Part shown: piece by piece, positions 1-64,000 of the stretch | Numbering within the stretch: position 1 is the first letter of the stretch | Layout of the letters: every line of letters starts with the position of its first letter | Assembly: GCF_004765815.2 (NCBI RefSeq) | Contig: NZ_SBIS02000007.1 | Location: forward strand, 62,001-126,000 | Length of the DNA stretch: 64,000 nucleotides | Direction: 5' to 3' | From: Halorussus salinus | Lineage (GTDB): Archaea > Halobacteriota > Halobacteria > Halobacteriales > Haladaptataceae | The notes under the pieces: model-generated | What the model saw: only the letters and a program-made list of their open reading frames with translations | What the model was told of the DNA's origin: nothing | Database searches by the model: none | Program-made: the position numbers and the translations under genes

Positions 1-2
1 GG

Positions 3-518
3 GTCTCGGACGTGGCCCGCGTCCTCGTCACCCACTACGACGTGGACCACGTCGGCGCGCTCTCGAAACTCGGTCTCGACGCGCCCGTCTACGTCGGTCG
101 GGCCGACGCCGAGATACTGGCGGGCCAGCGCAAGCCGGACGCGCGCAATCACAAGGGTCTCCTGCAGCGCGTGACGAATCCCCTCGTCTCGGTCCCGGAC
201 CTCCCCATCCGGCCGGTCGAGGAGGGCGACGAAATCGGCGGGTTCACCGCCTACCACACGCCGGGTCACTCGCCGGGCCACGTGGTTTACGTCGCCGAGT
301 CGCCGAGCGTGGCGTTTCTCGGCGATTTGGTCCGCGAAGAGGGCGGGCAATTAGAGGCGTCGCCGTGGGTCATCAGCTACGACACCGACGAAGTGGCCCG
401 GAGCGTCCGGCGGTTGGCCGACGACGCGCCCGACTTCGAGGTGGCCGCGATGGGCCACGGCACGCCCATCATGCGCCGCGGGAGCGAGCGCCTGCGGGAG
501 TTGGCCGAGCGGTTGTAG
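3..518 (+). CDS. MBL-fold metallo-hydrolase, 5'-truncated by the window edge
   Basis: This is the C-terminal part of a metallo-beta-lactamase-fold hydrolase; the frame is open to the first base, so the true start lies outside the window. The metal-site motif THYDVDH matches the family pattern THxHxDH with Tyr-Asp in the middle. The later motifs HTPGHSPGHV, FLGD and MGHG supply the other expected metal ligands, in the usual order. The substrate cannot be inferred; glyoxalase II-like thioesterases and lactonases share this fold. The protein is probably cytoplasmic, as no signal is visible in the part present. A GTG at position 12 could be read as a start, but that would leave too little N-terminal sequence before the first motif for a complete MBL domain. 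Confidence 0.85.
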   Translation, partial: VSDVARVLVTHYDVDHVGALSKLGLDAPVYVGRADAEILAGQRKPDARNHKGLLQRVTNPLVSVPDLPIRPVEEGDEIGGFTAYHTPGHSPGHVVYVAESPSVAFLGDLVREEGGQLEASPWVISYDTDEVARSVRRLADDAPDFEVAAMGHGTPIMRRGSERLRELAERL

Positions 519-626
519 AGCGTCGGCCGAGCGGATGACGGTCGTCTGTAGGTCGGCCGTCGCCGACTGTCACTCGGACCCACACCGCCGCGAAACTTAC
601 GTGGTATCGACCAATCTGTCGAAGCG

Positions 627-1250
627 ATGAGCGACAGAGACGCCGTTCGTCGGGCTTACGACGAGATGGCCGAGACCTACGCCGCCGAGCGGTCCGCGGA
701 GGGTCGTGGGACCGAGATTCTGACCGAGTTCCTCGACGCGCTCCCGGAGCGCCCGCGACTCCTCGACGCCGGGTGCGGACAGGGAACGCCGGTCCTCGCT
801 CGAATCGCGGAGTCGGGCGACCCGGTGGGGCTGGACTTCTCGCGCGAACAGTTGCGACTCGCTCGCGGGAACGTCCCCGACGCGCCGCTCGTCCGGGGCG
901 ACATGACCGCGCTCCCGTTCGAGAGCGACGCCTTCGACGCCGTGACCGCGTTCCACTCGCTGATTCACGTCCCCTCGGGCGACCACGAGGCGGTCCTCGC
1001 GGAGTTCGCGCGCGTCCTCCGGCCCGGCGGGCGCGTCCTCCTGACGGAGGGCGTCGAGGAGTGGTCCGGCCAGAACCCCGACTGGCTCGACAGCGGCGTC
1101 GAGATGCGGTGGGACATCGCGGGAGCCGAGGCCACGAAATCCCAACTGGCCGACGCTGGGTTCGCGGTCGAAGACGAGTGGCTGGTCGTGGACGAACTGG
1201 CCGACGACGAAGTGCGGAAGCCGTTCCTCGAAGCGCGATTAGAAGAGTGA
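627..1250 (+). CDS. class I SAM-dependent methyltransferase
   Basis: A 207-residue methyltransferase of the UbiE/BioC-like class I fold. Motif I for S-adenosylmethionine binding is LLDAGCGQG near residue 50. It is followed by an acidic residue after the next strand (GLDFS), then RGDMTALPFES and the post-motif helix VTAFHSLIHV, the normal order for the family. The substrate is unknown. A TATA-like AAACTTACG lies about 30 bases before the ATG, which fits a leaderless haloarchaeal gene and supports this start. The gene stands alone, with the convergent small gene of the pyrG operon eight bases downstream. Confidence 0.88.
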   Translation: MSDRDAVRRAYDEMAETYAAERSAEGRGTEILTEFLDALPERPRLLDAGCGQGTPVLARIAESGDPVGLDFSREQLRLARGNVPDAPLVRGDMTALPFESDAFDAVTAFHSLIHVPSGDHEAVLAEFARVLRPGGRVLLTEGVEEWSGQNPDWLDSGVEMRWDIAGAEATKSQLADAGFAVEDEWLVVDELADDEVRKPFLEARLEE

Positions 1251-1258
1251 GACTGCCT

Positions 1259-1579
1259 TCAGGCGGCCAATTCCTCGGCCACCGCCTCGGCCGAGAGGAG
1301 TTCCGGGTCCACGATGAGGTCGGCCTGCCCGCGGGCGAAGTCCGGCAGGTCGTCGGCGGTGTAGACGACGACGTGCAGGTCGTCGTTGAGGTCCTTGGCG
1401 ACCGGGATGCCGGTCGCGCTCTCGGTCTCGGTTAGGACGAGCGCGTCGGCCTCGACGACCCCCGCGTCTTCGAGTGCGGGGCGGTTCGCAACGTCTTCGA
1501 TGCGCGTCAGTTCGACGCCCTCGGCTTCGAGGGCGTCGCCCAGTCCGTCTCGGTCGGGTCCGACGAGGAGTACCTTCAT
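1259..1579 (-). CDS. conserved haloarchaeal 106-residue protein, last gene of the pyrG-guaAb group
   Basis: A small acidic protein of 106 residues. It starts MKVLLVGPDRDGLG, which looks like the first beta strand and glycine loop of a Rossmann-like or response-regulator-like domain, and it alternates hydrophobic strands with helices to the end. I do not recognise a catalytic motif. The start ATG lies one base beyond the stop of guaAb, so it is almost certainly co-transcribed with pyrG and guaAb. I recall a similar small gene beside pyrG/guaAb in other haloarchaea (possibly DUF7126), but that family name is from memory. A role linked to nucleotide metabolism rests on position only. Confidence 0.75.
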   Translation of the reverse strand: MKVLLVGPDRDGLGDALEAEGVELTRIEDVANRPALEDAGVVEADALVLTETESATGIPVAKDLNDDLHVVVYTADDLPDFARGQADLIVDPELLSAEAVAEELAA

Positions 1580-1580
1580 C

Positions 1581-2498
1581 TTACTCGTACTCGATGGTCG
1601 CGGGCGGCTTGTGGGTCACGTCGTAGACCACCCGCGAGACGTTGTCGTTCTGTCCGGTGATGCGGCTCTGGATGCGCTGGAGCGTCTCCCAGTCGATTTC
1701 TTGGGCGCGGGCGGTCATCCCGTCGCGGCTCTCGACCGAGCGGACCGAGACCACGTAGCCGTGGACGCGGTTGTCGCCCTTGACGCCCGTGGCCTTCCCG
1801 AGGACCGCGGCGAACGCCTGCCACGGGTCGTACTCCTCCAGTTCCTCCTCGACCACGTGGGTCGCCTCGCGGGCGACTTCCAGCTTCTCGTCGGTGACTT
1901 CCCCGAGGATGCGGACCGCCAGTCCCGGACCGGGGAACGGCATGCGCTCGGCGATTATCTCTTCGAGGTCGAGCGCGCGGGCGACCTCCCGAACCTCGTC
2001 CTTGTAGAGGTCGCGCATCGGCTCCACGATGCCCTCGAAGTCCACCACGTCGGGCAGGCCGCCGACGTTGTGGTGGGACTTGATGGTGCCCTCGCTCTCG
2101 ATGCGGTCGGGGTAGATGGTCCCCTGCACGAGGTATTGGGCGTCGGTCTCGTCGGCGACCGTCTCGAACTCCCGGATGAACTGCTCGCCGATGGCGTGGC
2201 GCTTCTCCTCGGGGTCGGTGACGCCCGCGAGTACGTCGAGGAAACGGTCTTTCGCATCCACGATGCGCAGACTGTCCATGTAGTCGAACGTCTCGCGAAT
2301 CTCGTCGGTCTCGCCCTTCCGCATCAGGCCGGTATCGACGTAGACCGGCGTGAGTTGGTCGCCTAGCGCCTCGTAGGCCAGCGCGGCGGCCGTCGAGGAG
2401 TCCACGCCGCCAGACAGGGCGATGACCGCGTTTGCGTCGCCGACTGCTTCGCGAATCTCTGCTATCTTCTCGTCGATGAATTCGTCGGTGTTGACCAT
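1581..2498 (-). CDS. guaAb: GMP synthase (glutamine-hydrolysing) subunit B, ATP-pyrophosphatase
   Basis: This 305-residue subunit converts XMP to GMP with ATP and ammonia in the cytoplasm. In archaea the glutaminase (subunit A) is a separate protein and is not found in this window. The PP-loop SGGVDSS sits at residues 29-35, and the later motifs [26 protein letters not shown] and the C-terminal dimerisation region ending in IEYE are typical. The length matches the archaeal B subunit. The ATG overlaps the pyrG stop codon by one base (TGATG), so translation is likely coupled to pyrG. Confidence 0.97.
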
Positions 2499-4180
2499 CA
2501 GGCTTCGACCTCCTCTGGGGGTTCGGTTTCGGTATCCGTATCGGCGTCGGTCGTCGCGTCGGTTCGGTCGAGGACGGCCTCCAGCAGGCCGACGAACGGC
2601 GGACTCGCGCGGGTCGGCCGCGACCGGAACTCGGGGTGGAACTGCGTGCCGAGGAAGTACGGGTGGTCGGCCAGTTCCAGAATCTCCATCCGGTTGCCCG
2701 AGCGACCCGAGAACGCGAGGCCCGTCTCCTCGAACTGGTCGAAGTACTCGGGGTTGACCTCGTAGCGGTGGCGGTGGCGCTCGGTGCAAGAAGTGCCGCC
2801 GTAGATATCGGCCGCGAGGGTTCCCTCCTCGATGTCGGTCTCGTGGGCACCCAGTCGCATCGTCCCGCCGAGGTCTTCGAGGTCGTACTGCTCGGGCAGG
2901 AGGTCGATGACTGGATGCGGAGTGTCCTCGTCGATTTCCGCGGAGTGGGCACCCTCCAGTCCGAGGACGTTCCGGGCGTACTCCACGACCGCGAGTTGGA
3001 AGCCGAGACAGAGACCGAGGTACGGCACGCCGTTCTCGCGGGCGTACCGGATGGCCTCGATTTTGCCTCGCGTTCCCCGCGAGCCGAATCCGCCGGGGAC
3101 GACGATGCCGTCGGCCTCGTAGAGACGGTCTTCGTGGTCTTCGGCCATCTTCTCGGAATCGACCCACCGGACGTTCACGTCCACGTTCTTCTCCAGTCCG
3201 GCGTGCTTGAGCGCCTCGTTGACCGACATGTAGGCGTCTTCGAGGTCGTACTTCCCGACCAGCGCGATTTCGACTTCGCCGTGGGTGTCTTGGGTGACGA
3301 GGTTCCGCCACGTGTTGTCGCGTTCCTCCGGCGGCAGGGCGTCGTCGGCGAGTTCGAACCGGTCCATCACGTACTCGTCCAGCCCTTCCTCCTCGACCAT
3401 CAGCGGGACGTGGTAGATGTCCTCCACGTCGGGGTTCGAGAAGACGGCGTCGGTCGGCACGTCGCAGAACAGCGCGATTTTCTCCTTGGTCGAGGCGTCG
3501 AGTTCGTCCTCGCAACGCCCCACCAGAATGTCGGGTTGGAGACCGATAGAGCGCAGTTCCTTCACCGAGTGTTGGGTCGGCTTGGTCTTCTGCTCGCCGT
3601 TCTTCGAGTAGGGGACCAAGGTGACGTGGGTCAGCAGGAAGTCCTCCTCGTCCTCCTCGTGGGCGAACTGACGGAGGGCTTCGAGAAACGGCATGCCCTC
3701 GATGTCGCCCACCGTGCCCCCGACCTCCACGATACACACGTCGTGGCCCTCGGCGGCCTCCCGAACCCGGCGCTTGATGTCGTCGGTGACGTGGGGAATA
3801 ATCTGGACGGTCTTGCCCAGATAGTCGCCCGCGCGCTCCTTCTCAATGACGTGCTGGTAGGTCTTGCCCGTGGTGACGTTGTGGTCGAACGTCATGTCCA
3901 CGTCGAGGAACCGCTCGTAGTTCCCCAAGTCCAAGTCCACCTCGCCGCCGTCCTTGAGGACGTACACCTCGCCGTGCTGGAAGGGGTTCATCGTCCCCGC
4001 GTCCACGTTGAGATAGGGGTCGATTTTGACCGCGGTCACGTCGAACCCGGCGTTGGCCAGCAGGCGGCCGGTGCTGGCGGCGGTGATGCCCTTGCCGAGT
4101 CCCGACATGACGCCCCCGGTGACGAAAATGAACTTGTTCCCGAGGGAGGGGTCGTAATCGGTTTCCGGTTCTGTCGGCAT
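2498..4180 (-). CDS. pyrG: CTP synthase
   Basis: A 560-residue CTP synthase that aminates UTP using glutamine and ATP. The N-terminal amidoligase begins with [14 protein letters not shown] near residue 20 and carries the PFQHGEVYV region. The C-terminal glutamine amidotransferase has the nucleophile motif GLCLGFQ and the catalytic His and Glu in QFHPEF. I chose the ATG at 4180 because the family starts only about 15-20 residues before the FVTGG strand; an upstream extension of the frame has no family resemblance. It is the first gene of a three-gene operon with guaAb and a small conserved gene. A TATA-like GTTTTGAAC lies about 25 bases upstream on the minus strand. Confidence 0.97.
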
Positions 4181-4394
4181 ACTGGGTGTCGGCGGGCGCT
4201 GTTCAAAACGATTTCGGAGCGCGCAAGCAGCGCCAGAGGGTGACACGATTAGCGGCGGTCTCGCCGGTGGTGTTCGTCTCACCAGCGTCGCTCGTCCCGC
4301 CAGCGTCGCCTCTCGACTGGGGGTGGTCGTCAACGCGACGCTCGAACCGACCGCTATCCCAACCTTCTTTGTCGGATAGTGGGAGGAGCGACCG

Positions 4395-5501
4395 ATGAAA
4401 TCGACTCGCAGGCGACTCCTCGGCGCACTGGCGACGGCGGCGACCGCCAGCGTCGCCGGGTGTTCGAGCGACTCGCCGCCGACCGCGGACAGTTCCGAGG
4501 GAACGACGACCGCGCAACCGGAGGGCAAACCGGTCCGCGACGCCTCTGAGACGACCACCGCCGACGCCGATAGCGTCTACACCCGCGTCTACCGGGAGAC
4601 CTCCGACTCGGTGGCGCTGATTCGTACGCCCCGCGGCTCGCAGGGGTCGGGCTTCCTCTACGACGAGCGCCACTTCGTCACCAACTACCACGTCGTCGGC
4701 GAGGCCGACCGAGTGAGCGTCCAGTTCGACGACACCCGCTCGCGGGTCGGCCGCGTCGTCGGCCGGGATCCCCGAAGCGACCTCGCGGTCGTCGAGGTGG
4801 ACGCCCCCGAGGAGGTCGCACCGCTGGACCTCCTCGACTCCGAACCGGTCATCGGCACCCGCGTCGCGGTCGTCGGAAGCCCGTACGGACTCCGCGGGTC
4901 GCTGACCTCGGGCATCGTCAGCGGCGTTGACCGACAGGTGCCGAGTCCCGCGGGCGACTACAAGATTCCCAACGCCATCCAGACCGACGCGCCCGTCAAC
5001 CCCGGCAACTCCGGCGGCCCGCTCGTCAACCTCTCGGGCGAGGTGCTGGGCGTCGTCAACTCGGGCGGCGGCGACAACATCGCGTTCGCCATCTCCGCGC
5101 CGCTCGTCCGGCGCGTCGTCCCCGCGCTCGTCGCCGACGGCGAGTACGACCACCCCTACCTCGGTGCCCAGACCACGACCGTCACGGAACTGGTCGCGCG
5201 GGCGAACGACTTCCCGACCGCCGAGGGCGTCCTCGTCGTGAACGTCCCCTCCGACGTTCCGGCCGCGGGCCAACTCCGACCGTGTACGCGCGTCGAGCGC
5301 GTCGAAGGGTTCCGCGTCCCGGTCGGCGGCGACGCCCTCCTCGCCATCGACGGGACGGCGATTCGCTCGGACAAAGACCTCCACGCCTACCTCGCGCTCG
5401 AAGCGAGTCCCGACGACACCCTCTCGGTCCGGGTGCGCCGCGACGGGGGCGTGACCACGGTGCCGGTCGAAATCGGCGAGCGTCCCGCGCTGGTCGCGTG
5501 A
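4395..5501 (+). CDS. HtrA/DegP-like serine protease with Tat lipoprotein signal and PDZ domain
   Basis: A 368-residue trypsin-like S1C protease predicted to act outside the membrane. The N-terminus has the twin-arginine stretch STRRRLLG and a lipobox ending at Cys23, followed by a Ser/Thr/Asp-rich tether. The catalytic triad is visible as His99 in [10 protein letters not shown], Asp129 in PRSDLAVV and Ser206 in NPGNSGGPL. Residues from about 260 to the end form a PDZ-like domain of the kind HtrA proteins use to bind unfolded C-termini. GGAGGAG seven bases before the ATG is a good ribosome-binding site and fixes the start. Expected role: surface protein quality control. Confidence 0.93.
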
Positions 5502-5508
5502 AACGCGC

Positions 5509-6135
5509 TCAGAGTTCCCGAATCAGGAACTCGCTCACCGACTCGGCGACCTTCTCGTGCTGGCCGACGAAGAAGTGGTCGGCGCTCATCTCGACGGTCT
5601 CGTGACCTAGCTCCTCGGCGCGCTCGACCAGCGGCCGCCAGTCGGCGGTGTCGTCGCGGGTCCCGTAGACAACCTGCACCGGCCCGGTCACGTCGGCCAG
5701 CGTCTCCGCGGCGTCCAAGTCGTCGGCCAGCCGCGAGGCGGGCGCGAGGAGGGCCACGGCGTCGGGTTGGGGGTCGGTCGTCGCGGCCGCGAGCGTCGCT
5801 ATCGCGCCGCCGAAACTGAACCCGAAGACGCCCACCCGGTCGTACCGCTCGCGCGCCCACCGGAGGGCGTTGCGGGCGTCCTCGCGCTCGCCGTACCCCT
5901 CGTCCCAGTCGCCGTAGTCGAAGCGCAGGCAGGCGACTCCTGCGCTGGTGAGGGCGTCGCTGACCGCGACGAGGCGCTTGTCGCCGCGGTGGCCGCGGTG
6001 CTGTGGGTGCGGCGGGCACGCGACGACGACCGCTTCGGGGTCGGCGGACTCGGCGTCGTCCGGGTCGGCGTCGGGTGCGTCGAGAGTGGCGCGAACGTCC
6101 CGCGCGCCGGGAATCGGTAGCTCCTCGGAGTTCAT
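5509..6135 (-). CDS. alpha/beta hydrolase (dienelactone hydrolase-like)
   Basis: A 208-residue cytoplasmic alpha/beta hydrolase. The nucleophile elbow is GFSFGG near residue 100, the GxSxG motif, preceded by a CPPHPQHRGHRGDKR segment that matches the oxyanion region of this subfamily. Acid and His residues follow in GTRDDTADW and SADHFFVG, so the catalytic triad Ser-Asp-His looks complete. The substrate is unknown. The ATG at 6135 is preferred because the sequence upstream of it is not protein-like. The gene runs convergently towards the HtrA-like gene, with the two stops seven bases apart. Confidence 0.88.
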   Translation of the reverse strand: MNSEELPIPGARDVRATLDAPDADPDDAESADPEAVVVACPPHPQHRGHRGDKRLVAVSDALTSAGVACLRFDYGDWDEGYGEREDARNALRWARERYDRVGVFGFSFGGAIATLAAATTDPQPDAVALLAPASRLADDLDAAETLADVTGPVQVVYGTRDDTADWRPLVERAEELGHETVEMSADHFFVGQHEKVAESVSEFLIREL

Positions 6136-6252
6136 GTCCGACTCCTTGTCGGAGGATTCCCATAAGGGTTGCAACTCTCGCGGAGAGAGACCACCGCGTT
6201 CGCTCCGAGCGAAAACGTCGCTCGTCCGTCAGACGACTGTTGGAGAGGTGAG

Positions 6253-6262
6253 GATTTTAAGG
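6253..6262 (+). promoter_or_regulatory. TATA-like box of pspA
   Basis: ATTTTAAGGG lies 24-33 bases before the pspA ATG, the usual position of an archaeal TATA element for a leaderless or nearly leaderless transcript. Confidence 0.5.
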
Positions 6263-6285
6263 GTCAGGTCACGAAAGAGGGTTAC

Positions 6286-7125
6286 ATGGGAGTGCTTTCA
6301 CGCATGTCGTACGTCGTCCGGTCGAAGATAAACGCCGTCCTCAACCGGGCCGAGGACCCCTCCGAGACGCTCGATTACTCCTACGAGCAGATGCGCGACG
6401 AGTTACAAGAGGTCAAGCAGGGTATCGCCGACCTGACGACCCAGAAGAAGCGCCTCGAAATGCAGAAGCGGCGCTTAGAGGAGAACGTCGAGAAGCACAA
6501 CGAGCAGGCTCGTCAGGCCGTCGAACAGGACCGCGAGGACCTCGCTCGGCGCGCGCTGGAGAAGAAAAAGCAGAAGATGAACCAGATCGAGGACTTGGAA
6601 GGCCAGATCGCCAGCCTCCAGAACACCCAAGACAACCTCGTCGAGAAGAAAGACGAACTCCAGAACCGCATCGAGGAGTTCCGCACGAAGAAAGAGAGCA
6701 TGAAGGCCCGCTACGAGGCCGCCGAGGCACAGACGCGCGTCTCGGAGGCCATGACGGGCGCTGGCGACGAGATGGAGGACGTGGGTCGAGCCATCGAGCG
6801 CGCCGAGGAGCGCACCGAGGACATGGAGGCCCGTTCCGAGGCGATGGACGAGTTGCAGGAGTCGGGCGTCTTCGAGGACGCGCTGTCGGACAAGGACAGC
6901 CTCGACCGCGAACTCGAAGAGGTCCGGACCTCCGGCGAAGTGGACGCGGAGCTAGAGACGCTCAAGACCGAGATGGGCAAGGGGTCGAGCGATTCGGGCG
7001 GCGACAGCGAGGCCGAACCCGCGGACCTCGACGCGGAACTCGAAACCGAAGTCGAGACCGAGAGTGGTGACGAGGACATCGAAGCCGAACTGGAAGAGCT
7101 GAAAGACGACGACGAGAGCAACTAA
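6286..7125 (+). CDS. pspA: PspA/IM30 (Vipp1-like) membrane-stress protein
   Basis: A 279-residue PspA/IM30 family protein. The N-terminal segment MGVLSRMSYVVRSKINAVL is the conserved amphipathic helix that touches the membrane, followed by EDPSETLDYSYEQM, the family signature. Residues about 35-190 form a long, highly charged coiled coil, and the C-terminal quarter is an acidic tail rich in Glu, Asp and Ser. In bacteria these proteins polymerise on damaged membranes (ESCRT-III-like); haloarchaeal members are linked to salt and membrane stress. I chose the ATG at 6286 because the family begins exactly there and a TATA box is placed correctly for it. The stop overlaps that of the convergent gene by four bases. 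Confidence 0.93.
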   Translation: MGVLSRMSYVVRSKINAVLNRAEDPSETLDYSYEQMRDELQEVKQGIADLTTQKKRLEMQKRRLEENVEKHNEQARQAVEQDREDLARRALEKKKQKMNQIEDLEGQIASLQNTQDNLVEKKDELQNRIEEFRTKKESMKARYEAAEAQTRVSEAMTGAGDEMEDVGRAIERAEERTEDMEARSEAMDELQESGVFEDALSDKDSLDRELEEVRTSGEVDAELETLKTEMGKGSSDSGGDSEAEPADLDAELETEVETESGDEDIEAELEELKDDDESN

Positions 7126-8471
7126 GCAGTCGCGGTCGTTTCTCTCGGCGAGTCGGTCGTCGCCGCGGCGAGTCGCTCGGCGGTCCCCGCTCTCTCCGCC
7201 GCGGTGATACGGACCGTCGCACCGTCGCGTTCTATCACGTAGTGCATCCCCGGAGCCTCGTCGCTGGCCGGGACGAACAGGGTGTCCGACTCGCTACTCG
7301 CTCGGGCACCGTTCGCGTCCAGCATCTCGCGCCACGCCGCGACGAACTCGCGGGCCTCCGTTTCGGACTCCCACGCCGTCACCCAGTGGGTCGCCGGGCC
7401 GGTCGCGCCCGCCGCGGCGTAGTAGTACATCCGGTCGTCGGCCCACCCCTCGGCGGCGTCGGCCGCGCGAGCGAACGAGAGACCGTTCATCCGGAGCGCG
7501 TGGCGGACCACCAACTCGCCCACCGTGTCGGTGTGGTACCGGGTCAGATTCCGGTCGTCCGGGATTTCGGGGTCCGCGGGCAACCGGACACCGGGGACCT
7601 CCTCGCCGGGGTGCAGGAGTTCGGCGGTCGAGTTCGGCGGTGCCTCGATGGCGGCCGACCGGTCGGCGGGCGAACTTCCGGCTAACTCGTAGAACTCGTA
7701 GCCGTAGTAGTAGGGCGTCCCGGCGACGCTGTGGGGCCACGCCGCCCGCGCCAGCGTCCGGTTGTACTCGGCCACCGAGTAGTCGCTGTCGTCGTAGCGG
7801 TCGAAGTACTGTTCGGTCACCCACATCGCGTCGCCCTCCACGATTGCGGTGGTGACGAGCCGCGAGTCGGTCGTCCACCGGTCGAACTCCGACTGGAACT
7901 GCCGACGCGAGGGGGTTATCAGGTCGTGTTGAAACTGGAGCGCGTGAACGAACTCGTGGGCCAGCACCGCCTCTTGGGAGACGCCGTGTTCCGCGAGAGC
8001 CTCGTCGTCGAGCAGGTAGATGTGAACCGCGGCCTGTCGCTGGACCGTGTAGCCCAGCGGTTGGCGACGCTCGGTCGAAGCGTTCGAGTACAGTTGCAGG
8101 GTCTGTGCGCCGACCGGTCGGATGGCCCCGAACGAGTCGCGCACGTCGTAGGGCGGTCCCTCCTCGGCGTCGTACTCGTGGAGCGTGATGCCCTGCGTGG
8201 CCTGTAGGCCGCGTAGCTCCTCGACCCGGCGCAACACGGTGGCCGGGTCGTAGTCGGGGTCGAACTCCTCGGTCTCGATTTCGACCGTCTCGTTGTCCTC
8301 GGTCGGCTGGCTCTGCGCTCCGTTACCGTCCGCTACCGGGTCGTCCACGTTCGCACCGTCCGGCTCCGCCACGTCGGTCGCGCCCGCAGTCCGGTCGCCT
8401 GCGGTCGGGGCCGCGCCCGCGAGGACGAGCGCGGCCACCAGCGCGAGGGCGAGCCGGGTCGAATGTGGCAT
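7122..8471 (-). CDS. secreted HExxH-containing surface protein, Hvo_1808 family
   Basis: A 449-residue exported protein. A Sec-type signal peptide is visible at the start (hydrophobic LALALVAALVLAGAAPTA with a likely cleavage near residue 24), followed by an acidic low-complexity linker. HEFVH at residues 172-176 is an HExxH zinc-protease motif, followed by ALQFQH, and the rest matches what I know of the Hvo_1808 family of haloarchaeal surface proteins, sometimes annotated as putative metalloproteases. No C-terminal membrane anchor is obvious. Start at ATG 8471 because the signal peptide begins there. Activity has not been shown for the family as far as I know. Confidence 0.85.
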   Translation of the reverse strand: MPHSTRLALALVAALVLAGAAPTAGDRTAGATDVAEPDGANVDDPVADGNGAQSQPTEDNETVEIETEEFDPDYDPATVLRRVEELRGLQATQGITLHEYDAEEGPPYDVRDSFGAIRPVGAQTLQLYSNASTERRQPLGYTVQRQAAVHIYLLDDEALAEHGVSQEAVLAHEFVHALQFQHDLITPSRRQFQSEFDRWTTDSRLVTTAIVEGDAMWVTEQYFDRYDDSDYSVAEYNRTLARAAWPHSVAGTPYYYGYEFYELAGSSPADRSAAIEAPPNSTAELLHPGEEVPGVRLPADPEIPDDRNLTRYHTDTVGELVVRHALRMNGLSFARAADAAEGWADDRMYYYAAAGATGPATHWVTAWESETEAREFVAAWREMLDANGARASSESDTLFVPASDEAPGMHYVIERDGATVRITAAERAGTAERLAAATTDSPRETTATA

Positions 8472-8543
8472 GTCAGCACACACGGGGCGGAAGGGCAAAA
8501 GGCCCGCGGGTATTTTCCGTGGAGGGCGCGTAGGCGAACGCAC

Positions 8544-9677
8544 ATGTCGGAAGGCGGAACGGCAGGGAGCGACGGCGGGTCAGGAAGCGACGACGGGTCG
8601 GGAAGCGACGACGAGCCGAGGAGTCGGTCGGACGGCGGCGGGTCCGACGGCGATTCCCAGCCAAGCGACACGATGCGGGCGCGGGCCGACGAGAGCAGTT
8701 GGAAGCTCTGGGTGCTGATGGAGGCGAATCGGTGGGTCGTCGCGGGCGTGTTGCTCGTCGGCGTGTTCGCCGCGCTGGTCGTCATCGGCGTGTTGGACCC
8801 CTCGCCGCTCCAGCAGTCGGTCGCCGCCTCGGACCCCAACGAGACGCTGTTTCAGGCGTTCGTCACCGCCATCATCACGGGCGTCACGCTGGTCGTGACG
8901 CTGAACCAGTTGGTCCTCTCCCAAGAACTCGGCCCGGTCGGCGACCAGCGCGGCCGGATGGAGGGCGCGATGGAGTTCCGCGAGGACGTGGAGAGCGTCC
9001 TCGACAGCCCCGTCAGCCCGCCCGAACCCGCCGCCTTCCTACAGGCGCTCATCGACGAGACCTGTTCGCGGGCCAACGACCTCGCCGACGCGGTGGACGA
9101 CAACCGCGACGAGGAGTTGCGCGACGACATCCGGAGCTACGTGGACGCGCTCGAAGAGAACGCCAACGAGGTGAGCGACGAACTGGACGACGCCCAGTTC
9201 GGGAGCTACGACCTGCTGTCGGCGGTGTTGGACTTCAACTACTCGTGGAAGATATTCGTCGCGCGACGCCTCCACAACGAACACGACGACGCGCTGACCG
9301 ACGAGACGCGCGAGGCCTTCGACGACTTGGAGGAGGTCCTGAAGTTCTTCGGCCCGGCGCGCGAACACTTCAAGACGCTCTACTTCCAGTGGGAACTGGT
9401 CAACCTCTCGCGGGCGATGCTCTACTCGGCGGTCCCGGCGCTGGTCGTGGTCGCCTCGATGATCGTCTACTACGACGCGAAGGCGGTGCCGGGCGCGACG
9501 CTGGGCATCAGCAACGACGTTCTCCTGACGAGTTTCGCCACGTCGATAGCCATCGTGCCGTTCATGCTCCTGCTGTCGTACATCCTGCGCATCGCCACGG
9601 TGGCCAAGCGGACGCTCTCCATCGGCCCGTTCGTCCTCCGGGACGTGGAGCGGAGCGACGAACTGGACTTCGAGTAG
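8544..9677 (+). CDS. polytopic membrane protein, paralogue of the gene at 24052-25329
   Basis: A 377-residue protein of unknown function. The first 45 residues are a Ser/Gly/Asp-rich low-complexity head. There are about four membrane spans: two near residues 60-80 and 110-130, then a soluble acidic helical domain (about 135-285), then two spans near 295-315 and 335-355. The C-terminus reads SIGPFVLRDVERSDELDFE. It is clearly paralogous to the protein encoded at 24052-25329: both have the same layout, the shared W(K/Q)..VARR, a F..(A/G)RE(H/Y)FK(T/S)LY(F/Y) block and (I/A)SGPFVLR-type ends (here IGPFVLR). No enzyme or transporter motif is seen. ATG 8544 is chosen over an upstream extension that overlaps the divergent gene. 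Confidence 0.8.
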   Translation: MSEGGTAGSDGGSGSDDGSGSDDEPRSRSDGGGSDGDSQPSDTMRARADESSWKLWVLMEANRWVVAGVLLVGVFAALVVIGVLDPSPLQQSVAASDPNETLFQAFVTAIITGVTLVVTLNQLVLSQELGPVGDQRGRMEGAMEFREDVESVLDSPVSPPEPAAFLQALIDETCSRANDLADAVDDNRDEELRDDIRSYVDALEENANEVSDELDDAQFGSYDLLSAVLDFNYSWKIFVARRLHNEHDDALTDETREAFDDLEEVLKFFGPAREHFKTLYFQWELVNLSRAMLYSAVPALVVVASMIVYYDAKAVPGATLGISNDVLLTSFATSIAIVPFMLLLSYILRIATVAKRTLSIGPFVLRDVERSDELDFE

Positions 9678-9721
9678 CGCGACGCTAACGGGTTGTCCGA
9701 GTGCCCTCCTCGACTTTCCCT

Positions 9722-9880
9722 CCGGCGCGCGCTGGCGCGTCGCTATGGGCGACGCGCCAACCGCGCGAGGGACGAGTATCGCAGGCCGTAGGCCGAGAAA
9801 CGCAAGAGGCTGGGGAGGAGTGAGGCCGATACGGTGCTGTGCTGTCGCGGTGCGGTATGATAGGCTCAAACTTGAAGCCG
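9722..9880 (+). repeat. dispersed repeat family, copy A
   Basis: An intergenic copy of the repeat described in the findings, filling most of the 349-base gap between two genes. It begins with a hairpin (arms 9733-9743 and 9749-9759, TGGCGCGTCGC paired with GCGACGCGCCA), then CGAGGGACGAG, a small GGCC-gta-GGCC hairpin, the core GGCTGGGGAGG, a CGGTGCTGTGC segment, TATGATAGG and the tail CAAACTTGAAGC. The rest of the gap shows nothing else except a TATA-like CACTTTTCC before the next gene. Confidence 0.8.
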
Positions 9881-10026
9881 ACTCACCTGACGTGTTTCAG
9901 GTCCGCGAGCCGCGAGGTCGAAGCTAGTGTCACCGATTCGTCCGACTCCGGAGACCCGGCGTCGAGACCGGCGACATCGACGCCCCGAACTCCACGAGCC
10001 AGCACTTTTCCCCGGAGAAGCCCAAC

Positions 10027-10470
10027 GTGAGAGCGAACCCCGTGCCGACGCTCTGCATCCCCGAGGAGGTCCGCGACGAACTCGTCTCCCACGCACGCGA
10101 GGGCGCGCCCGAGGAGGTCTGCGGTCTCCTCGGCGGAGCGCGCGACGGAGACGACCACCGCGTCGAGACCCGCCACCCGGCCGAGAACGTCGCCGAGACC
10201 CCCGAGACGCGGTACGAAATCGACCCGCGCGAGCAACTCGACCTGCTGGAACGAGTCGAGGACGCCGGACGCGAGGTGGTCGGATTCTACCACTCCCACC
10301 CGCAGGGTCCGGCCGACCCGAGCGCGACCGACGCCGAACTGGCGACGTGGCCCGGTCGGTCGTACGTCATCGTCTCGCTCGGCGACACCGACGCCCCCGA
10401 AGTAACGTCGTGGCGGTGGACCGGCGAGGAGTTCGTCGCCGAGGACGTGCGGGTCGTCGCCGACCGGTAG
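10027..10470 (+). CDS. JAMM/MPN+ metalloprotease, probable desampylase
   Basis: A 147-residue Mov34/MPN protein. The JAMM zinc site is complete: Glu30 in PEEVCGLLGG, then HSHPQGPADPSATD with His89, His91, Ser99 and Asp102, matching HxHPx6SxxD. The haloarchaeal homologue HvJAMM1 cleaves SAMP ubiquitin-like modifiers from their targets, and SAMP genes are present in this window (25444, 47878), so desampylase is the best guess; a processing role on SAMP precursors is also possible. A TATA-like CACTTTTCC about 25 bases upstream supports the GTG start at 10027; a GTG at 10042 is an alternative. Confidence 0.88.
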   Translation: MRANPVPTLCIPEEVRDELVSHAREGAPEEVCGLLGGARDGDDHRVETRHPAENVAETPETRYEIDPREQLDLLERVEDAGREVVGFYHSHPQGPADPSATDAELATWPGRSYVIVSLGDTDAPEVTSWRWTGEEFVAEDVRVVADR

Positions 10471-10531
10471 CTCGCTCCGTTCGCGGCCGCGTCGAGGAAC
10501 AGTTTTACCCCGCGAAGCCCACCTGTGGGGT

Positions 10532-11578
10532 ATGAAGGCCGTCCAGTTCAGCGACCACGGGGACCGAAGCGTCATCGACTACGGCGAGTTCCCGGACCCG
10601 ACGCCGGACCGCGACGAGGTACTGGTGGACGTGAAGGCGGGCGCGCTCAATCACCTCGACGTGTGGACGCGCAAGGGCTTGCCGGGGTTGGACTTGGAGA
10701 TGCCCCACGTGCCGGGGAGCGACGGCGCGGGCGTCGTCCTCGAAGTCGGCGAGGACGTGACCCGGTTCGAGCCGGGCGACCGCGTGGCGCTCTCGGCGGG
10801 CGTCTCGTGTGGCAAGTGCGAGTTCTGCCGCGACGGCGAGTACACGATGTGCGTGAAGTTCCACGTCATCGGCGAACACGTCCCCGGCGTCCACGGCGAG
10901 CGCGCCGCGATTCCCGAGGCGAACCTCGTGGAAGTGCCCTCGGGCGTCGATTGGGAGACCGCCGCGGCCGCGCCGCTGGTTTTCCAGACCGCGTGGCGGA
11001 TGCTCCTCAATCGCGGCGACCTCTCGCCCGGCGAGGACGTGCTGGTCCTCGGAGCCTCGGGCGGCGTCGGCCACGCCGCGGTCCAAATCGCCGACTACGC
11101 CGGGGCGAACGTCTACGCGACGGCCTCCTCGGACGAGAAGTTGGAGTACGCCGAGGAGGTCGGGGCCGACCACGTAATCAACTACGAGGCCGAGGACTTC
11201 GCGGCCCAAATCCGTGACCTGACCGGCAAGCGCGGCGTCGATATGGTCGTGGACCACGTGGGCGCGGCGACGTGGCGCGACTCGCTGGCGAGTCTGGCCA
11301 AGGGCGGCCGGATAGTGACCTGCGGCGCGACCACGGGCGGCACGCCCGACACCGACATCAACCGCATCTTCTGGAACCAGTTGAAAGTCATCGGCTCCAC
11401 GATGGCCAACCCCGGCGAGGTGGACGACGTGCTGGAACTGGTCTGGGACGGCACCTTCGAGCCGCGAATCCGGGAGGTTCTGCCGATGAGCGAGACGGCC
11501 CGCGCCCACGAGATGCTCGAAGAGCGCGAGGGCTTCGGAAAGGTCGTGGTCGTCCCCGACAGCGAGTACGACCGATGA
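10532..11578 (+). CDS. zinc-type alcohol dehydrogenase / quinone oxidoreductase family protein
   Basis: A 348-residue medium-chain dehydrogenase. The structural zinc loop is complete, with four Cys in CGKCEFCRDGEYTMC near residues 93-107. The NAD(P)-binding motif is GASGGVGHAAVQ near residue 175. The usual catalytic-zinc ligands are not clear: where alcohol dehydrogenases have GHE, this protein reads PHVPGSDGAG. So it may act like a quinone or enone reductase rather than a true alcohol dehydrogenase. TATA-like AGTTTTACC lies 24-32 bases before the ATG. Its stop overlaps the next gene's start (ATGA). Confidence 0.88.
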   Translation: MKAVQFSDHGDRSVIDYGEFPDPTPDRDEVLVDVKAGALNHLDVWTRKGLPGLDLEMPHVPGSDGAGVVLEVGEDVTRFEPGDRVALSAGVSCGKCEFCRDGEYTMCVKFHVIGEHVPGVHGERAAIPEANLVEVPSGVDWETAAAAPLVFQTAWRMLLNRGDLSPGEDVLVLGASGGVGHAAVQIADYAGANVYATASSDEKLEYAEEVGADHVINYEAEDFAAQIRDLTGKRGVDMVVDHVGAATWRDSLASLAKGGRIVTCGATTGGTPDTDINRIFWNQLKVIGSTMANPGEVDDVLELVWDGTFEPRIREVLPMSETARAHEMLEEREGFGKVVVVPDSEYDR

Positions 11579-11922
11579 CCGAAGACACCTACACTCACCG
11601 ACCGGGGAGCGTCGACGACGAGCGCGGCGGACGCGCGAGCGGCGGGAGCGACGACGACGGAGGAATCGGCGGCGACCGCGACGACCCCTACGACGGCGAC
11701 CCCGACCACCCCGCCGCGCCCGTCGAGCGCGGCCAAGAGGAGTGGGACTGGCGCGGGTGGGTGCTGGTCGGCGTCATGGCGCTCTGCTTCGTCGTGATTC
11801 CGGCGACGATTTGGATTCTGCCGCCGGTTCGACCGTTCCGGTTCGCCTACCTCGTGTTGCCGATGATTCCGGCGTTGCTCCTCGGTGCGACCGCGGTCTG
11901 GTCGGCCCAGCGGTCGGGGTGA
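11575..11922 (+). CDS. small membrane protein with acidic N-terminal half
   Basis: A 115-residue protein of unknown function. Residues 1-55 are very rich in Asp and Gly; residues about 63-82 and 90-108 are two membrane spans (VLVGVMALCFVVIPATIWIL and the segment before VWSAQRSG), so it is probably a hairpin membrane protein. It overlaps the upstream oxidoreductase by four bases (ATGA), which suggests translational coupling. No family is recognised. The 214 bases after it, up to moaB, hold no further gene that I can support, apart from the moaB promoter. Confidence 0.72.
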   Translation: MTEDTYTHRPGSVDDERGGRASGGSDDDGGIGGDRDDPYDGDPDHPAAPVERGQEEWDWRGWVLVGVMALCFVVIPATIWILPPVRPFRFAYLVLPMIPALLLGATAVWSAQRSG

Positions 11923-12136
11923 GAACGGTCGTCGGCCCGTAGACAATCTTGCAGAATCGTCTAAGAACGCCATACATTTCTTTGCGGGCGCGATTTCGGG
12001 TGTTCGCGGGCGAACGGTCGCACTGCTGGCTCGACGGCGGCGCGACCGCGACGGGCGGGGCGCGAAATCGACAGCGAACCGGACAGAATCGCAGTGGCGG
12101 CGTTGATTTAAGTCGTCGTCTGCCAAATAGTCGCAC

Positions 12137-12787
12137 ATGGTCGATTTCCAGTCACGCGACACGCGGCGACACGACGACGACGAGGAGGACGAGAGCCAGT
12201 CCAGCCAGTCGAACGACGAGGAGACGCCGACCGACGAGGCGGGTCACGACGACTCGTCCCACGACCACGACCACGGCCACGACGACCACGACCACCACTC
12301 CCACGACGTGGAGTCGCTCGGCGCGGCGGTCGTGACCGTCTCGTCGTCCCGCAGTCTCTCGGACGACCCCTCGGGCGACGCCATCGTCGCGGGCCTCGAA
12401 GACGCGGGCCACAAGGTCGTGAGCCGCGACCTCATCGGCGACGACTACGACGGCGTGCAGGGGTCGGTCAACGCGCTGGTCGGCCGCGACGACGTGGACG
12501 TGGTGGTGACGACCGGCGGAACCGGCGTGACGCCCGACGACGTGACCATCGAAGCGGTCGGCCAGCTGTTCGACAAGGAACTGCCCGGCTTCGGCGAGTT
12601 GTTCCGACTCCTCTCCCACGAGGAGATCGGGACCAAGGTCGTCGGCACGCGCGCGACGGCGGGCGTCGTGGACGGCGTGGTCGTCTTCTGCCTGCCGGGG
12701 AGTGAGAACGCCGCGAGACTGGGCGTCGAGCGGATTATCGTGGAGGAAGCGGGGCACCTCGCCGGGTTGGCGGGGCGCGAAGAATAG
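12137..12787 (+). CDS. moaB: molybdenum cofactor biosynthesis protein MoaB/Mog with His-rich extension
   Basis: A 216-residue protein whose residues about 65-216 form a MoaB/MogA domain: DVVVTTGGTGVTPDDVTIEA is the molybdopterin-binding signature, followed by LPGFGELFR and VFCLPGSENA. MoaB/Mog adenylylates molybdopterin before metal insertion. The first 60 residues are unusual: an acidic, Ser-rich head, then a His/Asp run with nine His between residues 37 and 56, which could bind divalent metal. The cofactor would serve enzymes such as the AOR encoded at 51614-53545. TATA-like GATTTAAG lies about 25 bases before the ATG. The head is probably disordered; family members normally lack it. Confidence 0.92.
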   Translation: MVDFQSRDTRRHDDDEEDESQSSQSNDEETPTDEAGHDDSSHDHDHGHDDHDHHSHDVESLGAAVVTVSSSRSLSDDPSGDAIVAGLEDAGHKVVSRDLIGDDYDGVQGSVNALVGRDDVDVVVTTGGTGVTPDDVTIEAVGQLFDKELPGFGELFRLLSHEEIGTKVVGTRATAGVVDGVVVFCLPGSENAARLGVERIIVEEAGHLAGLAGREE

Positions 12788-12805
12788 GACCTACTCGACG
12801 GACGA

Positions 12806-13393
12806 CTACTCGAAGTCCCGCCGCATCGCAATCTCGAACCACGGGCACAGGCGCAGTTGACGGTACCACTCGGGATGCTCGTGCAGGCGCTCGTAGGGCA
12901 CCCACATCAGGCCCGCGACTTCCTCCTCGTCGGGGTCGAGCGACAGGTCGTCCAGCGTCACCTTCAGCACGGCACAGACCTCGTGTTCGACGCCCGCGTT
13001 CTCGAAGTAGCGTTTGTACTCGAAGCGGTCGGTCACGCGCAGGTCGTCGTACTGGTCGGGCGAGACGCCCAGTTCTTCCTCCAGTCGCTGGCGGGTGGCC
13101 TCCTCTTGGCTCTGGCCCTCGACGGGGTGAGAGGCGACGGTGCCGTCCCACCACGTCCCCCAGAGGCGCTTGCCGGGCGCGCGCTGGGCCAGCAAGATGT
13201 TGCCGTCGCCGTCGAACACGAGCGTCGTGAACGCCCGGTGGCGGATGCCGTCGCCGGTGTGGGCGTCGAGGCGGTTGACCGTCTCCTCGGGGTTGTCGTC
13301 GGCATCGACTGCGACGACGTGCTGGCGTGCGTTTGCGTGGCGGTCCTCCGGCGTCGGCGTGCTGGCGTCAGCCGCCGTGTCGTCGGCGCTCAT
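12806..13393 (-). CDS. idi: isopentenyl-diphosphate isomerase type 1-like Nudix protein lacking the catalytic Cys
   Basis: A 195-residue Nudix-fold protein closest to type 1 isopentenyl-diphosphate delta-isomerase, the step that makes DMAPP for archaeal isoprenoid lipids. The metal ligands are recognisable when set against the E. coli enzyme: His45 and His52 (spaced like His25/His32), His89, and Glu136 and Glu138 in VEHEVC. The position of the catalytic Cys67 (VCGHP) is Ala87 here (VASHP). I believe other haloarchaeal Idi1 proteins share this, but I cannot check it. So it may use a changed mechanism or be a Nudix hydrolase. Convergent with moaB, 18 bases between stops. Confidence 0.8.
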   Translation of the reverse strand: MSADDTAADASTPTPEDRHANARQHVVAVDADDNPEETVNRLDAHTGDGIRHRAFTTLVFDGDGNILLAQRAPGKRLWGTWWDGTVASHPVEGQSQEEATRQRLEEELGVSPDQYDDLRVTDRFEYKRYFENAGVEHEVCAVLKVTLDDLSLDPDEEEVAGLMWVPYERLHEHPEWYRQLRLCPWFEIAMRRDFE

Positions 13394-13444
13394 TGGACTC
13401 TGCTTCTCGGGGATAGGTAAAACCCTCTTCGATAAGTCGCGGGT

Positions 13445-13735
13445 TCAGACGAGTCCGCCCAATCGCTCGAACGCGCCGCGTCGGTCGCCACCCCACGTCT
13501 TCCGGACGACGTTCCCCGGTGCCTTGACCAGCGGCGGGCCGTCGTCGCCCTCGCGCTCGTACCGGACGACGACCGAAATCGCGTTGCCGACCGCCTCGGC
13601 TTCGATTTCCCCGATTCCTAGACACCCGGTCTCGGGGTCCTCCGCGTAAGTAAGCTCCTCGCCGGTGACCGAGAGGGACTCGTCTAGCTCCACGAGTTGC
13701 AGTCTGTCGCGAATCTCGTCGGCGTCCGCGGCCAT
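13445..13735 (-). CDS. hypothetical acidic protein, 96 residues
   Basis: An acidic cytoplasmic protein with no membrane span and no motif I recognise. The sequence alternates short strands (GEIEAEAVGNAISVVVRYE, then APGNVVRKTWGGDRRGAFERL) and looks like one small alpha+beta domain. Codon usage is like its neighbours, which supports a real gene. I chose ATG 13735; an extension to 13762 is possible but has no clear start signal. It is divergent from carB and lies 50 bases from the idi-like gene on the same strand, so it may be upstream of it in one transcript. Confidence 0.65.
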   Translation of the reverse strand: MAADADEIRDRLQLVELDESLSVTGEELTYAEDPETGCLGIGEIEAEAVGNAISVVVRYEREGDDGPPLVKAPGNVVRKTWGGDRRGAFERLGGLV

Positions 13736-13907
13736 ACCGTCACACACGGTATCGTCCCACAAGGTACTTGCCCGCGCTTTCGCGACCCGAAACGGCCGCG
13801 AGGAGCTACCTGACCCGCGCGACGGGGCGCTCGGCGGCGCGGCGACCTCCTCGCCGTCCGGAATACGAATTTCGAAATCGAATTCCGAGACTCGTAATTC
13901 ATCGTCG

Positions 13908-13917
13908 GATTTATTAC
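13908..13917 (+). promoter_or_regulatory. TATA-like box of carB
   Basis: The AT-rich segment ATTTATTACG lies 28-37 bases before the carB ATG. Just upstream, around 13867-13876, is the perfect palindrome ATTTCGAAAT, a possible operator; no known regulator can be named for it. Confidence 0.45.
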
Positions 13918-13944
13918 GATGAGCGAACTTCGGTCTATCAACAG

Positions 13945-16900
13945 ATGACCGACGACACCGCAGGCGACGGACGCACCATCCTGCTCATCGGTAGCGGACC
14001 GATTCAGATCGGACAGGCCGCAGAGTTCGACTACTCCGGCGCGCAGGCCTGCCGCGCGCTTCAGGAGGAGGGCGCGCGAGTCGTGCTGGTCAACTCGAAC
14101 CCCGCGACCATCATGACCGACCCCGAGATGGCCGACGAGGTGTACATCGAACCCATCACGACGGAGGCCATCGCCGAGATAATCCGGAAGGAGAACCCCG
14201 ACGGCGTCATTGCGGGCCTCGGCGGCCAGACCGGGCTGAACGTCACCGCCGAACTCTCCGAGGAGGGCGTCCTCGAAGAGTACGACGTGGACATCATGGG
14301 CACGCCGCTGGACACCATCTACGCCACCGAGGACCGGGACCTCTTCCGCCAGCGGATGCGCGAGTTGGGCCAACCGGTCGCGCGCTCGACCACCATCACG
14401 CTGGACGACGACGAGGAGGTCTCGGCCATCACCGAGGACGACCTCGAAGAGCGCGTCGAGGCCGCCGTCGAGGAGGTCGGCGGTCTCCCCGTCATCGCTC
14501 GCACCACCTACACCCTCGGCGGGTCGGGGTCCGGCGTGGTCGAGGAGATGGACGAACTTCTCGTCCGCGTCCGGAAGGGCCTGCGCCTCTCGCGCAACGG
14601 CGAGGTCCTGATTACCGAGTCCATCTCCGGGTGGGTCGAACTGGAGTACGAGGTGATGCGCGACGCGGGCGACTCGTGTATCATCATCTGCAACATGGAG
14701 AACATCGACCCGATGGGCATCCACACGGGCGAATCGACGGTCGTGACGCCCTCGCAGGTCATCCCCGACGACGGGCACCAAGAGATGCGCGACGCCGCCT
14801 TGGAGGTCATCCGCGACCTCGGGATTCAGGGCGGGTGTAATATCCAGTTCGCGTGGCGCGACGACGGCACCCCCGGCGGCGAGTACCGCGTCGTGGAGGT
14901 CAACCCCCGCGTCTCCCGGTCGTCCGCGCTCGCCTCGAAGGCGACGGGCTACCCCATCGCCCGCGTCACCGCGAAGGTCGCGCTCGGCAAGCGCCTCCAC
15001 GAAATCGAGAACGAGATTACCGGCCAGACCACCGCGGCGTTCGAGCCGGCAATCGACTACGTGGTCACGAAGGTCCCGCGCTGGCCCAAGGACAAGTTCG
15101 GCGACGTGGACTTCGAGCTGGGCACCGCGATGAAGTCCACCGGCGAGGCGATGGCCATCGGCCGCACCTTCGAGGAGTCCCTGCTCAAAGCCCTTCGCTC
15201 CTCGGAGTACGACCCCGACGTTGACTGGGCGGACGTGGACGACGACGCTCTCGAAACCGACTACCTCCGGTCGCCGACGCCCGACCGCCCCTACGCGATG
15301 TTCGAGGCGTTCGAGCGCGGCTACACCGTCGAGGAGGTCGTTGACCTCACGGACATCAAAGAGTGGTACGTCGAGCGGTTCCAGAACGTCGCCGAGGCCG
15401 CGGTCGCCGCCCAAGACGGCGACTTCGAGACCGCCGCCGAGCGCGGCTTTACCGACCACGAGATAACCGCCATCGCTGGCGGCGAGTTCGAGGACACCCA
15501 CTCGTCGTGGATTCCCGACGAGAGCGCGGGTGGCGCGGCGGCGGACGCCAGCGAGGCGTCGGCCGGGTCGGCCGACGCCTCCGAGAAATCGACCGACGGG
15601 TCGGGCGTCGCCGTCGAAGACGTGGAGGCGACCGCCCCCGACCGCGACTTCAAGCAGGTGGACACCTGCGCGGGCGAGTTCGCCGCCTCGACGCCGTACT
15701 ACTACTCCTCGCGCAGACCCGGCGCGGGACTCGGCCGCGACGAGGTGCAGGTCGATAGGGACGTAGAGAGCGTCGTCGTGGTCGGCGGCGGTCCCATCCG
15801 CATCGGGCAGGGCGTCGAGTTCGACTACTGCTCGGTCCACGCGGTCCGCGCCCTGCGCGAGCAGGGCATCGAGGCCCACGTCGTGAACAACAACCCCGAG
15901 ACGGTCTCGACGGACTACGACACCTCCGACGGCCTGTTCTTCGAACCGATTACCGCCGAGGAGGTCGCCGACGTAATCGAGACGACCAACGCCGACGGCG
16001 TGATGGTCCAGTTCGGCGGCCAGACCTCCGTGGACATCGGCGAACCGCTCGAAGCCGAACTCGCGCGCCGGGACCTCGACTGCGAGATTCTCGGCACTGC
16101 GGTCGAGGCGATGGACCTCGCGGAGGACCGCGACCGGTTCAACCGTCTGCTGGACGAGATGGGCATCAGCCAGCCGGAGGGCGGCTCCGCCACCAGCGAG
16201 GAGGAAGCCCTCGACCTCGCCCACGACATCGGCTACCCGGTCCTCGTGCGGCCCTCCTACGTCCTCGGCGGGCGTGCGATGGACGTGGTGTACGACGACG
16301 AGGAGTTGAAAGAGTACATCGAGGAGGCCGTCCGCGTCTCGCCGGACAAGCCCATCCTCGTGGACGAGTTCTTGGCTGATGCCGTGGAACTTGACGTGGA
16401 CGCCGTATCCGACGGCGAGGACGTGCTGATCGGGGGAATCATGGAACACGTCGAATCGGCCGGGGTCCACTCGGGCGACTCGGCGTGCATGATTCCGACC
16501 CGCGCGCTGGACGACGACACGCTCGCTCGCGTCCGCGAGGTCGTCGAGAACATCGCGGTCGCGCTCGACACGGTGGGCCTGCTGAACGTCCAGTTGGCGG
16601 TACAGGGCGGCGAGGTGTACGTCCTCGAAGCGAACCCGCGCTCGTCGCGCACCGTCCCGTTCGTCTCGAAGGCGACCGGCGTCCCCATCGCCAAACTCGC
16701 CGCGAAGGTGATGGCTGGCGAGACACTGGCCGACCTCGACGTGCAGGAGCAGGTGCCCGAGCAGGTCAGCGTCAAGGAGGTCGTCCTGCCCTTCGACCGC
16801 CTGCCGGGGAGCGACCCGCGCCTCGGCCCGGAGATGAAATCGACCGGCGAGGTCATGGGCACCGCCGACACCTTCGGGAAGGCCTACGACAAGGCCCAAG

Positions 16901-17295
16901 ACTCGACGGGCAAGCCGATTCCCGACGCGGGCACCGCCTTGGTGGACCTCACAGACGAGTTCGGCGAGTACTTCAGCACCGACGAGTTCGGCGAGTACTT
17001 CGAGGTCGTCACACCCGAGGAGTTCGAGGCCGAGGAGGGAGCCGACGGGACGGAAACCCACGAGACCGAGGCGTGGGCCGACCACGCGAAACAGGCGGTC
17101 GTAGCGGGCGACATCGACTGCATCGTCTCGCGCAACCGCGACCTGCTGGAGACCGCGGTCGAGGAGGAGATCACGTACTTCTCGACGGAGGCGAGCGCCG
17201 CGGCCGCGCTGGAAGCCCTCGACGCGAGGAACGAACCCCTCGACGTGGAACCGGTCGGCGACCGCCCCAAGCAGGTCCGCGACTGGGGTAAGTAG
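13945..17295 (+). CDS. carB: carbamoyl-phosphate synthase large subunit
   Basis: A 1116-residue enzyme that makes carbamoyl phosphate for pyrimidines and arginine, with glutamine-derived ammonia from CarA. It has the two homologous halves expected: each begins with a GSGPIxIGQ-like motif (IGSGPIQIGQAAEFDYSG near residue 15; GGGPIRIGQGVEFDYCS near residue 615) and has its own ATP-grasp region (GGSGSG and LGGRAMD). The C-terminal allosteric domain follows residue 940. An Ala/Ser/Asp-rich linker of about 40 residues (near 525-565) between the halves looks like a haloarchaeal insertion. carA is not in this window, so the subunits are encoded apart. Confidence 0.97.
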   Translation: MTDDTAGDGRTILLIGSGPIQIGQAAEFDYSGAQACRALQEEGARVVLVNSNPATIMTDPEMADEVYIEPITTEAIAEIIRKENPDGVIAGLGGQTGLNVTAELSEEGVLEEYDVDIMGTPLDTIYATEDRDLFRQRMRELGQPVARSTTITLDDDEEVSAITEDDLEERVEAAVEEVGGLPVIARTTYTLGGSGSGVVEEMDELLVRVRKGLRLSRNGEVLITESISGWVELEYEVMRDAGDSCIIICNMENIDPMGIHTGESTVVTPSQVIPDDGHQEMRDAALEVIRDLGIQGGCNIQFAWRDDGTPGGEYRVVEVNPRVSRSSALASKATGYPIARVTAKVALGKRLHEIENEITGQTTAAFEPAIDYVVTKVPRWPKDKFGDVDFELGTAMKSTGEAMAIGRTFEESLLKALRSSEYDPDVDWADVDDDALETDYLRSPTPDRPYAMFEAFERGYTVEEVVDLTDIKEWYVERFQNVAEAAVAAQDGDFETAAERGFTDHEITAIAGGEFEDTHSSWIPDESAGGAAADASEASAGSADASEKSTDGSGVAVEDVEATAPDRDFKQVDTCAGEFAASTPYYYSSRRPGAGLGRDEVQVDRDVESVVVVGGGPIRIGQGVEFDYCSVHAVRALREQGIEAHVVNNNPETVSTDYDTSDGLFFEPITAEEVADVIETTNADGVMVQFGGQTSVDIGEPLEAELARRDLDCEILGTAVEAMDLAEDRDRFNRLLDEMGISQPEGGSATSEEEALDLAHDIGYPVLVRPSYVLGGRAMDVVYDDEELKEYIEEAVRVSPDKPILVDEFLADAVELDVDAVSDGEDVLIGGIMEHVESAGVHSGDSACMIPTRALDDDTLARVREVVENIAVALDTVGLLNVQLAVQGGEVYVLEANPRSSRTVPFVSKATGVPIAKLAAKVMAGETLADLDVQEQVPEQVSVKEVVLPFDRLPGSDPRLGPEMKSTGEVMGTADTFGKAYDKAQDSTGKPIPDAGTALVDLTDEFGEYFSTDEFGEYFEVVTPEEFEAEEGADGTETHETEAWADHAKQAVVAGDIDCIVSRNRDLLETAVEEEITYFSTEASAAAALEALDARNEPLDVEPVGDRPKQVRDWGK

Positions 17296-17328
17296 GAGCG
17301 ACGGCGAGGAGCGACGACGAACGCGACC

Positions 17329-17604
17329 TCAGAGCGCGGCGAGGACGACCCCGCCGCCCGCCACGAGCGCCGCCAGCGCGTACCACGGTTCGCGCCGGAG
17401 CGTCCGCTGTGCGGCCGGAATCTTCCCGGTGTACTTCAGGCCGAGCGCAATCGCCACGAAGGTGGCGGTGACGCCGACCGCGACTTCGGTCCGGCCGATA
17501 TCGTGGGCGTACCCCGCGAGGAGGCCGACGACTGCGCCGAGAATCGTGGCGTGAAGCTCCGTGTAAGTGAAGGCGTTGTCGCTCCCGAGGACCGGTTTTC
17601 CCAT
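17329..17604 (-). CDS. small integral membrane protein, three predicted spans
   Basis: A 91-residue protein with three hydrophobic segments, near residues 16-32, 41-57 and 73-90, joined by short charged loops. No family is recognised. It is convergent with carB (33 bases between stops). An ATG at 17604 is the only reasonable start. The conserved look of the first 15 residues (GKPVLGSDNAFTYTELHA) suggests a soluble N-terminus before the first span. Function unknown. Confidence 0.7.
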   Translation of the reverse strand: MGKPVLGSDNAFTYTELHATILGAVVGLLAGYAHDIGRTEVAVGVTATFVAIALGLKYTGKIPAAQRTLRREPWYALAALVAGGGVVLAAL

Positions 17605-17660
17605 GCACGAACGTAGGCGGTCCGGGCGTTAAATTTGTTTTCGCGGGTGTAGAATTATGG

Positions 17661-18017
17661 TCACGTCCCGACGCCCGGTAGCTCCGCCTGATACTGGAGG
17701 AGTTGGTCGGCGCGCTCGGCCTTCGCGAGCAGGACCTCCTTGAGCTTCGGCGGGTTCCGGATGTCGGTGTCGTCCAGAAGCTCCTCGGGAAGCGCCAGCG
17801 TCCCCTCGGGGACGCCCTCGTCGCCAGAGACCGCGACGTGGCGGTTGTCGATCTTCATCACCAGCGGACTGTCGAGCCGTTCGATGCCCTCGCCCGACGT
17901 GTAGAGCTGTTCGTTTATCTGTTCGTGCTGGTCGCGCCGAATCGCCGCGCGGTCGCCCCCGAACGGTTCGACGTAGAGCCGCCCGAGGTAGTAGCCGCTG
18001 GAGAACTCTGCGAACAT
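17661..18017 (-). CDS. conserved haloarchaeal small protein (DUF5802-like)
   Basis: A 118-residue soluble protein beginning MFAEFSSGYYLGRLYVEP, which I associate with the haloarchaeal DUF5802 family, from memory. It has no membrane span, ends in a Leu/Lys-rich helix, and its function is unknown. The ATG at 18017 is chosen because the recognised start motif begins there. The upstream DNA carries a strong TATA (TTTATATAG near 18066-18074) set between inverted arms TTGCGC and GCGCAA, suggesting a regulated promoter. Confidence 0.75.
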   Translation of the reverse strand: MFAEFSSGYYLGRLYVEPFGGDRAAIRRDQHEQINEQLYTSGEGIERLDSPLVMKIDNRHVAVSGDEGVPEGTLALPEELLDDTDIRNPPKLKEVLLAKAERADQLLQYQAELPGVGT

Positions 18018-18054
18018 GTGACAAGCTATCGTATATCCTACTCGCACATGAATC

Positions 18055-18082
18055 TTGCGCCAAGATTTATATAGTAGCGCAA
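18055..18082. promoter_or_regulatory. TATA box flanked by inverted repeat
   Basis: TTGCGC (18055-18060) and GCGCAA (18077-18082) form a perfect 6-base inverted repeat around TTTATATA, upstream of the minus-strand gene ending at 18017. CTTGCGCCAAG inside it is also palindromic. A repressor bound here would block TBP, but that is inference from the layout. Confidence 0.4.
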
Positions 18083-18217
18083 AGCTACTTTTTAATACCC
18101 TTCGACTTTACTTCGTCGGCCGCGTCGAGATGTCACTTTCGGGCGTCCGGCACCCGGCGGCCTTTCGCTCTCGACCGTCCTAAAAGACCTATGGCGCTGG
18201 CGCTCCGCCGTGTCGGT

Positions 18218-18865
18218 ATGACGAGTCCGGAGCGCGTCGCGCGGCAGTTCCTCGAAGACGGGCCGAACCTCGCGTGGCTCATCGCGGTCAACGTGTTGGC
18301 GACGCTGGTCGGCGTCCAGTTCTACGTCGAGACCCTGCCCGAGGTGCCGGTGTACCTCTGGCCGTTCTACGCCGACTCGCCCGCCGCGCTCTTTCTCGTG
18401 ACGCTCTCGTTGACCACGCTCCTGCCGAACCTCGGGCGTCGCGCCGCCGACGCTCCTCGGAATCGCGCGCTGGCGTACCTCCACACGCTGGCGTTCGCGT
18501 GGCTGGTCAAGTACGGCCTCTGGACGTTCGTCTCGCTGAATCTGGGCTTCTCGGCGTACTTCGGCCCGCCGTGGAACCCGGACGCCTTCTGGGCCTACTG
18601 GTTCATCGTCGTGACCCACCTCGGGTTCGTGGTCGAGGCCGCGCTCCTGCCGTACTACGGCGCGACGACCCGCGGCGCGCTGGCAACCGCCCTCCTCGCC
18701 CTGCTAGCGAACGACGTTATCGACTACGTGCTGGGTCTGCACCCGCCGCTCCGGTACGAACCCGACCTGCTGTTGCCGGTCGCGACCGTCGCGCTCTCTG
18801 CGCTGGCGGTTGGAGGTGCCGCTCGGGCCTTCGACCGACTGCCGGATTCTTCCCGGCGCTCTTAA
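18218..18865 (+). CDS. DUF1405 family membrane protein
   Basis: A 215-residue integral membrane protein with about six spans; LIAVNVLATLVGVQFYVETL, the PVYLWPFYADSP loop and the VTHLGFVVEA helix fit DUF1405, a family of unknown function found in archaea and Bacillus. The loop sequence YADSP is typical. I prefer ATG 18218 to ATG 18191, because a TATA-like CCTAAAAG at about 18178 would place the transcript start between the two. No neighbours hint at its job. Confidence 0.82.
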   Translation: MTSPERVARQFLEDGPNLAWLIAVNVLATLVGVQFYVETLPEVPVYLWPFYADSPAALFLVTLSLTTLLPNLGRRAADAPRNRALAYLHTLAFAWLVKYGLWTFVSLNLGFSAYFGPPWNPDAFWAYWFIVVTHLGFVVEAALLPYYGATTRGALATALLALLANDVIDYVLGLHPPLRYEPDLLLPVATVALSALAVGGAARAFDRLPDSSRRS

Positions 18866-18980
18866 ATCGGTTCTCCTCCGATTTTAAACTCTAAGCATTC
18901 TTCTGTGCCCTCGAAATCGAATCGTGAACAGAACGAACGAATGTCGGCCTTTTTAAGCTGGGGCTGTAAAGGTCGAACCA

Positions 18981-20153
18981 ATGAGCCCCTACCGAGCCGT
19001 CTTGTTGGCGCTGTTCGTCGTCGGAGGTGCGCTGGTCGCCGCCGTTCCCACCGGTGCGACGGCTCCCGCCTCCGAAGGGACGACTCACGCCGCCGACGCG
19101 CCGACGCCCGAAGTCGCCGAGCCGACCCGAGTCGGTGGTGGCCTCACGGACGCTCAGCCGACTTCCGTCGCGGCCGACGCGACTGCCGCGAACGACACGA
19201 GTACCGCGAACGACACGACCGCCAACTCGTCGTTGGGCACGGACATCTCGTCGTTCATGCAGTCGAGCGCCGCCGAGGTCGGCGGTGCCGTCGAGACCGG
19301 CATGTGGAGCGCGGCGTTCAACGCCACGGACAACGAGTCGGTTCGCGCCGAACTGGTCGAGACCAAGACCTCGGACCTCCGGGAGGAGTTGGCCGATCTC
19401 CGAGAACGCCGCGCCGAACTCGTCGCCGAGCGCGAGGCGGGTAACCTCAGCCGGACCGCGTACAAAGCGAAGGTCAGCCGCCTCGTCGGCGAGATAAACG
19501 CCCTCCGGTCGGCCATCGACTCGACGACGAACCGCGCCGAGAGCGTGAACGCGAACGTCGAGACGCTCGGGAGCCTCCGGAGCGAGACCGACAACCTGAC
19601 CAGCCCGGAAATCGCAGCGGTCGCCCGGAACGTGACCGGCGTCGGCGTCGGGAACGGCCAGCGCGGCCCGCCGAGCGGCGTCGGCGAAGGCAACGGAAAC
19701 GGTGTCGGAGAGGGGAACGGAAACGGTGTCGGTGCTGGAAACGGCAATGGTGCTGGAGAGGGGAACGGCGTCGGCGAAGGCAACGGGAACGGCGTCGGTG
19801 CGGGCAACGGAAACGACGCCGCGAGTGCCGCCGAGGAGGCCGCCAACGGGACGACGCCGGGCGAGGCTGGAGAGGGTAACGCCGCTGGCAACGGCGCGGC
19901 GAACGGAAACGGGAACCCCGGAGAGAGCGGTGCGAACGGCGACGACGCCGGAAAGAGCAAGGGCCTCTCGGACGCCGGGAACGAAACCGGCGTCGGGAAC
20001 GGTAACAGCCCTAACGGGACGGACGGTACCCGCGGCCAGCCGAGCGGCGCGGACGACTCACCGACGACTACCCCCGAGTTCGTGAACCGCGTCTCCACGG
20101 CGCTCGTCGCCGGGACCGGTTCTCTCGCAGACGGCGGCTTCACCGCCTTCTAA
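18981..20153 (+). CDS. secreted low-complexity protein with Gly-Asn repeats
   Basis: A 390-residue exported protein. A Sec signal (RAVLLALFVVGGALVAAVPTGA) is followed by an Asp/Thr/Asn-rich stretch with many N-x-S/T glycosylation sites, a coiled coil at about residues 120-200 rich in Glu, Arg and Leu, then a repeat region at about 225-285 built from units such as GVGEGNGNG and GVGAGNGNG. The C-terminal third remains Gly/Asn/Asp rich and ends hydrophobic. The layout suggests a cell-surface or matrix protein. The TATA-like CTTTTTAAG 24-32 bases before the ATG supports the start. The next gene encodes a DNA-binding regulator, perhaps of this gene. Function unknown. Confidence 0.78.
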   Translation: MSPYRAVLLALFVVGGALVAAVPTGATAPASEGTTHAADAPTPEVAEPTRVGGGLTDAQPTSVAADATAANDTSTANDTTANSSLGTDISSFMQSSAAEVGGAVETGMWSAAFNATDNESVRAELVETKTSDLREELADLRERRAELVAEREAGNLSRTAYKAKVSRLVGEINALRSAIDSTTNRAESVNANVETLGSLRSETDNLTSPEIAAVARNVTGVGVGNGQRGPPSGVGEGNGNGVGEGNGNGVGAGNGNGAGEGNGVGEGNGNGVGAGNGNDAASAAEEAANGTTPGEAGEGNAAGNGAANGNGNPGESGANGDDAGKSKGLSDAGNETGVGNGNSPNGTDGTRGQPSGADDSPTTTPEFVNRVSTALVAGTGSLADGGFTAF

Positions 20154-20271
20154 TCAGTTCTCCGAGGAGACCGACGCCGCCGCAGTGACGCGATTTCGGA
20201 ATCTCCTCGGGACGCTAGCTCCGGACCGAAAGACACGCTTTTGAGCGCGCGACGCGTAACCCCGACACCGA

Positions 20272-21081
20272 ATGGACTCCGCCGAGTTGCTCGACATCCT
20301 CGGGAACGAGAACCGCAGGCGCATCCTCCGATTACTCTCGCGTAAACCCTGCTACGTCACCGAAATCAGCGAGTATCTCGGCGTCAGTCCGAAGGCGGTC
20401 ATCGACCACCTCCGGAAGCTCGAAGACGCCGGACTCATCGAGAGTCGGACCGACGACCAGCGCCGCAAGTACTTCAGCATCTCGCGCAACCTCCGCCTCG
20501 AAGTGAGCGTCTCGCCCTACGAGTTCGGGGTCAAGAGCGCCTACCCCGCGAGCGTGAACCTCGACGCCAGCAGGTGGCGCTACGTCTCGCTCAACGTCCA
20601 ACTCGACGCCACGGAGGACGACGACACGGCGGATACCGACGAGACGGACGCCGACGAACTGGAGGCCGACGCACCCGACGCCTTCGAGACCGACGAAATC
20701 GAGGAGTCCCCCGAGCGCGACGGCGGCGACACCGACGGCGACGAGACCAGCGACGACGAGACGGTCGCGCGCGCTACCGACCTCGCCTCGGAACTCGACG
20801 AACTCCGGCAACTCCAGCGCGAACTCTCGCTGGCCCAGCGGTGGGTCCACGGCCGACTCGCCGACGTGCAGGACCGCCTCGGCGACGCCCTCGACGGCGA
20901 GACCGAGAGCAGACTCCTCGCGGAGGTACTCGTGGCCGTGGCGGGCGGCGCGACGAGCGTCGGGGACGTGAGCAGAGCCGTCGAGGCCCCCGAACGCGTC
21001 GTAGAGGGGTCGCTGAACGAACTCGCGGAGAGCGGGTTTCTGGAGCGCGACGAGGACGGCGAGTGGCGACTGGCCGAATAG
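20272..21081 (+). CDS. ArsR-like winged-helix regulator with a second C-terminal wHTH
   Basis: A 269-residue DNA-binding protein. Residues 1-75 are a classical ArsR/MarR-type winged helix (ILGNENRRRILRLLSR, then SEYLGVSPKAVIDHLRKLEDAGLI). An Asp/Glu/Thr-rich linker follows, then a helical region, then a second winged-helix-like segment at about 220-269 (VGDVSRAVEAPERVVEGSLNEL and DGEWRLAE at the end). No metal-binding Cys is seen, so it is probably not a metal sensor. The last codons lie in a 27-base tandem repeat that continues past the stop. TATA-like CTTTTGAG is about 30 bases upstream. Confidence 0.88.
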   Translation: MDSAELLDILGNENRRRILRLLSRKPCYVTEISEYLGVSPKAVIDHLRKLEDAGLIESRTDDQRRKYFSISRNLRLEVSVSPYEFGVKSAYPASVNLDASRWRYVSLNVQLDATEDDDTADTDETDADELEADAPDAFETDEIEESPERDGGDTDGDETSDDETVARATDLASELDELRQLQRELSLAQRWVHGRLADVQDRLGDALDGETESRLLAEVLVAVAGGATSVGDVSRAVEAPERVVEGSLNELAESGFLERDEDGEWRLAE

Positions 21082-21160
21082 GGCGGTGAGTGGCAATCGA
21101 CAGAACAGGACGGTGAGTGGCGACTGGCCGAACGAGTCGGCGAGTGGCAGTCAGCGGAGG
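21056..21160 (+). repeat. 27-base tandem repeat across the regulator's stop codon
   Basis: Four units begin with GG(C/T)GAGTGGC at about 21057, 21084, 21111 and 21138, spaced exactly 27 bases. The first unit encodes the C-terminal GEWRLAE of the ArsR-like protein and contains its TAG stop. The following units stay in the same frame without a stop, coding for GEWQ/GEWR-type nonapeptides. Confidence 0.75.
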
Positions 21161-21185
21161 AGAAGCGGGCGAACCGGTCTCGTTC

Positions 21186-21668
21186 TCAGATGTCCGCGGT
21201 CAGACCGTTTCTTAAATCGCCGCCGAAGTACGCGCCGAGCGCGCCAGCCAGCAGGCCGGTGCCAGCGCCGAACACCGCCAGCGGGAGGCCCGCGTCGCCG
21301 AACGCCGTCAGCGCCAAGTTCCCGAGGAGTGCGGTCAGTCCCGCCGCGACCGCGCCCGCGGCGGCCGATTCGAGGAGCGTTGAGCGTTCGACGGCGAGTC
21401 CGAGGAGAAAGGCACCGGCGAAGACGCCGACGAGTCCCGCGAGGTTGTCCACGAACGGGAGCGGAACGAAGGCGTTCCCGGCGAACATCCCGCCGCCCAA
21501 CAGGGCGAGCGCGACGAGGAAGAGTTTGGGCGAGAAGATGCTTCCCGCACGGTGTTTGGCGCGCTGGACGAACGACGAGTCGGTCTCCTGTTCGGCGTCG
21601 TCTTGGAGGGTCTCGGTGAGGTCGTCCGCGAACGAGTCGCGGGTGCGCTGGTCGGAGCGCTGGGGCAT
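21186..21668 (-). CDS. Gly/Ala-rich integral membrane protein
   Basis: A 160-residue protein with a charged, soluble N-terminus of about 50 residues, then roughly four tightly spaced spans rich in Gly, Ala and Leu (LFLVALALLGGGMFAG, LVGVFAGAFLLGLAV, SAAAGAVAAGLTALLGNLAL, LAVFGAGTGLLAGALGAYFGG). The end resembles glycine-zipper or DUF456-like helices, but I cannot assign a family. The ATG at 21668 is preferred over longer frames. It is divergent from gatD and convergent with the ArsR-like gene. Confidence 0.68.
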   Translation of the reverse strand: MPQRSDQRTRDSFADDLTETLQDDAEQETDSSFVQRAKHRAGSIFSPKLFLVALALLGGGMFAGNAFVPLPFVDNLAGLVGVFAGAFLLGLAVERSTLLESAAAGAVAAGLTALLGNLALTAFGDAGLPLAVFGAGTGLLAGALGAYFGGDLRNGLTADI

Positions 21669-21789
21669 ACGGGAGTGTGAGACGGCCGAGGTAATGGGTC
21701 TTTCCGTGACTACGGACCTACGGACATCGAACGCGGGCCCCACGCGCCGAAAAGATGGTTTCAAGTCCGCCCCGCCGGTACTCGGAGGT

Positions 21790-23037
21790 ATGAATCCCGG
21801 CGACCGCGTCCGCGTCCAGCGGGCCGACCAGACCTACGAGGGCGTACTGCTTCCCTCCTCGACGAGTCAGAACCTCGTCGTCAAGTTAGAGGGCGGTTAC
21901 AACGTCGGCATCGACCGCGCAGACGCCGACGTGGACGTACTCGAAAACGACGTGTACGACATCGAATCCGGAGACACCGACGACGAGTCGGCCGTCGAGT
22001 TCGACCCCGACCTGCCGACTATCTCGCTCATCTCGACCGGCGGGACCATCGCCTCGACGGTGGACTACCGGACCGGCGCGGTCACGGCGCAGTTCGACGC
22101 CGAGGACGTGCTTCGGGCCGTCCCGGACCTCGCGGGCCGGGCGAACTACCGGGGCCGCGTCGTCGCCAACATCCTGTCGGAGAACATGACCCCCGAGGTG
22201 TGGGTGGACCTCGCCGAGGCGGTCCGCGAGGAGATAGCAGAAGGCGCGGACGGCGTGGTCGTGATGCACGGCACCGACACGATGCAGTTCACCGCGTCGG
22301 CGCTCTCCTTCATGCTCGACACGCCGGTCCCGGTCGTGTTCACCGGGAGTCAGCGGTCGGCCGACCGGCCCTCGTCGGACAACGTGATGAACGCGGTCTG
22401 TGCCGTCGAGGCCGCCAAGGCCGACGCCGCGGAGGTCATGGTCTGCATGCACGCCTCGGAGTCGGACGACGCCTGCGCGCTCCACCGCGGCACCCGCGTC
22501 CGGAAGAACCACACCTCGCGGCGCGACGCCTTCGAGACGGTCGGCGCGAAACCCCTCGGGGAGGTCGCGTACGGCGGCGGCGAGACCGAAGTGAGCTTCC
22601 GGCGGGAGTACGCCGAGCGCGGCGAGGAGGACCTGTCGCTGTCGCCGGACCTCGAATCCGACGTGGAACTGCTGAAGTTCACCCCCGGCATGGACGAGTC
22701 AGCCCTCGACGTGGCGGACGGCAAGGCCGGTCTCGTCCTCGAAGGCACCGGACTGGGCCACGTCCACTCCGACTGGGCCGACCGCATCGGCGAGTTGGTC
22801 GATTCGGGCACCACGGTCGTCATGACCAGCCAGTGTCTCGACGGCCGGGTCTGCGACCGGGTGTACGACACCGGTCGGGACCTGCTGGACGCGGGCGTCG
22901 TGGAGGGCGAGGACATGCTCCCCGGCACCGCGAAGGTCAAGCTGATGTGGGCGCTGGCCAACAGCGACGACCCCGAGACCGCGGTCCGGACCCCCATCGC
23001 GGGCGAGATAACCGAGCGGTCGGTCCCGTGGGAGTGA
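21790..23037 (+). CDS. gatD: Glu-tRNA(Gln) amidotransferase subunit D
   Basis: A 415-residue subunit of the archaeal GatDE amidotransferase, which turns Glu-tRNA(Gln) into Gln-tRNA(Gln). GatD is the asparaginase-like glutaminase: an N-terminal beta-barrel (GDRVRVQRADQTYEGVLLPS) is followed by ISTGGTIAST near residue 81-90, carrying the catalytic Thr, and VVMHGTDTM with the second Thr/Asp pair; TSQCLDGRV is also family-typical. The GGAGGT four bases before the ATG is the ribosome-binding site. gatE is not in the window. The stop is one base from the next gene's start. Confidence 0.97.
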   Translation: MNPGDRVRVQRADQTYEGVLLPSSTSQNLVVKLEGGYNVGIDRADADVDVLENDVYDIESGDTDDESAVEFDPDLPTISLISTGGTIASTVDYRTGAVTAQFDAEDVLRAVPDLAGRANYRGRVVANILSENMTPEVWVDLAEAVREEIAEGADGVVVMHGTDTMQFTASALSFMLDTPVPVVFTGSQRSADRPSSDNVMNAVCAVEAAKADAAEVMVCMHASESDDACALHRGTRVRKNHTSRRDAFETVGAKPLGEVAYGGGETEVSFRREYAERGEEDLSLSPDLESDVELLKFTPGMDESALDVADGKAGLVLEGTGLGHVHSDWADRIGELVDSGTTVVMTSQCLDGRVCDRVYDTGRDLLDAGVVEGEDMLPGTAKVKLMWALANSDDPETAVRTPIAGEITERSVPWE

Positions 23038-23038
23038 G

Positions 23039-24019
23039 ATGACGGGCGCGAGTAGCGAGCAGTCCGAGCGGAGCGAGCGAGCGGGCGTCGAAGTCCGCGA
23101 GGCGCGCCACGACGACTACGAGGAGGTCGCGGCGTTCACGCAAAACACGTGGCCCGAGCGCGACGGCGGCGACTACATCCCCGACATCTATCACGACTGG
23201 ATAGATGGCGAGGAGAGACACACCGCGGTCGCGGTCGTGGACGGCGAGGTCGCCGGACTCGCCCAGACGGTCCTCCTCTCGGACTGGGAGGCGTGGAATC
23301 AGGGCCTACGCGTCAATCCGGAGTTCCGCGGCCGAGGAGTCAGCGTCGCCGTCACCGAGCAACTGTTCGAGTGGGCGCGCCAGCAGGGCGCGACCGTGGC
23401 CCGGAACATGGTGTTCAGTTGGAACGTCGCCGGACTGGGCCAGTCGCGGGCGACGGGCTACGACCCCGTGACCGAGTTCCGGTGGGTCCATCCGGATCCG
23501 GACCGCGCGGGCGATGCCGGAGACCACGACGCCGAAATCACGGCGGACCCCCGAGCCGCGTGGCGCTACTGGACCGACAGCGAGGCCCGCGACGAACTGC
23601 GAGGACTCGCCTTGGACCCCGACGAGTCGTGGGCGCTCTCGGAGTTGACGCGCGGCGACCTCCGGGCGGCGGCCGACGACGGCGGCCTGTTCGTCGTCCA
23701 GAACGAGGGGACTCGCGGGTTCGCCCACCGAATCCGGCAGTACGAGCGTCCGGCGGCGGACGCGGACGACGCCGATAGCACCGCCGAGGAGACCCCCGAG
23801 ACCGAGCGGTGGGTCGAGTACGGCGTCGGCGCGTGGGCCAACGCCGAGAGCGCGGCCGCGCTGTTCGACGCGATAGCCCGCGACGCCGCCGAACTGGATG
23901 CCGACCGGACGCGCGTGCTGGTTCCGGAGTCGCCCCGGTTCGTCAGCGACGCCGCGCTCTGCCGGGTCGAAGTCGCCGACGAACCCGACTTCGTTCTCGG
24001 CGCGGACTTGACCAGCTAG
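23039..24019 (+). CDS. GNAT family N-acetyltransferase
   Basis: A 326-residue protein, longer than a typical GNAT. Residues about 15-145 form the GNAT domain: VEVREARHDDYEEVAAFT, then NPEFRGRGVSVAVTEQL, which supplies the acetyl-CoA pyrophosphate loop (R-G-R-G), then FSWNVAGLGQSRATGY. The second half is not a clear second GNAT domain and has an acidic insertion near residues 235-260. It starts one base after gatD stops, so it is co-transcribed, but a link to tRNA amidation is not implied. The substrate is unknown. Confidence 0.85.
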   Translation: MTGASSEQSERSERAGVEVREARHDDYEEVAAFTQNTWPERDGGDYIPDIYHDWIDGEERHTAVAVVDGEVAGLAQTVLLSDWEAWNQGLRVNPEFRGRGVSVAVTEQLFEWARQQGATVARNMVFSWNVAGLGQSRATGYDPVTEFRWVHPDPDRAGDAGDHDAEITADPRAAWRYWTDSEARDELRGLALDPDESWALSELTRGDLRAAADDGGLFVVQNEGTRGFAHRIRQYERPAADADDADSTAEETPETERWVEYGVGAWANAESAAALFDAIARDAAELDADRTRVLVPESPRFVSDAALCRVEVADEPDFVLGADLTS

Positions 24020-24051
24020 CGATTCGGCTCCCGCGAGCAGGGTCGCCCGGT

Positions 24052-25329
24052 TCAGTCGTCGTCGGCCGGTTGCTCGTCGGGTTTCTCGCCGTCTTCGTCG
24101 GCGACCTTCTCCTCGGGCGGTTCGTCGTCGCCGTCGGCAGGGGTGCCCTCGGCCCGGTCCTCGTCGCCGCTGTCGGAGGGCGTCGGCACGCTCGTCTCGG
24201 CGACTTCCACCTCGTCGTCCCAGTCGAACTCGTCGAGTTCGTCGCTCTGTCGCAGGACGAAGGGTCCGGACGCCAGCGTCTGGAGCGTCACCGTCATCGC
24301 GCGGAGGACGTACGAGGTGAGGACGACGTACGGCGCGAGCGCGATGGTGTACGAGAACGTCGTGAACAGCGTGAGCGCGTTCATACTGAGTTCGCTCGAC
24401 ATCAGCCGCAGTTCCTCTATCGGGATGAACTTGGGTGAGTGAATCGCCAGCATCACGTACGAGATGTAGACGATGGTCGGGAGCGAGACGTACAGCAGTC
24501 GCGCCGACAGGCGAGAGAACTCCCGCTTGTAGTACAGCGACTTGAAGTACTCCCGGCCGGTGGCGAACACCTTCAGCGTCTCCACGAGGTCGTCGATGGC
24601 CTGCTGTTGGTCGTCGCTCAGGCAGTGGCCGTACTTGCGCTTGAATCGCCGGGCGACGTGGAGTTGCCACGAGTAGTCGTAGTCCAATCCCGCCAGTAGA
24701 ACCTTGAACGACCCGAACTTCGACCCCGAGAGCGTGTGGCCCGCTCGCTCTGCCTCCTTGCTCACCTCCTCGGAGAATATCTTGGCCTCCTCGGCGAACT
24801 CGTCGCTGTCGCCCTCCTCGGCGATGGAGGCGATGCCCTCGGCCTGCCGGTCGATGACCTTCAGAATCGTCCGAAGGAACTCGGCGGGCCGGGCCGGACT
24901 CACGTCCGATTCGATGAACTCCTCAATCTGGCCGCGGTAGCGCACCGACGCGTCGATGCGCTCGCGCTGGGTCTCGATGTCGGTTATCTCCTCGGAGAGG
25001 ACGATGGAGTTGATAGAGACGACGATGGAAACCAGCAGGATGGACCCGCTCAACAGGGCGCTGAACAGCGTCTGGACGGTCGAAGTGTTCTCCAGCAGTT
25101 CGGTGATGTTCCACGGCCTAACGAAGGAACTGAGCATCAGAACGCCGAACACGCCCAAGAGTAACGCCGTCGCCACCCACATCCGCTTGCCTCGGAGGAG
25201 TATCCACTGCCGGACGCGTTGGAACGGCGAACTCGGCGCTTCTCGACCCCCCGGAATCAGTTCGTCGAGCGAGTGGCCGTCCGAATTCCCGTTTCCGAAC
25301 GAATCGCTGTCGGACTCCCCAGTCCCCAT
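24052..25329 (-). CDS. polytopic membrane protein, paralogue of the gene at 8544-9677
   Basis: A 425-residue protein. It has a Ser/Gly/Asp head of about 40 residues, a first span pair near 50-75 and 90-115, a soluble helical domain (about 120-280), a second span pair near 285-310 and 330-360, then SGPFVLRQSDELDEFDWDDE and an acidic tail of about 50 residues that the paralogue lacks. The shared blocks with the protein at 8544 run through the soluble domain and the last two spans. A role in sensing or mechanosensation is conceivable but unsupported. I chose ATG 25329 over a GTG six bases upstream. Confidence 0.8.
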   Translation of the reverse strand: MGTGESDSDSFGNGNSDGHSLDELIPGGREAPSSPFQRVRQWILLRGKRMWVATALLLGVFGVLMLSSFVRPWNITELLENTSTVQTLFSALLSGSILLVSIVVSINSIVLSEEITDIETQRERIDASVRYRGQIEEFIESDVSPARPAEFLRTILKVIDRQAEGIASIAEEGDSDEFAEEAKIFSEEVSKEAERAGHTLSGSKFGSFKVLLAGLDYDYSWQLHVARRFKRKYGHCLSDDQQQAIDDLVETLKVFATGREYFKSLYYKREFSRLSARLLYVSLPTIVYISYVMLAIHSPKFIPIEELRLMSSELSMNALTLFTTFSYTIALAPYVVLTSYVLRAMTVTLQTLASGPFVLRQSDELDEFDWDDEVEVAETSVPTPSDSGDEDRAEGTPADGDDEPPEEKVADEDGEKPDEQPADDD

Positions 25330-25443
25330 TCTCACGGTCCATACGGGAAGGCGAGGTTAAGGCCTTCTGGCACCCTCGTGAGACGCGGCCTACCGTCGCG
25401 TAGGTGGTGCCTGACGCGGCAATCGTCGCGGAGAAGGGGACGG

Positions 25444-25716
25444 CTACCCGCCGCTGACCGGCGGGAACAGCGCGAGTTCGTCGCCCGCGTCGAGTTCGGT
25501 GTCGAGTCCGTCGTCGGCGCGGACGTTCGTCCCGTTCCGGAGGACGTTGATGTGGTCGCGCAGTTCGCCGTCGTCGTAGATGCGCTCCTCTAAGCCGGGA
25601 CGGGCGGCGACCAGCGCCGCGAGCGCGTCGCCGACTGTCTCGCCGGGTTCGGTCTCGACTTCGACCTCCTTCCCGCCAGCGATTTCGGCGAGGTCCGCGA
25701 ACAGCTTCCACTCCAT
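25444..25716 (-). CDS. samp1: ubiquitin-like small archaeal modifier protein, SAMP1-like
   Basis: A 90-residue beta-grasp protein of the MoaD/SAMP family. The start MEWKLFADLAEIAGG and the end LALFPPVSGG match SAMP1: the exposed C-terminal Gly-Gly is adenylated by UbaA and joined to lysines of target proteins, and may also carry sulfur for molybdopterin. The diglycine is at residues 89-90, with no extension. I chose ATG 25716 because upstream sequence is not family-like; GGAACAAAGG about 25 bases upstream may be its TATA element. A JAMM desampylase is encoded at 10027. Confidence 0.9.
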   Translation of the reverse strand: MEWKLFADLAEIAGGKEVEVETEPGETVGDALAALVAARPGLEERIYDDGELRDHINVLRNGTNVRADDGLDTELDAGDELALFPPVSGG

Positions 25717-25991
25717 GCGCGGGGCTTGGTCGCGGGCGGCCTTTGTTCCATCGCTCTCGGGAGGACTGCGCTCGGTCCGCGCCCGAATCGAGGAGCGTCG
25801 GTGATGGAGCGGCCGCGACAGTGGACCGCACTGCGACGACGAACCGTCCAGTCCCCGAACCGTACCGATGCCGACGCCAATCACGACCGCACCGCAACCG
25901 CACAGCGCCGCACGCGCCGAAGCGAAGAACTGGGATTAAAGAAACCTACTCCTGTCTAAAGAATTCCTATAGACGCTGTAAAGACGCATTT

Positions 25992-27263
25992 TCATTTTCG
26001 TGACCGGTCGTCCTTCCGAACTGCGACCGTCTCGTCGGTCGCGCTCGCGTCGCCCGCCGCGGCCTCGACCTTCCGGAGGAGGTCCGGGCGGGCGACGAGG
26101 TAGAGCGTGTCGCCGGGTTCGAGGAGGCGGTCGTCGGCGGGAATCGTCTCGATGCCGTCGGCGGTCCGGACCGCGACCACCGTCGCGTCGAGGCTCCCGA
26201 CCGGCGCGCCGACCAGCGGACTCTCGGCGGCGAGCGCGACCACGCCGACCGTCTCGTCGGCCGCCCGGAGGCGCGCGGAGAACTCCCGGTCGGCGCTCGG
26301 TTCGGACGGAAGCGTGACCAGTCGGTAGGCGGCGTCGGGGTCGAGCGCGGCCGCGGCGTCGGCGTCGAGCGCCAGCGTCGCCACGTCGCCGACCGTCGCC
26401 CGGAGTTCCGCGGTGGCGACCCGTCGCGGGCCGGAGTCGTCGGGCGACTCGTCGCTCGCCGCCGAATCCGACTCGTCGCCGTCCGCTGGCGAGTCGGCGG
26501 CGCTCGCGGTCGCCGACTGCTCGCCGCGCCGCCAGACCTGCACGAGGTCGCCCGCGCTCGCGCTGAACGCGGGGTCGGCCCGGACCGCGACCGCGACCGT
26601 GCCCGGCGCGAGCGTCGGGCCGAGACCGACCGCCCGGCCGCCCGCCGCGAGGTACTCGACGGTCCCGTCGTCGGCCAGTTCCACGTCCACGTGGCCGACG
26701 CCGTAGTCGTCGCGGAGTCGCGCGACGAGGCGCTCGCGGAGTTCGGCGACCGTCAGTCCGCGCGGGAACCGCAGCGATTCCCCGGCCAACTCGTCTTCGG
26801 TCTCGGCGTCGAGCGGTTCGTAGCCGTCGATGTCGCCGATGTCGTCGGGGAGTTCGACCGTGACGAACCGGCCGACCGACTCGACCAGTCGGCTCACGTC
26901 GCCCTCGAACTCGCGGCCGCCAGCCAGCGAGAAGGCGTCGGCGACGAACCGCGCACCCGACCGCGCTCCGATTGCGGCACCGCCCGCCCCGAGGAGGAAC
27001 GCCGCGACGTTGACGGCCACGACCTCGGGCGGCGGCACCGTCTCGCCCGTGCCGAGGAACTGCCGGAGCGCGGTCGTGGTGTTGAGCCACCCGCCGACGA
27101 CGGCGAGTCCGACCAGCACCGCGAGTCCTTCTGGTATCTCCTCGTGAGCGACCGACCGGTAGAGGAGGCCGACCCCGGTCGCCACGCCGCCCGCGAGGAG
27201 GGTGAGTCCGACGAGGCGCGCGAGCGCGAGTGCCGGGCGCTCGACCGACGCGACGAGGCTCAC
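25992..27263 (-). CDS. TrkA-C (RCK-C) domain membrane protein, second of tandem pair
   Basis: A 423-residue protein. Spans lie near residues 12-30, 42-60 and 80-100 (LVGLTLLAGGVATGVGLLY, the LAVLVGLAVVGGW segment, VNVAAFLLGAGGAAIGA). A soluble part follows with VTVAELRERLVARLRDDYG-type helices and strands, an acidic Ser/Asp insertion near residues 265-290, and two regions that read as TrkA-C regulatory domains, the last containing SPLVGAPVGSLDATVVAVR and LEPGDTLYLVARPD. TrkA-C domains bind nucleotides or ions and gate K+ transport. The GTG start overlaps the stop of the upstream gene (GTGA). It is paralogous to that gene. Confidence 0.85.
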   Translation of the reverse strand: MSLVASVERPALALARLVGLTLLAGGVATGVGLLYRSVAHEEIPEGLAVLVGLAVVGGWLNTTTALRQFLGTGETVPPPEVVAVNVAAFLLGAGGAAIGARSGARFVADAFSLAGGREFEGDVSRLVESVGRFVTVELPDDIGDIDGYEPLDAETEDELAGESLRFPRGLTVAELRERLVARLRDDYGVGHVDVELADDGTVEYLAAGGRAVGLGPTLAPGTVAVAVRADPAFSASAGDLVQVWRRGEQSATASAADSPADGDESDSAASDESPDDSGPRRVATAELRATVGDVATLALDADAAAALDPDAAYRLVTLPSEPSADREFSARLRAADETVGVVALAAESPLVGAPVGSLDATVVAVRTADGIETIPADDRLLEPGDTLYLVARPDLLRKVEAAAGDASATDETVAVRKDDRSRK

Positions 27264-28510
27264 GCCGCCACCTCCTCGAACGGGTCCAACGACCCGCGGT
27301 CGCCGACGACGAACAGCAGGTCCCCACCCGCGAGACGGGTCCCGCCCCGCGGCGCGACCGTCCAGTCGTCGCCCCGGCGGAGCGCCAGCACCGCGACGCC
27401 GTACGTCTCGCGGAGGGTCGTCTCGCCGAGCGTCGCGCCGTCGAGCGGTCCGCCGGTCGCCAGTTCGACCCGTCGGACGCGCTTGCCGTCGCGGCGCAAT
27501 AGCGACAGCAACTCGAACTCCCGGCGGGTCCCGCGGGCCAGCACCCGAATCGCGGTCTCGTCGGCACCGACGAGGGTCTCGGCGTCGCGGCGCGGAACCG
27601 CGACCGTCACTCGGCCGTCGCCGCCCGTCGTCTGTCCCGCCGACGCGCTCGCGACCCGAGGCCGGGCGGTCGCGTCCTCGCCGGAATCGGGAGTCTCCTC
27701 GGCGGCGGCGCTGGAAGCGGTCCCGACTGGGGTCGAACCGGTCGCGTCCGTCCGGGCGCTCAGTACCGTCCCGGTCACGTCGCCGCGGGGCGTCGAAATC
27801 GTTACCTCGTCCTTGCGAGCGAGACCGGTCGGTACCAGCGTCTCGACGGAGACGGCGCGCTTGCCCGCCGGAACGCGCCGGGAGAGCGCGCCGACCGGCG
27901 GGGCCGCGCTCACGGTCGCCCGGCCCCGCGGGTCGATGCTCACCGCGACCGCCGCGAGGTCGTAGTCGGTCCGGAGTCGGTCCGAGAGTCTGGTCTCCAA
28001 CTCCGAGAGCGGGAGGTCGGCAGGGAACGTCCACTCGCCGTCCCGAATCGTCGCCCGGAGGTCGTCGGGGAGCGGCGGGTACCCCTCCACGTCGCCGACC
28101 TCACCCGTCGTCCGCACGCGAATCTGGCCGAAGCGTCCGACGCGCTCTATCGCGTCGGCCGAGAGGCCCCGCTCGCGAAGCCCCCTGAGCGTGAGTCGCC
28201 GGGGGAACTCCGCGCCCATCCGGTCGCCCTGCGCGTGGGCGTACAGCGTCGCCATCATCACGACCAGCGCCGACACCAGCGCGGGCGGCGAGGTGATAAA
28301 CTGCGGGTCCAGCAGTCCGAGGAGACCGCCCTGTACGCCCGCGATGGCGACGCCGAAGACGAGGACGCCGAACCCCGGAATCGTGACGCCGGTGAAGTAC
28401 TTGAACGTGAACCCGAGCGACCACGCCACGAGCGCGGGCACGACCGCGGTGAGGACGCCGACGTAGAGGCCGACGAGGAGGTCCACGACGAGAGCGAGAC
28501 CGGGAGCCAT
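27260..28510 (-). CDS. TrkA-C (RCK-C) domain membrane protein, first of tandem pair
   Basis: A 416-residue membrane protein with spans near residues 5-25, 33-52 and 65-90 and a soluble regulatory half that ends in a TrkA-C domain (GPLDGATLGETTLRETYGV, then LAGGDLLFVVGDRGS). It resembles its downstream neighbour in layout and in the helix pair SELETRLSDRLRTDY (AELRERLVARLRDDY there), so the pair arose by tandem duplication. A divergent K+ channel starts 163 bases away, which points to potassium homeostasis. ATG 28510 is preferred to a frame extension with no start signal. Confidence 0.85.
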   Translation of the reverse strand: MAPGLALVVDLLVGLYVGVLTAVVPALVAWSLGFTFKYFTGVTIPGFGVLVFGVAIAGVQGGLLGLLDPQFITSPPALVSALVVMMATLYAHAQGDRMGAEFPRRLTLRGLRERGLSADAIERVGRFGQIRVRTTGEVGDVEGYPPLPDDLRATIRDGEWTFPADLPLSELETRLSDRLRTDYDLAAVAVSIDPRGRATVSAAPPVGALSRRVPAGKRAVSVETLVPTGLARKDEVTISTPRGDVTGTVLSARTDATGSTPVGTASSAAAEETPDSGEDATARPRVASASAGQTTGGDGRVTVAVPRRDAETLVGADETAIRVLARGTRREFELLSLLRRDGKRVRRVELATGGPLDGATLGETTLRETYGVAVLALRRGDDWTVAPRGGTRLAGGDLLFVVGDRGSLDPFEEVAA

Positions 28511-28639
28511 GCGTATGCTTTCGGTCAGACGCACGACCCTGATAGAACTACCGACACCGGCGAACGCCCCATCGACACGAGACGCGGGCGTCGATGTGCC
28601 GGTGTCGGTGCGTCGGTGGCGGCCTGCCGGTTTTCCGAC

Positions 28640-28650
28640 TGTTTATCAGC
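28640..28650 (+). promoter_or_regulatory. TATA-like box of the potassium channel gene
   Basis: TGTTTATCAGC sits 23-33 bases before the ATG of the potassium channel gene, fitting a leaderless haloarchaeal promoter. The region 28511-28639 serves divergent transcription of the TrkA-C pair. Confidence 0.45.
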
Positions 28651-28672
28651 GAAGACGCCGAGAGGTACGGCT

Positions 28673-29842
28673 ATGGAGGTTTCGTGGCGGAAGCAAGTCG
28701 GCGTGCGACTCGTCGTGACGCTGACGTTCGCGGTCGCGCTCCTCTCGATAGCCACCGGCGTCTCCAGCATCGGCTTCACCGCGGCGTCGGCCCGGAACCT
28801 CTTCGGCGGCGGCATCCCCGAGTGGGCACAGGAGACCGCCGGGTTCACCGGCACCGTCACCGGCTTCCTGATGCTCGTCAGCGCGTTCGGGATGCGCCGG
28901 GGGTTGCGCGCGGCGTGGTACTCGGTCGTCCTCCTGCTCCCGCTGACGGCGGTGCAGGGGCTGGTCCAGTCGAGTCCCTACTCCCTCCCGCTGGTCGTCG
29001 TCTCGCTGGCGTCGCTCCCCGCGGTCCTGCGGAGTCGCCGCCGGTTCGACCGCGACGCGGACCTCACGACCTCACAACTGGCCGCGCTGGCCGCGCTCGC
29101 GGGCGTACAGGTGTACGGAACCGTGGGCACGTACGCCCTCGCGGACCACTTCCCGAACGTGGAGACGCCGCTGGACGCCTTCTACTACACGCTCGTTACG
29201 TCCAGTACCGTCGGCTACGGCGACCTCACGCCCGCCACCCAGACCGGTCGCCTGTTCGGCATGACTGTGGTCGTGTTCGGCACCGCGAGTTTCGCCGTCG
29301 CGCTGGCCTCCCTGCTCGGTCCCGCCATCGAAGCCCGCCTCGCCTCCGCACTCGGAAGAATGACAGAAGCACAACTCGAACTACTCGAAGACCACGTGGT
29401 CGTCCTCGGCTACGGCGACCTGACCGAACCGATTCTGAACGAACTCGACGGACAGGCGGAGTTCGTCGTCGTGACGCCAGACCCACAGCGCGTGGGCGAA
29501 CTCTCGGACCGCGACTACAAGGTGTTGAAGGCCGACCCGAGCGACGAGGAGCCCCTCCAGCGGGTCGCCATCGGCGAGGCGCGCGCGGTCGTCGCGGCGA
29601 CGAACAACGACGCCGAGGACGCGCTCGCGGTGCTGACCGCCCGCCAACTCAACCCGGACGTGCGCATCGTCGCGGCCGCGACCGACCGCGAGAACGTGGA
29701 CAAACTCCGGCGCGCGGGCGCGGATTCGGTTATCAGTCCGGCGACCATCGGCGGCCACCTGCTGGTGCGCTCGGCGCTCGGGAGCGACGGAATGGAGACC
29801 GTCGCCGACCGACTCTCCGGCGAGTCCCCGCGGTCGAACTGA
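28673..29842 (+). CDS. potassium channel with pore and RCK (NAD-binding) domain
   Basis: A 389-residue ion channel subunit. The N-terminal half has about three spans of unclear relation to the pore, then LAALAALAGVQVYGTVGTYAL, the pore loop with selectivity filter TVGYGD at residues 179-184, and the inner helix GMTVVVFGTASFAVALAS. After a linker, HVVVLGYGDLTEPIL begins an RCK-N Rossmann domain (near residue 240) that binds NAD or a nucleotide. No RCK-C domain follows: it may be provided in trans by the neighbouring TrkA-C proteins, though that is speculation. Expected location: cytoplasmic membrane, in K+ uptake or release. Confidence 0.92.
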   Translation: MEVSWRKQVGVRLVVTLTFAVALLSIATGVSSIGFTAASARNLFGGGIPEWAQETAGFTGTVTGFLMLVSAFGMRRGLRAAWYSVVLLLPLTAVQGLVQSSPYSLPLVVVSLASLPAVLRSRRRFDRDADLTTSQLAALAALAGVQVYGTVGTYALADHFPNVETPLDAFYYTLVTSSTVGYGDLTPATQTGRLFGMTVVVFGTASFAVALASLLGPAIEARLASALGRMTEAQLELLEDHVVVLGYGDLTEPILNELDGQAEFVVVTPDPQRVGELSDRDYKVLKADPSDEEPLQRVAIGEARAVVAATNNDAEDALAVLTARQLNPDVRIVAAATDRENVDKLRRAGADSVISPATIGGHLLVRSALGSDGMETVADRLSGESPRSN

Positions 29843-29843
29843 C

Positions 29844-31355
29844 TCAGCCGCGGTGGACGATGGCCACGTCGCAGTCCAACTCGTGGATGCGCTCGAACGT
29901 CGGCGGCGAGACGAACCGCGAGGCCGCCGACCGGTCGGTACTCGCGCCCATGATGGTCAAGTCGTAGTAGTCGTCGTTGGCCGACAGGAACGACTCGATG
30001 GACGACCGCGAGACTCTGGTCTCGAAGGAGCCTTCGAAGGCCTCCACGAGATTCGCCAGCGTCGTCTCGGCCGCGCGGCGCTCGTCCTCCCGGTCGATGC
30101 AGGTACAGACGCTGACCCGGCCCGACTTGCCCGCGACCCGTCGCGCGAACTCTATCATCGCGTGGGCGGTGTCGCCCGCGCGCCGGACCGGCACTAGCAC
30201 GCGCTTCCACCGCTCGCGCGAATCGTCGGTCGGCCGGAACGCCACGGCGTCCACGTCGCCCCGGAACAGCCCGCGGACGAACGGCGAGAGACCGCCGTTC
30301 CGCTCCTCGTAGGGCGCGACCACGAGGTCGCAGTTGGTCTCGCGGGCGGTCTTCAGCACGGTCCGCGAGCGGTCGGGACCGTCGCCGACCACGACCACCT
30401 CGCAGGGGACCCCGACCTTCGTCTCGATGCGTCGGGCCTCGGCTTCCAACCGTTGGGCCGACTCGTCGGCGACCTGCACCTCCTCGGTCTCCACGTCGTC
30501 GGTCTCGGCGACCGCGGCGTCCACGAGTCGCGTCTCCGTCTCCCTCTCGTCGGTCGGTACCGTCATCGTGCGCTCGGCCTCCTCGACGGCCTCCTCGTCC
30601 ACCACGTCCAGCAGGACGACCTTCCCGGCGTCGTGGGCCGCGGCGAGTCGCGCGGCGAACATCGCCGTCGAGCGGTCGCCCTCCGCGCCCATCGGGACGA
30701 GAACGTGGTCGTCGCCCTTCGTAGACTGGTAGAGGTAGCGCGACCGCCGCTCGTAGAACTGCTCGCGCCAGACGTGGAACGCCCCGGCGACGATGGTGCT
30801 GGCGACGAACACTGACCCCACGTACTGGAGGAAGAACGCTCGGACCGACCCCGGCGCGCCGAACGCCGGAGCGATGAGCGCGAGTAGCGCGGTCGAGAAC
30901 GCCGAGGGCTCCTCGAAGTCCAGCGCCCACGTCACCCCGCCGGTGAGGAAGATGGCCATCGCGGCTTCGACCGGCGAGACGAACAGCCGCCCCGCGGCGA
31001 TGGGGTCGTGGAGCGGGGAGTGGACCCCGACCCAGATGGCCAGCGTCCCGCAGAGCGCCCCGGTCGTGAGTCCGCCCACGAACTTGGTCGGCGAGGCGTA
31101 GGTCCCCTCAGGGTCGGCAAACAGCGTGTAGGTCCCCGACGCCAGCGGCGGGAAGAGGACGAACGGCAGGACTTCTAGCGAGTTCGAGATGGCGGTCACG
31201 AGCGCGATGAGAAGCGGAATCAGAAGCAGAACCGAGAGGTGAATCAGGTTCGCGGTGTGTTCTATCCACCGCCGGAACTCCCGAATCTCCCGGCGCTCGA
31301 ACCGCCGGACCCGCCGGAGAGCGCCGAGATACCGCGCGCGCAGACCGTCGAGCAT
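29844..31355 (-). CDS. HPP family membrane protein fused to two UspA domains
   Basis: A 503-residue protein. Residues about 35-190 form the HPP integral membrane domain with four or five spans; motifs such as LPFVLFPPLASGTYTLFADPEG and SPTKFVGGL and HSPLHDP carry the His-Pro and Pro-Pro features that name the family. Two universal-stress-protein (UspA-like) regions follow, about 215-355 (DDHVLVPMGAEGDRSTAMFA) and 365-503 (WKRVLVPVRRAGDTA to CDVAIVHRG). HPP proteins have been linked to nitrite transport in plants and cyanobacteria; the Usp halves probably sense ATP or stress. It is convergent with the K+ channel gene, one base between stops. Confidence 0.88.
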   Translation of the reverse strand: MLDGLRARYLGALRRVRRFERREIREFRRWIEHTANLIHLSVLLLIPLLIALVTAISNSLEVLPFVLFPPLASGTYTLFADPEGTYASPTKFVGGLTTGALCGTLAIWVGVHSPLHDPIAAGRLFVSPVEAAMAIFLTGGVTWALDFEEPSAFSTALLALIAPAFGAPGSVRAFFLQYVGSVFVASTIVAGAFHVWREQFYERRSRYLYQSTKGDDHVLVPMGAEGDRSTAMFAARLAAAHDAGKVVLLDVVDEEAVEEAERTMTVPTDERETETRLVDAAVAETDDVETEEVQVADESAQRLEAEARRIETKVGVPCEVVVVGDGPDRSRTVLKTARETNCDLVVAPYEERNGGLSPFVRGLFRGDVDAVAFRPTDDSRERWKRVLVPVRRAGDTAHAMIEFARRVAGKSGRVSVCTCIDREDERRAAETTLANLVEAFEGSFETRVSRSSIESFLSANDDYYDLTIMGASTDRSAASRFVSPPTFERIHELDCDVAIVHRG

Positions 31356-31485
31356 GGATTATCGACACGTCTGCCGCGCCGGTTCAAGTATCTGTTTGCT
31401 CGTCGCGGGGTCGTGCGACGGGAACGCGCTCGATTCGACGCTCCACCGGCGGACGCTCGGCCGACCAACCGGACCGTCTGGGTGG

Positions 31486-31610
31486 ACTGAAAGGGGCCGC
31501 CCGCTCGCGGCCGAAGGCCGTGGTCGTCTGGCCGACCACTATCCGAGACGAACCGGAGGTGAGTCGAGGATATGTCGGCCAGCGACCGCGAGCGGGCGGG
31601 GGCTTTCTAC
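31486..31610 (+). ncRNA. candidate structured RNA (or DNA hairpin element)
   Basis: This sits in the 328-base gap between 31356 and 31683, where I see no gene. GAAAG (31489-31493) pairs with CTTTC (31603-31607); inside that, GGG faces GGG as a symmetric internal loop; then CCGCCCGCTCGCGG (31497-31510) pairs perfectly, 14 bp, with 31586-31599. Within the loop, GTGGTCG (31520-31526) can pair with CGACCAC (31533-31539), or CTGGCCGAC (31528-31536) can pair with GTCGGCCAG (31574-31582), and the two cannot form together. Flanks GGACTGAAAGGGG and GGGGGCTTTCTAC look like conserved ends. I recall similar elements in haloarchaea, but cannot confirm. The strand is not certain. Confidence 0.55.
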
Positions 31611-31683
31611 GACTTCTTCCTGACGTGAAATCCCGAAGCACCAGACGGTCGTCGAAACTGCAAAACAGACGACGTTCAGCGAC

Positions 31684-32415
31684 TCACTCGGCCAAATCGA
31701 CCACGGCGTCCAGCGTAATCAGAATCGCGCGCTCGACGTTGTTCTTGGCCTTCTCCGGTAGCTCGTCGTCGTCGGTCTCGCCCTTCTGGGTGCCCTCCAC
31801 GAGGTTTCCGTCCACGGTACAGATGGCTCCCGCGCGCATGTCGCGTCGCCGCGTCAGCGAGAAGACCGCCGCGGCCTCCATCTCGACCGAGAGGAGACCG
31901 GCCTCCTCCCAGTCTTCGACGTACTCGTCGGTCTCTGCGTAGAAGGCGTCGTCGCTGGCGATGGGTCCGACGTGGACCTCCTCGTCGTTCGCTTCCGCCG
32001 AATCCACGAGCGAGGAGAGTACGTCGTAGTCGGGCACCGCGGGGTAGGACACGTCCTCGTAGCGTTTGCTGGTGCCCTCGTTCTTCGCCGCGCCGGTGGC
32101 GATAATCATGTCGCCGATTTCGATGCCCGACTGGAGCGCGCCCGTGGTGCCGACCCGAATCACGGTCTCGACGCCGACTTCGTGAAGCTCCTCGACGGCG
32201 ATTGCGGCGGAGGGACAACCGATACCGGTCGAACAGACGGTGAGGTCGGTGCCCTCGTAGGTCGCGTTGACCACCTTGTACTCGCGGTTCTCGGCGACGA
32301 CCTCGGAGCTATCGCAGAGGTTCGCGATGCGGTCCACGCGGCCGGGGTCGCCGGGGATGAGCGCGATGTCGTTCACGTCGCCCGCTTCGACGAGGAGATG
32401 GGGCTGTTTCGCCAT
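31684..32415 (-). CDS. udp: nucleoside phosphorylase (uridine/guanosine phosphorylase-like)
   Basis: A 243-residue PNP/UDP-family phosphorylase that splits nucleosides into base and ribose-1-phosphate. Family motifs: LIPGDPGRVDRIA with the phosphate-binding Arg near the start, CSTGIGCPSAAIA, VIRVGTTGALQ, and SVEMEAAAVF carrying the Glu-Met-Glu ribose site. The substrate could be uridine or guanosine. The pfkB-type kinase two genes upstream suggests the ribose-1-phosphate is phosphorylated to ribose-1,5-bisphosphate, as in the haloarchaeal pentose bisphosphate pathway. A TATA-like GCTTTATC lies about 28 bases upstream on the minus strand, so it also has its own promoter. Confidence 0.92.
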   Translation of the reverse strand: MAKQPHLLVEAGDVNDIALIPGDPGRVDRIANLCDSSEVVAENREYKVVNATYEGTDLTVCSTGIGCPSAAIAVEELHEVGVETVIRVGTTGALQSGIEIGDMIIATGAAKNEGTSKRYEDVSYPAVPDYDVLSSLVDSAEANDEEVHVGPIASDDAFYAETDEYVEDWEEAGLLSVEMEAAAVFSLTRRRDMRAGAICTVDGNLVEGTQKGETDDDELPEKAKNNVERAILITLDAVVDLAE

Positions 32416-32473
32416 GTGCGTCGTTTCCGGCGAGAGCGAGATAAAGCGTACGGGTTCGCCTCGAAAACGGGAG

Positions 32474-32860
32474 TCACGCGTAGCGGTCGAGCGTGTCCCA
32501 CTCCCCGTCGAGGAGGTCACCGATACCGTCTTCGAGCAGTCCTTCGCCCAAACTGCTCGCCCGATAGTACGAGTACACGCCGTCGGTCTCCGGTTCGTTC
32601 CGTAGCCAATTCTGTGCGAGGCCGACCGCGACTAACTCCTCTAAACTCGACTGTACGCGGTCTTCGTCTACGTCGAGGAGTTCGGCGAGTTCCGAACTGT
32701 CCGCGCTTCCCTCCTCGGTCAGTGCGTAGAGGAGGCGAAACTGCGTTTCGTCGGCGAGCGCGGCCTGCATGGCGAGGTAGTCGTCCAGTTCGAGAACGCT
32801 CTCCTCGGGCAGAATCCGGTTCGGGTCCGCCCGCTCGGGGCGAGAATCGAGTTCGGTCAT
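32474..32860 (-). CDS. winged helix-turn-helix regulator (ArsR/MarR-like)
   Basis: A 128-residue DNA-binding protein. The wHTH core is ALADETQFRLLYALTEEG, SSELAELLDVDEDRVQSSLEEL, then VAVGLAQNWLRNEPETDGVY as the wing, and a short acidic C-terminal helix. No Cys or other metal or ligand motif is seen. It lies between the pfkB-type kinase and udp on the same strand, so it may regulate nucleoside salvage. ATG 32860 is used; a GTG 36 bases upstream extends the frame without a family match. Confidence 0.83.
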   Translation of the reverse strand: MTELDSRPERADPNRILPEESVLELDDYLAMQAALADETQFRLLYALTEEGSADSSELAELLDVDEDRVQSSLEELVAVGLAQNWLRNEPETDGVYSYYRASSLGEGLLEDGIGDLLDGEWDTLDRYA

Positions 32861-32910
32861 CGGTGTGTCGCCGTTCCAGCCGACGACTGTAGTCACTTTC
32901 GACTACGGAG

Positions 32911-33819
32911 TCAGAACTGCCCGTCGAGAAACGCTTCGACCTCCGCGAACGACGGGGCGGTCCGCGCGCCTTCGTCCATCGCGGCCAAGGCACCGCAGGC
33001 GTTGGCGAACTCCAGCGCGCGCTCGTAGTCCGCGCTCGGGTCCACGACCCCGCCGTCGCGCAACAGCACCGCGAGGAGGCCCGCCGCGAAGGCGTCGCCC
33101 GCGCCCGTGGTGTCCACCGCGTCGGCGTCGAAGCCCGGATGGTCGAACGACCCGCTCGGGGTGTCTATCTGCGCGCCGTCCTCGCCGCGCTTGACGACGA
33201 CGACACGCCCGTGGAGTTCCGACGAGGGGTGTTCGAGGTCGCTGTCGAGTAGCGCGCGGGCCTCGCGGTCGTTGAGAAACACCACGTCGGAGTAGGCCAG
33301 CGCCTCGCCGAAGTCCCGCTCGGCGAGTCTCCGTCCGGGGTCGAAGCTCACGCTGACGCCCGCGTCGGTCGCGGTCCGGGCCAGCGCGGCCGCGGTGTCG
33401 GGCCGCTGGCTGGTCAGGTGGAGGTGGTCGGCGCTCGCGACGAACTCGGGGTCCACGTCCGCGGGCGTGACCTCCTCGTTCGCGCCGTCGTTTCCGAGGA
33501 CCATGACCTCGCCCTCCTCGTCCACGACGAGATACTTGGTCGTCGTCTCGTGGTCCTCGACCTCTAGCAGGTGCGAGCAGTCTACCCCCGCGGCCCGCAA
33601 CTCCCGGCGGACGAACTCGCCGGTGTCGTCGGTGCCGACGCTCCCGACGAGTCCCGCGTCGAACTCCATGCCCGCCAAGGCGACGGCGACGTTGGCGGCG
33701 CTCCCGCCGCCCGACCGACACTGGGAGTCGATGCGGGCCTCGCCGTCGGGTTTCGGGAGGGCGTCTACGTGGAGCGTCACGTCCCAGTTGACGTGTCCGG
33801 CGGTGACTACCTCGACCAT
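32911..33819 (-). CDS. PfkB-family carbohydrate kinase, possibly ribose-1-phosphate kinase
   Basis: A 302-residue ribokinase-like kinase. Signature 1 is GGGSAANVAVALAGM near residues 37-50 and signature 2 is DAVDTTGAGDAFAAGLL with the catalytic Asp near residue 245; the anion-hole GAGD is intact. PfkB members phosphorylate ribose, nucleosides, fructose-phosphates or ribose-1-phosphate. The nearby udp-type phosphorylase makes ribose-1-phosphate, and a non-carboxylating pentose bisphosphate pathway that uses an ATP-dependent ribose-1-phosphate kinase of this family is described for haloarchaea, so that is my preferred but unproved substrate. A palindrome lies 33 bases upstream. Confidence 0.88.
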   Translation of the reverse strand: MVEVVTAGHVNWDVTLHVDALPKPDGEARIDSQCRSGGGSAANVAVALAGMEFDAGLVGSVGTDDTGEFVRRELRAAGVDCSHLLEVEDHETTTKYLVVDEEGEVMVLGNDGANEEVTPADVDPEFVASADHLHLTSQRPDTAAALARTATDAGVSVSFDPGRRLAERDFGEALAYSDVVFLNDREARALLDSDLEHPSSELHGRVVVVKRGEDGAQIDTPSGSFDHPGFDADAVDTTGAGDAFAAGLLAVLLRDGGVVDPSADYERALEFANACGALAAMDEGARTAPSFAEVEAFLDGQF

Positions 33820-33851
33820 GGCTGGCGACTGCGGCGGCGATTAGCGAACGA

Positions 33852-33868
33852 CATACCGCCACGGTATG
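33852..33868. promoter_or_regulatory. palindrome upstream of the pfkB-type gene
   Basis: CATACCG-CCA-CGGTATG is a perfect 7-base inverted repeat with a 3-base spacer, 33-49 bases before the kinase start codon. It is placed like an operator. The wHTH protein two genes along is an obvious candidate to bind it, but no direct evidence is seen. Confidence 0.45.
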
Positions 33869-33958
33869 CACCCGGCCGTCAAAACGCTGGTGGGACTGAC
33901 GCACCGTCGATTGGACGAACTCCGGAAGGCACGGAATCCCGAGACCGCGAACCCCCGC

Positions 33959-34765
33959 TCACCCCGTCACCATGAACAACAAGAGGTTGTGCGCGCCCGG
34001 CCCCAAGCCGACCGCGGCGACCGCACCCAAGAGGAGAAAGCCCTCGCGGGGGTCCTCCCGAACGAAGTCCGCGAACAGGAGGACCACGGCCTCCGCGATG
34101 GCGAGTTTCACGACGACGAACAGCCACCCGACGCCGAGGAGGTCGGCGGTCGGAAGCGAGGCCGCCACGTCGAGGACCGCCCGCGAGACCGGCGTCCGCT
34201 CGCCGAATCCCAGCAGGTCCACGCCCACGGCGGTCGAGACCGCGTCGAGCGAGTGGCCGAACAGCGCCAGCGCGCCCGTCGCGCCGGTCGCCGCAGTCAC
34301 GCTCGGATGCGACCACCGCGTCGCGGCCCACAGAATCCCGGCGAGCAGCAACGCCAGCACGAGTCCGGCCAGCGGCCAGAAGAGCCGAAGCCCCGTCGCC
34401 GAACCGCGAGCGAGCGCGTAGGCGACGACCGCGCTCGCGGCCAGCACGCCGACCGCGACCACCGGACGCTCGGGGTCCGTGGCGGCGTGAATCCCGGCGA
34501 GCCAGACGACTCCGGCGACGACGAACGTCGAGAGGTAGACCGAGGGCGTGCCCAGCAGGGGAGCGACCGCTTCCGGCACCCACTGGAGGACGAACAGCGC
34601 GTGGAGGCTCGACCCCACGACGACCCACGGCGCGAGCGCGAGGACGATACGGTCGGAGACGTGCGGGTCCGACCGGGCGAGCGCCCCGCCGACCAGCGCC
34701 ACCGCCGCCAGCAGGCCGACGAGATACGGGAGCGGCGGGAGCGCGAACCCCTCTGGAAGCACCAT
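33959..34765 (-). CDS. DUF63 family integral membrane protein
   Basis: A 268-residue protein with about seven spans, matching DUF63, an archaeal membrane family of unknown function. The C-terminal motif GLGPGAHNLLLFMV is the most recognisable family feature, and LFGHSLDAVSTAVGVDLLG with its His and Asp residues lies in the middle. ATG 34765 is chosen because family members start directly with a short polar segment and the first span. The gap from 33820 to 33958 holds no gene I can support. Confidence 0.88.
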   Translation of the reverse strand: MVLPEGFALPPLPYLVGLLAAVALVGGALARSDPHVSDRIVLALAPWVVVGSSLHALFVLQWVPEAVAPLLGTPSVYLSTFVVAGVVWLAGIHAATDPERPVVAVGVLAASAVVAYALARGSATGLRLFWPLAGLVLALLLAGILWAATRWSHPSVTAATGATGALALFGHSLDAVSTAVGVDLLGFGERTPVSRAVLDVAASLPTADLLGVGWLFVVVKLAIAEAVVLLFADFVREDPREGFLLLGAVAAVGLGPGAHNLLLFMVTG

Positions 34766-34859
34766 GCCCGATACGGCGAATCGAGAGGCCGAAAGGCTTG
34801 CGGTACGCGCGACGGCCGAACGACAGAAAGCACTTATCGGAACCGGGGGTATCGCCGCT

Positions 34860-35774
34860 ATGCGACGACGCGCCCTCCTCGCGCTCGCTGGCTCCTCGCT
34901 CGCCGGGGCCGCGGGCTGTCTCTCCGGGTCGTCCGGCGACCCGACAACCGACGAAACGACGACCGACGCCGCGAACCGAACGCCCGACGGGACGACCGAG
35001 ACGATAGGGACCGCAACCGAGACCACGACCGAAACCGCGGCGGCGGCCAGCGTCTCGGTGGATTTCGACGCGCTCCAGCCCGGACTCGTCTCGATGAACA
35101 CGCCCGACTCCATCGCGGTCCACCCCGCCGACGGTCGGTACCTTCTCCTCGACGTGTCGGTCGAGAGCGGCCCGGTCCCGCTCCGCGACGAGTTCTCCCT
35201 CCGGTTCGCCGGACGCGACCACGCGCCACTTTCGAACGACGCGACCGACCGCGTCTGGCGCTTCTACGGGAGCGAACTACGCTACCGGTCGGAGACCGGT
35301 GAGGGACTGCTCGTCTTCGAACTCCCCGAATCCGCGGCGGACGACTCGACGGCTGTCCTGACGTGGCCCGGTGGCGAGTGGCGACCCGACGCGGGCGTCC
35401 GGCGACGACTCGCCGCGCCGGAGCCGTCGTTTTCCGTCTCGGTCGAGATTCCGGAGACGATTCAGGTCTCGGAGTCGCCGACGATTCGAGCCACCGTCGA
35501 GAACCAGAGCGACGTGCCGGGGCGGTTCGTCGCCGGACTGAACCGTTCCGGACCGATGGTCGCGTACACACCCATCGAGCGCGTCTCCCTCCTCGTCCCC
35601 GCGGGCGAGACGAGGGCGTGGGAGCTGACCGACGACTCCATCGCGACCGACGGAATCCAGCGGTACGTCGGCGACGACGACTCCGACATGACCTACCACT
35701 TCGTCCGGGCCGACGAGCGGGTCAGTCGGGACGTGCGATACGTTCAGGCCGCGTCCACGACCGACACCGCGTAG
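34860..35774 (+). CDS. Tat lipoprotein of unknown function
   Basis: A 304-residue exported lipoprotein: MRRRALLALAGSSLAGAAGC has the twin-arginine and the lipobox with Cys20, followed by a Thr/Asp-rich tether to about residue 65. The body is beta-rich, and the second half (SFSVSVEIPETIQVSESPTI, then ATVENQSDVPGRFVAGL) looks like an immunoglobulin- or CARDB-like domain, as in many haloarchaeal surface proteins. No enzymatic motif is seen. TATA-like CACTTATCGG lies 20-30 bases before the ATG. The last 31 bases overlap the convergent gene. Confidence 0.82.
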   Translation: MRRRALLALAGSSLAGAAGCLSGSSGDPTTDETTTDAANRTPDGTTETIGTATETTTETAAAASVSVDFDALQPGLVSMNTPDSIAVHPADGRYLLLDVSVESGPVPLRDEFSLRFAGRDHAPLSNDATDRVWRFYGSELRYRSETGEGLLVFELPESAADDSTAVLTWPGGEWRPDAGVRRRLAAPEPSFSVSVEIPETIQVSESPTIRATVENQSDVPGRFVAGLNRSGPMVAYTPIERVSLLVPAGETRAWELTDDSIATDGIQRYVGDDDSDMTYHFVRADERVSRDVRYVQAASTTDTA

Positions 35775-36322
35775 CGGGTCGCGTCGCCGGGCACGTCCAC
35801 GTCTATCTCCATTCGACCCTCGGTCCCGGCCGCCACGTCGAACGCCGGACCGCGGGCCGACCCGACCTCCTCGCCAGCCTCGTCGTAGAACCGGACTATC
35901 GGCGCTACCTCGGCGTCGTCGCCGCTGTTGGCCACCGTGGCCGTCAGCGTGACCTCGCCGACCGGGAGCGGTTCGTCGGTTTCGGAGCGCTCGGCCTCCG
36001 GCTCCTCGTGCTGGCGGACGCCCGAGTCCACGACGAGGAGGTCCTCGTCGCTCTCGCCGAGCGACTCCCGGTAGATGTGGAGCCGGTTGCGAGCCGACCG
36101 GACCGCACGGGTCGCCTCGTCGTCGTCCAGTTGCTCCTCGACCCGGAGCAGTTGGTTGTCCATCTCGTCCACGACGCCTTCGCGGTCGGCCCGGTCGCGC
36201 TCGCCGAAGGCGTCGAGGCGGTCGCGCACCGTCTCGAAGTCGTCGTCCACGTCGGCGTCTGCCTCGTCTCGCGCGCGCCGCAGGTCGTCTCGAACGTTGA
36301 CAATCGGTGGTATCGAAGCCAC
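35744..36322 (-). CDS. haloarchaeal protein with N-terminal helical and C-terminal beta-rich domain
   Basis: About 192 residues, function unknown. Residues from NVRDDLRRARDEADA to the YRESLGESDE region are charged helices (a coiled-coil-like antiparallel bundle); the rest, from VGEVTLTATVANSGDDAEVA, reads as a single CARDB/Ig-like beta domain ending in SVVDAA. No signal peptide or span, so cytoplasmic. The start is uncertain: GTG at 36322 is used, because the charged helix begins soon after; GTG at 36373 or 36409 is possible. The end overlaps the convergent lipoprotein gene by 31 bases, which is unusual but both frames look coding. Confidence 0.62.
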   Translation of the reverse strand: MASIPPIVNVRDDLRRARDEADADVDDDFETVRDRLDAFGERDRADREGVVDEMDNQLLRVEEQLDDDEATRAVRSARNRLHIYRESLGESDEDLLVVDSGVRQHEEPEAERSETDEPLPVGEVTLTATVANSGDDAEVAPIVRFYDEAGEEVGSARGPAFDVAAGTEGRMEIDVDVPGDATRYAVSVVDAA

Positions 36323-36438
36323 GGTCTCCCCCGACGCGACTCCGAGCGCGACGGGGAAGTGTTCTCCGGCCACGGCGGTACTCCTCGGCGAGCGGCGATA
36401 GCGAAGCACCTTTTGGACGGCTGAACCGAAAAGCAGGT

Positions 36439-36999
36439 ATGACCGACGACCCGCTCGCGTGGGAGACCCTCGACTCGACAGTGGCGTACTCCTGTCCCGG
36501 CTTCGACGTGCGAAACGAGGAGGTCCGCCTCCCGGACGGCACCGAGACCGACTTCGACTACCTCGACGAGTCCCCGAGCGTGGTCGTCCTCCCGTTCACG
36601 CCCGAAGGCGAGGTGGTCGTCATCGAGGAGTGGCGACAGGCGGTCCGGCGAGTGAACCGGAGCCTCCCGGTCGGCGGGATGGAACCCGAGGACGACGACC
36701 GCGTGGCGGCGGCCCGCCGCGAACTCCGCGAGGAGACCGGCCACGAGGCCGAGTCCGTAGAGTTTCTGACCAGCGTCGAACCCGCGAACGGGATTGCGAA
36801 CTCGCGGTTGCACTTCTTCGTGGCCCGCGGGTGTACCCCGACCGCCGAACAGGAGTTGGACCACAACGAGTCGATTCGCGTCGAGACGACCACGGTTGAC
36901 GAGTTGCGCGAGCATATCGCGGAACGGGAGACTCGGGACGGCCGAACGACGTTGGGACTGCTCTACTACGAGGCGTTCGGGACCGAATCGGACGAGTAG
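36439..36999 (+). CDS. Nudix hydrolase (ADP-ribose pyrophosphatase-like)
   Basis: A 186-residue Nudix protein, resembling ADP-ribose pyrophosphatases (NudF type): the strand VVVLPFTPEGEVVVIEEWRQ precedes the Nudix box ARRELREETGHEA, and NGIANSRLHFFVARG follows. The catalytic RELREETG core is intact; the first acidic residue of the box is Asp rather than the usual Glu. Substrate is not proved. TATA-like CCTTTTGG lies 22-30 bases before the ATG. Ends before a repeat element. Confidence 0.87.
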   Translation: MTDDPLAWETLDSTVAYSCPGFDVRNEEVRLPDGTETDFDYLDESPSVVVLPFTPEGEVVVIEEWRQAVRRVNRSLPVGGMEPEDDDRVAAARRELREETGHEAESVEFLTSVEPANGIANSRLHFFVARGCTPTAEQELDHNESIRVETTTVDELREHIAERETRDGRTTLGLLYYEAFGTESDE

Positions 37000-37062
37000 G
37001 GAGGGCTATCGAGTTCGGCTGTTGGGTCTGGCGACCTTCTGGAATTAGTGAAAAGCGAAGAG

Positions 37063-37262
37063 AGCTAGCTTCAGGCTTGAACCTATCATACCGCTAACCG
37101 CGACCGCACCGCAACTCACCGCACTGCACCGCACTGCACCGCACTGCACCGCACTGCACCGCGAGGACCACATCCTCCCCACCCGATTGCGCTACTCGCT
37201 TCGCTGTGTTGCTCATCCCTCGCGCGGTTGGCGCGACACGGAGGTCGCGCCAGCACGCGCCG
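37063..37262 (-). repeat. dispersed repeat family, copy B
   Basis: A copy on the minus strand in the 361-base gap before tgtA. On the plus strand it starts AGCTAGCTTCAGGCTTGA, then CCTATCATACC, then a run of GCACTGCACC units (four perfect ones at 37121-37160), then CCTCCCCACCC, GCGCTACTCGCTTCGC, CTCATCCCTCGCGCGG and the hairpin (arms 37229-37237 and 37244-37252, TGGCGCGAC with GTCGCGCCA). The remainder, 37263-37360, holds only the tgtA upstream region, where I see no clear TATA box. Confidence 0.82.
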
Positions 37263-37360
37263 GTCGGAAGTGTAGTTCGGCGTGAAAGTGTGGTTCGGCG
37301 CGAAAGCCCGGACGCGCGATAACGGAACCCTTACCCCCTCCATCCCGCTATCCCAACTCA

Positions 37361-38836
37361 ATGACCAGAGACAGCTTCGAGATACGCGACCAAGACGGTC
37401 TCGGTCGCATCGGGGAGCTTTCGGTCCCGCGAGCGGGCGTGACCGTCGAGACGCCCGCGCTCCTGCCGGTCGTCAACCCCCACGTCCGGACCGTCGAACC
37501 CGCCCGGATGCAGTCGGAGTTCGGCGCGGACATCCTCATCACGAACTCCTACATCTTCTACGGGAGCGACGACTACCGCGAGGAGGCACTGGACCGTGGC
37601 CTCCACGACGTACTCGACTTCGACGGGGCCATCATGACCGACTCGGGGTCGTTCCAGTTGGCCGAGTACGGCGAAATCGACGTGACGACGCCCGAAATCC
37701 TCCGGTTCCAGCACGACATCGGGAGCGACATCGGGACCCCGGTTGACATCCCGACCCCGCCGGACGTGCCCCGCCAGCAGGCCGAAGACGAACTGGCGAC
37801 CACCCAAGATCGAATGGAAGTCGCCGAAGGCGTGGACGTGGGCGACATGCTCGTCAACGCGCCCGTGCAGGGTTCGACCTACCCCGACCTGCGCGAGGAG
37901 GCCGGTCGCCACGCCGAGGCCACCGACTTAGACGTGTTCCCGGTCGGTGCGGTCGTTCCGCTGATGAACGACTACCGGTACGCCGACATGGTGGACGTGG
38001 TGGCCGGGGCCAAGCGCGGGCTGGGCACCGACGCGCCGGTCCACCTGTTCGGCGCGGGCCACCCGATGATGTTCGCGCTGGCGGTGGCGATGGGCTGTGA
38101 CCTCTTCGACTCGGCGGCCTACGCCCTCTACGCCCGCGACGACCGCTACCTGACGGTTCGGGGTACCGAGCAACTGGACAACCTCGATTACTTCCCCTGC
38201 TCGTGTCCCGTCTGCGCCGACCACACCCCCGAGGAGTTGCGCGGGTTCGGCGACCGAGACCGCGAGGAGTTACTGGCCGAACACAACCTCCACGTCACGT
38301 TCCAAGAGATTCGGACCATCAAGCAGGCCCTGCGCGCCGGGAACCTGTTGGAACTGGTCGAGACTCGCGCCCGCGCTCACCCCGCGATGCTCGACGGGTA
38401 TCGCGCGCTGGTCGGCCACGCCGACCAACTGGAGCGCGAGGACTCGGCGTCGAAGGGTGCTTTCTTCTACCTCTCGGGCGAGAGCGCGCGCCGCCCCGAG
38501 GTCGTCCGCCACCAGAGTCGCTTGGACCGCATCGCGCTCTCGCCCGGCGACGACGTTCTCCTCTCGGAGGGCGGCGCGAGCGACCGCTACGACGAGTCGT
38601 GGCGCGTCGTTCCGCCGTTCGGTCCCTTCCCGCGGGATCTCTCGGAGACCTACCCCCTGACCGCCGAGGTCCCCGAACAGATGGACGCCGAGGGGTACCG
38701 GTCGGCCGCCGAAGGGGTGGCGCGACTCGTGGCCGCGAATCCCGAAGTCGAGTTCACGCTGGCCCACCACGACTGGCCCGAGAGCGCGCTCGTCCCGGTG
38801 CCCGAGCGCGTGGACGTGGTAGACCTCTCGGAGTAG
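37361..38836 (+). CDS. tgtA: tRNA-guanine(15) transglycosylase
   Basis: A 491-residue ArcTGT that swaps guanine-15 of archaeal tRNA for preQ0, the first step to archaeosine. The base-binding motif [13 protein letters not shown] is near residue 94 and the catalytic Asp region is VDIPTPPD. The zinc site is [10 protein letters not shown] near residue 287 with a downstream His in AEHNLH. The C-terminal domains (residues about 350-490) are the archaea-specific ones that recognise the unfolded tRNA, though no separate PUA ending is obvious. arcS and raSEA, which finish the modification, lie at 40063 and 54451. Confidence 0.97.
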
Positions 38837-38840
38837 TCGG

Positions 38841-39212
38841 TCACTCGGAAGCGGCGTTCTCTCGGACCGCGACGACCATCACCCCGACCATCCCGCCGAG
38901 GAGAAAGCTATCGACCACGATGGTCGGTGGATCGAGTTGCCACATCGCTACCGCCATCACGGGCACGAACCCGAAGACGACGGCGGCGCGACCGAGGAGA
39001 CCGATGGACCTGAACCACGCGCCGACTCGCTGGCCGAACCGACTGGCCGCGACCGGACCCGCCGCCATCGCCCACGAGACGACGCCGAGAACGAGCCACG
39101 GCCACGAGACGGTTCCGGACTCGTAGAGACCGATGGCAGGCGAGAGTGCAACGAGGGCGAGCAGGGCGAGCGACCACTTGAACGAGCGTCCGCGAGACCT
39201 GTCGGCGTTCAC
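38841..39212 (-). CDS. small membrane protein, four predicted spans
   Basis: A 123-residue protein with spans near residues 11-28, 33-55, 68-88 and 93-113, so mostly within the membrane. The charged start VNADRSRGRSFKW precedes the first span. No family is recognised. The GTG at 39212 is favoured because ATGATATC, a TATA-like element, lies about 25-33 bases upstream on this strand. It is convergent with tgtA, four bases between stops. Function unknown. Confidence 0.65.
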   Translation of the reverse strand: MNADRSRGRSFKWSLALLALVALSPAIGLYESGTVSWPWLVLGVVSWAMAAGPVAASRFGQRVGAWFRSIGLLGRAAVVFGFVPVMAVAMWQLDPPTIVVDSFLLGGMVGVMVVAVRENAASE

Positions 39213-39333
39213 GTTCGGGGATTCTCCAGTCAATCCGATATCATTTCCGGTCCGTCTTCCCGCTTCTCCACCACCCGACACTGGCAAGCAGTCGGCTACA
39301 ATCCATATCAGTCGGTCTCTCGTACGAGCGACC

Positions 39334-40017
39334 ATGAGTACCATCGCGCAACTCGGGATTCCGGCCGAGGAGTTCGCGCTCCGGGAGACCCTCTCGCGGG
39401 TCCCCGACGTGACCGTCGAGGCCGAGCGCGTCGTCGCCCACGACGACGAGCGCGTGATGCCGTTCGTCTGGGCCGCGGGCGAGGACTTGGCGGCGTTCGA
39501 GGACGCGCTCGCGGAGGACTCGTCGGTCGAGAACGAGCGACGCCTCACCGACCTGCCCGACGGTCGATTCTACCAAATGGAGTGGGTCGAGTCGGTCGAG
39601 GTCTTGCTCCACTCGATGACCGAACACGGGGCCGCGGTGCTGAAGGCCCGCGGGCAGGACGGCCGGTGGCACCTCCGCATCCTCTTTTCAGACCGGGCGG
39701 CGGTCTCCCAGACTCACGCGTTCTGTCGGGAGCGAGACGTGGCGGCCGACGTAGAGCAGATTCACGACCTCGACGGCAGGGACGGCGGCGGCCAGCACGG
39801 CCTGACGGCCGAGCAGTACGAGGCGGTCACGACCGCGCTCGAAACCGGCTACTACGAGGTCCCGCGAGGGTCGTCGGCCCGCGATTTGGCCGCCGACCTC
39901 GACATCTCCCATCAGGCTCTCTCCGAGCGACTGCGCCGGGGCCACGGCAACCTCGTCGCCAACGCGCTGACTGTTGACGCCGTGCGAGAGGGCGACGACG
40001 AACTCGCCACGGAGTAG
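39334..40017 (+). CDS. HTH-10 (bacterio-opsin activator-type) regulator
   Basis: A 227-residue haloarchaeal regulator. The C-terminal HTH-10 domain runs LTAEQYEAVTTALETGYYEVPRG, then ARDLAADLDISHQALSERLRRGH, the sensor-linked helix-turn-helix of Bat-type proteins. The N-terminal 150 residues match the sensor-like domain seen in short members of this family (strands ALRETLSRVPDVTVEAERV, HSMTEHGAAVLKARG). The ligand is unknown. It lies between tgtA and arcS but in no operon with them: arcS begins 45 bases later. Confidence 0.88.
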   Translation: MSTIAQLGIPAEEFALRETLSRVPDVTVEAERVVAHDDERVMPFVWAAGEDLAAFEDALAEDSSVENERRLTDLPDGRFYQMEWVESVEVLLHSMTEHGAAVLKARGQDGRWHLRILFSDRAAVSQTHAFCRERDVAADVEQIHDLDGRDGGGQHGLTAEQYEAVTTALETGYYEVPRGSSARDLAADLDISHQALSERLRRGHGNLVANALTVDAVREGDDELATE

Positions 40018-40062
40018 GCCCGTCTCGCAAGATAGTTGCCCCTCGGCCCCCGACCCGAAAGC

Positions 40063-41814
40063 ATGACCGACTACTTCGAGGTCCACGAGCGCGACGGCGC
40101 GGCCCGCGTCGCCGAGTTGCGACTCGCGGACTCGGTGACGACGCCCGCTATCGCCGAGGAGTTTCTCGCCGACGCCGGGAGCCTCTGGACGGCCGACCGG
40201 GAGGTTCCCGAGGGGAGCGACGACGAACTCACGGTTCTGCCCCATCGAGGGTTCCCGAGCGGGACCGACGACGAGGTGATGGACTCGTTCGCGCCCGAGT
40301 ACCCCGACGTGGACTACCCGAGTGCGGCAGTCGTCGCGCCAGAGACCGCCGACGACTTCGGCGCGGACGCCTACGTCCTCTCGGGTGCGCAGGGGTTCGT
40401 CGGCCACGGCGCGGGATTCCGCGAAGCCATCGTGGAGACCCGCGAGAAGATTCCGGCCGACAGCGCGCTCTACCTGCCGGGGGTCGCCACGCCCGCGAAC
40501 GTCTCCTCGCTAGTCTACGCCGGCGTCGATTTGGTGGACGCCGACGCCGCGGTCGTCGCCGGAACCGAGGGGAAGTATCTGACTTCGGAGGGGACTCACT
40601 ACCTCGAAGACCTCTCGGAACTCCCCTGTGCGTGCCCGGCCTGCCAGAAGTCGGTCTCGGAGTTCACCCGACAGGACTGCGCCCGGCACAACGAGAACGC
40701 CCTGAAGGCCGAACTCGGCGTCGTCCGCGAGCGAATCCGGGCGGGGCGACTCCGGGACTACATCGAGGGACAGGCCCGCCACGAGCAGTGGCTCACCGCC
40801 GCGTTCCGCGAGTTCGACCAGCAGTGGAGCTACCTCGAACAGCGCACGCCGCTCATCCGGGACGCCGAACTCTCCGCGGCGACCGAGGACACCCTCCAGC
40901 GCGTCGAGATAAAGCGGTTCGCCGACCGGGTGACGACCCGTTATCGCTCGCGGTTCGACAATCCGCTCGTGCTGGTGCCCTGCTCGGCCGCCAAGCCCTA
41001 CAGCGACTCCCAGAGCCACGGCCAGTTCCACGACGCCATCCAGTTCCGCGCTCACACGGTGTCGATGACCTCGCCCATCGGCGTCGTCCCCCAAGAACTC
41101 GAACTGACCTACCCGGCTCAGCACTACGACTCGGTGGTCACGGGTCGCTGGTCCGAGGACGAGAAGCAGTTCGTCGCCGAGGTCCTGCGCCGGTATCTCG
41201 AACGGAACGACTACCCGCGCGTGATTGCACACGTCCCGCCGGAGGGCTACCGCGACGTGTGCGAGCGCGTCGAGGAGCAACTCGGGATGGAGTTCGAGTA
41301 CACCGTTTCGGACCACCCGACGACGACCGAATCGCTCGGCAACCTGATGCGGACCCTCGACGGCGAACTCAAGTACGGCAAGCGCGAGCGCCAGCACAAC
41401 ACGGTCCGGGGAATCGCGGACTACCAGTTCGGCGCTGGCGCGGGCGACGACCTCTTCGGCGACATCCAGACCGAAGCGCGCTACCCCAAGTTGCGCGTTC
41501 ACGACTCGGCGGGCGAGCAGTTGGCCGCGATGGTACCCCAGTACGGCGTCCTCTCGTTCACCCTTGCGGGCGCTCGTCGGTGGGTCGAGTCCGACGCGCC
41601 GACCAAGCGCGTGGAAATCGACAACTTCGCTCCGCACGGGAGCGTCCTCGCGCCGGGCGTCGTGGACGCCGACGACGACGTGCGCGTCGGCGACGAGGTA
41701 GTCGTCGAAGGTCCGAAAGCCTTCGCCGTCGGTCGCGCGGAGATGTCCGGTCCCGAGATGGCCGAGAGTACGCGCGGTATCGCCACCACGGTCCGCCACG
41801 TCGAGGAGAAGTAG
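40063..41814 (+). CDS. arcS: archaeosine synthase ArcS (TgtA2)
   Basis: A 583-residue homologue of ArcTGT that no longer does base exchange. It acts with RaSEA to convert preQ0-15 in tRNA to archaeosine, transferring lysine first. The ArcS-specific motif PCSAAKPYSDSQSH starts near residue 306 with Cys307, and the Cys-rich PCACPACQ region near residue 190 is the former zinc site. The C-terminus, from about residue 505, is a PUA domain (RVEIDNFAPHGSVLAPGVVDAD, VGDEVVVEG). ATG 40063 is used; an upstream ATG adds nine unlikely residues. Confidence 0.95.
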   Translation: MTDYFEVHERDGAARVAELRLADSVTTPAIAEEFLADAGSLWTADREVPEGSDDELTVLPHRGFPSGTDDEVMDSFAPEYPDVDYPSAAVVAPETADDFGADAYVLSGAQGFVGHGAGFREAIVETREKIPADSALYLPGVATPANVSSLVYAGVDLVDADAAVVAGTEGKYLTSEGTHYLEDLSELPCACPACQKSVSEFTRQDCARHNENALKAELGVVRERIRAGRLRDYIEGQARHEQWLTAAFREFDQQWSYLEQRTPLIRDAELSAATEDTLQRVEIKRFADRVTTRYRSRFDNPLVLVPCSAAKPYSDSQSHGQFHDAIQFRAHTVSMTSPIGVVPQELELTYPAQHYDSVVTGRWSEDEKQFVAEVLRRYLERNDYPRVIAHVPPEGYRDVCERVEEQLGMEFEYTVSDHPTTTESLGNLMRTLDGELKYGKRERQHNTVRGIADYQFGAGAGDDLFGDIQTEARYPKLRVHDSAGEQLAAMVPQYGVLSFTLAGARRWVESDAPTKRVEIDNFAPHGSVLAPGVVDADDDVRVGDEVVVEGPKAFAVGRAEMSGPEMAESTRGIATTVRHVEEK

Positions 41815-41815
41815 G

Positions 41816-42694
41816 TCAAAGGTAGACGGCGTATCCGACGAGCGAAGCGAACGCGAGGAGGACCAGCGGGACGGCGTACAGTCGCGTTCGGTACGCCCGT
41901 CGATGCTTCGCGCGGAGTTCCGACGGCGACGCCCGAGTGACGACCGGGTCCACGGCGTCGGTTCCCTCGACGGTTACTCGTTTGTCTCGGCCACCGACGA
42001 CTCGCCCGACGACCGTCAGCGAATCACCCGCCCGCATCACCGACTCTCGGAACCGGACCGTTCCCGTCGGCGTTCGCACCTTGCGCAGTAATCGACCGAG
42101 AGCGCCCTGCGACCGACTGTCGTCGTTCTGGACTCCAACTTTCGCGCCGAGGTCCGCGTACTCCCGTGGCCAGTCCGCCGTCGGGTGTACTTCGTCTTCG
42201 AACGTTTCGCCTTCGAGCGCGAGCGGAACGGAACCGAGGACCGAATCCCGCTTCGACCCGGCGACTTGTCCGAGTTTGTCCTGTGTGGTCAACTGCTGGT
42301 CGGTACTGATTCCTTCGAGTACGACCTCTTCGCGTTCTCCCGAGAGGACGACCGCTCCCGCGTCGATACCGACTCCCTCCTCCGACCAATGCACGTTGAT
42401 ATTGAACGTGCCGTATCGGCGGCACGTCGAAACCTGCCAGAACGCCACTACACACTCCTCGGACTGGAGTGGCGAGGTTACTCGGTCACTCGCGTCGTCC
42501 AATCGCCCGGATAGCATCACGATGTCTCCGTCCGTGGCCTCGCTCGATGATTCCGCGTGGAGACTGTCGTACTCCCGATATTTCGTCCGGTTCTGCCACC
42601 CTCGATAGAGGATAGGAGTCGCAAATAACATGAGCATCGCAAAAACCAGCAAACCGCTCCCGACGGCACCCGCGACAGTCGAGCCGGTTCCCAT
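41816..42694 (-). CDS. membrane protein with GIDE-like (MUL1 E3-ligase-type) domain
   Basis: A 292-residue protein: one N-terminal span (about residues 10-30), a large soluble region and one C-terminal span (about 272-290). The soluble part, from GDIVMLSGRLDDASDRVTSPL through SEECVVAFWQVS, fits my picture of the GIDE domain found in the mitochondrial ligase MUL1 and in bacterial and archaeal homologues, but without any RING finger. The topology, two spans enclosing the domain, is also alike. A TATA box AAATATAAAAGG lies 33-44 bases upstream. Convergent with arcS, with one base between the stop codons. Confidence 0.62.
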   Translation of the reverse strand: MGTGSTVAGAVGSGLLVFAMLMLFATPILYRGWQNRTKYREYDSLHAESSSEATDGDIVMLSGRLDDASDRVTSPLQSEECVVAFWQVSTCRRYGTFNINVHWSEEGVGIDAGAVVLSGEREEVVLEGISTDQQLTTQDKLGQVAGSKRDSVLGSVPLALEGETFEDEVHPTADWPREYADLGAKVGVQNDDSRSQGALGRLLRKVRTPTGTVRFRESVMRAGDSLTVVGRVVGGRDKRVTVEGTDAVDPVVTRASPSELRAKHRRAYRTRLYAVPLVLLAFASLVGYAVYL

Positions 42695-42794
42695 ACTCCG
42701 TGACTGTCGCGCAGTCGTTATAGTCCTTTTATATTTAGCCTCGGCACCGAACGATACTCCCGCCCGACTCCGAACGGCGTCGGCGCGTCGGCGA

Positions 42795-43859
42795 CTACAG
42801 CGTCAGCGTCGCCTCGTCCATCCCGAAGAACGCCATCTCGTAGCCCTCGTGGCGGGCGGTCTGCGGAGGTGCATCGACCGAAATCGTCAGTTCGTCGCCC
42901 GACTCGACGCTCGGGACGGCCGCGCCGTAGTGGTAGTCTACGTCCGGGTCGATGGCCGACCGGAGCGCGCCGTCGTGTAGCGTCTCGCCGCCGCGTTTCA
43001 GCGTCGCCGACACCGACATCAGCGGCACGACCATGCGGTTGTACGGCGACCGAGGAGACACCGCGAGGTACGTCTCGGTCTCGTCGCCGCCGAAGGGCGT
43101 CGCGTCCGACAGCGTGGTGACGACGAACGGGACCTCGCCGACGGTGGCGGTCCCCCGGCCGGTTCCGGGGAGCGCGTCGGGTTTCGGGACCCGCGTACTC
43201 GGCATCATCTCCATCTGCATGGGGTCTACCGCTCCCTTCGTGCCCTCCTTCTCGGGGGGCACGTCGTGGTACGCGATGTCGCTCAGTTTCGACTCCTCGA
43301 AGTCGAGTTCGAAGTCGAACGACTCCTCGCCCTCGTTGTCGGCCAGCGCGCCGGTCCGGCGGGCCGTGGGCGCACCGATGCTGACCTCGACTCGGTAGGT
43401 TCCGTCGCCGCCCAACTGGACGTTGTCGCCGAAGTGAAAGCCCATCCGCTGGGAGAGCATCGGCCACGGTTTCAGTCGCGTGACCTCCTCGCCGCCCTGC
43501 GTGACGCTCACTTGCGGGTTGATGTCCGGTGGCACGATGCCGGTCTCGGACTCCCAGACGACCGGCATCAGGTGGAGCGAGTCGGCGTCTTTCACCTCGA
43601 CTTTCTTCCGGCGGTCGCCCGTCACCAGCCAGAAGGCGTGGGGGCTGATGTACGTCAGGGCACACTCGTAGTTCCCGCTTCGGTTCGTTCCGACCGTCTC
43701 CATCCCGCCGTAGTGAGTCGGGACGTAGACGGCATCCGGGCGCTCCTCGACGGGGAGGAGTTCGCTGGACGACCCGCTGTCCAGAAGCCCGCCCATACAG
43801 CCAGCGAGTCCGGCGAGCGTTCCGGCACCCGCCGCCCCGAGGAGGTCACGCCGACGCAT
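42795..43859 (-). CDS. Tat lipoprotein resembling the periplasmic Fe2+ transport protein P19/Tp34
   Basis: A 354-residue exported lipoprotein (RRRDLLGAAGAGTLAGLAGC, Cys21). The first 190 residues resemble the iron-transport-associated P19/Tp34 domain: ADSLHLMPVVWESETG, then MGFHFGDNVQLGGDGTYRVEV, where bacterial members carry the metal-binding His and Met residues. A Met-rich stretch (DPMQMEMMPSTRVP) and a second beta-rich domain complete the protein. This suggests copper or iron handling outside the cell. No FTR1-type permease is beside it. Family placement is by eye. Confidence 0.6.
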   Translation of the reverse strand: MRRRDLLGAAGAGTLAGLAGCMGGLLDSGSSSELLPVEERPDAVYVPTHYGGMETVGTNRSGNYECALTYISPHAFWLVTGDRRKKVEVKDADSLHLMPVVWESETGIVPPDINPQVSVTQGGEEVTRLKPWPMLSQRMGFHFGDNVQLGGDGTYRVEVSIGAPTARRTGALADNEGEESFDFELDFEESKLSDIAYHDVPPEKEGTKGAVDPMQMEMMPSTRVPKPDALPGTGRGTATVGEVPFVVTTLSDATPFGGDETETYLAVSPRSPYNRMVVPLMSVSATLKRGGETLHDGALRSAIDPDVDYHYGAAVPSVESGDELTISVDAPPQTARHEGYEMAFFGMDEATLTL

Positions 43860-44169
43860 CGGCGACCTCCCGGCCGGTGGGGGCGCTGGGCGCAGTCTCG
43901 CTGGCGATGGCCACCGTAGGCTCGAAGAAGTTTCGCCGTCGTGTCGCTCCAGTATCTCCCGTCATCTGATTACTTAAATTTTGAGAGGGAACGATTTTTG
44001 ATAGCTTTTTCGGACGCGTACCGAAACGACCGCATCGACGCACGTCCCGTCGAATCCGAGCGCGGGGAGAACCGAGCGTCGAAGGGAGTGCCTCCCGTTT
44101 CGTACTCGGTGCGTACGCTCGCGTATCGCCGCAATAACCATGATGGTTCGCGGCGTACTCGTCGGCGAC
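43860..44169. other. 310-base gap with a 13-base palindrome
   Basis: I see no gene I can support here. It contains an AT-rich stretch (43972-44005) that could hold the promoter of the minus-strand P19-like gene. At 44136-44148 lies AACCAT-G-ATGGTT, a perfect palindrome, enclosed by CCGC and GCGG, just before the GNAT gene at 44170 and placed like an operator. Confidence 0.5.
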
Positions 44170-45012
44170 ATGGCGACACCGCAACTGGAGTTCGACAGCG
44201 ACGTGGCGAGTCGCATCTACCGGTACGTAGAACGCCACGGGTCGGCGACCCGCGAGGAGGTCCGCGACGAGGTTCGAGTCTCGGAGGCCGCCGAGTCGAA
44301 GCCCGCGCGGTCGGGTACCGAACCGTCGGCCCGCCTGCCGGTCCCGGAGTTCAACGAGCGCGTGGACGCGCTGAAGGCCGAGGGCCACCTCACCGAGCGC
44401 GAGGGCAGACTCGCGGTCGAACCCGACGCGGAGGCCGACACCCACGAGACCGACGACTTCGCCTACGAGGTCCGGCCCGCCCGCGAGAGCGACCGCGAGG
44501 CGGTCGCGGCCCTCATCCGGGAGGTGGCCGACGAGGGAGCCATCGTCGTGGACGAGGGGGTGGCCGACGCGATAGAGCGCGACGGCGCGCTGATTCGGCG
44601 CAACGACCGCGAGTCCCGGATGGTGTTCGTCGCCGAGCGAGTCGGCGACGAGGGCGACGAGAGCGATGCCGACCGCGACGAGGGCGAGCGCCACGCCGAC
44701 CGCGAAATAGTCGGGTGGGTGTACCTCCGAGGGTTCGAACTCCTCGCGCGGGAACACACCGCCGAGTTGACCGTCGGGGTCGCGCCCGAGTACCGCGAGC
44801 GGGGTATCGGGGGAACACTACTGGAACGCGGAATGGCATGGGCCGACTCGGAAGACTGCATCAAGGTGTACCAGAGCCTCCCGGCGACCAACGACGACGC
44901 CCTCGAACTGCTGGACGACCACGGCTGGACCCGCGAGGCGACCCGCGCCGACCACTACAAGGTCGGGGGCGACCTCGTGGACGAAGTGCAGATGGCCAAG
45001 CGACTGGACTGA
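44170..45012 (+). CDS. GNAT acetyltransferase with extra N-terminal domain
   Basis: A 280-residue protein. The first 85 residues, from MATPQLEFDSDVASRIYRYV through ATREEVRDEVRVSEAA, read as a small winged-helix-like domain; the GNAT domain starts at YEVRPARESDREAVAAL near residue 100 and has the acetyl-CoA loop PEYRERGIGGTLLERGMAWA. The end SLPATNDDALELLDDHGW is typical. This combination could be a haloarchaeal protein acetyltransferase. ATG 44170 is chosen because the N-terminal domain begins there and the operator-like palindrome lies before it. Confidence 0.82.
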   Translation: MATPQLEFDSDVASRIYRYVERHGSATREEVRDEVRVSEAAESKPARSGTEPSARLPVPEFNERVDALKAEGHLTEREGRLAVEPDAEADTHETDDFAYEVRPARESDREAVAALIREVADEGAIVVDEGVADAIERDGALIRRNDRESRMVFVAERVGDEGDESDADRDEGERHADREIVGWVYLRGFELLAREHTAELTVGVAPEYRERGIGGTLLERGMAWADSEDCIKVYQSLPATNDDALELLDDHGWTREATRADHYKVGGDLVDEVQMAKRLD

Positions 45013-45048
45013 CGCGAAGTCGCGCTACGAGCGCGCCCTGCCTCGATT

Positions 45049-46305
45049 TTATCGCTCGGCGAAGACGCCCAAAATCAGTCCTGCGAACGCGAGCGCGCCG
45101 ACGAGCGCACTCGCGCGACCGGCGAGGAGTCCCGTTTCCACGCCCGCGAGCGCGCCGCCGAGTTCCGCCAGCAGGCCGCCCGCGACGAGCGCGACAGAGG
45201 CGAGCGCGGTCCGGTCGGACGCGCCGGGGAACGTCCCGACCGTCGGCGGGTAGAACTGGTAGGTCGCGCCGACTATCGTCAGTCCGAGGAATCCGAGGAC
45301 GTTGAGTCGGAAGTGGACCGCGGTCAGGTCGGGCGCGACTCCGATGCTTCCGAACGCGAACCCGACCCCGAGCGCGACGCCGCAGACGCCCGCCGCGACG
45401 CCAGCGAGGACGGCGTAGAAACCGACCCGGCGGCGCTCGGAGCGCGCAAACAGGACGGCGTAGGCCGCCGCGAACCCGACGACGGCGAGGGCTTCGACGG
45501 CGGCCCCGACCCTGAACAGCGGCGGCCGGTAGAGACCCGCCGCGAGGAGCGCCGGACCGACCGCGCCCCCGAGCAGGACGACCCCGACCAGCGACCGCGG
45601 CGGCGACGCGACCAAAAATCTGGGAAACAGGCGGAACCCCACCGCGAAGACGAGGAGCGCCGCGGTGCCCGCCGCCAGCAGGTGGGCGGTGCGGGCCGCC
45701 GCCAGCGTCTCGAACCCGGTCAGCGCCTCGAAGCCGAGGAGTCCGACCGGGAGCGACCCGGCGTCGCCACCGTGGAGCGCGAGGGTGGCCCAACTCCCGG
45801 CGACGAGGTACGCGAGGACGACCGGCACGAAGGCGTTCGACAAGCGGTCCACTCCTCGGCGGTGCGATTCGGTGTCGCTCGTGCCGGTTTCGCGGCCGGT
45901 CGGATTGTCGCGGAGGGTCCACGCGAGCGCCGCGACGAAGACCGCGACGCCCGCGCACCACGAGAGCGCGCCGACGGGGGCGACGACTTCCGGAACTCCG
46001 GAGAGGGGCGCGAGCGCGAGGCAGACCGCGCCGCCGACGGTCAGCGGGAACTGGACCACCGGCGCGCGCGGAACGGCGAGCGACCGGTCGAAGTACGACG
46101 GCACGAGCGAGTAGGCCTTCCCGAAGACGGTGTGGAGGACGAAGCCGTAGACCGCGAGGGTGACGTGGGTTCGATGGGGGAGCGCGGCGATGGGAGACAC
46201 CGCGGGAAGCACGTCCGCGAGCGCGACGACCTGCCACGCGACCAGAAAGACCGCGCTCGCGGCGACGAACCGCCGCGCCCAGCGGGACACGATACCTGCG
46301 CTCAT
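45049..46305 (-). CDS. polytopic membrane protein, NnrS / haem-copper oxidase-I-like
   Basis: A 418-residue protein with about twelve spans. Conserved-looking His residues lie in or near spans: LPHRTHVTLAVYGFVLHTVFG (His44, His47, His58), RTAHLLAAGTAALLVF and DLTAVHFRLNVLGFLGLTIVG. This resembles NnrS proteins, which bind haem and are linked to nitric oxide stress, and short subunit-I-like proteins, but I cannot place it firmly. Its ATG lies directly next to the stop of the MoaD-fold gene upstream (stop 46306, start 46305), so translation is coupled and the two very likely work together. Confidence 0.7.
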   Translation of the reverse strand: MSAGIVSRWARRFVAASAVFLVAWQVVALADVLPAVSPIAALPHRTHVTLAVYGFVLHTVFGKAYSLVPSYFDRSLAVPRAPVVQFPLTVGGAVCLALAPLSGVPEVVAPVGALSWCAGVAVFVAALAWTLRDNPTGRETGTSDTESHRRGVDRLSNAFVPVVLAYLVAGSWATLALHGGDAGSLPVGLLGFEALTGFETLAAARTAHLLAAGTAALLVFAVGFRLFPRFLVASPPRSLVGVVLLGGAVGPALLAAGLYRPPLFRVGAAVEALAVVGFAAAYAVLFARSERRRVGFYAVLAGVAAGVCGVALGVGFAFGSIGVAPDLTAVHFRLNVLGFLGLTIVGATYQFYPPTVGTFPGASDRTALASVALVAGGLLAELGGALAGVETGLLAGRASALVGALAFAGLILGVFAER

Positions 46306-46767
46306 TCAACAACAGAAGATGAACGGGTAGCACAGTCCCACTCGGTCGCCGTCGCGCAGGGTTGTGTCGAGTCCCGCGAGGTGTTCGTTGAACTGGCCGT
46401 TGACCAGCACGCGGGCGTAGGTCCGAGTCTGCTCGCCCTCGGGATTCTTGCGCCACGTGCCGGGCAACTCGTCGGGCGGGTCGGCCCACCCGCGCGTGGT
46501 CGCCTCGTCCTCGGTCTCCGCGAGCAAGAGGTCTTTCACGTCGTACTCCTCGAAGAACGCGTCGAGGAACGCGCGGAGCGTGGTCCCCTCGAAGGAGACC
46601 GAGAGCTTCGGTTCGCCGACCGCGGTCCGGACGTGGCCCGTGCAACGGACCTCGACGGTGGTCTCGGGAGCGTCGCCCGTGGTTCGGCGCTCGTCGGCCT
46701 CCTCGCGGGAGTCGGCGGGTTTGCGCTCGGCGGCGGTCTCCTCGGCGGTCCGTGCGTCGCTCTGCAT
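46306..46767 (-). CDS. MoaD/ThiS-fold protein ending in Cys-Cys
   Basis: A 153-residue protein. Residues 1-50 are a Glu/Thr/Arg-rich head. From VEVRCTGHVRTAVGEPKLSV on it is a beta-grasp domain: helix TLRAFLDAFFEEYDVKDLL, ARVLVNGQFNEHLAG, and TLRDGDRVGLCYPF, which align with the end of MoaD/SAMP, where the sequence would read FPPVAGG. Here the chain ends FIFCC (Cys152-Cys153), so diglycine conjugation cannot occur; a Cys pair could hold metal, persulfide or a disulfide. Coupled to the NnrS-like gene. ATG 46767 is used. Confidence 0.75.
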   Translation of the reverse strand: MQSDARTAEETAAERKPADSREEADERRTTGDAPETTVEVRCTGHVRTAVGEPKLSVSFEGTTLRAFLDAFFEEYDVKDLLLAETEDEATTRGWADPPDELPGTWRKNPEGEQTRTYARVLVNGQFNEHLAGLDTTLRDGDRVGLCYPFIFCC

Positions 46768-46921
46768 GGTCGAACCTACGCGCTCCGGCGTGGAATAGCT
46801 CTCCTCGAACATGTTCGGCCGGGACGTTGCCCCGGCCGCGGTGCGGTCTCGTAGGCGTCGGCGATAGTGCTTCGACTCCGACGACCGTAGCTATTTCAGC
46901 CACGAAGCCAAATCCGCGGGT

Positions 46922-47302
46922 ATGGACGAAATTTCGTTGACGATTCCCGACGCCATCGTCGAGTCACTGCCCGCAGACGGCGACGACGCCGCGAAGGACA
47001 TGCGACGCGCGGTCGAGGGCTGGGAACAACGCCTGAATCGAGTCGTCGCCGAGGAGGACGACGAAGCCGCGGCGGGCGCGGTGGTGGACGCGCTCGAACG
47101 CTTCGAGAGCCGGTGGGAGCAGTACGACGACTTCGTGGCCGAGTTGCGGGCGTGGGGCCAATCGCCCATCTACGCAATGGCGTGGCGCGACCTGATGGGC
47201 GCGCTGATGCGTCAACTGTACGACCACGAGGACCTCGGCGAGCGCATCGACCGCGAGCGCCACGCGCGCCTCGTCAGCGACGGTATCCGACCCGGCCGAT
47301 GA
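46922..47302 (+). CDS. hypothetical helical protein, 126 residues
   Basis: A soluble, mainly helical protein rich in Glu, Ala and Asp, with hydrophobic residues every third or fourth position (DMRRAVEGWEQRLNRVVAEE; FVAELRAWGQSPIYAMAW). No motif or family is recognised. TATA-like GCTATTTCAG is about 25-34 bases before the ATG, so it has its own promoter. The stop overlaps the next gene's start (ATGA). Confidence 0.72.
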   Translation: MDEISLTIPDAIVESLPADGDDAAKDMRRAVEGWEQRLNRVVAEEDDEAAAGAVVDALERFESRWEQYDDFVAELRAWGQSPIYAMAWRDLMGALMRQLYDHEDLGERIDRERHARLVSDGIRPGR

Positions 47303-47844
47303 GGACGGCGAGCGACGAACGCACCCACGCCATGACCGACGACGACGCCGACCGGTTCGACCGCGACGCGGACCCCCTCGACCGAGTTCGCCGGGCGAAA
47401 GCCCGCCAACACAGCGACCGCTGGCTCGACGGCGGGGCGGTCGCGGCCGGGGCGCTCGTCGCGGTCGTGCCGCAGGTCGGTCCCGCGCTGGCGGTCGCCG
47501 TCGGGGTCCCCTCGTCGGTCGCGACCGCGTTCACGGCGGCGACGCTCCTGACGGTCCCGCTCGGGGGCTACGTCGCGGGCTACCTCGGCGGCACCGGGAA
47601 GGAGTCGGGCGCGCGCCACGGCGTCGCGGCCGTCGTCGGCGGGACGCTCGCCGCGGCGGCCACGGGGTTGGGTCTCGCGGGCGAGGAGATGGCGGAACTC
47701 GCCAGCGGCGTCTCGGTCTCGCTCGCGCTCGTCGGCGTCACGGCGGTCGGTGCCGTCGTCGGCGCTGTCGTCGGGGGCGTCGGCGGCCGTCGGAAGCGTC
47801 GGCACCTGCGAGGAGACCCGCCGGAGCGCGAGCGCGACGCCTGA
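47299..47844 (+). CDS. Gly/Ala-rich membrane protein
   Basis: A 181-residue protein with a charged N-terminus of about 45 residues, then about four spans rich in Gly, Ala and Val (GGAVAAGALVAVVPQVGPAL, FTAATLLTVPLGGYVAGYL, VAAVVGGTLAAAATGLGLA, VSLALVGVTAVGAVVGAVVG) and a basic tail RRKRRHLRG. No family is recognised. The start at 47299 gives a four-base overlap with the upstream gene; ATG 47332 is the alternative. Confidence 0.7.
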   Translation: MRTASDERTHAMTDDDADRFDRDADPLDRVRRAKARQHSDRWLDGGAVAAGALVAVVPQVGPALAVAVGVPSSVATAFTAATLLTVPLGGYVAGYLGGTGKESGARHGVAAVVGGTLAAAATGLGLAGEEMAELASGVSVSLALVGVTAVGAVVGAVVGGVGGRRKRRHLRGDPPERERDA

Positions 47845-47877
47845 GTGTTTATACTCGCGGGACTCCAACGGCGTGAT

Positions 47878-48171
47878 ATGACTCTCGAACTCCGCTTCTT
47901 CGCCAACTTCCGAGAGGCGGTCGGCCAGAAGACCGTCGAACGCGAGTACCCCGACGACACCACCGTCGGCGAGGTCCTCGCCGACCTGACCGACGAGTAC
48001 GGCCTCGACCTGTTCGAGGAGGGCGACCTGCGACCCCAACTGTCCATCATGAAGAACGGCAAGGACGTGGTTCACCTCGACGGCGTGGACACGCTCCTCT
48101 CGGACGGCGACACGTTGAGCGTCTTCCCGCCGGTCGCTGGCGGAAGCTACCGGCCCGAAACGACCACATGA
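47878..48171 (+). CDS. SAMP3/MoaD-like beta-grasp protein with residues after the diglycine
   Basis: A 97-residue MoaD/SAMP-family protein: MTLELRFFANFREAVGQKTVE at the start and DGDTLSVFPPVAGG near the end match SAMP3-type proteins. The diglycine at residues 88-89 is not terminal; eight residues, SYRPETTT, follow. UbaA needs a free C-terminal Gly-Gly, so a cut after Gly89 would be needed for activity, as with eukaryotic ubiquitin precursors. TATA-like TGTTTATAC lies about 23-31 bases before the ATG. The next gene overlaps by four bases (ATGA). Confidence 0.88.
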   Translation: MTLELRFFANFREAVGQKTVEREYPDDTTVGEVLADLTDEYGLDLFEEGDLRPQLSIMKNGKDVVHLDGVDTLLSDGDTLSVFPPVAGGSYRPETTT

Positions 48172-48440
48172 AGCGCATCGAGAAGTCCTATCGCGGCATC
48201 TCCGAACGCCTCGCCAGACGCTACCTCTCGAACCTCGGCGGCGACATCGAGGGCGGCGACCCGGAGGGCGACGGCGACGTGATCGGCGACGAGTGGCGCG
48301 CCAGCGTCTCCTCGGAGAAAGTACAAATCGGCGCGTCCGTCACGCTGACGGAGGTCACGGTCGTCTTCGAGGGCGAGGAGGACGCCCTCGACGGGCTAAT
48401 CGAGAAGTTCTCCCAGAAGGCGATGCGAGCGGGCGGGTAA
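48168..48440 (+). CDS. small protein coupled to the SAMP-like gene, ending in Gly-Gly
   Basis: A 90-residue soluble protein with an alpha/beta pattern (RIEKSYRGISERLARRYLS, then KVQIGASVTLTEVTVVFEG, then a final helix GLIEKFSQKAMRAGG). It is not obviously a beta-grasp protein, yet it ends in Gly-Gly like a SAMP. I recall small domains of this kind (DUF1952-like) beside or fused to MoaD in some prokaryotes, but I am not sure. Overlap with the SAMP-like gene suggests joint synthesis; it might be a partner, or itself a modifier. Confidence 0.78.
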   Translation: MKRIEKSYRGISERLARRYLSNLGGDIEGGDPEGDGDVIGDEWRASVSSEKVQIGASVTLTEVTVVFEGEEDALDGLIEKFSQKAMRAGG

Positions 48441-48465
48441 GCGTGGATTGGAAACGTCTTCGACC

Positions 48466-48825
48466 ATGACCGCCGACAACCCCATCGAAGGCCAGATTCT
48501 CGTCCTCACGGCCGCGAAGGCCAGCGTCGGGGGCGAGCGCGTGCCCGACCTCGTGGCCGAGGCCCGCCGAGCGGTCGAACCGCGGGCCGATGAGTTGCGC
48601 CGCCGGTACGAGCGCGTCCACCGAGACGAGGTGCGCGAAATCTTCCTCGTGCCCGATGGATTTTGGGCCGACGAGGGCGAGAAACTGGGCTGGTCGCGCC
48701 GCGCTCACGAGGCGGTCGCCCGCGCCCACGCCGAGCAACTGTTACGGGTGGGCAAGCGCGAACAGCGCCGCGACGAGTTCGAGACCGCCTTGGAGGTGCG
48801 CGAGGCCGTCGTTATCGGTGCGTAG
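48466..48825 (+). CDS. hypothetical protein, 119 residues
   Basis: A soluble alpha/beta protein with a helical middle (VAEARRAVEPRADELRRRYERV) and a charged end rich in Arg and Glu (LLRVGKREQRRDEFETALEVRE). No motif is recognised. ATG 48466 is preferred to an upstream ATG six codons earlier, which would give the extension METSST. It follows the SAMP-like pair by 25 bases on the same strand and may belong to the same transcript, which gives the only hint about its context. Convergent with the next gene, five bases between stops. Confidence 0.7.
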   Translation: MTADNPIEGQILVLTAAKASVGGERVPDLVAEARRAVEPRADELRRRYERVHRDEVREIFLVPDGFWADEGEKLGWSRRAHEAVARAHAEQLLRVGKREQRRDEFETALEVREAVVIGA

Positions 48826-48830
48826 GCGTC

Positions 48831-50129
48831 TCAGTCGTCGTCGGATGTCGCTTCGGCGACGGTCTCCTCAGACTCGCCGCCGTCACCGGTCGCGGCCGCC
48901 ATCGCGTCGAAGCCCCGTTCCAAGTCCGCGAGCAGGTCCTTGGGGTGTTCGACGCCGACCGAGACCCGGAGGAGACCGTCGGTGATGCCCAACTCCGCGC
49001 GCTCGTCCGCGGGGAGCGGCGAGTGGGTCATGCTCGCGGGATGCTCGATGAGGCTCTCGACGCCGCCGAGACTGACCGCGAGGGTGAACTCCTCCAGCGC
49101 CGCCACGAAGTGTTCGACGGCTTCGAGGCCGCCCTCCAACTCGAAGGAGAGGACCCCGCCGTGACCGTCCATCTGGTCGTCGGCGAGGTCGTGTTGGGGA
49201 TGCGATTCCAGACCGGGATAGTGGACCGCCGCGACCTCCTCGTGAGATTCGAGGTAGGCCGCGACCTCCGCGGCGTTCTGCTCGTGCTGGCGCATGCGCA
49301 GGGGCAGGGTCTTCATCCCGCGCAGGACCATGTAGGCGTCGAACGGAGCCATCACGTTGCCCATCCCGACCTGCTGGAGGAAGCCGATTTCTCGGGCGTA
49401 CTCGTCGTCCGAGAGGACCGCCACGCCGCCCAGCGAGTCGCTGTGACCGTTGATGTACTTCGTCGTGCTGTGGACCACCACGTCCGCGCCGAGTTCCAGC
49501 GGCCGCTGGAAGTACGGTCCCATGAAGGTGTTGTCCACGCCGAGGAGCGCGCCGTTCTCGTCGGCGATGGCGGCCATTTCTGCGATGTCACAGAGCCGAA
49601 GCAGTGGGTTCGTCGGCGTCTCCATCCACAGCAGGGCGGTCTCGTCGGTCGCGGCCGCCCGGACCTCCTCAGGGTCGGTCGCGTCCACGAAGTCCACCGC
49701 GACGTTCAGTTTGTCGCGGAACAGCTCCTTGAGCATCGTGTTGGTGCCGCCGTAGAGGTCCTCGAAGGCGACGACGTGGTCGCCCGGTTCGACCGCGGCC
49801 ATCACGGTCGAGACGATGGCGCTGGTGCCCGAGGCGAACGCCATCGCGTGGTCGCCGCCCTCCAGCGCCGCGACGCGCTTCTCGACGGCGTGGCGGGTCG
49901 GGTTCGAGAGCCGCGTGTAGAGGAACTCGTCGGCGTCGGGGTCCAAGTCCTCCAAGGCGGTGTCCATGTCGATGCCCTCGACCGCGTAGGTCGAGGCCAG
50001 ATGAATCGGCGAAGTCACGTCGCCCACGCCGTTCGAGAGGTCCGGCTCCTCGCCGTAGGTCACGGATAGCGTCTCGAATCGTCGGTCGCTCCGCCCGTCG
50101 TCAGCCCCAGTCGGTTTTTCGGAAGACAT
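48831..50129 (-). CDS. cystathionine gamma-synthase/gamma-lyase-type PLP enzyme
   Basis: A 432-residue fold-type I PLP enzyme of the Cys/Met metabolism family, which exchanges or removes sulfur groups at the gamma carbon. The PLP Lys is in HSTTKYINGHSD near residue 225; YTRLSNPTRH carries the phosphate-binding Tyr and Arg, LGVDNTF the ring-binding Asp, and LAVSLGGVESLIEHPASMTH the substrate Ser/Arg region. Cystathionine gamma-synthase, gamma-lyase, O-acetylhomoserine sulfhydrylase and methionine gamma-lyase cannot be told apart by eye. The acidic tail is typical of haloarchaea. TATA-like AATAAAATAGC lies 28-38 bases upstream. Confidence 0.9.
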   Translation of the reverse strand: MSSEKPTGADDGRSDRRFETLSVTYGEEPDLSNGVGDVTSPIHLASTYAVEGIDMDTALEDLDPDADEFLYTRLSNPTRHAVEKRVAALEGGDHAMAFASGTSAIVSTVMAAVEPGDHVVAFEDLYGGTNTMLKELFRDKLNVAVDFVDATDPEEVRAAATDETALLWMETPTNPLLRLCDIAEMAAIADENGALLGVDNTFMGPYFQRPLELGADVVVHSTTKYINGHSDSLGGVAVLSDDEYAREIGFLQQVGMGNVMAPFDAYMVLRGMKTLPLRMRQHEQNAAEVAAYLESHEEVAAVHYPGLESHPQHDLADDQMDGHGGVLSFELEGGLEAVEHFVAALEEFTLAVSLGGVESLIEHPASMTHSPLPADERAELGITDGLLRVSVGVEHPKDLLADLERGFDAMAAATGDGGESEETVAEATSDDD

Positions 50130-50354
50130 ACACAACCATCGGAACTCCGACGGAGAGCTATTTTATTCCTTCGACTGTGTAATGCGCCGAAAGAATGTAT
50201 TCTCGGGAGAGATTACCACGGCGAATACCGGCAGAAATTGCCATCCCTTTCAGTAAAATTTCATCCCCGTGCAATATCGGATGGAAGTGAATCGGAGTCA
50301 GGCGCGCTCGCGCGTGAGTGCGCCGGGACAGCGACCGCACGCCCGGCGGGCGAG

Positions 50355-50852
50355 TCACGACGCCTTCGCGTAGACGTTCTCGGTCCGGGTCGTCCCGTCG
50401 AGTTGGGTCTCGGCCTCGCCCACCTTCTCGAAGCCGCGCTCCTCGTAGAAGTCGTTACCCATCTCGTTGTCGGCCAACACCATCGCCTGCATTCGCTCGG
50501 CCCCCATCTCGGCGAGTCGGTCTTCCATCGCGTCCAACAGCGCGGACCCGATGCCCTCGTGCCAGCGGTCGGGGTGGACGTAGAGGCGCAACACGTCGCC
50601 TTCGCCATTATCGGTCGCGCCGTGTGCGAACCCGACGATTGCCTCGTCGCCGCTCCGGTCGTCCACCGCGACGAGACAGACCTGTTCGTCGTCGCCGACG
50701 ATTCGGGTCATCGTCTCGTCGGCGTACCACTCCGCGACGGCCTCCTCGATGATAGATTCCGGTACCACGTCGGCGTACGCTTTCAGCCACGATTCGCGGG
50801 CGACCGACCGGACGGTGGGTACGTCGTTGAAACTCGCGTCTCGGATTTCCAT
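50355..50852 (-). CDS. GNAT family N-acetyltransferase
   Basis: A 165-residue single-domain GNAT protein. Motif A is visible as LRLYVHPDRWHEGIGSALLDAME (acetyl-CoA loop with H-E-G-I-G in place of the usual R/Q-G-x-G), then DNEMGNDFYEERGFEKVGE. Residues AHGATDNGEGDVLRLYVHP are close to typical bacterial members. Substrate unknown. The gap between it and the PLP enzyme (50130-50354) is AT-rich (50158-50277) and seems to hold promoters only. ATG 50852 is clear. Confidence 0.87.
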   Translation of the reverse strand: MEIRDASFNDVPTVRSVARESWLKAYADVVPESIIEEAVAEWYADETMTRIVGDDEQVCLVAVDDRSGDEAIVGFAHGATDNGEGDVLRLYVHPDRWHEGIGSALLDAMEDRLAEMGAERMQAMVLADNEMGNDFYEERGFEKVGEAETQLDGTTRTENVYAKAS

Positions 50853-51040
50853 GACTCATGTTAGCGTGCGACGAGGATAGCCGTAGCGGTCGGATTCTGC
50901 TCTGCAACTCCCTGAACGATGAGAGAAAAGTGAAACGGGGAAGCCAGCGCGCTCAGTCGTCGCCCGAAGCCGCCGAACGGCCGGAACTCACGCCGATTCC
51001 ACCGGAATGCTTTTGTTTCAGACGGCCTATCTGTACCGAC

Positions 51041-51211
51041 ATGGCCGCCGATTCAGGGAGCGATGCGGACGAGCAGGACGGAATCGACCGCCGCGACCCG
51101 GAACTCGCAAACGGTGACTCCGTGAGCGAACGCCTCGACGAAATCGAGTTCGAGGAGAGCGAGGGGCACTCCGTCGCCGAGATGCGTGAGAAGCTCGATG
51201 CCGATAGCTGA
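51041..51211 (+). CDS. small acidic protein, antitoxin-like
   Basis: A 56-residue, very acidic protein (Asp and Glu make up about a third), probably disordered at the start, with a C-terminal helix SVAEMREKLDA that would fit binding in a toxin groove. It lies 52 bases before a RelE/ParE-like gene. TATA-like GCTTTTGTTT is about 25-33 bases before the ATG. I assign it as an antitoxin by position, size and the end helix only. Confidence 0.6.
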   Translation: MAADSGSDADEQDGIDRRDPELANGDSVSERLDEIEFEESEGHSVAEMREKLDADS

Positions 51212-51235
51212 TTTAGTCTAAATAGCTAATTTTAT
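51212..51235. promoter_or_regulatory. palindrome and TATA between antitoxin-like and toxin-like genes
   Basis: TTTAG-T-CTAAA (51212-51222) directly follows the antitoxin-like stop, then TAGCTA and AATTTTATCC, a TATA-like element 29-38 bases before the toxin-like ATG. It could be an operator for autoregulation of the second gene. Confidence 0.45.
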
Positions 51236-51263
51236 CCCCCGTTGCGGCCGTTAGCTTCTCCAC

Positions 51264-51602
51264 ATGCACAACGTCGGGACGGTGGAGATACACGACTGCG
51301 TGAGCGACGACCTCGCACAGTTCGACCCACCCGAACAGGAGCGAATTCTCGGCGACCACGACAGAGGGATTCAAAAGGTGGAGAGGAAAGTCGAGGAGTG
51401 GGGTGCCGACTTTCGGAACTACGTCACGCCCCTCACGGTCGCTACCGACGAAACCGTCTACCGGCAACAAATCGGAAAAAGCGATTACCGGGCGTACTAC
51501 GTCAGACGAGAGGATACGCTCTGGTGTATCGGCGTCGGCAAGCGCGACACCACCTACGAGAGAGACCTCGATAGTATCGTGAATCGCGCAGAAAGACTGT
51601 AA
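51264..51602 (+). CDS. RelE/ParE-superfamily-like toxin candidate
   Basis: A 112-residue protein: a helix pair in CVSDDLAQFDPPEQERILGDHD and QKVERKVEEW is followed by strands with VYRQQIGKSDYRAYYVRREDTLWCIGVGKRDTTYER. The core 'Y-R-x-Y-Y ... L ... I-G-V-G-K-R' resembles RelE/ParE toxins, which inhibit translation or gyrase. Basic residues lie in the C-terminal part. It has its own TATA box and a small acidic protein before it, which suits a toxin-antitoxin pair. The activity is not proved; a non-toxic RelE-fold is possible. Confidence 0.68.
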   Translation: MHNVGTVEIHDCVSDDLAQFDPPEQERILGDHDRGIQKVERKVEEWGADFRNYVTPLTVATDETVYRQQIGKSDYRAYYVRREDTLWCIGVGKRDTTYERDLDSIVNRAERL

Positions 51603-51613
51603 TCGAAGCCGTT

Positions 51614-53545
51614 TCAGTCGTCGCCCGACGCCGCCGCGCCGCCCGAACTCACGCCGGTTCCGGGACCGATGTCGATGCCGAGTTCGTCCAGTTTCTCGTC
51701 GGGGACTACGCCGTCCTCCCAGCCGCGGACCTCGTAGTACTCGTCTTTGAGTTGGTCGAGTTCCACGAGTTGGCCCTCCGAGCCGCCCTGTCCGGGGATG
51801 GCCTTGGGGTCGCCCTCCACGAACCGGGCGGGTAGGTCGTCGTCGCTCCCGTCGAAGCCGACGAGGTTGTTGTAGTAGCGTTCGAGGTTGTAGATGCGCT
51901 CGCCCGCCTCCATCAGTTCCTCCTCGGAGAAGTCCAGTCCCGTCATGCCGTTGAACTGGAGGACGTACTCCTCGATGCCCTCCGCGAAGGCGTTGAACTT
52001 GCAGATGTCGAACGAGTCGCTGATGGCGTGGAGGTCTTGGAACGTCGCGCAGAGTTCGCCCTTCCCCTCGGGTTCGCTCGGGTCCACCTTGGTCGGGATG
52101 CCCAGAATCTCGGCCGAGGGCGTGTACCCCCGGAGGTGGCAGGCCCCGCGGTTCGAGGTGGCGTAGCCGATGGCCATCCCCTTCATCGCCCGCGGGTCGT
52201 AGGCCGCCATCGTCTGGCCCTTCACGTCGAGGCTCATGTCGGGGTCGCCGAACTCGGCGGCCGCCCTGCCCGCGCCCTCCGCGAGCGAGTCCGCGAGGTC
52301 GTCCTCGCGGTGGGCGATGCGCTCTATCATCTCTATCATCGTGTCGGCGTCGCCCCAGTCGAGGCCCTCCTCGATGTGGCCCTCCTCGGTCGCCTCCATC
52401 GCCATCGCCATCGTGTTGCCCACGTCGATGGTGTCCACGCCCATGTCGTTGCACCGGTCTATCATCATCGCGACCTTGTCGCGGTCGTCGCTCATCGAGT
52501 TGGGACCGAGCGCCCACGCCGACTCGTACTCGTAGGACTCCATCCGGATGTTGTGGTCCTCGCCCTTGTGGTGAACGTCAACCTCGACCTCCTTCTTACA
52601 CGCGACCGGACAGGAGTGGCAGGTCGGTTCGTCCACGAGGATGTTCTCGCGGACGTTCTCGCCGGAGACGTTCTCGGCGTCGATGTTGGGTTCCGAGGGG
52701 TCTTCTTCCGCCTCGCTACTGGTCGAGGTGTTCTTCGCGTTGCGGGTGGGGAGACCGTCCATCTCCTCGGTCAGGTTCATCAGGACGTTGGTGCCGTACA
52801 TCGAGAGACCGCCCTCGTTGGGCGCGGTCACGTCGGACTCCTGAATCACCTGCATCGCCTGCTTGTGGCCCTCTTGGAACGTCTCGGGGTCGGCGGGCTT
52901 GGGCATCTTTGTCGAGGACTTGACGACGACGGCCTTGAGGTTCTTCGACCCCATCACCGCGCCGGTGCCGCCCCGACCCGAGGCGCGGTCGTCCTCGTTC
53001 ATGATGCAGGCGTACCGGACCTGATTCTCGCCGCCGGGACCGATGGCCATCACCGAGAGGTTCTTGCCGACCTCGCCGTCCACCTCGTCGCCGAGTTCGT
53101 CTATCGTGTCGTGGACGCCCCAACCCCAGAGGTGGGAGGCATCGCGGAGTTCGACCTCGCCGTCCTCCACGACGGCGTAGACGGGGTCCTCGGCCTCGCC
53201 ATCGAACAGCAGGCCGTCGAATCCGGCCCACTTGAGGCGCGCACCGGACCACCCGCCGTGGTGGGAGTCGGTCACGGTGTTCGTGAGCGGCGACTTCGTG
53301 ACGACCGCGATGCGCCCGCTCATCACGGTCTGAGTTCCGGTGAGCGGCCCGTTCATGAACGCGAGCAGGTTGTCCGGGCCGAGGGGGTCCACGTCCGGCC
53401 CTTGGTCGAAGACGTACTTCACCCCCAAGCCGCGCGCGCCGATGTACTTCCGAGCGTCCTCGTCGTCGATGGGCTCGTAGGCTACCTCCTCGTCGCTCAG
53501 GTCGATGCGGGCGACGTTGTCTTGGAATCCGCCGAGGTCAGTCAT
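51614..53545 (-). CDS. aor: aldehyde ferredoxin oxidoreductase (AOR family, tungsten pterin)
   Basis: A 643-residue AOR-type enzyme that oxidises aldehydes to acids with ferredoxin, using a tungsto-bispterin and one [4Fe-4S] cluster. The N-terminal domain starts DNVARIDLSDEEV and has ARGLGVKYVF and NDEDDRASGRGGTGAVMGSKNL-like loops (read here as MNEDDRASGRGGTGAVMG). The cluster Cys ligands are CHSCPVAC (three Cys) and a later Cys in SFDICKFNAF. The C-terminus is an Ala/Ser/Gly-rich tail. MoaB and MoaD-like proteins in this window could serve its cofactor. Upstream: TAATACAAGTG in the promoter region. Confidence 0.93.
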   Translation of the reverse strand: MTDLGGFQDNVARIDLSDEEVAYEPIDDEDARKYIGARGLGVKYVFDQGPDVDPLGPDNLLAFMNGPLTGTQTVMSGRIAVVTKSPLTNTVTDSHHGGWSGARLKWAGFDGLLFDGEAEDPVYAVVEDGEVELRDASHLWGWGVHDTIDELGDEVDGEVGKNLSVMAIGPGGENQVRYACIMNEDDRASGRGGTGAVMGSKNLKAVVVKSSTKMPKPADPETFQEGHKQAMQVIQESDVTAPNEGGLSMYGTNVLMNLTEEMDGLPTRNAKNTSTSSEAEEDPSEPNIDAENVSGENVRENILVDEPTCHSCPVACKKEVEVDVHHKGEDHNIRMESYEYESAWALGPNSMSDDRDKVAMMIDRCNDMGVDTIDVGNTMAMAMEATEEGHIEEGLDWGDADTMIEMIERIAHREDDLADSLAEGAGRAAAEFGDPDMSLDVKGQTMAAYDPRAMKGMAIGYATSNRGACHLRGYTPSAEILGIPTKVDPSEPEGKGELCATFQDLHAISDSFDICKFNAFAEGIEEYVLQFNGMTGLDFSEEELMEAGERIYNLERYYNNLVGFDGSDDDLPARFVEGDPKAIPGQGGSEGQLVELDQLKDEYYEVRGWEDGVVPDEKLDELGIDIGPGTGVSSGGAAASGDD

Positions 53546-53700
53546 AGTAACGTTGTACACTTGTATTAGGGCGGTAACGTGTTAGTGGTTGCCGTACGGG
53601 CGTAACCGATTGTGGTTACGTCGAACTCCGCACCGAGGAGCCCCACCTCCAGCGTCGCCGACCGTCGCTTTTTAGCGCCGGACGCGCCAACGCTCGGTCA

Positions 53701-54153
53701 ATGAAGACGAGCGCAGTTCGGCCGCCGACGTGGCTCCGCTGGCTCGCCGTCGCGGTCGCGGCCGGTGGCATCTTCTTCGCCTCCGTGTTGGACCCGCCCT
53801 CCTCGGGCGTCCCGCCGGTGGGTCCGCTCGGGCTCCTCGGGTTCGACAAGTGGCTCCACGCGCTGGCCTACGCGGGCCTCGCGGGGGCGCTCGCCACCGC
53901 GCTCGCGCCCAGCCACGGTCCCGCGGCCAGTCGCAGTCCTGCGGTCACGGCCGCGCTCGCGGGCCTGCTGGCGGTCGGCTACGGCGTCGGCATCGAGTTC
54001 GTGCAGGCCCCGCTTCCCGAACGCTCCTTCTCGGTGCTTGACATGGCGGCCAACGCGACCGGTGCGGTGGTCGCGGTTCTGGGATGGCGGTTACTGGTCG
54101 GCTTCGTCGCCGGGTCTCGGAGTCCCAGCGAGTCGTCGGAAGTAGAGTCGTGA
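53701..54153 (+). CDS. VanZ-like membrane protein
   Basis: A 150-residue protein with about four spans. LAVAVAAGGIFFASVLD starts the first, then GFDKWLHALAYAGLAGAL contains the D-K-x-x-H motif seen in VanZ proteins; GIEFVQAPLPERSFSVLDM and ATGAVVAVLGW are also in that family, including its Glu-x-x-Q and D-M/x-x-N positions. VanZ proteins give low-level teicoplanin resistance in bacteria, but the role in archaea, which have no peptidoglycan, is unknown. TATA-like GCTTTTTAGC is about 25-34 bases before the ATG. Confidence 0.87.
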   Translation: MKTSAVRPPTWLRWLAVAVAAGGIFFASVLDPPSSGVPPVGPLGLLGFDKWLHALAYAGLAGALATALAPSHGPAASRSPAVTAALAGLLAVGYGVGIEFVQAPLPERSFSVLDMAANATGAVVAVLGWRLLVGFVAGSRSPSESSEVES

Positions 54154-54156
54154 TAC

Positions 54157-54353
54157 GAGTCGGCAGTAGCTAGTTTCTCTAATTTTTCAGCCAGTATGCG
54201 CTAGCTCCTGCCGACAAAAAGGAGTCAACTGCACCGCTCCGCACAGCACCGCGCCTCGTCCTCCCCAACCTCCTGCGTTGTCTGCGAACTGCGTTCGCAG
54301 ACTACTCGTCCCTCGCGCGATTGGCGGACCACGAGGGTCCGCCAGCACGCGCC
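54157..54353 (-). repeat. dispersed repeat family, copy C with an inverted solo tail
   Basis: This fills most of the 297-base gap before raSEA. The main copy runs 54201-54353 on the minus strand: tail CTAGCTCCTGCCGAC, GTCAACTGCACCGC, CCTCCCCAACC, a 10-bp hairpin (GTCTGCGAAC 54280-54289 with GTTCGCAGAC 54293-54302), CTCGTCCCTCGCGCG and the main hairpin (TGGCGGACC 54322-54330 with GGTCCGCCA 54336-54344). At 54159-54173, GTCGGCAGTAGCTAG is an inverted copy of the tail, 14 of 15 matching. Confidence 0.82.
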
Positions 54354-54450
54354 AAATGACCGTCATACCAGCAGTCGCGGGAGAACCGAGGAGAAACGGG
54401 GTGAGTCGGACCCGAAGCCGATTTACGCGCCCGAACGCTACCAACGCCCA

Positions 54451-55536
54451 ATGAGCAAGCCGACGCCCGACGTGTACGAGCAGGGTAGGGGGATGGACGC
54501 CCACAACAAGGTGATGCGCGAGATTCGCGCGGAGAAGGACAAGACGTACGACCCCCACGAGCCGACGCGAGTCTGGATAGACGAGGACCGCACGCCCGGC
54601 GGCGTCTACCAGAGTCTCACCATCATCCTCAACACCGGCGGATGTCGGTGGGCGCGCGCTGGCGGCTGTACGATGTGTGGCTACGTGGCCGAGTCGGTCG
54701 AGGGCGGGTCGGTGGCCCACGAGGCGCTGATGGACCAGATTCAGGTCTGTCTCGACCACGAACAGGAGCAAATCGAGGCGGGCGAGGCCGACGGCGAGTC
54801 GGGACTTATCAAAATCTACACCTCCGGGTCGTTCTTGGACGAGCGCGAGGTCGGCGCGGAGACTCGGCAGGCCATCGCCGAGACGTTCGCGGACCGCGAG
54901 CGCATCGTGGTCGAGAGCCTGCCCGACTTCGTGTCACAGGAGAAAATCGAGGACTTCACCGAGCAGGGCCTCGATACGGACGTGGCCATCGGGCTGGAAA
55001 CCGCGACCGACCGCGTGCGCCACGACTGCGTGAACAAGTACTTCGACTTCGAGGACTACATCGAGGCGAGCGACGAGGCCGAGGCCGCCGGAGCAGGAAT
55101 CAAGGCCTACCTCCTGATGAAGCCGCCGTTCCTCTCCGAATCGGAGGCCATCGAGGACATGAAGTCCTCGGTGCGCAGGTGCGCCGAGTACGCCCACACG
55201 GTCTCGATGAACCCGACCAACGTCCAGCGGTACACGATGGTAGACCAGTTGTACTTCCGGGACGGCTACCGCCCGCCGTGGCTCTGGTCGGTCGCCGAGG
55301 TGCTGGAATCGACCGCGGACGCCGACGCCATCGTGGTCTCGGACCCGGTGGGCCACGGGTCGGACCGCGGCCCGCACAACTGCGGTGAGTGCGACGACCG
55401 CGTGCAGAAAGCTATCAAGGACTTCGACCTGCGCCAAGACCCGAGCGTCTTCGAAGAGGTCTCGTGCGAGTGCGAGGCGACGTGGGAGGCCGTCGTGGAG
55501 CGCGAGAAGAGCTTCAGCCTGCCGCTCGCGCGGTAA
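54451..55536 (+). CDS. raSEA: archaeosine synthase radical SAM subunit RaSEA
   Basis: A 361-residue radical SAM protein that works with ArcS to finish archaeosine in tRNA: it turns the lysine adduct of preQ0 into the final formamidine. The cluster motif is CRWARAGGCTMC with Cys65, Cys73 and Cys76 (Cx7Cx2C), near the start as expected. The later Cys residues in HNCGECDDR and VSCECEATW are typical of the family. TATA-like GATTTACG is 26-33 bases before the ATG. Repeat copies lie just upstream and downstream. Confidence 0.95.
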   Translation: MSKPTPDVYEQGRGMDAHNKVMREIRAEKDKTYDPHEPTRVWIDEDRTPGGVYQSLTIILNTGGCRWARAGGCTMCGYVAESVEGGSVAHEALMDQIQVCLDHEQEQIEAGEADGESGLIKIYTSGSFLDEREVGAETRQAIAETFADRERIVVESLPDFVSQEKIEDFTEQGLDTDVAIGLETATDRVRHDCVNKYFDFEDYIEASDEAEAAGAGIKAYLLMKPPFLSESEAIEDMKSSVRRCAEYAHTVSMNPTNVQRYTMVDQLYFRDGYRPPWLWSVAEVLESTADADAIVVSDPVGHGSDRGPHNCGECDDRVQKAIKDFDLRQDPSVFEEVSCECEATWEAVVEREKSFSLPLAR

Positions 55537-55621
55537 GGGTCGTCACGCCTCCGTCGTCGTTCTCTCTGTCCCCGTTCTTCGACTGGTAGACTATCGGTCG
55601 TATTCTCTCGGCTCTCCACCG

Positions 55622-55840
55622 CGGCGCGTGCGGGCGGACCCTCGTGGTCCGCCCAGCGTGCGAGGTCTGCGCGAACGGATGTGAGCGCACGGCTCGGGAG
55701 ACGCGGTTCGTCTCCCGGTGGATGAGGACCGCAGGCCTCGGCCGAGGACCGCAATCGGTTGGGGAGGCGTGAGGCCGTCGCGGTCGCGGTGCCGTGCGGT
55801 TTCGGTAGCGGTGACTCCATCGCTCAAGCCTGAAGCTAGC
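55622..55840 (+). repeat. dispersed repeat family, copy D
   Basis: This occupies most of the 360-base gap after raSEA; the rest holds nothing I can name. The main hairpin is GGGCGGACC (55632-55640) with GGTCCGCCC (55646-55654). A second hairpin, CGGGAGACG (55695-55703) with CGTCTCCCG (55709-55717), sits in the variable slot. GAGGACCGCA appears twice, then GGTTGGGGAGG, GCGGTGCCGTGCGG, GGTGACTCC and the tail CAAGCCTGAAGCTAGC. Confidence 0.82.
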
Positions 55841-55896
55841 TTCTCGCCGTTGTCGTCAGTTGGTCGGTTCCCACCGTCACTCTCGGGTGGTCGATT

Positions 55897-56436
55897 CTAC
55901 CACAACCCACCACCACAGCCCTTCTCGGTCGTGACGCTCGCCACGTCGAATTTCTCGTCTCGAATCACCACGTCGGTCGCCGTGGCGTTGCAGTCGAACC
56001 ACGACTTCGGGTACTCGACGGTCTCCGAGCGGTCGCCGACTCGGACGCGAATCGCGTAGTCGCGCTCCTCGCGCAGGTCGATAGCGAGGTTCGCCTCGGC
56101 CGCGAGGTCGTAGGTCTCCCGAAACCACGGCTTTGCGTCGGCGCTCCCGCCGATTTCGATTGCGACCGACCGACTCTCGCCGGTCTCGTTCCAGACCCAG
56201 ATCTGCTCGTCCCGGTCCTCGCCGTCGCCGACGACCAACGTCGCGTGGGTCGAATCGGCGTAGAGGGTCGAGTTCGCAGGCTGAAGTCGGGGTGGGGATA
56301 GCCCGGTCTCCTCGCGGACCTCGGGTGGACCGCCGACCAGCGGCACCGAGGAGAGACACCCCGACGAGGCTACCCCTAACCCGACGAGCGCGAGCGCCGA
56401 CCCGCCGCCAGCGAGGAGGTCCCGGCGCGTCGCCAT
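55897..56436 (-). CDS. Tat lipoprotein, second of a tandem paralogous pair
   Basis: A 179-residue exported lipoprotein: MATRRDLLAGGGSALALVGL leads to the lipobox GVASSGC. The mature part is a single beta-sandwich-like domain with IWVWNETGE, YAIRVRVGDRSETV and FDCNATATDVVIR, and a second Cys eight residues from the end, so a disulfide to the Cys of CNATATD is likely. It is a paralogue of the gene directly upstream. The start overlaps that gene's stop (TGATG). Function unknown; a metal or small-ligand carrier on the surface is a guess. Confidence 0.78.
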   Translation of the reverse strand: MATRRDLLAGGGSALALVGLGVASSGCLSSVPLVGGPPEVREETGLSPPRLQPANSTLYADSTHATLVVGDGEDRDEQIWVWNETGESRSVAIEIGGSADAKPWFRETYDLAAEANLAIDLREERDYAIRVRVGDRSETVEYPKSWFDCNATATDVVIRDEKFDVASVTTEKGCGGGLW

Positions 56437-57110
56437 CACTCACCTCCGGCGGTGGTCGTGCAGGCCGCCGCCGTCGAAATCGTGCCGGACTCGATGGTCT
56501 CGGGCCGGACCCGCACGTCGGTCGCGGTGGCGTTGCACCGGAACCGGTCCGGGCCGACGGTGACGGTCTCGTCGCGGTCGCCGACGCGGACCGCCACCTC
56601 GTACGTGCGCGGCTCGTAGAACACGACCGCGAGGGGCGCTCCGGCCGGGAACTCGGTCTCGACGCGGTGGAGTTCGGTATCGTCGGTCGCGACCGTGACC
56701 GCGACGGTCGCCGGTTCGCCGGTCAGGTTCCAGACCCAGACCGCGGGCGTCTCGTAGAAGTTACCGGGCGAGTCGGGACGGTCGCCGACCACCACGCCGC
56801 GGAACGGTTCGTAGGTCTCGGACTCGATGGTCGGCAACCGGGGCACGCCGCGCTCGGCGACCGCGGACGGGGCGGCCTCCTCGGCGGTCGGCAGTGGGGC
56901 GGTCGTCTCCGCGGGCGGTCCGCTGGTCTCCTCGGTCGGCCGCTCGCTGGTCGTCTCGCCCGGCGGCCCGGTAGTCGTCTCGCTCTGCGACGAGGAGTCG
57001 GTGTCGGCCGTCGTTCCGCCGGGCGCATCGACGCCGGAGCCGAGACAGCCAGCGACGCCGAGGAGCGTCCCGCTGGCGACGGTTCCCAAGAGCGCGCGTC
57101 TGGAGGGCAT
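56436..57110 (-). CDS. Tat lipoprotein, first of a tandem paralogous pair
   Basis: A 224-residue exported lipoprotein. MPSRRALLGTVASGTLLGVAGC carries the twin-arginine and lipobox Cys, followed by a Thr/Ser/Glu-rich tether of about 65 residues. The C-terminal domain (about 90-224) has VWVWNLTGE, YEVAVRVGDRDETV and FRCNATATDVRVR, matching its downstream neighbour block for block, and a Cys near the end. N-x-T sites suggest glycosylation. No known family is recognised. Confidence 0.78.
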   Translation of the reverse strand: MPSRRALLGTVASGTLLGVAGCLGSGVDAPGGTTADTDSSSQSETTTGPPGETTSERPTEETSGPPAETTAPLPTAEEAAPSAVAERGVPRLPTIESETYEPFRGVVVGDRPDSPGNFYETPAVWVWNLTGEPATVAVTVATDDTELHRVETEFPAGAPLAVVFYEPRTYEVAVRVGDRDETVTVGPDRFRCNATATDVRVRPETIESGTISTAAACTTTAGGE

Positions 57111-57583
57111 GGCCGGGAGGTGGTCGGCGGCCGACAAGTGTCTTCTGCCGCGGGTGAGTTCGAAAGACGCATTTTCGTTTCTTATGGAATTGTTTTTGTT
57201 GCTTTTAGGAGCCTCTATCCACGTCTACACCTCGTCGTACACGTCCGTTCGCTCCGGGCCGTCGGTACCGACCGAACGGCCGACGTGCCCGTCGAGCGGC
57301 CGGAGCGTCCGCACTACCGAACCCCCGGAGAAAATATATCCTACCCGAATATAATCGGTGAATCGACCCACCGGTAGGCGCGTCGAAACGAACGAAACTG
57401 CCAGCAGGCGGGAGGTAACGGTTCGTTCAATCACCGTTGCGAGCGCCTAAGCCGACCCTACCCGCCGGATACCGGCCGGATAACAAAGTCCTCGCTCGCC
57501 ATCTGTCGTCGTGGGGGTGGCACACTGGGGCGGCGTCCGGCGACCGGGGAGTTCGTCGGACCGCCGTCCGGTGTGTCGGACAC
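57111..57583. other. 473-base gap without a supported gene
   Basis: The left part (57165-57230) and the middle (57325-57355) are clearly richer in A and T than their surroundings; AAAATATATCC and GAATATAATCGG look like TATA boxes in the middle. I see no conserved coding signal: the one minus-strand frame at 57225-57434 lacks a convincing protein pattern. The 57360-57583 part leads to the small gene at 57584. Confidence 0.5.
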
Positions 57584-57709
57584 ATGTCCGAGGGATGGGG
57601 CGACTACGAAACTATCTTCTGTTCGAACGGCTGGATAGAGATTCGGAACAGCGACGAGACCGACGACCAGTGGATAGCCAGCGACACGCCGGTCTCTATC
57701 GAACGATGA
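57584..57709 (+). CDS. very small protein, 41 residues
   Basis: A 41-residue ORF, MSEGWGDYETIFCSNGWIEI then RNSDETDDQWIASDTPVSIE. The strongly protein-like pattern (alternating Trp, Tyr, Ile with acidic residues, one Cys, two SNGWIEI-like beta strands) and its four-base overlap with the next gene (ATGA) support it. A longer frame from 57437 exists, but its first part is not protein-like. Function unknown; small haloarchaeal proteins of this size often act as regulators, which is only a guess. Confidence 0.6.
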   Translation: MSEGWGDYETIFCSNGWIEIRNSDETDDQWIASDTPVSIER

Positions 57710-57921
57710 CGGTCGGCAACGGTTCGCTGGCGGTCGGCGCGAGTCCGATACCGGGGGTGTCGGGCGCGTCGGCCCTCGCCGGAGACCCGCTGGCGGTCGC
57801 CGCCGGGCCTGTCTCGGCGTGGTCGGTCGCGGTCGTCGTCGGTTGGCTCGTCGTCGTGCTACTCGTCTGGTCGCTGTTCTACGCCTACGGTCGCGCCAAT
57901 CGCCGAACCTCTCGGCCCTGA
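57706..57921 (+). CDS. small single-span membrane protein
   Basis: A 71-residue protein: a Gly/Ala/Ser-rich N-terminal part with no clear signal, then one span, SVAVVVGWLVVVLLVWSLF (about residues 39-57), and a basic end YGRANRRTSR. Topology is N-out/C-in by the positive-inside rule. The ATG overlaps the stop of the 41-residue gene (ATGA), so the pair is probably translated together. No family is recognised. Confidence 0.65.
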   Translation: MTVGNGSLAVGASPIPGVSGASALAGDPLAVAAGPVSAWSVAVVVGWLVVVLLVWSLFYAYGRANRRTSRP

Positions 57922-57957
57922 GCGGTCGCTCGGCCCGAAACGACGCTCGGCCCGAAG

Positions 57958-58635
57958 CTACGCCTCGAAGCCGCGCAGGATGCCCTGCCCGTCGGTCCCG
58001 CCGATGTCGGGCAACGAGATGCGCTCGGGGTGGGGCATCAACACCGCTACGGATTCGTTCTCACCGAGGACGCCAGCGACGTTCTCCTTCGAGCCGTTGG
58101 GGTTGGCCTCGTCGGTGACCGCGCCCTCCTCGTCGCAGTAACGGAAGAGGACGCGATTCTCGTCGTTCAGTTTCGCCAGATGCTCGTCGGTCACTTCGAA
58201 GCGGCCCTCGCCGTGGGCGATGGGCAACTCGATTACCTCGCCCTCGTCGTAGTTCGCGGTCCACGGCGTGTCGGCGTTCTCGACGCGGACGTGGACGCGC
58301 TCGCACTGGAACCGCGAGGAGGCGTTGGTCGTGAACGCGCCGGGCGTGAGCCGAGACTCCGAGCCGATTTGGGCACCGTTGCAGACGCCGAGGAGGGGCA
58401 CGCCGTCGGCGGCCGCCTCTCGAATCTCGGCCATGATGGGGCTGTTGGCCGCGATAGCCCCGGCTCGGAGGTAGTCGCCGTAGGAGAACCCGCCGGGGAG
58501 CATGATGCCCGAGGGGTCTTCGGGCAGGCCCTCCTCGTGCCAGACGAGTTCGGCGTCGATGCCGAGGTGCGAGAGTGCGCGCCGGGCGTCCCGGTCGCAG
58601 TTGCTCCCGCCGAACTGAATTATGGCTACGGTCAT
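57958..58635 (-). CDS. purQ: phosphoribosylformylglycinamidine synthase subunit I (glutaminase)
   Basis: A 225-residue glutamine amidotransferase that supplies ammonia to PurL for the fourth step of purine synthesis. The nucleophile is Cys85 in LLGVCNGAQIG, the oxyanion strand is MLPGGFSYGDYLRAG, and the catalytic His and Glu lie in MPHPER near residue 205. PurL is not in this window, so the third subunit is encoded elsewhere. The start overlaps the stop of purS by four bases (ATGA), so they are coupled. Confidence 0.96.
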   Translation of the reverse strand: MTVAIIQFGGSNCDRDARRALSHLGIDAELVWHEEGLPEDPSGIMLPGGFSYGDYLRAGAIAANSPIMAEIREAAADGVPLLGVCNGAQIGSESRLTPGAFTTNASSRFQCERVHVRVENADTPWTANYDEGEVIELPIAHGEGRFEVTDEHLAKLNDENRVLFRYCDEEGAVTDEANPNGSKENVAGVLGENESVAVLMPHPERISLPDIGGTDGQGILRGFEA

Positions 58636-58883
58636 CGCTCCTCGACTTCGACCTCGTAGTCGTGGATGGTCGGGTTCGCCAGCAGGCGCTCGGCCATCTC
58701 GTCGGCGCGCTCGGCGGCCGAGTCGGCGGACTCCGCGTCTACGTCCACCTCGAACTGGTCGGCCGACCGCAGGTGGTCCAACTCGAAGCCGAGTCGTTCC
58801 AGCGCCCGCTTGGTCGTCTCTGCCTCGGGGTCGAGGACGCCCTCCTTCAGGCGGACCGTCACCGTGGCGGTGTAGGCAGTCAT
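58632..58883 (-). CDS. purS: phosphoribosylformylglycinamidine synthase subunit PurS
   Basis: An 83-residue PurS, the small bridging subunit of the PurLQS complex. The ferredoxin-like beta-alpha-beta pattern is visible: YTATVTVRLKEGVLDPEAE, TKRALERLGFELDHLRSADQF, then a second helix AERADEMAERLLANPTI and a final strand YEVEVEE. I chose ATG 58883, because a TATA-like CTTTTGAG lies 23-31 bases upstream on this strand; ATG 58904 would sit inside the promoter. It is the first gene of purSQ and is divergent from the purU-like gene. Confidence 0.93.
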   Translation of the reverse strand: MTAYTATVTVRLKEGVLDPEAETTKRALERLGFELDHLRSADQFEVDVDAESADSAAERADEMAERLLANPTIHDYEVEVEER

Positions 58884-59037
58884 CGGTTCGAGATGGTCGT
58901 TCATGCTCAAAAGCCCTTTCGGAATCCGAGTTCGTTTCACAAACGTGCATATCTCCGGGAATGTTGCGCCGAAGCGTCCCCTTTTAGTGTCGAGTCCCGT
59001 CGATACCTGCATCTATGTCCCCCGAGCAGGTGGTCCG

Positions 59038-60036
59038 ATGACCCGGAGCGAACTGACCGAAATCACCGTCGTCGGCGACGACGACACCGGACTGGTCGCC
59101 CGCGTTACGACCTTGCTGTTCGAGCGCGGAATCAACATCGAGGACTTGGACCAAGCGGTCCGCGACGACCTCTTCCGGATGACGATGCACGTCGATGCCA
59201 CCGGGATGGCGGGGACTCGCGAGGAGCTTCGCGCGGACCTCGACGAACTCGGCGACGACCTCGGGGTGGACGTGCGCGTCCGATTCCCCGACGACCGCGA
59301 GACCAAGCGCATCGCGGTGCTGGTCACGAAAGAGAGCCACTGTCTCGAACAGCTCTGCGAGGCCGAAGACGAGTTGGACGCCGAAATCTCGGTCGTCATC
59401 GGGAACCACCCGGACCTCCAACCGGTCGCCACCGAGTACGGCATCCCGTTCCACGACATCGGCGACGAGCAGGGCAACGCCGACGAGGACGAACTCCTCG
59501 ACCTGCTCGGGGAGTACGACACCGACCTCGTGGTGCTGGCCCGCTACATGCGCATCCTCGGGCCGAACGTGGTCTTCCGCTACGAGGGCCGCATCGTCAA
59601 CGTTCACCCGAGTCTCCTCCCCGCGTTCCCCGGCGCGAAGGCCTACCGGCAGGCCAAGGAGGCGGGCGTCCGACTGGCGGGCGTGACCGCCCACTACGTC
59701 ACGACCGACTTGGACCAAGGTCCCATCGTGGCTCAGCGCGCGTTCAACGTGCCCGACGGCGCGAGCGTCGAGACGCTGAAAGAGCGGGGGCAACCCCTCG
59801 AAGCCGACGTTCTCCTCGAAGCGGTTCGGCTCCACCTCAACGACGACGTGAGCGTCCACCGGGGTCGGACCGAACTCCGGGACGACGCCGCGGAGGTAGC
59901 GACGGCGGAGAACGAAGCGGACGGCGAGCGCGACGCCGACGCCTACCAACTCGGGATGCCCGCCGAACTCGACCGGGCGACCCCCGACGAACCGACCGAC
60001 GAGCGACCGGTCGCGCCACCCCGGTCCGACGACTGA
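59038..60036 (+). CDS. formyltetrahydrofolate deformylase (PurU-like), ACT plus formyltransferase domain
   Basis: A 332-residue protein. Residues 1-85 are an ACT domain (TEITVVGDDDTGLVARVTTLL); residues about 90-275 form a formyltransferase: IAVLVTKESHCLEQLC, VVIGNHPDLQPVA, then VNVHPSLLPAFPGA with the catalytic Asn and His, and TTDLDQGPIVAQ with the Asp. The C-terminal 50 residues are an acidic, disordered tail not seen in bacterial PurU. It would release formate from 10-formyl-THF for purine synthesis; a PurN-like role cannot be excluded. TATA-like CTTTTAGTG lies near 58981. Confidence 0.88.
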   Translation: MTRSELTEITVVGDDDTGLVARVTTLLFERGINIEDLDQAVRDDLFRMTMHVDATGMAGTREELRADLDELGDDLGVDVRVRFPDDRETKRIAVLVTKESHCLEQLCEAEDELDAEISVVIGNHPDLQPVATEYGIPFHDIGDEQGNADEDELLDLLGEYDTDLVVLARYMRILGPNVVFRYEGRIVNVHPSLLPAFPGAKAYRQAKEAGVRLAGVTAHYVTTDLDQGPIVAQRAFNVPDGASVETLKERGQPLEADVLLEAVRLHLNDDVSVHRGRTELRDDAAEVATAENEADGERDADAYQLGMPAELDRATPDEPTDERPVAPPRSDD

Positions 60037-60155
60037 CCGAGACCTGACTCGGCGTTTCTTTCCGGTTCCGTCCTTCGATTCTCCGGCCGGTAACGCGACG
60101 ATGCGCGCGCTTAGTCGGTGGATAACAAAGACGGTTCGTCGTCAACTCCGAGTCG

Positions 60156-61574
60156 ATGCGTTTTCGGGATGCCGTTAGGGTGTTGTTCGTCGGTATCGTC
60201 GTCGCCTCCTCGTTCGTGGTCGCCTCCGGCTACATGTCCGCGGAAGCCTCGTCGTCGTCCGCGGACGGGCGACCGACGTTCGACGCGGCCCCGCGCGACG
60301 GAATCACCGTGGTCGCCACCGACTCGAACACGTGGATGGGGAAGGCCGGAGACGGGCCGCGAGCGCGCGCCGAACTCGTCGCGTTCGCGCCCGACGGGAG
60401 CGTGATGTACTACAACGACACGCACACCCGGTACTGGGACGTGGACCCGGTGAAAGGCACGGAGACGACAGTCGAGTACGTCGCCGCCGACCACCTCAAC
60501 GCCTCGGAGTGTCACGCGACCGAACCGTGTACGCGGAACGTGGTCGAGCGCGTCAACCTCACCACGGGCGAGGTGACGCGCCTCTACGGGCGAATTACGC
60601 CGGGCAAGCACTCGACGCGGTGGCACGACGCGGACCGAGTGGACGAGGACAGCATCGCTATCGCCGACATCGCGCAGGACCGCGTGTACGTCGTCAACAC
60701 GACCAGCGGCCTGATAGAGTGGGAGTGGGACGCCCAGAGCGACTACTCGACTGCCAGCGGAGGTCCGTATCCCGAGGACTGGACCCACCTCAACGACGTG
60801 GAAGTCCTCGCGGACGGCACCATCATGGCCAGCCTGCGCAATCAGGACCAAGTGGTCTTCTTGGACCGCGAGACCGGTCTCGTCGAGAACCGTACACTCG
60901 GCGAGGACGGCGCACACGACATCATCTACGAACAGCACAATCCCGACTACATCAACTCCTCGAACGGCGGCCCGGCGGTCCTCGTCGGCGACTCGGAGAA
61001 CAACCGCGTCGTGGAGTACCAGCGCGAGGAGGGCGAGTGGGTCCGCTCGTGGACGTGGCAGGACGCCCGGATGCAGTGGCCCCGCGACGCCGACCGCATG
61101 CCAAACGGCCACACGCTCATCACCGACTCGAACGGCAACCGCGTCTTCGAAATCAACGAGGAGGGCGAGGTCGTCTGGAGCGTGGACGTGGCGTTCCCCT
61201 ACGAGTCCGAGCGCCTGAACACCGGCGACGAGAGTTCGGGCGGTCCCTCCGCGGCGGAGGCGAACCTCGGGGAGGCGTCCGGCGGCGGTGACGGAAACGG
61301 CGAGGGAAGTGCGGGCGAGTCCGGCGGGCAGGTCGTGGCCGACCGCGAGGAGACCGGTCTCCTCGACAGGGCGTGGGCGGTCGTTCGGGGTCTCCTGCCC
61401 GGCCGGACCGCGAACGGACTGATGTACGTCACGCCGGTCTGGATGGGCGGCCCGGAGGTGCTGGCGCTCGGGGCAATCGTGCTGACTCTGCTGGTGTGGC
61501 TGGTCTGCGAGGCCTACTGGTCGTCGTGGAGCGCGTCGGTCCACAAACCGGTGTCGCTCTCGCGGCGAAAGTAG
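60156..61574 (+). CDS. arylsulfotransferase-family (ASST) protein with membrane anchors
   Basis: A 472-residue protein. An N-terminal span (AVRVLFVGIVVASSFVVASG) probably serves as signal or anchor; the middle (about 45-340) is a beta-propeller-like domain with repeated blades such as IAIADIAQDRVYVVNTTSGL and MPNGHTLITDSNGNRVFE, as in arylsulfate sulfotransferases. Two Cys in ECHATEPC may form a disulfide. A Gly/Ser-rich linker leads to one strong span near residues 430-455 (VLALGAIVLTLLVWLVC). The catalytic His of bacterial ASST is not clearly identified, so the activity is uncertain. Confidence 0.8.
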   Translation: MRFRDAVRVLFVGIVVASSFVVASGYMSAEASSSSADGRPTFDAAPRDGITVVATDSNTWMGKAGDGPRARAELVAFAPDGSVMYYNDTHTRYWDVDPVKGTETTVEYVAADHLNASECHATEPCTRNVVERVNLTTGEVTRLYGRITPGKHSTRWHDADRVDEDSIAIADIAQDRVYVVNTTSGLIEWEWDAQSDYSTASGGPYPEDWTHLNDVEVLADGTIMASLRNQDQVVFLDRETGLVENRTLGEDGAHDIIYEQHNPDYINSSNGGPAVLVGDSENNRVVEYQREEGEWVRSWTWQDARMQWPRDADRMPNGHTLITDSNGNRVFEINEEGEVVWSVDVAFPYESERLNTGDESSGGPSAAEANLGEASGGGDGNGEGSAGESGGQVVADREETGLLDRAWAVVRGLLPGRTANGLMYVTPVWMGGPEVLALGAIVLTLLVWLVCEAYWSSWSASVHKPVSLSRRK

Positions 61575-61617
61575 TCGATGAATTTCCGGACTGAGTTTTC
61601 GTTTTTGATTCTCGGCG

Positions 61618-61817
61618 TGCGCGAGCAACGCGCGCGAGGGACGAGGACCGCAACGGAGTCTGCGTGAGCGGACGCGAACGCAGGCACGGAAGTCGCAGCC
61701 CGCGCAGCGAAGCGAGCAGGAACGTCTTCCGGTGTGAGGACCGCAGGAGGCTGGGGAGGACGAGGTGGCGGTGCTGTGCGGTTTTGCGGTGACTCCTTGG
61801 AGTCGGCAGTAGCTAGC
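61618..61817 (+). repeat. dispersed repeat family, copy E
   Basis: The first of an inverted pair in the 453-base gap before purC. It runs GCGCGAGCAACGCGC (degenerate main hairpin), GAGGGACGAGGACCGCA, a variable part (61655-61735), GAGGACCGCAGGAGGCTGGGG, CGGTGCTGTGCGG, GGTGACTCC and the tail GGAGTCGGCAGTAGCTAGC (61799-61817). Confidence 0.8.
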
Positions 61818-61843
61818 GTGTACCTGATTGAGGTTGTAACGGA

Positions 61844-61983
61844 GCTAGCTACTGCCGACTCCTATCATACCGCACTGCATCCGCACCGCCACCTCGTCCT
61901 CCCCAACCGACTGCGTTGCTCGTTTCACTGCGCTACTCGTCCCTCGCACGGTTGGCGCGACACGAGGTCGCGCCAGCGCGCGC
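61844..61983 (-). repeat. dispersed repeat family, copy F, inverted to copy E
   Basis: The tail GCTAGCTACTGCCGACTCC (61844-61862) is the exact reverse complement of copy E's tail, 26 bases away. Then TATCATACC, GCACTGCATCC, CCTCCCCAACC, a variable part, CTCGTCCCTCGC, and the main hairpin TGGCGCGAC (61953-61961) with GTCGCGCCA (61967-61975). Confidence 0.82.
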
Positions 61984-62027
61984 CGGGAAGAAATTCACGC
62001 AATCGCGCTGGAGTAGAACAGAACTGT

Positions 62028-63104
62028 TCAGAGATTCCGGACGACGGCAACCGCGTCCTCTAGCGCCGGAGCGTCGAACAGTTCGCGGCCGACGTAGGCG
62101 TTGGTCCCCGCGGCGTAGAGGTCCCGCGCGGCCGCGACGACCTCGCCGTCCAGCGGTTCGGGCGACGCCTCGCAGAGCGATTTCCAGTCGGCCACGTTCC
62201 GTGCCTTCGCCTCCTGTTTGGCCGCCTCGACAGCCTCGACCCACTCGGGTTGGGTGCGCTTGTGGTACTGGCGGACGAACTCCTTGCTGACTTGCTGGCC
62301 GTGGAAGGTGAAGCGGTTCTCGTCGAAGGTGCCCACCACGTCGGCGACCCGGACCTCGCCGTCGAAGTAGCAACACTCGATTTTGCCGTCCTCGTGGACC
62401 AGTTCGGCCTCGGCGGCCCGCTCGGTCACGACGCGGTTGACCTCGCGGGCGACCGATTCGAGTTCCTCGATGTCGGCCAGTCCCGCGATGCGGTCGGCCT
62501 CCCGCCGGGTGAGATAGCGGTCGCCCTCCTCGTACTTCGTGGAGAACTCCACGATTGGCTCCTCCAACTGGACGACGCCCTCGGGCCACTCCTCGAAGTC
62601 GAGGCCGTGGTCGGCGGGGTCGGTGCGCCGCCGGAGGCTCGACCCCACGGGGACGCTGTTCCGGAAGACGACTTCGAGCGGAATCAGGTAGTTGTCGCCC
62701 GCCTCGTCGTGGTAGGCGTCGTAGTCGTAGTCCCGGCCCTCGTGGGGCAGGTCGGGGACTTGGGTCAACTCGATGGCCATCTCCGTCGGCGGAGCGTCGG
62801 CCTCGGCGAGGGGGACGACCTCGCCGGTGTCGGAGTCGTCTCGCGGCTCCGCCGCTCGACTGTCCGAGGCGCGACGCGCCTCGCTATTTACGACTCCTCG
62901 GTAGTGGGTCGGGACGCCTTCGTCTTCCAGCAACTCGAAGTTGAACGCGCCCATCGCGCAGAGACTCGCGCCCTTGTCCGGAATCTCGTCGGGCATCTTC
63001 CCCCAGTCGAACACCGAGTAGTCGTCGGTGAAGACGAACGACCCGCGCCCGAGCGTCGTCGCGGTCGGTTCGCGCTCGACGCGGAACTCCTTGACGCTGG
63101 TCAC
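62028..63104 (-). CDS. purC: phosphoribosylaminoimidazole-succinocarboxamide synthase
   Basis: A 358-residue SAICAR synthase, which joins aspartate to CAIR using ATP. The start [20 protein letters not shown] and [18 protein letters not shown] match haloarchaeal PurC, followed by [13 protein letters not shown] and [11 protein letters not shown] in the ATP/CAIR sites and YHKRTQPEW near the C-terminus. An acidic insertion of about 35 residues occurs near residue 95, before PPTEMAIEL. The GTG at 63104 is chosen because the family begins there; GTG 63113 is the alternative. A 28-codon ORF (63187-63101, minus strand) overlaps the start as GTGA. Confidence 0.95.
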
Positions 63105-63411
63105 CGTAACCACCTCGCGCTCGACGCTCGACTCGCGGTCCCTGAATCGCTCGCCCCTGTCTCGCCGTCCCCGTCGCTGTCCGTCATGTGCGAGGGGTGG
63201 CCGCGACCGGACTAAGGCGTTTCCATTCCCGTGCGTACTTTCCGACACTTCGACGCCGGAATTGTGCATCTTCGCGCATTGGTTCGTCGGGTACGTCGTC
63301 GCCGGTCGCGGGCCGTCGCTCCTTCGACGGCGAGACGACGTTCGGACGCCGAGACCAACCGCTCTGCCGTAACCCGTCAGTTTTTACCACTCGCAACCCT
63401 CGTAGCGCGTG
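63105..63411. other. 307-base gap between purC and cofH
   Basis: Divergent promoters. On the minus strand, CCTTAGTC (about 63210-63217) lies 24-30 bases before an ATG at 63187 that opens a 28-codon ORF ending inside the purC start. On the plus strand, AGTTTTTACC (63379-63388) is 24-33 bases before the cofH ATG. Nothing else was recognised. Confidence 0.5.
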
Positions 63412-64000
63412 ATGGTAGACGCGGCCCGGACGAACGTTCCGCGAGGAGAGTTCGACTTCCAGTACGTGCCCGAGACCGACCAGTCGTTCGAGAACGCACT
63501 GGCGAAGGCCAGCGACGGCGAGCGCCTGACGGTCGCCGACGGCATCGAACTCATGACCACCGGTACCGACCGGGAGGGCATCGACCTCGCGCGCAAAGAG
63601 GAGGTACTGGAGGCGGCCGACCGACGCCGGGCCGAGGAGGTCGGCGACGAGGTCACGTTCGTCGCCAACCTGAACAACAACGTCACGACCGCGTGCAACA
63701 CCGGCTGTCTGTTCTGCAACTTCAAGAACACCGCCCAGAACTTCGAGGAGAACGCCGACGAGGAACACGGCGGGTTCACCAAGACGCCCGCCGAGTCGCG
63801 CGAAATCGTGGAGCTGGCCCGCGAAACCGGCATCTACGAGGTCACGTCGGTCAGCGGATTGCACCCCGGTCTCGCGCTGGACGACGAACATCTCGAACGC
63901 CTCGAATCGAGCGACAGGGGCGACCTGAACTACAAGTCCCCCGAGGCGTACGAGACCGACCCCGGCACCTACGTCGAGCAGATGGAGGCGATGAACGTCG
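63412..64000 (+). CDS. cofH: F420 biosynthesis enzyme CofH, 3'-truncated by the window edge
   Basis: The first 196 residues of a radical SAM enzyme; the frame is open to the window end. CNTGCLFC carries the three cluster Cys at residues 95, 99 and 102 (CxxxCxxC). FKNTAQNFE, GGFTKTPAESREIVELA and VTSVSGLHPGLALDDEH match CofH, which joins ribityl-diaminouracil to tyrosine in making the deazaflavin of F420, rather than CofG. The ATG at 63412 has a TATA-like AGTTTTTACC 24-33 bases upstream. The partner cofG is not visible. Confidence 0.9.
   Translation, partial: MVDAARTNVPRGEFDFQYVPETDQSFENALAKASDGERLTVADGIELMTTGTDREGIDLARKEEVLEAADRRRAEEVGDEVTFVANLNNNVTTACNTGCLFCNFKNTAQNFEENADEEHGGFTKTPAESREIVELARETGIYEVTSVSGLHPGLALDDEHLERLESSDRGDLNYKSPEAYETDPGTYVEQMEAMNV

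Follow-up and report, generated by a model that had tools for sequence, protein, structure and literature searches.

The way in which MoaD, ThiS, Urm1, and the SAMPs work is explained by the free glycines at their C terminus. Some genes of this kind have been tied to tungsten enzymes: MoaD genes that are linked to aldehyde:ferredoxin oxidoreductase (AOR) were proposed to serve the tungsten cofactor (PMC1779556), aorD and aorE are another AOR-linked precedent (PMC6365974), and in T. kodakarensis, mutants in ubiquitin-like proteins (Ubl) lose the activities of tungsten enzymes (PMC11323500). A haloarchaeal beta-grasp family with a CC motif at its C terminus, arCOG00539, was recorded in 2010 (Makarova and Koonin, PMC2948915); no function is proposed for it in the main text as read. 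Our text search found arCOG00539 in none of the other papers searched, and in the papers that we read we found neither the AOR nesting nor the operator that we describe below.

The window (the whole 64-kb stretch of Halorussus salinus DNA that was analysed) contains a gene of this type. The features that we discuss are:

42795-43859, minus strand: protein with DUF7350 and Iron_transport domains, near the operon
45049-46305, minus strand: 418-aa membrane protein with 12 spans, heme-copper-oxidase fold, linked to NirK; its start codon immediately follows the stop codon of the MoaD-like gene
46306-46767, minus strand: MoaD-like protein of the arCOG00539 type, ending in Phe-Cys-Cys; 153 aa when counted from Met16
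46806-46817, no strand: CGAACATGTTCG, predicted anaerobic/denitrification operator, 38 nt upstream of the ATG at 46767
46922-47302, plus strand: 126-aa conserved divergent neighbour; the operator region is common to it and the MoaD-like gene
47845-48171, plus strand: SAMP1-type MoaD protein, a recurrent neighbour
48168-48440, plus strand: 90-aa protein ending in AGG, which by context fits the GG-ended TBP-fold family arCOG06308
48448-48825, plus strand: 125-aa protein, a conserved neighbour in loci of the SAMP1/AOR type
51614-53560, minus strand: tungsten AOR, the family that encloses the distribution of the MoaD-like family (Pfam AFOR_N/AFOR_C on the homologue in locus L077)

The MoaD-like gene and its cysteine tail

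The minus-strand ORF at 46306-46812 encodes 168 amino acids, and its translation ends in ...DRVGLCYPFIFCC (YPFIFCC). Judging from the upstream sequence, translation very probably begins at Met16 (46767), the start that the original prediction also used, because the upstream ATG falls within the conserved operator and because the distance of 38 nt from Met16 to the operator is the spacing of most homologues. The protein matches Pfam ThiS above the cut-off (2e-5; 25.3 bits, cut-off 22.5), and it scores under the cut-offs of the NCBIfam profiles SAMP1 (NF041918, 23.5 of 60 bits) and moaD_arch (TIGR01687, 28.6 of 49.5 bits). The AlphaFold2 (AF2) model has a mean pLDDT of 74.9, with core blocks at around 90 and values below 50 at the N-terminus and for the last three residues, so that the tail is disordered in the model. 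Comparison of this model with MoaD, SAMP1, and SAMP3 gave Z scores of 9-12 (Foldseek and VIA), including 12.1 for MoaD 6jbz_B (rmsd 1.7, 82 aligned residues), 11.9 for P. furiosus MoaD, and 11.1 for H. volcanii SAMP1 (3po0). The model shows the beta-grasp fold of MoaD. Thus, the original prediction, which was made from the sequence alone, was right about a MoaD/SAMP-type beta-grasp domain.

The nearest named homologues are from Halorussus. The protein was found in 52 of 99 related genomes and in 124 of 194 genomes from across the class. A CC-tailed MoaD-like gene is not due to chance, because the family is spread over many genomes and because the tail is kept in nearly all of the copies that we checked. 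We will term the family MoaD-CC. We surveyed the tails of the best 80 of 133 confirmed homologues, all of which are haloarchaeal. None of these 80 homologues ends in Gly-Gly. Their tails have the form F/Y-C-C/V/L, and the commonest are YPFMFCC, YPFIFCC, and YPFLFCC. In an alignment of 73 rows, Cys167 is present in all 73, and Pro163, Phe164, Thr58, and Gly59 are also without exception. His60 is present in 72 rows and Cys57 in 70 (L, F, or P in the other three). At the final position, 66 rows (about 90%) have C, 5 have V, and 2 have L; there is also a homologue that ends in C-F (locus L096). The motifs of the family are PF-x-(F/Y)-C-x at the tail, C-T-G-H-V in beta1, and an insertion, PGTWxKNPxGEQTR.

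So, the YPFIFCC ending is real and is a trait of the family, and the possibility that it is a local change is ruled out by its retention over the best 80 of 133 loci. As judged from the alignment, the conserved feature of the tail is a single penultimate cysteine and not a vicinal dithiol: because the final residue may be V, L, or F, neither a dithiol nor a disulfide appears to be required. Because the family as a whole keeps the CC end, diglycine or thiocarboxylate chemistry at this tail seems unlikely. The original prediction had argued that the protein must work without a free diglycine, by thiol chemistry, metal binding, or a disulfide. The first part is probably right, as none of the best 80 of 133 homologues ends in GG, but a disulfide is not needed, as the penultimate Cys alone is invariant. 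The prediction also took the gene to be part of something undescribed, but the CC motif was already in Makarova and Koonin (PMC2948915). MoaD-CC is a real, conserved, and under-described family whose CC motif was already known.

We also looked for GG-ended close relatives outside of the haloarchaea. In a sample of 296 genomes from the phylum, the matches outside of the order were all weak and confined to the last strands of MoaD (the best had E = 7.8e-6 and covered query positions 92-130), and in this sample the MoaD-CC family stops at the order. A few genomes contain tandem second copies of MoaD-CC that are more diverged (L158:9302-10849; G176:C4:161100-161946; G216:C44:96153-97031). Another copy, which has AOR nearby, has lost the tail, apparently by a change of frame (L077:9706-10188 in genome G078, ending ...YSGSRRKPTALAVG).

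Nesting within AOR genomes and the upstream operator

By distribution, the strict partner of the MoaD-like protein is tungsten AOR. Among the near-complete relatives (83 of the 99, chosen without a contamination filter), the counts of genomes with both, with MoaD-CC only, with AOR only, and with neither were 48/0/12/23 (P = 4.5e-12, or 9e-10 without Halorussus), and they were 124/0/28/42 across the 194 genomes of the class (P = 3.9e-24); these P values take genomes as independent, and as safeguards we have the test by genus (18/1/3/16, P = 1.3e-6) and a count restricted to the newly drawn genomes (94/0/21/27, P = 2.6e-16). In other words, AOR was found in 124 of 124 class-wide genomes with MoaD-CC and in 28 of the 70 without it. 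The one genome in which MoaD-CC was found without a detected AOR (G040, in the first sample) is 78% complete. The nesting persists when the near-complete genomes are split by denitrification: MoaD-CC is present in 37 of 41 denitrifiers with AOR and 0 of 15 without AOR, and in 11 of 19 non-denitrifiers with AOR and 0 of 8 without AOR. Queries with NirK, NorB, and AhbC on the same genomes gave no comparable nesting of MoaD-CC, which argues against a plain effect of genome size. What the nesting shows is dependence, which is not the same as a physical interaction. Strict adjacency was not seen: AOR lies within 10 kb of MoaD-CC at 15 of the best 80 of 133 loci (and about 5 kb away in the window). 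Also, because 28 of the 152 genomes with AOR lack MoaD-CC, MoaD-CC is not needed for AOR everywhere.

Two other associations were considered and rejected. A role for MoaD-CC in denitrification only does not fit, as the overlap with NirK/NorB is weak (P ~ 0.04) and 11 near-complete carriers have neither. The AhbC-type radical SAM gene TIGR04347 is a neighbour in several families, but it does not co-occur with MoaD-CC (P = 1.0). In one Natrialbaceae locus, a candidate for a CGCGG family rSAM-modified RiPP (TIGR03995, L082:10985-11290) is flanked by MoaD-CC on one side and by a pair of radical SAM/SPASM genes (TIGR04347 and TIGR04053) on the other.

In loci of Halorussus, Haloarcula, and Halobacterium, MoaD-CC is recurrently linked to AOR, SAMP1, the GG-ended 90-aa protein, and a pair of small neighbours. 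Within 10 kb of MoaD-CC, we found SAMP1 at 15 and UbaA at 4 of the best 80 of 133 loci. The SAMP1-type ORF in the window continues for eight residues (SYRPETTT) past VAGG, so its Gly-Gly is not C-terminal in that frame, and its last four bases overlap the start of the next ORF. A GG-ended TBP-fold protein of arCOG06308 has been described beside a MoaD-like Ubl (PMC2948915). Separately, a 121-aa protein with no Pfam match (f52; L089:7703-8068, G000:C1:1015751-1016089) is present in 57 of 60 near-complete AOR genomes and in one genome without AOR. It adjoins AOR in Haloarcula-type loci and looks like an AOR accessory.

The sequence upstream of MoaD-CC suggests when it is expressed. CGAACATGTTCG is the only instance of CGAACNNGTTCG in the window, which is not remarkable by itself because 0.48 instances are expected in 64 kb. 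Across the family, CGAA-N4-TTCG with a varying centre lies upstream of MoaD-CC at 76 of the best 80 of 133 loci (the background is about 6% per 450 bases), and in most of the 58 loci that could be measured, the strict operator ends 37-38 nt before the first in-frame ATG. The strict operator is also upstream of 21 of 23 genes of a second COX1-like membrane family and 6 of 11 NirK genes, and an operator is near 17 of 24 members of the family of the 126-aa divergent neighbour. The strict operator was not found upstream of SAMP1 (0 of 25), AOR (0 of 22), or an unrelated synteny gene (0 of 34), and because of the result for AOR, we conclude that AOR and MoaD-CC are not coregulated by the strict operator. 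The same 12-mer as CGAACATGTTCG is the operator of nor and nosZ in H. mediterranei, where mutating it lowers anaerobic promoter activity (PMC10062603). In H. volcanii, nirK and ahbD carry the palindrome CGAA-X4-TTCG, which is essential for nirK activity (PMC5746218, citing Hattori 2016). By its operator, MoaD-CC is predicted to belong to the haloarchaeal anaerobic (NarO/DmsR-type) regulon.

The membrane protein and its link to NirK

In the window, the 418-aa membrane ORF begins with an ATG that adjoins the TGA of the MoaD-like gene (TGAATG). The model of the membrane protein (pLDDT 89.5) has 12 transmembrane-size helices and one short extra helix, and three His within the spans are conserved (H58, H208, and H331, in helices 2, 6, and 10). 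These results agree with the 12-span protein with His in its spans that had been predicted to adjoin the MoaD-like gene. It had also been called NnrS-like, an assignment that we reject: Pfam NnrS (PF05940) has no match at E <= 10 in this protein or in the genome, and the protein has the heme-copper-oxidase fold and tracks NirK. Its model aligns to NorB (4xyd_A) with Z = 34.4 (rmsd 2.8, 372 aligned residues) and to CcoN (8smr_E) with Z = 34.2, and the heme-copper matches span about 372-391 residues. Identity to the structures of heme-copper oxidase subunit I is 12-14%, and no sequence profile in PDB or Pfam matches. By hhalign, we found nothing against haloarchaeal NorB (E = 0.77) and a partial match to the second COX1-like membrane protein (probability 85, E = 6e-6, 95 columns). 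That second COX1/ccoN-like family (f7; L079:10682-12088) has sub-threshold matches to PF00115 and TIGR00780, is often beside MoaD-CC, and is uncharacterised.

Heme-copper oxidases have a set of six His that bind metals; the membrane protein has three conserved His in its spans. Because helix 7 (237-256) contains no conserved His, a full binuclear metal site is unlikely. From their positions in the helices, H58 and H331 may hold a low-spin haem. Among the near-complete relatives, 33 genomes have both the membrane gene and NirK, 4 and 7 have just one of them, and 39 have neither (P = 4.7e-12; 8.5e-8 without Halorussus; 8e-4 by genus). The membrane protein is not linked to AOR (P = 0.33). The best explanation is that it is a separate member, with a heme-copper-oxidase fold, of the NirK/denitrification set. 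A protein that tracks NirK and has this fold without the full set of ligands is an uncharacterised addition to haloarchaeal denitrification.

Is the membrane gene a fixed partner of MoaD-CC? In Halorussus, it begins 0-1 nt after the MoaD-like gene in most of the loci that we examined (in one, after 36 nt), and the two genes are very probably cotranscribed. More broadly, it is within 10 kb at 24 of the best 80 of 133 loci, from several families. In an example from Natrialbaceae, a gene for the second COX1-like membrane protein and AhbC/AhbD-type radical SAM genes lie between or beside the pair. Co-occurrence of MoaD-CC and the membrane gene is significant among the near-complete relatives (P = 0.004) but loses significance when Halorussus is left out (P = 0.30) and in the test by genus (P = 0.52), which rules out an obligate pair. 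So, the original prediction that the two proteins are made together fits Halorussus, where the genes adjoin, but the neighbour is not fixed, and the proposed sulfur, copper, or haem handling pair is not what the distribution of MoaD-CC points to: its partner by distribution is tungsten AOR, not the membrane protein.

Possible roles and comparison with known systems

We propose that MoaD-CC is an anaerobically induced accessory of AOR or of the tungsten cofactor that acts through Cys167 in its tail, and we give this a probability of a little under one half (about 0.45). A role with the cofactor is plausible because the literature ties MoaD/Ubl genes to AOR and tungsten enzymes; the lack of GG stands against a simple MoaD role. 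It would be a MoaD paralogue that has given up Gly-Gly/thiocarboxylate chemistry, that is made under low oxygen or during nitrate respiration (as the operator suggests), and that helps AOR and its tungsten-pterin by maturation or repair. The flexible tail could enter the active site of a partner, as the tail of MoaD does, and Cys167 might carry the chemistry as a thiol or a persulfide, possibly with Cys57 and His60 nearby; it is the conservation of the cysteine that suggests a persulfide step. The SAMP1-type protein could supply the Gly-Gly that MoaD-CC lacks. In Halorussus, the membrane protein would have become the second gene of the MoaD-CC operon. A more specific proposal, which we consider rather doubtful, is a ubiquitin-like carrier in which a C-terminal cysteine persulfide replaces the Gly-Gly thiocarboxylate and which serves the tungsten enzyme only during anaerobic respiration. 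If so, beta-grasp proteins would have a third chemistry, in addition to the transfer of thiocarboxylate and isopeptide tagging.

Other roles for the MoaD-like protein seem less probable. Cys57, His60, Cys167, and usually Cys168 might bind Cu, Zn, or W, so that the protein would be a metallochaperone or would insert metal into the pterin. Across the 73 rows, there is almost no variation in the C-T-G-H of beta1 or in the tail Cys, and in the MoaD fold beta1 neighbours the last strand. However, Cys57 is changed in 3 of the 73 rows, Cys168 is changed in 7 (to V or L), and both are replaced in two Haloferax rows; also, the tail is disordered in the model. We think that such a site is unlikely. A similarly unlikely role is that of a decoy that cannot be activated and that docks on MoaE or on the E1 UbaA when oxygen falls, which would slow molybdopterin synthesis or SAMP conjugation or would shift these towards the tungsten route. 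In favour of this, the protein has a MoaD fold with its tail at the place of GG. Also, many loci have SAMP1 as an adjacent gene and a few have UbaA, and covalent linkage of SAMP1 inhibits MPT synthase (PMC4443979). But a pure decoy needs no invariant Cys, and if it were induced in nitrate respiration, it would presumably inhibit the molybdenum nitrate reductase.

Finally, the MoaD-like protein could bind the membrane protein and shuttle metal, haem, or NO-derived groups for denitrification. The close spacing in Halorussus, the proximity of the genes in several families, and the tracking of NirK by the membrane protein would all fit. So would the denitrification operator, which is upstream of both families in some lineages, and the several loci that have NirK, NorB, radical SAM genes of the AhbC/AhbD type, and halocyanin close by. 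Nevertheless, we consider this quite improbable, given that the co-occurrence of the two genes is not significant once Halorussus is left out or when genera are counted, that MoaD-CC is absent from all 15 of the sampled denitrifiers without AOR, and that the membrane protein has no link to AOR.

A large conserved family with a MoaD fold and an invariant cysteine at the place of the glycine must work otherwise than by free glycines. The AOR nesting and the operator give a first place to test this: the maturation or protection of a tungsten enzyme in nitrate-respiring haloarchaea. The question bears on why haloarchaea, which are mostly grown with oxygen, retain a type of AOR that is known from strict anaerobes.

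How do these proteins compare to known systems? The membrane protein resembles subunit I of heme-copper oxidases and NO reductases (CcoN and NorB) in the fold of the whole chain, but only three of its in-span His are conserved, with none in the helix that is expected to contain the His pair for Cu-B/Fe-B. MoaD-CC shares with SAMP1, SAMP3, and MoaD the beta-grasp fold, the VNG..LxGLxT.LxDGDxV core, and a tail after the last strand. In contrast to these proteins, it ends in F-C-x and not in G-G, its beta1 reads CTGHV and is not of the FFA..R type, it contains a long conserved insertion (PGTWxKNPxGEQTR), and it is under the SAMP1 and moaD_arch cut-offs. In lineage, fold, and CC tail, it is the same as arCOG00539 as described in PMC2948915, with the difference that we find an invariant Cys only at the penultimate position and variation at the last one. 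Like the AOR-linked MoaD genes, AorD/AorE (PMC1779556, PMC6365974), and TK1065/UblC of T. kodakarensis (PMC11323500), MoaD-CC is tied to tungsten AOR. Those proteins are treated as MoaD-type cofactor factors, whereas MoaD-CC has a Cys tail instead, usually does not adjoin AOR, and has an anaerobic operator of its own.
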